This document shows positions 1 through 8,969 of a stretch of DNA of 8,969 nt, in pieces (position 1 is the stretch's first letter; every line of letters begins with the position of its first letter). The stretch covers positions 1 through 8,969 of the forward strand of contig DAOWFY010000142.1 of the NCBI GenBank assembly GCA_030637775.1, read 5' to 3'. The notes beneath the pieces were generated by a model. That model worked only from the letters and a program-made list of their open reading frames with translations, had not been told where the DNA came from and ran no database searches. Origin of the DNA: DAOVGU01 sp030637775 [NCBI: bacterium]. GTDB taxonomy: Bacteria > Ratteibacteria > UBA8468. A program made the position numbers and the translations under genes.

Positions 1-900
1 AAATTCCTCAGGAAAAGGAGTGTAGTTACCTAATTGGATAAACTCTTCTCTCAATGTCCGGTTAAATCTCTCATCAAAGCAGTTATCTTTTGGAGTCTTA
101 ACCCGGGAGAAGTAATGAGCTACCTCTAAGTCTGTGCAGGCCTTCTCAAAGTGTTTAGCAAATTCAGAGCCATTATCAGACTGAATAATCTCTATCTTAC
201 CATCTACCAGATAATAAAGTCTATTTAAGAAATCTTTGCCATTAAAGGAGGAGGCGGCTTTATACATCCTGGCAAAACCAAGTTTAGATACTGTATCAAC
301 TCCGGTAAAGATATATCTTTTTAATCCTGCTTCAAAGATAGAGATTGTATCTACCTGAAAAAAGAAGTTTTCTATCTTCTTATTTTTTAGCTCTGTGATT
401 CTTTTTTTCTTCTGGGACAATCTTCTCTTTCTCCTTAGTTTTTCATTCTTTATTGGGTTGTAGTAGAGGTTATATTTCTTAATGACCCTCTGGATATGCC
501 AGGGGCTCATTTTCTCCTTGTAGATCTTCTCATAGAGGACTGAGAGCTTCTCCTTGCCATAGCGGATATATTTCTTTCTTAAAGCCCGGATTCTATCTTC
601 TTGCTCAAGAGAAAGCTCCATTTTTCTTCTGTTGAGGGGAGCCTTGGATAAACTTTCTAAAGTAGAAAGATCATGTTTATCGTATCTATTGTACCACTTA
701 TAAAAGGTCTTTCGAGAGATACCAAAGTATCTACAGGTCAAAGAGGCATTCTTGCCGCGAGAGAAGTAATAATCCATCCAGGATAGCCTTTTCTTCGCTT
801 CCTTGCTGATATCATTCCTAAGGTCATATTTGGGCGAATTTACCCAGTTAAGATTATAAGATGATGGGTCTCCCCAAGGGAAGATATTGCTCTTGGTCAT
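1..900 (-). CDS. IS481/IS3-like DDE transposase (integrase core), C-terminus beyond window
   Basis: The frame starts at ATG 900-898 and is open for 300 codons to the left edge with no stop, so the gene is cut by the window and not visibly broken. Residues about 41-80 look like a helix-turn-helix region, with the typical 'SRKTFYKWY' stretch. The catalytic rve domain follows: first Asp D184 in 'FQVDTI', second D242 in 'SDNGSEF', and Glu E277 in 'DERFNRTLREEF'. D242 and E277 are separated by 34 residues, close to the DD(35)E spacing of IS3/IS481 enzymes. The protein should bind the IS ends and carry out strand transfer. The start is supported by an AGGGG ribosome-binding site at 908-912, 7 nt upstream. 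The gene lies in the same direction as feoB, so read-through from the feo operon would enter it. Confidence 0.88.
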   Translation of the reverse strand, partial: MTKSNIFPWGDPSSYNLNWVNSPKYDLRNDISKEAKKRLSWMDYYFSRGKNASLTCRYFGISRKTFYKWYNRYDKHDLSTLESLSKAPLNRRKMELSLEQEDRIRALRKKYIRYGKEKLSVLYEKIYKEKMSPWHIQRVIKKYNLYYNPIKNEKLRRKRRLSQKKKRITELKNKKIENFFFQVDTISIFEAGLKRYIFTGVDTVSKLGFARMYKAASSFNGKDFLNRLYYLVDGKIEIIQSDNGSEFAKHFEKACTDLEVAHYFSRVKTPKDNCFDERFNRTLREEFIQLGNYTPFPEEF

Positions 901-930
901 GGTAACACCCCTTTCTTTTCCTCTATTATA
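901..930 (-). promoter_or_regulatory. Candidate transposase -10 element and ribosome-binding site
   Basis: On the minus strand TATAAT occurs at 930-925 and would place a transcript start near 918. AGGGG at 912-908 then serves as the ribosome-binding site for the ATG at 900. No good -35 box is visible about 17 bp upstream, where the sequence is T/C-rich, so the promoter is weak or doubtful; the ribosome-binding site is clear. Confidence 0.4.
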
Positions 931-950
931 ATCGTATAGAGAAAAGAAAG
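911..950 (-). promoter_or_regulatory. Stem-loop covering the transposase ribosome-binding region
   Basis: Two arms, 911-926 and 936-950, are complementary over 15 bp with one bulged base at 920 and a 9-nt loop (927-935). In minus-strand RNA the downstream arm is purine-rich and abuts the AGGGG ribosome-binding site of the transposase. A transcript entering from feoB would carry both arms and could hide the initiation region, whereas a transcript starting at the candidate -10 (925-930) would lack the upstream arm. Known parallels are the translation-blocking hairpins of IS10 and IS50. The structure is seen; the role is inferred. Confidence 0.55.
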
Positions 951-966
951 AAACACCCCCTCACAA

Positions 967-986
967 TCTCCCCCTCAAGGGGGAGA
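967..986. repeat. GC-rich hairpin in the IS non-coding end
   Basis: Perfect 8-bp arms, TCTCCCCC (967-974) and GGGGGAGA (979-986), flank a TCAA loop. No T-run follows on either strand, so it is not a standard intrinsic terminator. A second, weaker inverted repeat (AATCTT 996-1001 with AAGATT 1007-1012) lies beside it. Both lie in the stretch between the feoB stop and the transposase start, so they may slow or stop read-through from feoB. Confidence 0.6.
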
Positions 987-1026
987 CGTCTATTTAATCT
1001 TCTTAAAAGATTTAAGAGACTGGGTG

Positions 1027-3567
1027 TTACCTATGTATCTCATCTTGTGCAGTTTTTTGCTGAACAGTTTTTTCTTTACGCTTAATAAAGCCAACCCCGA
1101 CCATAAAAACTATTGCCAGAGTATAGATAGTAATCATCATTTTCAGTCCGCTAAAGCCCAAGAGATTTCCCGCAGTAAAGGCAAGAAAAGCAAATATAAT
1201 TCCCAGAATAATAGGATAGAAAGTAGCAAAAAGCATCCACATTGTGCTTCCGCTCTCTACCCGAATCATCAAAAGGGTGGGGATACAGGGAGGATACATC
1301 GCCATAAATAATATTATTGCTAGAGCGTGGAGGGGAGTCCAGCCACCCTCTTTTTCTCCCAGTCTTTTCTCAAGCCTATCTTCTCTCTCAGTTGGCGGTG
1401 ATTCGTAGAGAACGCCGATTGTACCCACAGCGTTTTCTTTAGCCGCGAAAGCACTTATTAAAGCGATATTCACCTGCCAGTTAAATCCTAATTTTTTTGT
1501 GATTGGCTCCAGAGCAATACCAACTCTACCTAAAAAACTTCCTTTGATTGTCTCCTTCTTTTTCTCTGCACGTAGTTCTCTTCTCTGATTGAATACTTTT
1601 TTGTAAGTTTTATGAACTTTTTTAGCGTCTTTGTCCTTTATCTTCTTTCCCTCCAATTCATACTTTCCCTTTTTCACAATCTTGAAGAATTCAAAGTTTC
1701 TCTGGCGAAACTTTTGCTCAATTACCTTTTTTGTCTTTTCTTCTTCAACACCTCGTGTAGCTGCGCGATAATCATTCCGGTATTTTGTAAAGTTTATCAA
1801 TCCATCTCCAGCCAACAGCTTAGTATAGGGATTATCCTCTCCAATTTTTTTCATAAAACTTTTTTTTATCCGATTGGCCTGACTGTTGTAATGGGCTTTC
1901 CTTTCCTTGCTTAATCCGGGAAAGTTAATTAGTAGATAGACAAGACACATCACTACCATAACAACGGTTATGATTTTTTTAATAAAGATTCCCAGTCGTT
2001 CCAGACAACGACGTAAAACGCCACCGATTGTGGGTAAATGGTAAGGAGGCATCTCCAGGATAAAGGGCGCAGACTCTTTCCTCTTAAGTATTGTGAGACT
2101 CAAGATTTTAGCTACACCAAGAGCGATGATAATGGTAATCGTGCCAATGAAAAACATCATTATTCCTTTAGTGGCGGCAAAAAATAGACCAAGAAGAAGC
2201 ACATATAACGGAATCTTAGCCAGGCAGTTCATCAGGGGAACGACAAGCATCGTGGCTAAACGGGCCTTTTCATCCTTTATTCCCCGGCAAGCCATAACCC
2301 CGGGTATAGCACATCCACCCACATAAACCCCACCCAATACCAAGGGCAAGACGGATTGTCCGTGGAGGCCAAAATATCTGAATACCCTGTCTAAGATAAA
2401 GGACATTCGGGCTAAATAACCGGTATCCTCCATAATAGCTATCAGAGCGAACAGAATTATAAAGATGGGTACATAATTCAATACCGCAATCACTCCGCCG
2501 ATAACCCCTAAAGGCATTGCCCGCAAAAGTGGGTCAAAGACAAATCCTTCCGGAGGAAGGGATAAAACAAGAAATTTTTGCAGTCCCGCAAGAAGGGGCC
2601 AGGTGTAATTGGTAATTTTATAACCCTGGACAATGGAAAGATTGTACATCGCATAAATAGTTCCCAGCAAAACAATCAGCCCTGAGAATCTATTACAAAC
2701 AACCATATCAATCCTATCGGTCAGGGTTTTAGGTTCTGTCCTTATTTGCTTAACACAATGCCCTACAATCTTTTCTGCCTCTCGATAGCGCTGATGAGCG
2801 ATACTCTTTTCTGGTGCTTCTTCATACTGCGAAATAAACTTTTTTCTTTCTTCTTCCACATAACTTAAAATTTCCTCTCCATTTGTAGAATATTTTTTTA
2901 CTGCTCTTTGTGCTTCACTATCGTTTTCTAATAATTTCACTGCTAACCAACGGATAGGATAGCGCTTACTAAAATTTGCATCCTTTGAGAGAAATTGTCC
3001 TAAAGGCTTCAGAATGGACTCTAACTCCTTTCCATAATCAAGCCTCCTGGGACTTTTTTTACTTTCGTATGCCTTATGTATCGTCTGACGGAGCTCTCTT
3101 TTTCCTCTACCTTTGTTGCCAACTGTAGGAACTATCTCTGCTCCTATCTCTTGACTTAATTTTTCTGTATCAATCTGGAAACCACGACTTTTAGCAACAT
3201 CTGCCATATTTAAGTCGATAACCAGGGGGATACCTATCTCAGCTAACTGAAAAACAAGATAGAGGTTCCGCTCAAGATTAGTAGCGTCCACAATATCAAC
3301 TATTACCTCTGGCTTTTCCTGAAGTAAGAAATCTCTGGCGATCCGTTCCTCTAAGCTATAAGAGGTGAGGCTATAGGTTCCGGGGAGATCGGTTAAGAAT
3401 ACTTTATGTTCCTGGATGCGATAAGTGCCGGTCTTTTTTTCTACTGTTATTCCTGGATAGTTGGCTACATGCTGCCTGCCGCCGGTAAGAAGATTAAAAA
3501 TGGTAGATTTACCTGAGTTAGGCTGTCCCGCCACCGCTACCTTTATCTCTTTAAGTTTTCTTCTCAT
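1027..3567 (-). CDS. feoB: Ferrous iron transporter FeoB (G-protein-coupled Fe2+ importer)
   Basis: FeoB imports Fe2+ across the inner membrane. The N-terminal GTPase domain shows G1 GQPNSGKS (14-21), G2 around T41, G3 DLPG (60-63), G4 NMAD (120-123) and a plausible G5 near 149-155. Membrane segments run from about 293 to 829. Core motifs are 'MEDTGYLAR' (379-387), 'GGCAIPG' with C419, 'PLMNC' with C448, 'GFNWQVNIALISAFAAKE' (694-711) and 'YPPCIPT' (758-764). At 846 residues it is longer than the usual 650-800, owing to a hydrophilic lysine-rich insert at about 553-676. The gate motif differs from the common GCNVPA form. The ATG overlaps the feoA stop by 4 bp (ATGA), implying coupled translation. 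The TAA stop lies in the presumed IS end, so the last few residues may be IS-derived. All core transport elements remain, so I expect it to be functional. Confidence 0.96.
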   Translation of the reverse strand: MRRKLKEIKVAVAGQPNSGKSTIFNLLTGGRQHVANYPGITVEKKTGTYRIQEHKVFLTDLPGTYSLTSYSLEERIARDFLLQEKPEVIVDIVDATNLERNLYLVFQLAEIGIPLVIDLNMADVAKSRGFQIDTEKLSQEIGAEIVPTVGNKGRGKRELRQTIHKAYESKKSPRRLDYGKELESILKPLGQFLSKDANFSKRYPIRWLAVKLLENDSEAQRAVKKYSTNGEEILSYVEEERKKFISQYEEAPEKSIAHQRYREAEKIVGHCVKQIRTEPKTLTDRIDMVVCNRFSGLIVLLGTIYAMYNLSIVQGYKITNYTWPLLAGLQKFLVLSLPPEGFVFDPLLRAMPLGVIGGVIAVLNYVPIFIILFALIAIMEDTGYLARMSFILDRVFRYFGLHGQSVLPLVLGGVYVGGCAIPGVMACRGIKDEKARLATMLVVPLMNCLAKIPLYVLLLGLFFAATKGIMMFFIGTITIIIALGVAKILSLTILKRKESAPFILEMPPYHLPTIGGVLRRCLERLGIFIKKIITVVMVVMCLVYLLINFPGLSKERKAHYNSQANRIKKSFMKKIGEDNPYTKLLAGDGLINFTKYRNDYRAATRGVEEEKTKKVIEQKFRQRNFEFFKIVKKGKYELEGKKIKDKDAKKVHKTYKKVFNQRRELRAEKKKETIKGSFLGRVGIALEPITKKLGFNWQVNIALISAFAAKENAVGTIGVLYESPPTEREDRLEKRLGEKEGGWTPLHALAIILFMAMYPPCIPTLLMIRVESGSTMWMLFATFYPIILGIIFAFLAFTAGNLLGFSGLKMMITIYTLAIVFMVGVGFIKRKEKTVQQKTAQDEIHR

Positions 3568-3788
3568 GGTACAACTATTTCTATCTCTTTAGATTCAGAA
3601 TGGCGGATACTTATATGATATCCTTTTAGCAAAATCTCCACCGGATCCACAAGAGGGGCATTACGGATAATATGAATCTTGGCTCCCGGGACAAAGCCCA
3701 TATCAAGTAATCGTTGCCCGGTAACCCCCTCTGCATTTACTTTTGCAATATGACATTTCTGTCCCGGCTTTAATTCATCCAAAGTCAT
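3564..3788 (-). CDS. feoA: FeoA domain protein, second copy, adjacent to feoB
   Basis: This 74-residue cytosolic protein is the normal size of FeoA, a small SH3-like fold thought to help FeoB. It opens with the family pattern 'LDELKPGQKC', then 'RLLDMGFVPGAKIHII' (26-41), then the 'VEILLKGYHISIRHSESKEI' strand region (49-68). It is translationally coupled to feoB by an ATGA overlap. No Shine-Dalgarno sequence precedes its ATG; the 20 bases upstream are A/T-rich and form an inverted repeat, so translation may rely on an unstructured A-tract or on coupling. It is the more canonical of the two FeoA proteins and the more likely direct FeoB partner. Confidence 0.93.
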   Translation of the reverse strand: MTLDELKPGQKCHIAKVNAEGVTGQRLLDMGFVPGAKIHIIRNAPLVDPVEILLKGYHISIRHSESKEIEIVVP

Positions 3789-3792
3789 TTTT

Positions 3793-3873
3793 TTATACTA
3801 TAGTAAAGTATAAGCAGAGTAAACTTTGCCACTACAAATTATTCGGTTGTTGTAGTGGTCGAGCTTGCTCGAC
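3793..3873. repeat. Composite palindromic repeat: four consecutive inverted repeats between the two feoA genes
   Basis: Four inverted repeats lie end to end. They are TTATACT/AGTATAA (3793-3799 with 3807-3813); GCAGAG/CTTTGC with one mismatch (3814-3819 with 3824-3829); CCACTACAA/TTGTAGTGG, perfect, with a 12-nt loop (3829-3837 with 3850-3858); and GTCGAGC/GCTCGAC, perfect, with a 2-nt centre (3858-3864 with 3867-3873). The run resembles a dispersed REP-like or MITE-like palindromic unit. It extends into the upstream feoA and supplies its final 13 codons and TAG stop. It could fold as a multi-stem RNA in the feo transcript. Whether it is repeated in the genome cannot be seen here. Confidence 0.75.
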
Positions 3874-4116
3874 TTTGTTCTCTAAACTAACCATAATCTT
3901 ATAAGCCATTCCCTGTCCCATGGCCAGACGAGTCTCTTTGACCGCAACAAGGAAAGGTCCCGGAGCCCCACGATAGATAACCATAACTTCAGAACCCAGT
4001 CCCAGACCCATACCATATAGATGTGCTTGCAACCCTCTTCCTCCGGACAGAGAGACGATCCTTGCCTTTTGGCCAGGAGGAAGCATTGCCAGCGGCATAA
4101 CCTTCAACCCGTCCAT
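3832..4116 (-). CDS. feoA: FeoA domain protein, first copy, promoter-proximal
   Basis: This 94-residue FeoA-like protein has the 'LPPGQKARIVSLSGGRGLQ' opening (12-30), 'LYGMGLGLGSEVMVIYRG' (33-50), a glycine/proline turn 'APGPF' (51-55), and a final strand ending near residue 78. It is the divergent FeoA type often seen as the first of two feoA genes before feoB. A GAGG ribosome-binding site (4126-4123) sits 6 nt before the ATG, supporting this start. It is the first gene after the feo promoter. Residues 82-94 are encoded by the palindromic repeat that follows and lie beyond the FeoA fold, so the C-terminal tail is probably an acquired extension. Its exact role next to the second FeoA is unknown. 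Confidence 0.9.
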   Translation of the reverse strand: MDGLKVMPLAMLPPGQKARIVSLSGGRGLQAHLYGMGLGLGSEVMVIYRGAPGPFLVAVKETRLAMGQGMAYKIMVSLENKVEQARPLQQPNNL

Positions 4117-4134
4117 AGTATACCTCTATAATCG

Positions 4135-4157
4135 TAATTGAGATACAATCTCAATTA
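4135..4157. promoter_or_regulatory. Candidate Fur operator of the feo operon
   Basis: This is a perfect palindrome with 10-bp arms, TAATTGAGAT (4135-4144) and ATCTCAATTA (4148-4157), separated by ACA. The core is TTGAGAT-N3-ATCTCAA. It overlaps the -10 box of the feo promoter, so a bound protein would block RNA polymerase. The adjacent fur gene makes Fur the obvious binder. The sequence is not the E. coli GATAATGATAATCATTATC box but has the same dyad character. Confidence 0.8.
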
Positions 4158-4181
4158 TACCATAAAAAAATTTTCTGTCAA
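4154..4181 (-). promoter_or_regulatory. Sigma-70-type promoter of the feoA-feoA-feoB operon
   Basis: On the minus strand a perfect -35 TTGACA (4181-4176) is followed after 16 bp by a perfect -10 TATAAT (4159-4154). Transcription would start near 4147, about 30 nt before the feoA ATG. A second TTGACA at 4191-4186 lies 10 bp further upstream. The -10 overlaps the palindromic candidate Fur site. Confidence 0.8.
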
Positions 4182-4193
4182 CAACTGTCAAAT

Positions 4194-4631
4194 TCATCTC
4201 AACTTTTTTTGGCATTTCTGGCAATATCCTCTAATTCCTAAGCGATGTTCTACTGACTTAAAGTTATATTTCTTGCAAACTGCTTCCTGAAACCTTTCTA
4301 TTTTTTCTTCTCTAAACTCAATCACCTTGCCACATTTTAGACAAACCATATGGTCATGGTGTTTGTGTCCAAAAATATGCTCGTATTTGACTCTCCCCTG
4401 ACAGCGTAATGTCTCTTGAATAAGGTTGCAATCAAGCAATAAGGGGAGGGTGCGATAGATAGTCGCGCGGGAGAGACGATTATCTTTTTTGTGCAATTTT
4501 CCCCAGAGTTGGTCGATATCAAAATGTTTATGCAGAGAAAATACCGTCTTTAGAATAAGTTGTCTTTCCGGAGTAAACTTTAATCCTCTCTCCTTAAGAT
4601 AATTCCTGAATTCATCTTCATACATATTCAT
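4194..4631 (-). CDS. fur: Fur-family metal-responsive transcriptional repressor
   Basis: This 145-residue protein has normal Fur length. The N-terminal winged helix includes 'FTPERQLIL' (19-27) and the recognition-helix region 'SRATIYRTLPLLLD' (54-67). The regulatory site shows 'HKHFDID' (34-40) and 'HHDH' (91-94). The structural zinc site has two CxxC pairs, C97/C100 and C137/C140. These features fit Fur/PerR/Zur; the position between tonB and feoAAB favours iron-sensing Fur, but Zur or PerR cannot be excluded from sequence. No strong Shine-Dalgarno precedes the ATG; a second in-frame ATG lies two codons in. Its promoter region begins directly after the tonB stop, so it may also be reached by read-through. 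A related palindrome in that region suggests autoregulation. Confidence 0.93.
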   Translation of the reverse strand: MNMYEDEFRNYLKERGLKFTPERQLILKTVFSLHKHFDIDQLWGKLHKKDNRLSRATIYRTLPLLLDCNLIQETLRCQGRVKYEHIFGHKHHDHMVCLKCGKVIEFREEKIERFQEAVCKKYNFKSVEHRLGIRGYCQKCQKKLR

Positions 4632-4639
4632 TTTGTTCT

Positions 4640-4693
4640 ATTTTATCACAAAAGATTCTTAATTGCAATTATATCTCAAAAATTTTTTGTCAA
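4640..4693 (-). promoter_or_regulatory. Promoter region of fur with Fur-like operator
   Basis: TTGACA (4693-4688) abuts the tonB stop, and TATAAT (4673-4668) follows with a short 14-bp spacer. An alternative pair is TTGCAA (4668-4663) with TAAAAT (4645-4640), spaced 17 bp. The 17-bp stretch 4679-4663 reads TTGAGAT-ATA-ATTGCAA, an imperfect copy (5 of 7 arm positions symmetric) of the feo operator, which suggests autoregulation of fur. Which -10 is used cannot be decided by reading. Confidence 0.55.
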
Positions 4694-5374
4694 CTATTTC
4701 AAAGTAAAAACAAGAGAAACCTCCATCTGGACAGAGGAGAGATTTATCTCCTTTGGGATAGGAGAAAAGGGATTGGCTCTTTTTATGGTGGCAATTGCTT
4801 CCTTATCCAGTATTTGGAAACCTGAAGAATCTAAGAGCTTGATTTTTTGAGCATTTCCATTGGAAAGAACTATAAATGTAAGATGAGAGATGCCTTCAAG
4901 ACCTTGTCTTTTTGCCTGGATAGGATATCTGCGACAAGACTCAATCCTCTGTTTAACCATATCCTGATAACGGAGCATTGCTTCCTTGGCTGGATTTAAA
5001 ACTTCGATCTCGAGTGGTTCCGGTTTTACCAATGCTATCTTTCCAATTTCTCTTTCATCCTTTGGCTCGGGTAAAATTGGATTTTCAAACTTAGGCTTAA
5101 CTCGAGAGATAATCTTCTCTAAAGGTAGAGGTTCCGGCATAACTTCCCTTACTCGAGGTTCTGATATTTTTTCTTCCTTCAATTTCTTCTCTTTGCTAAT
5201 TTTCTCTATTTTTGGAAGGAGGGGAGGGGTCTCTATTTTTATCCGCACAACTACCTCTTCAGGACTTTCCACTTTTGATTTAAATTTAAAAAAGTCCTCT
5301 GGTATTCCGAATAATAATAGATGTCCAGTTAAAGAGATAAGAAAAGCAATTTTTATTGCCGGATCATTTGGCAT
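4694..5374 (-). CDS. tonB: TonB energy-transducing protein
   Basis: This 226-residue protein spans the periplasm to couple the inner-membrane proton-motive force to outer-membrane receptors. An N-terminal membrane helix (about 7-24) carries the S14-x3-H18 pattern; the His corresponds to the functional His of E. coli TonB. A Pro/Glu/Lys-rich periplasmic spacer (about 36-130) follows, then the TonB C-terminal domain (about 133-226). That domain has 'RRYPIQAKRQGLEG' (148-161), 'VLSNGNAQKIKLLDSSGFQILD' region (169-190) and a final beta strand. Its start overlaps the end of exbD by 11 bp, so it is the last gene of the exbB-exbD-tonB unit. The partner receptor is not in the window. Confidence 0.93.
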   Translation of the reverse strand: MPNDPAIKIAFLISLTGHLLLFGIPEDFFKFKSKVESPEEVVVRIKIETPPLLPKIEKISKEKKLKEEKISEPRVREVMPEPLPLEKIISRVKPKFENPILPEPKDEREIGKIALVKPEPLEIEVLNPAKEAMLRYQDMVKQRIESCRRYPIQAKRQGLEGISHLTFIVLSNGNAQKIKLLDSSGFQILDKEAIATIKRANPFSPIPKEINLSSVQMEVSLVFTLK

Positions 5375-5771
5375 CTTTTCTGGTAGAGATTACTAGGTCT
5401 TTTGCATTTGCCTGCTTGGCAATATCCATCACTTTAACGGCCAATCCCAAATCTATTTTTTCATCGGCCTTAATGATTACTGCCTTTCCTTTGGACTCTT
5501 TTATTCTTGCACTTAATTGGTCAAGAAGATTATTTAGGTTTACTAATTTGTCATTCAGATATAAGGTATTATCTTTAGTGATAGAGATGATGATATTTTC
5601 TTCTGGATGCAACTTTGTTGTGGAAGCATAAGGCAGGCTAATCTTTATTCCTGGCTGGCTGATAAAGTGAGAGGAGAGCATAAAAAAGATAAGTAACAGA
5701 AAAACGACATCTATTAAAGGGGCAATATTTAAATGGGTATAGACCTTTTTCCTTTTCTCAAATTCCACCAT
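5364..5771 (-). CDS. exbD: Biopolymer transport protein ExbD/TolR family
   Basis: ExbD forms the proton-driven motor with ExbB. This 135-residue protein has a short basic N-terminal tail, one membrane helix (about 17-37) with the essential Asp at D21 in 'APLIDVVFLLLIFFML', and a periplasmic domain of typical size to residue 135. The Asp matches the proton-carrying residue of E. coli ExbD. A strong AGGGAAGG ribosome-binding site inside the last codons of exbB, 8 nt before the ATG, fixes the start. The gene begins 5 bp after exbB and ends overlapping tonB. TolR is the alternative name, but the TonB-type protein downstream favours ExbD. Confidence 0.94.
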   Translation of the reverse strand: MVEFEKRKKVYTHLNIAPLIDVVFLLLIFFMLSSHFISQPGIKISLPYASTTKLHPEENIIISITKDNTLYLNDKLVNLNNLLDQLSARIKESKGKAVIIKADEKIDLGLAVKVMDIAKQANAKDLVISTRKDAK

Positions 5772-5776
5772 GCGAC

Positions 5777-6400
5777 TTACCTTCCCTGCCGTTTATCATT
5801 TGCAATTTGCAATTCGATGAGTTCTGAGGCTGCATCCTTCATTTCAACAGCATAATCATTCACCCTTCCTTCAAAATAATGATAAGCCACAAGAGTAGGG
5901 ATGGCTACAGATAGTCCTGCAGCGGTAGTAAGAAGTGCTTCCCATATTCCTCCAGCTAAAACATTGGCATCCACTCGACCACCCAGCTCCTGAATCTTCA
6001 TAAAGGCACGAATCATCCCGACAACTGTACCTAAAAGACCTAAAAGTGGGGTGATATTTCCAATGATAGCCAACCCCCGAAGATGCTTTTCTAAATCTCT
6101 TACCTCTTTTGAGCCTGCCCTAGATAGTATCTTTTCCTGCTCAGAAAGGGTTCTTTTATGATTTTGAATACCATAAGAAAATATTCTCCCAACAGGACTT
6201 GTCGTTTCTTGACATAACCTCAATGCTTCATCTCTTTTGTCCCTGATTAAAAGTTCCTTTATCCGGGAAAGGAAGCCCGGAATATTGATTCTTACGCGAT
6301 GCAGATGATAAAACCGCTCCAAGATGATGGTAATTGAAATTACCGAACACAAAAGAATCGGCCACATCAAAAATCCACCCTTTAAGAAAAAGGAAAACAT
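5777..6400 (-). CDS. exbB: MotA/TolQ/ExbB proton channel protein
   Basis: ExbB is the inner-membrane channel of the TonB motor. This 207-residue protein shows three membrane segments: about 10-29, 108-133 ('GNITPLLGLLGTVVGMIRAF') and 153-176 ('WEALLTTAAGLSVAIPTLVA'), with a long cytoplasmic stretch between the first two. E154 lies at the start of the third helix, consistent with the conserved Glu of the family. The gene starts 6 bp after the chelatase subunit gene with no clear ribosome-binding site, which points to translational coupling, and it precedes exbD by 5 bp. TolQ would look similar; the company of ExbD and TonB supports ExbB. Confidence 0.94.
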   Translation of the reverse strand: MFSFFLKGGFLMWPILLCSVISITIILERFYHLHRVRINIPGFLSRIKELLIRDKRDEALRLCQETTSPVGRIFSYGIQNHKRTLSEQEKILSRAGSKEVRDLEKHLRGLAIIGNITPLLGLLGTVVGMIRAFMKIQELGGRVDANVLAGGIWEALLTTAAGLSVAIPTLVAYHYFEGRVNDYAVEMKDAASELIELQIANDKRQGR

Positions 6401-6406
6401 TTTACT

Positions 6407-8389
6407 CTATTTTATAGATTCTTTTACCAAATTAGTGAGAATGTCCGACCTTATGCTTTCCAGGGAGTAATACTTCCCATCCAACTCCTGAGAAAGTTCT
6501 TCCAATTTTCCTAACCTGATGAATCCTATTTCTGTATCGATGACGATTGATTTTATTCCTGAATCTTTTATCATTCCGGCTATTTGTTTTGCTTCATTAA
6601 AAGGATGGGAGTTTCCTCCAATAGCGACATTTGCCTTTCCATCGGAGATAATGACAAGTAAAGGCTTAATATTTTTATCCTTATTTAACTCATTGCGCAG
6701 AACTTCATATCCAAGCAATAATCCCTTTGACAACGGAGTCTTACCTCCGGTAGGAAGTTCCTCCAATTGCTTCTTTGCCAATTCTACGCTGGATGTAGGG
6801 TTAAGGAGGACTTCGGCTCTTTCTCCTTTAAAGGCTACTAAACCTATTCTATCCCTTTTTTGATAAGCATCTATAAGTAAAGAAAGGATTGCTCCCTTTG
6901 CTTCAACCATTCTTCTATTTGCTCCCATCGAGCCAGATGAATCAACCACAAAGATAATGGTATTGCCAATCTTTTTTTCTCTTACCTTCTGCCGGATATC
7001 CTGTGGTTCTATAGCTATAGCTACTTTGCTATTGTTTTTCCGGTGTATCTGGTATGGAGCAGAGGCTCGTAGTGTTGCATCAAAGGCAATATCATTAGTT
7101 TTACCTTTAGGCAACATACTTCCTACATAACGGCCGGATTTGGTATCGCTTTTGACTTTACTTCTTTTGCCATCTCCTTTCTTTGCTTGGGAATCTTTAG
7201 GAAGAGATATCTTTTTTATTGGATAAGATTCCCCAGTTTCGAATGTCACTTCTGATTCACTATTAGGCTGGGAACTCTGTTCTTGATTCTGTTCTTTATC
7301 ATCTGTCTTCTGGTTTTTTTCTTCCGATTTCTGGTTACTATTCTCTGGTTTCTCTTTCTTATGTTTCTGAATAGACTTCTCCAACTTCTCTTTATCTACC
7401 TTTGGTTCCTGAAAGGGTTTACGCCGCATTCGGTGGGAAAGCACAAGTTCGGCTGCTTCTCTTACATCATTTTCCGTAACTTGAATTCTTTGATGATAAG
7501 CACTAATGGTCTGTGCTACCTTTAACATAAAAATATCTGCCCTGTGGCCATCAACCGCCATCTCTATGGCAATGTCGGCAATGAGTTTAAGAATCTCTTT
7601 ACTATAGGTAACCCTGGGGAATAGTTCTTTAGCCCGAATTATCAACTGGCAGAGGTTCCTTTCCTCTTTCTTCCACCTCTTTTCAAAACCATGGGGATCC
7701 TTCTCATATTGAATACATCGGGAAATTACCTCAACTCGTGCTTGAGGCTCACCAATGCCTTTTACTTCTATGCATAAGCCAAATCTGTCTAATAACTGTG
7801 GCCTGAGTTCCCCTTCTTCCGGATTCATTGTGCCAATGAGAATAAAGCTTGCTGGATGAGAATAGGATATACCCTCTCTTTCCACATAATTTACCCCCAT
7901 AGCCGCAGAGTCCAAAAGAACATCTACTAAATGGTCATCAAGAAGATTTACTTCATCAACATAAAGGATACCTCGATTAGCCAGGGCTAAGATGCCGGGT
8001 TCAAAGATCTTCTCGCCTTTTTTTATGGCATGTTCGATATTCAATGTGCCGACTACTCTATCCTCTGTTGCCCCTAAGGGTAAATCTACCACCTTCATCT
8101 TTCTCTTAATTCTAGGCAACCTTTCACCTTTAGACTCACGTTCAATACAATCTTTACACATTTCATTCTTATGGTGTGGACTGCAATTAAAGGGACAATT
8201 CTTCACAACTTCAATCTCCGGCAAAAGATTTGCCAGGGCTCTGGCTGCTGTGGATTTAGCCGTCCCTTTCTGACCGCGAATCAAGACCCCGCCAAGATTA
8301 GGATTAATGGCATTTAAGATAAGGGCTTTTTTCATCTGTTCCTGTTCTACAATAGCCGTAAATGGGAAGATTACTCTTCGACAACTCAT
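6407..8389 (-). CDS. Fused ChlI-ChlD chelatase ATPase subunit (magnesium/cobalt chelatase family)
   Basis: This 660-residue protein combines the AAA+ motor and the vWA subunit of class I metal chelatases, which drive ATP-dependent metal insertion by a CobN/ChlH-type large subunit. Walker A is GQKGTAKST (39-47), Walker B '[10 protein letters not shown]' (141-150), and sensor-1/arginine-finger region '[18 protein letters not shown]' (186-203). Four cysteines (C65, C69, C78, C81) form a CxxxC-x8-CxxC set common in this subfamily. A charged Lys/Glu/Gln linker spans about 328-430. The C-terminal vWA domain has MIDAS residues DSSGS (483-487), T551 and D583. It overlaps cobN by 4 bp (ATGA), so it is almost certainly its partner. 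It replaces the separate CobS and CobT of aerobic B12 makers. Confidence 0.93.
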
Positions 8390-8969
8390 TTTTCTCTCTC
8401 TATTAACTTCTGAATTTGTTGGACATTATTATTCCAATTTTCTACATCGGATGAGGTTAGTATATCTGTAGAACCACCCTGGAAATCTCCTTTCACATCT
8501 CCCATCCTTTCTTCCAGCCAGCTTTCAATTTCAAGATAGATATCCTTTAGTGCCTGAAGAACTTTAGGATCGGCATCCCAGAGCTCTCTTTGATGTGCCT
8601 CTAATAGTCTGCGACCAATTTCTTCTAATGCCCAGGGATTATTTTCTTCAAAGAACTTTCTCATTTCTTCATCAAGAACAAAGGTCTTTGCAATTTCATC
8701 AAATATCCAATCATCTACCTCCCCGGTCGTTGCCTGCCAGCCATAGACCCTACCAACTCTTTTGGAGATATCGCCGGCCCCTTTATACCCATGGCGTTTC
8801 ATCCCCTCAATCCATTTTGGATTAAGTACTTTTGTCCTTACAACTCTTCGAATTTCGTCAGCAAGTTCAACCACTTTTAAATGGGAAGGATTTCGCGTAT
8901 CTCCGTAATAATTTTCTATTTCTTTACCAGAGATATGTCTGGCAGCGGTTGCCATTCCTCCCTGGACAG
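8386..8969 (-). CDS. cobN: CobN/ChlH-type chelatase large subunit, C-terminal 193 residues
   Basis: Only the 3' end is present; the frame continues past 8969 (Val-Gln-Gly-Gly before the Met at 8955), so that Met is internal. The visible part matches the C-terminal region of CobN/BchH: '[22 protein letters not shown]', split here as '[11 protein letters not shown]' and 'YYGDTRNP', then '[16 protein letters not shown]', '[18 protein letters not shown]', '[20 protein letters not shown]' and '[13 protein letters not shown]'. It would bind the tetrapyrrole and insert, or possibly remove, a metal with the downstream ChlI-ChlD ATPase. Cobalt chelation for B12 is the default reading; ExbBD/TonB co-transcription and nearby fur-feo leave open a CobN-like haem-processing role such as that of HmuS. 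About 30 C-terminal residues after 'EERMGD' are lineage-specific. Confidence 0.9.

What the first reader, a model, noticed from the sequence alone, without database searches (positions are those of the whole stretch)
4694..8969. CobN + ChlI-ChlD chelatase fused into one operon with ExbB-ExbD-TonB, beside fur and feoAAB
Five genes are joined by overlaps or 5-6 bp gaps, so a chelatase and an outer-membrane energising motor are made together. For B12 synthesis alone, TonB machinery would not be expected in the same transcript. Established parallel: Bacteroidetes hmu loci pair a CobN-like protein (HmuS) with a TonB-dependent haem receptor and have been linked to iron release from haem. Inference: this operon may import a tetrapyrrole (haem, cobalamin or a corrinoid) and exchange its metal, with freed Fe2+ under the same Fur control as feo. 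A cobalt-chelation role with TonB-driven cobalt or corrinoid uptake is the main alternative.
Basis: partly seen in the sequence, partly recalled or inferred. Interest (0 to 1): 0.7.

Follow-up and report, generated by a model that had tools for sequence, protein, structure and literature searches.

The report
Nickel-scavenging operon with a chelatase
A bacterium that appears unable to make its own haem- or vitamin B12-type rings carries a nickel-controlled import operon that includes an enzyme of a family known for moving metals in and out of such rings, which suggests that it takes nickel out of ring molecules made by other microbes.

Summary
In detail: CobN C-terminus, fused ChlI-ChlD, ExbB, ExbD and TonB form one tight operon, followed by fur and feoAAB. 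The iron/haem reading is not supported. In a same-genus genome the run is contiguous and starts with nikR, then a TonB-dependent receptor, a siderophore/B12-type ABC transporter, a two-Gate membrane protein, cobN, chlID, exbB, exbD. A NikR-box-like repeat (GTAGCAC-N13-GTGCTAC) precedes the receptor in both genomes, and the same repeat precedes a DUF4198 (NikK-like) gene in a third. Similar boxes, nikR or nikM/Q-like genes adjoin part of the related operons in other phyla. HemB, CbiC and CbiM were not found in the window's genome or the close relatives tested, so a home-made ring is unlikely. This CobN belongs to a clade with two cysteine motifs; one replaces the metal-binding His-1209 of the haem de-chelatase HmuS. 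Best explanation: a nickel-repressed, TonB-driven nickel-scavenging system in which CobN-ChlID strips nickel from an imported tetrapyrrole. Nickel control is well supported (about 0.9); de-chelation and substrate are inferred (about 0.5). [quoted passage not shown]

The parts
8386..8967 (-). CobN-like class I chelatase large subunit, C-terminal 193 aa (open at the contig end); the upstream operon continues on contigs C59 and C75 of the same genome
   Evidence: PF02514 207 bits; NF004646 338.6 bits for this fragment; window collinear with same-genus contig L007 at 88-92% DNA identity, 1503 bp missing between C59 and the window
6407..8389 (-). Fused ChlI-ChlD AAA+/VWA ATPase motor subunit (660 aa)
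   Evidence: TIGR02442 842.8 bits over cut-off 779.45; overlaps cobN by 4 bp
5777..6400 (-). ExbB proton channel (PF01618)
   Evidence: gap of 6 bp to ChlID
5364..5771 (-). ExbD (PF02472)
   Evidence: gap of 5 bp to exbB
4694..5374 (-). TonB (PF03544 C-terminal domain)
   Evidence: overlaps exbD by 11 bp
4194..4631 (-). Fur-family regulator; neighbour, probably a separate unit
   Evidence: PF01475; 62-bp gap after tonB with a promoter-like site
1027..4116 (-). feoA-feoA-feoB ferrous iron uptake genes; neighbour, probably a separate Fur-type unit
   Evidence: PF04023 twice and PF02421/PF07670/PF07664; perfect promoter-like site 4181-4154 and an inverted repeat upstream

Best explanation
This is the distal part of a nickel-repressed nickel-acquisition operon. 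Shown from sequence: gene order nikR - TonB-dependent receptor - periplasmic binding protein - FecCD/BtuC-type permease - ATPase - two-Gate membrane protein - cobN - chlID - exbB - exbD - tonB (contiguous from nikR to exbD in the same-genus genome; over three contigs in the window's genome); a NikR-box-like operator before the receptor gene; HemB, CbiC and CbiM not found in the genome. Inferred: when nickel is scarce NikR leaves the operator, ExbBD-TonB drives a nickel-carrying tetrapyrrole (most plausibly coenzyme F430, its breakdown products or other Ni-porphinoids released by methanogens/ANME) through the receptor, the ABC transporter brings it into the cytoplasm, and the ATP-driven CobN-ChlID machine works as a de-chelatase that releases Ni2+ for CO dehydrogenase/acetyl-CoA synthase. 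The cysteine triad that stands where HmuS has His-1209 would be the nickel-receiving site. The two-Gate protein (which shares the Gate domain with FeoB) may move the freed metal or expel the empty ring.
For: Operon: nikR to exbD contiguous in same-genus genome G001 (L007). In the window's genome C75 and C59 abut on the G001 map (8898/8895) and 1503 bp are missing before the window, at 88-94% DNA identity. NikR: 187.3 bits against a cut-off of 105, with the QHH, QHIH and DNC segments that align to solved NikR (their role as Ni ligands is recalled). Operator: the repeat stands before the receptor in G000 (1 mismatch to the searched pattern) and G001 (0), and before a DUF4198 gene beside nikR in G003 (0) (the link of DUF4198 to NikK is recalled). 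Wider: in 87 sources (1.29 Mb) 5 perfect GTnnnAC-N13/14-GTnnnAC repeats against a mean of 0.6 in 10 shuffles, all 5 intergenic; they precede cobN itself (L017, L018), the receptor (L027), FecCD (L088) and DUF4198 (L108). L017/L018 match the reversed Desulfotalea NikR signal of PMC545781 Table 4. nikR is in 3 of 80 loci. In Ca. Kuenenia hertensis nikR and nikM/Q/O-like genes stand directly upstream of the whole cluster, and in Methanocellales L021 nikR and CbiM/PDGLE/CbiQ genes flank it. No ring synthesis found: HemB in 0 of 5 genomes, CbiC in 0 of G000, G001, G033. CbiM in 0 of 5. Nickel demand: CODH/ACS. Receptor scores best against a haem-receptor model, permease and ATPase against B12 models, binding protein against TIGR04281 and then BtuF, all below curated cut-offs. 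CobN clade. Published: CobN1 and NikR1 high only under nickel limitation in M. marburgensis (PMC12350162, passages).
Against: No biochemistry is known to me for this clade; direction (removal or insertion) and substrate are inferred. The G001 CobN passes curated cut-offs of cobaltochelatase models (NF004646 1813.1 over 1468; TIGR02257 841.0 over 822.05) and even of BchH (848.2 over 829). HmuS, the de-chelatase of the superfamily that I could read about, needs NADH and not ATP (PMC12583661 passages), whereas this operon keeps the ATPase motor used for insertion. NikR-controlled TonB uptake of nickel in Helicobacter needs no chelatase (recalled). Of 12 loci with a receptor, 7 (L015, L020, L022, L024, L071, L074, L077) show no intergenic box at 1 mismatch or fewer (L020 and L077 are cut inside the receptor gene, so its upstream is unseen), and the L016 site has 2. 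18 of 47 genomes searched show no NikR. No CbiM was found in G003, so a full NikMQO system next to its box is not shown. Some relatives lie near B12 elements: cobalamin riboswitches just after the operons of L027 and L077, cbi genes beside L074 and a CbiA-like gene in L059; 10 of 19 genomes tested have CbiC. NikM/CbiM-type transporters can carry cobalt (recalled). The window's genome is 83.5% complete, so absences rest also on G001 (93%) and relatives.
Confidence: 0.55

Rival explanations
1. Nickel uptake through a metallophore: the chelatase inserts Ni into (or removes it from) an imported or recycled tetrapyrrole that is used as a shuttle; the ABC-2 pair seen in many relatives exports the ring.
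For: ATP-driven class I chelatases with ChlID are known for insertion; an ABC-2 permease accompanies 34 of 80 related loci, with its ATPase in 30.
Against: HemB was found in none of 5 genomes, so no ring seems to be made, and the parts seen of the G000/G001/G033 operons hold no ABC-2 pair.
Confidence: 0.15
2. Cobalt or corrinoid system: the operon imports corrinoids and CobN-ChlID inserts or swaps cobalt; the NikR-like protein responds to Co as well.
For: CobN and ChlID pass curated cobaltochelatase cut-offs; permease and ATPase score best against BtuC and corrinoid ATPase models, below cut-offs; CODH/ACS needs a corrinoid protein, CdhD is present; cobalamin riboswitches or cbi genes lie next to 3 relatives (L027, L077; L074); the NikM/CbiM family is shared by Ni and Co (recalled).
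Against: No cobalamin riboswitch in the window or before the operons of the 18 loci scanned, several of which are cut; the shared box precedes a NikK-like gene; nikR adjacency in four lineages (L012, L013, L016, L021); this cobN clade differs from the canonical rows at the metal site.
Confidence: 0.15
3. Haem-iron release: HmuS-like de-chelation of imported haem under Fur, feeding feoB.
For: fur-feoAAB adjacent; receptor scores best against a haem receptor model, below cut-off; TonB-dependent receptor plus CobN-type protein as in hmu (PMC12583661 passages); L016 also has feo genes downstream.
Against: nikR and a NikR-box at the head of the run; lacks the HmuS motif LDHxxEFxGG; separate branch from HmuS-like rows; HmuS is a more distant solved relative (373.7 bits versus 572.6 for CobN 7c6o).
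Confidence: 0.06
4. Ordinary late cobalt insertion in B12 synthesis.
For: Curated models call it cobaltochelatase (NF004646, TIGR02257, TIGR02442).
Against: No CbiC and no HemB found, and the one TP-methylase hit of the window's genome is an rRNA methyltransferase; the CobN of a cbi cluster (L009) lies on another branch.
Confidence: 0.02

Closest known systems
NikR-controlled TonB-dependent nickel uptake of Helicobacter (FrpB4/FecA3 or NikH with TonB-ExbBD; CeuE-FecDE), recalled; nickel receptors listed in PMC11247825 passages
   Same: NikR, TonB-dependent receptor, siderophore-type ABC parts, ExbBD-TonB
   Different: no CobN/ChlID chelatase and no two-Gate protein there (recalled)
Bacteroidetes Hmu haem system with de-chelatase HmuS (PMC12583661, passages)
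   Same: TonB-dependent receptor plus CobN-superfamily protein in one operon; metal scavenging logic
   Different: HmuS de-chelation did not need ATP; HmuS has Met79/His254, LSLDHxxEFMGG, a Met-rich insert and predicted membrane anchors; here a Cys triad, an ATPase motor and NikR
CobNST cobaltochelatase / ChlHID magnesium chelatase
   Same: large subunit family and motor subunits; GTHG/GKHG motif; curated cobaltochelatase cut-offs passed
   Different: metal-site segment D(S/G)DD in the canonical rows versus CCC here; no corrin pathway found; nickel control
[quoted passage not shown]
   Same: CobN homologue tied to nickel shortage together with NikR

Membership tests
NikR nickel regulon | NikR regulator over curated cut-off with conserved metal-site segments | tested here: met
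   NF003381 187.3 bits, cut-off 105; alignment to NikR structures 2bj1, 2wvd and 1q5v; TIGR02793 116.7 is below its cut-off 175.45
NikR nickel regulon | 27-28-bp inverted repeat operator with 7-bp half-sites and N13/14 | tested here: met
   compared with PMC545781 text and Table 4; the half-site letters differ from the published consensus
NikR nickel regulon | nickel-dependent repression in vivo | not testable with these tools
   needs expression data
HmuS haem de-chelatase | LSLDHxxEFMGG motif with His-1209 | tested here: not met
   most Cys-clade rows read GCCCYFGTHGG or close to it there; HmuS-like paralogues L010, L056, L057, L069 have DLDHxxE(F/Y)
HmuS haem de-chelatase | haem de-chelation activity without ATP motor | not testable with these tools
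   the operon carries ChlID, against expectation
CobN cobaltochelatase of B12 synthesis | curated model over cut-off | tested here: met
   G001 CobN: NF004646 1813.1 over 1468, TIGR02257 841.0 over 822.05; it also passes BchH TIGR02025, 848.2 over 829
CobN cobaltochelatase of B12 synthesis | corrin pathway in the genome | tested here: not met
   CbiC not found in G000, G001, G033; HemB not found in 5 of 5; drafts, the window's 83.5% complete
CobN cobaltochelatase of B12 synthesis | falls among canonical CobN | tested here: not met
   separate branch, support 100 (quick tree, 4 canonical rows only, one of them in a cbi cluster and three labelled by motif)
class I chelatase superfamily | PF02514 large subunit with GxHG histidine and ChlI/ChlD-type motor | tested here: met
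   GxHG histidine in 85 of 85 rows; the window's own fragment does not reach that site, the C59 half does
Magnesium chelatase (ChlH/BchH) | photopigment synthesis context | tested here: not met
   no HemB found, so no protoporphyrin; NF004646 scores far higher than BchH
TonB-dependent nickel uptake system | transport of nickel by the receptor | not testable with these tools
   receptor family cannot tell the ligand

The most novel reading that the evidence does not exclude
The Cys-motif CobN clade is a third functional kind of class I chelatase, a nickel de-chelatase. Each branch carries a different residue at the metal-receiving position (His in HmuS-like, Asp in canonical CobN rows, Cys here). 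Bacteria without tetrapyrrole synthesis use it to mine nickel from coenzyme F430 and related rings shed by methanogens and ANME, and methanogens/ANME use their own copies with ABC transporters to recycle it.
Probability: 0.35. Interest if true: 0.9.

Novelty: new variant of a known kind. Interest (0 to 1): 0.74.

Why it matters
Anaerobes and methanogens carry CobN homologues annotated as cobaltochelatase whose role is unsettled; the HmuS paper states that their use in Archaea is unclear (PMC12583661, passage). Tying one clade to nickel control gives a testable function, questions an automatic annotation, and points to nickel passing between community members as a tetrapyrrole in methane-rich sediments.

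Tried and rejected
Haem/iron under Fur: rejected as main reading (nikR at the head, no HmuS motif). B12 synthesis: rejected (CbiC and HemB not found, no riboswitch before the operon). Chance operator: the looser class of repeats (1 mismatch or fewer) is not clearly above chance overall (16 seen; mean 9.9, range 6-16 in 10 shuffles); only the perfect class and the position (9 of 16 intergenic) speak for it; the 7 of 16 that lie inside reading frames were not counted as operators. Genome-wide, the pattern with up to 2 mismatches is about as common as its reversed control (18 versus 19 in G000, 29 versus 26 in G001, 22 versus 14 in G003), so only the 0-1 mismatch sites were used; one further 1-mismatch site, G001:C126, was not followed. 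Hydrogenase: the PF00374 hit in G000 scores better as NuoD and is not used as nickel demand. A structure prediction was not run: the protein exceeds 1200 aa and no coordinates are returned. Papers: searches, 67 of the open-licence library listed no paper that, by its listing or the passages seen, describes a NikR-TonB-CobN operon or Ni de-chelation by CobN; subscription papers were not searched.
Full report
What is in the window. The window is contig C145 of a 1.40-Mb, 83.5% complete MAG. CobN runs off the contig. Its N-terminal half lies at the end of contig C59, behind the end of an ABC ATPase gene and a two-Gate membrane protein; contig C75 holds nikR, a TonB-dependent receptor, a periplasmic binding protein, a FecCD permease and the start of the ATPase. 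A same-genus genome (G001; named record 'bacterium isolate CSMAG_1143', L012) carries nikR to exbD on one contig. Mapped on it, C75 and C59 abut and 1503 bp are missing between C59 and the window, at 88-94% identity. Another genome of the same class, recorded as Candidatus Omnitrophota B48_G9, has ATPase-Gate-cobN-chlID-exbB-exbD-tonB. CobN was found in 5 of 61 genomes searched: the window's own, one of the same genus, one of the same class and two merely of the same domain.

Who controls it. The first gene of the run is a NikR; an epimerase-like gene precedes it. Between nikR and the receptor gene stands an inverted repeat with 7-bp half-sites and a 13-bp spacer, in G000 and G001; in G003, a same-family genome in which no CobN was found, the same repeat stands before a DUF4198 gene next to nikR ('NikK-like' is recalled, and CbiM was not found in G003). 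In G033 nikR sits in a hypC-hypD-hypE-like run. The box architecture is that described for NikR in delta-proteobacteria (PMC545781, passages and Table 4). Over 87 sources the perfect class is enriched (5 versus a mean of 0.6), the 1-mismatch class is not clearly so. Intergenic sites lie before cobN in L017 and L018 (the called reading frame starts inside the box, a Met lies 10 codons further), before the receptor in L012 and L027, before FecCD in L088, before a ChlID gene in L063, and in Ca. Kuenenia hertensis L013 after a nikO-like gene and 202 bp before the next gene, upstream of the receptor; Fibrobacter has a further one, not a perfect repeat, before nikM (L150). In L013, nikR and nikM/Q/O-like genes stand immediately upstream of the receptor-ABC-cobN-chlID-exbB-exbD-tonB run, with two genes of unknown family and a short frame in between. 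In Methanocellales L021 nikR follows chlID and CbiM-PDGLE-CbiQ genes lie on the other side. Against: many loci show no box, and NikR was found in 29 of 47 genomes.

What the chelatase could act on. HemB was found in 0 of 5 genomes (11 of 14 controls positive), CbiC in 0 of G000, G001, G033, CbiM in 0 of 5 (3 of 14 controls positive); the one TP-methylase hit of G000 is an rRNA methyltransferase. G001 has two partial TP-methylase hits, not examined further. So a ring made by the cell itself is unlikely. Receptor, permease and ATPase score best against haem or B12 transporter models, the binding protein against TIGR04281 and next BtuF, all below curated cut-offs. Nickel need is shown by CODH and acetyl-CoA synthase genes. 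In the wider set CbiC is present in 10 of 19 genomes with this CobN, so lack of a corrin pathway is not a rule for all carriers.

The CobN clade. A scan of genome contigs, with patterns taken from two members of this group, gave 207 relatives, of which the best 80 were kept; the set is therefore biased to close relatives and is no census. Among these 80 loci a siderophore-type ABC component is near in 53, ChlID in 50, an ABC-2 permease in 34, Gate in 18, a TonB receptor in 12, CbiQ in 10, nikR in 3 and a cbi/cob gene in 2 (single-sequence searches, so lower bounds, and many contigs are cut). In 85 full-length CobN rows (L008, a duplicate of L014, dropped; split or short frames left out) 74 carry the loop motif GCAGxxCDGxxC(K/R), 75 the CC motif, 73 both. 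By motif the rows are Cys type (76, plus L087 inside with one loop cysteine lost), canonical (4) and HmuS-like (4), each set clustered on a quick tree; two long Cys-type rows (second copies in L024 and L064) have unsure places. The alignment is ungapped between the EYD-like and GG anchors, so the third Cys stands where HmuS has His-1209 and the second where it has Asp-1208 (HmuS numbering from PMC12583661 passages). In a minority of Cys-type rows one of the three is another residue. That the cysteines take nickel is inference; an iron-sulfur cluster is another possibility. The one member tested, G001 CobN, still passes cobaltochelatase cut-offs.

Mechanism and limits. Shown: operon, control elements, pathways not found, clade. 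Inferred: import of a Ni-tetrapyrrole, removal of Ni by an ATP-driven de-chelatase, role of the Gate protein. Published support is indirect: in M. marburgensis CobN1 and NikR1 are high only under nickel limitation (PMC12350162, passages), and HmuS shows that the fold can de-chelate (PMC12583661, passages). F430 as the substrate is a guess from ecology: as I read the record names, relatives come from cold-seep, Guaymas and methanogenic samples.

Noticed in passing
L107 1180-1292 (+), L007 13437-13550 (-), L016 1684-1800 (+): A conserved structured leader between the NikR box and the receptor start codon: two strong stems around an invariant CCGCTGGTACTCAG, ending in GGTGGCAA close to the start; folds at z -5.0, -5.8, -3.9. 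Model R1 was built from the first two, which match by construction; the independent hit is the Nitrospirota L016 (E 3.8e-06). 3 of 38 genomes have it; no Rfam match at gathering score, none convincing for L107 at a lax threshold. Possibly a new riboswitch.
   Followed up: partly
L056, L057, L069 (HmuS-like), L047, L054, L070 (canonical), L024, L064 (second Cys type): Several loci carry two CobN paralogues, of different type in six of these eight; in L047 and L070 ChlI/ChlD and an ABC-2 pair stand between them.
   Followed up: no
L028 2924-5186: Nitrogenase component 1-like and NifH-like genes upstream of the Cys-type cobN in a Methanophagales (ANME-1) MAG.
   Followed up: no
34 of 80 loci: A ~248-aa ABC-2 permease recurs near this CobN, with an ABC-2-type ATPase in 30 of the loci; possible exporter of the emptied ring.
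   Followed up: no
L019, L022, L054, L080, L081, L082, L085, L086, L089, L091: CbiQ-type ECF permease genes near the Cys-type cobN, half of them in Methanosarcina (one member, L089, checked by Pfam).
   Followed up: no
L107 1-621, L007 14201-15241, L016 595-1503: An NAD-dependent epimerase/dehydratase gene precedes nikR in the two same-genus genomes and a similar one lies between nikR and the receptor in Nitrospirota (Pfam for L107 only).
   Followed up: no
window 4117-4193: Perfect consensus promoter with extended TG and the inverted repeat TAATTGAGATTGTATCTCAATTA before feoA, a likely Fur-type operator.
   Followed up: partly
window 1-900 (-): Integrase-core (rve) transposase with HTH, open at the contig end.
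   Followed up: no
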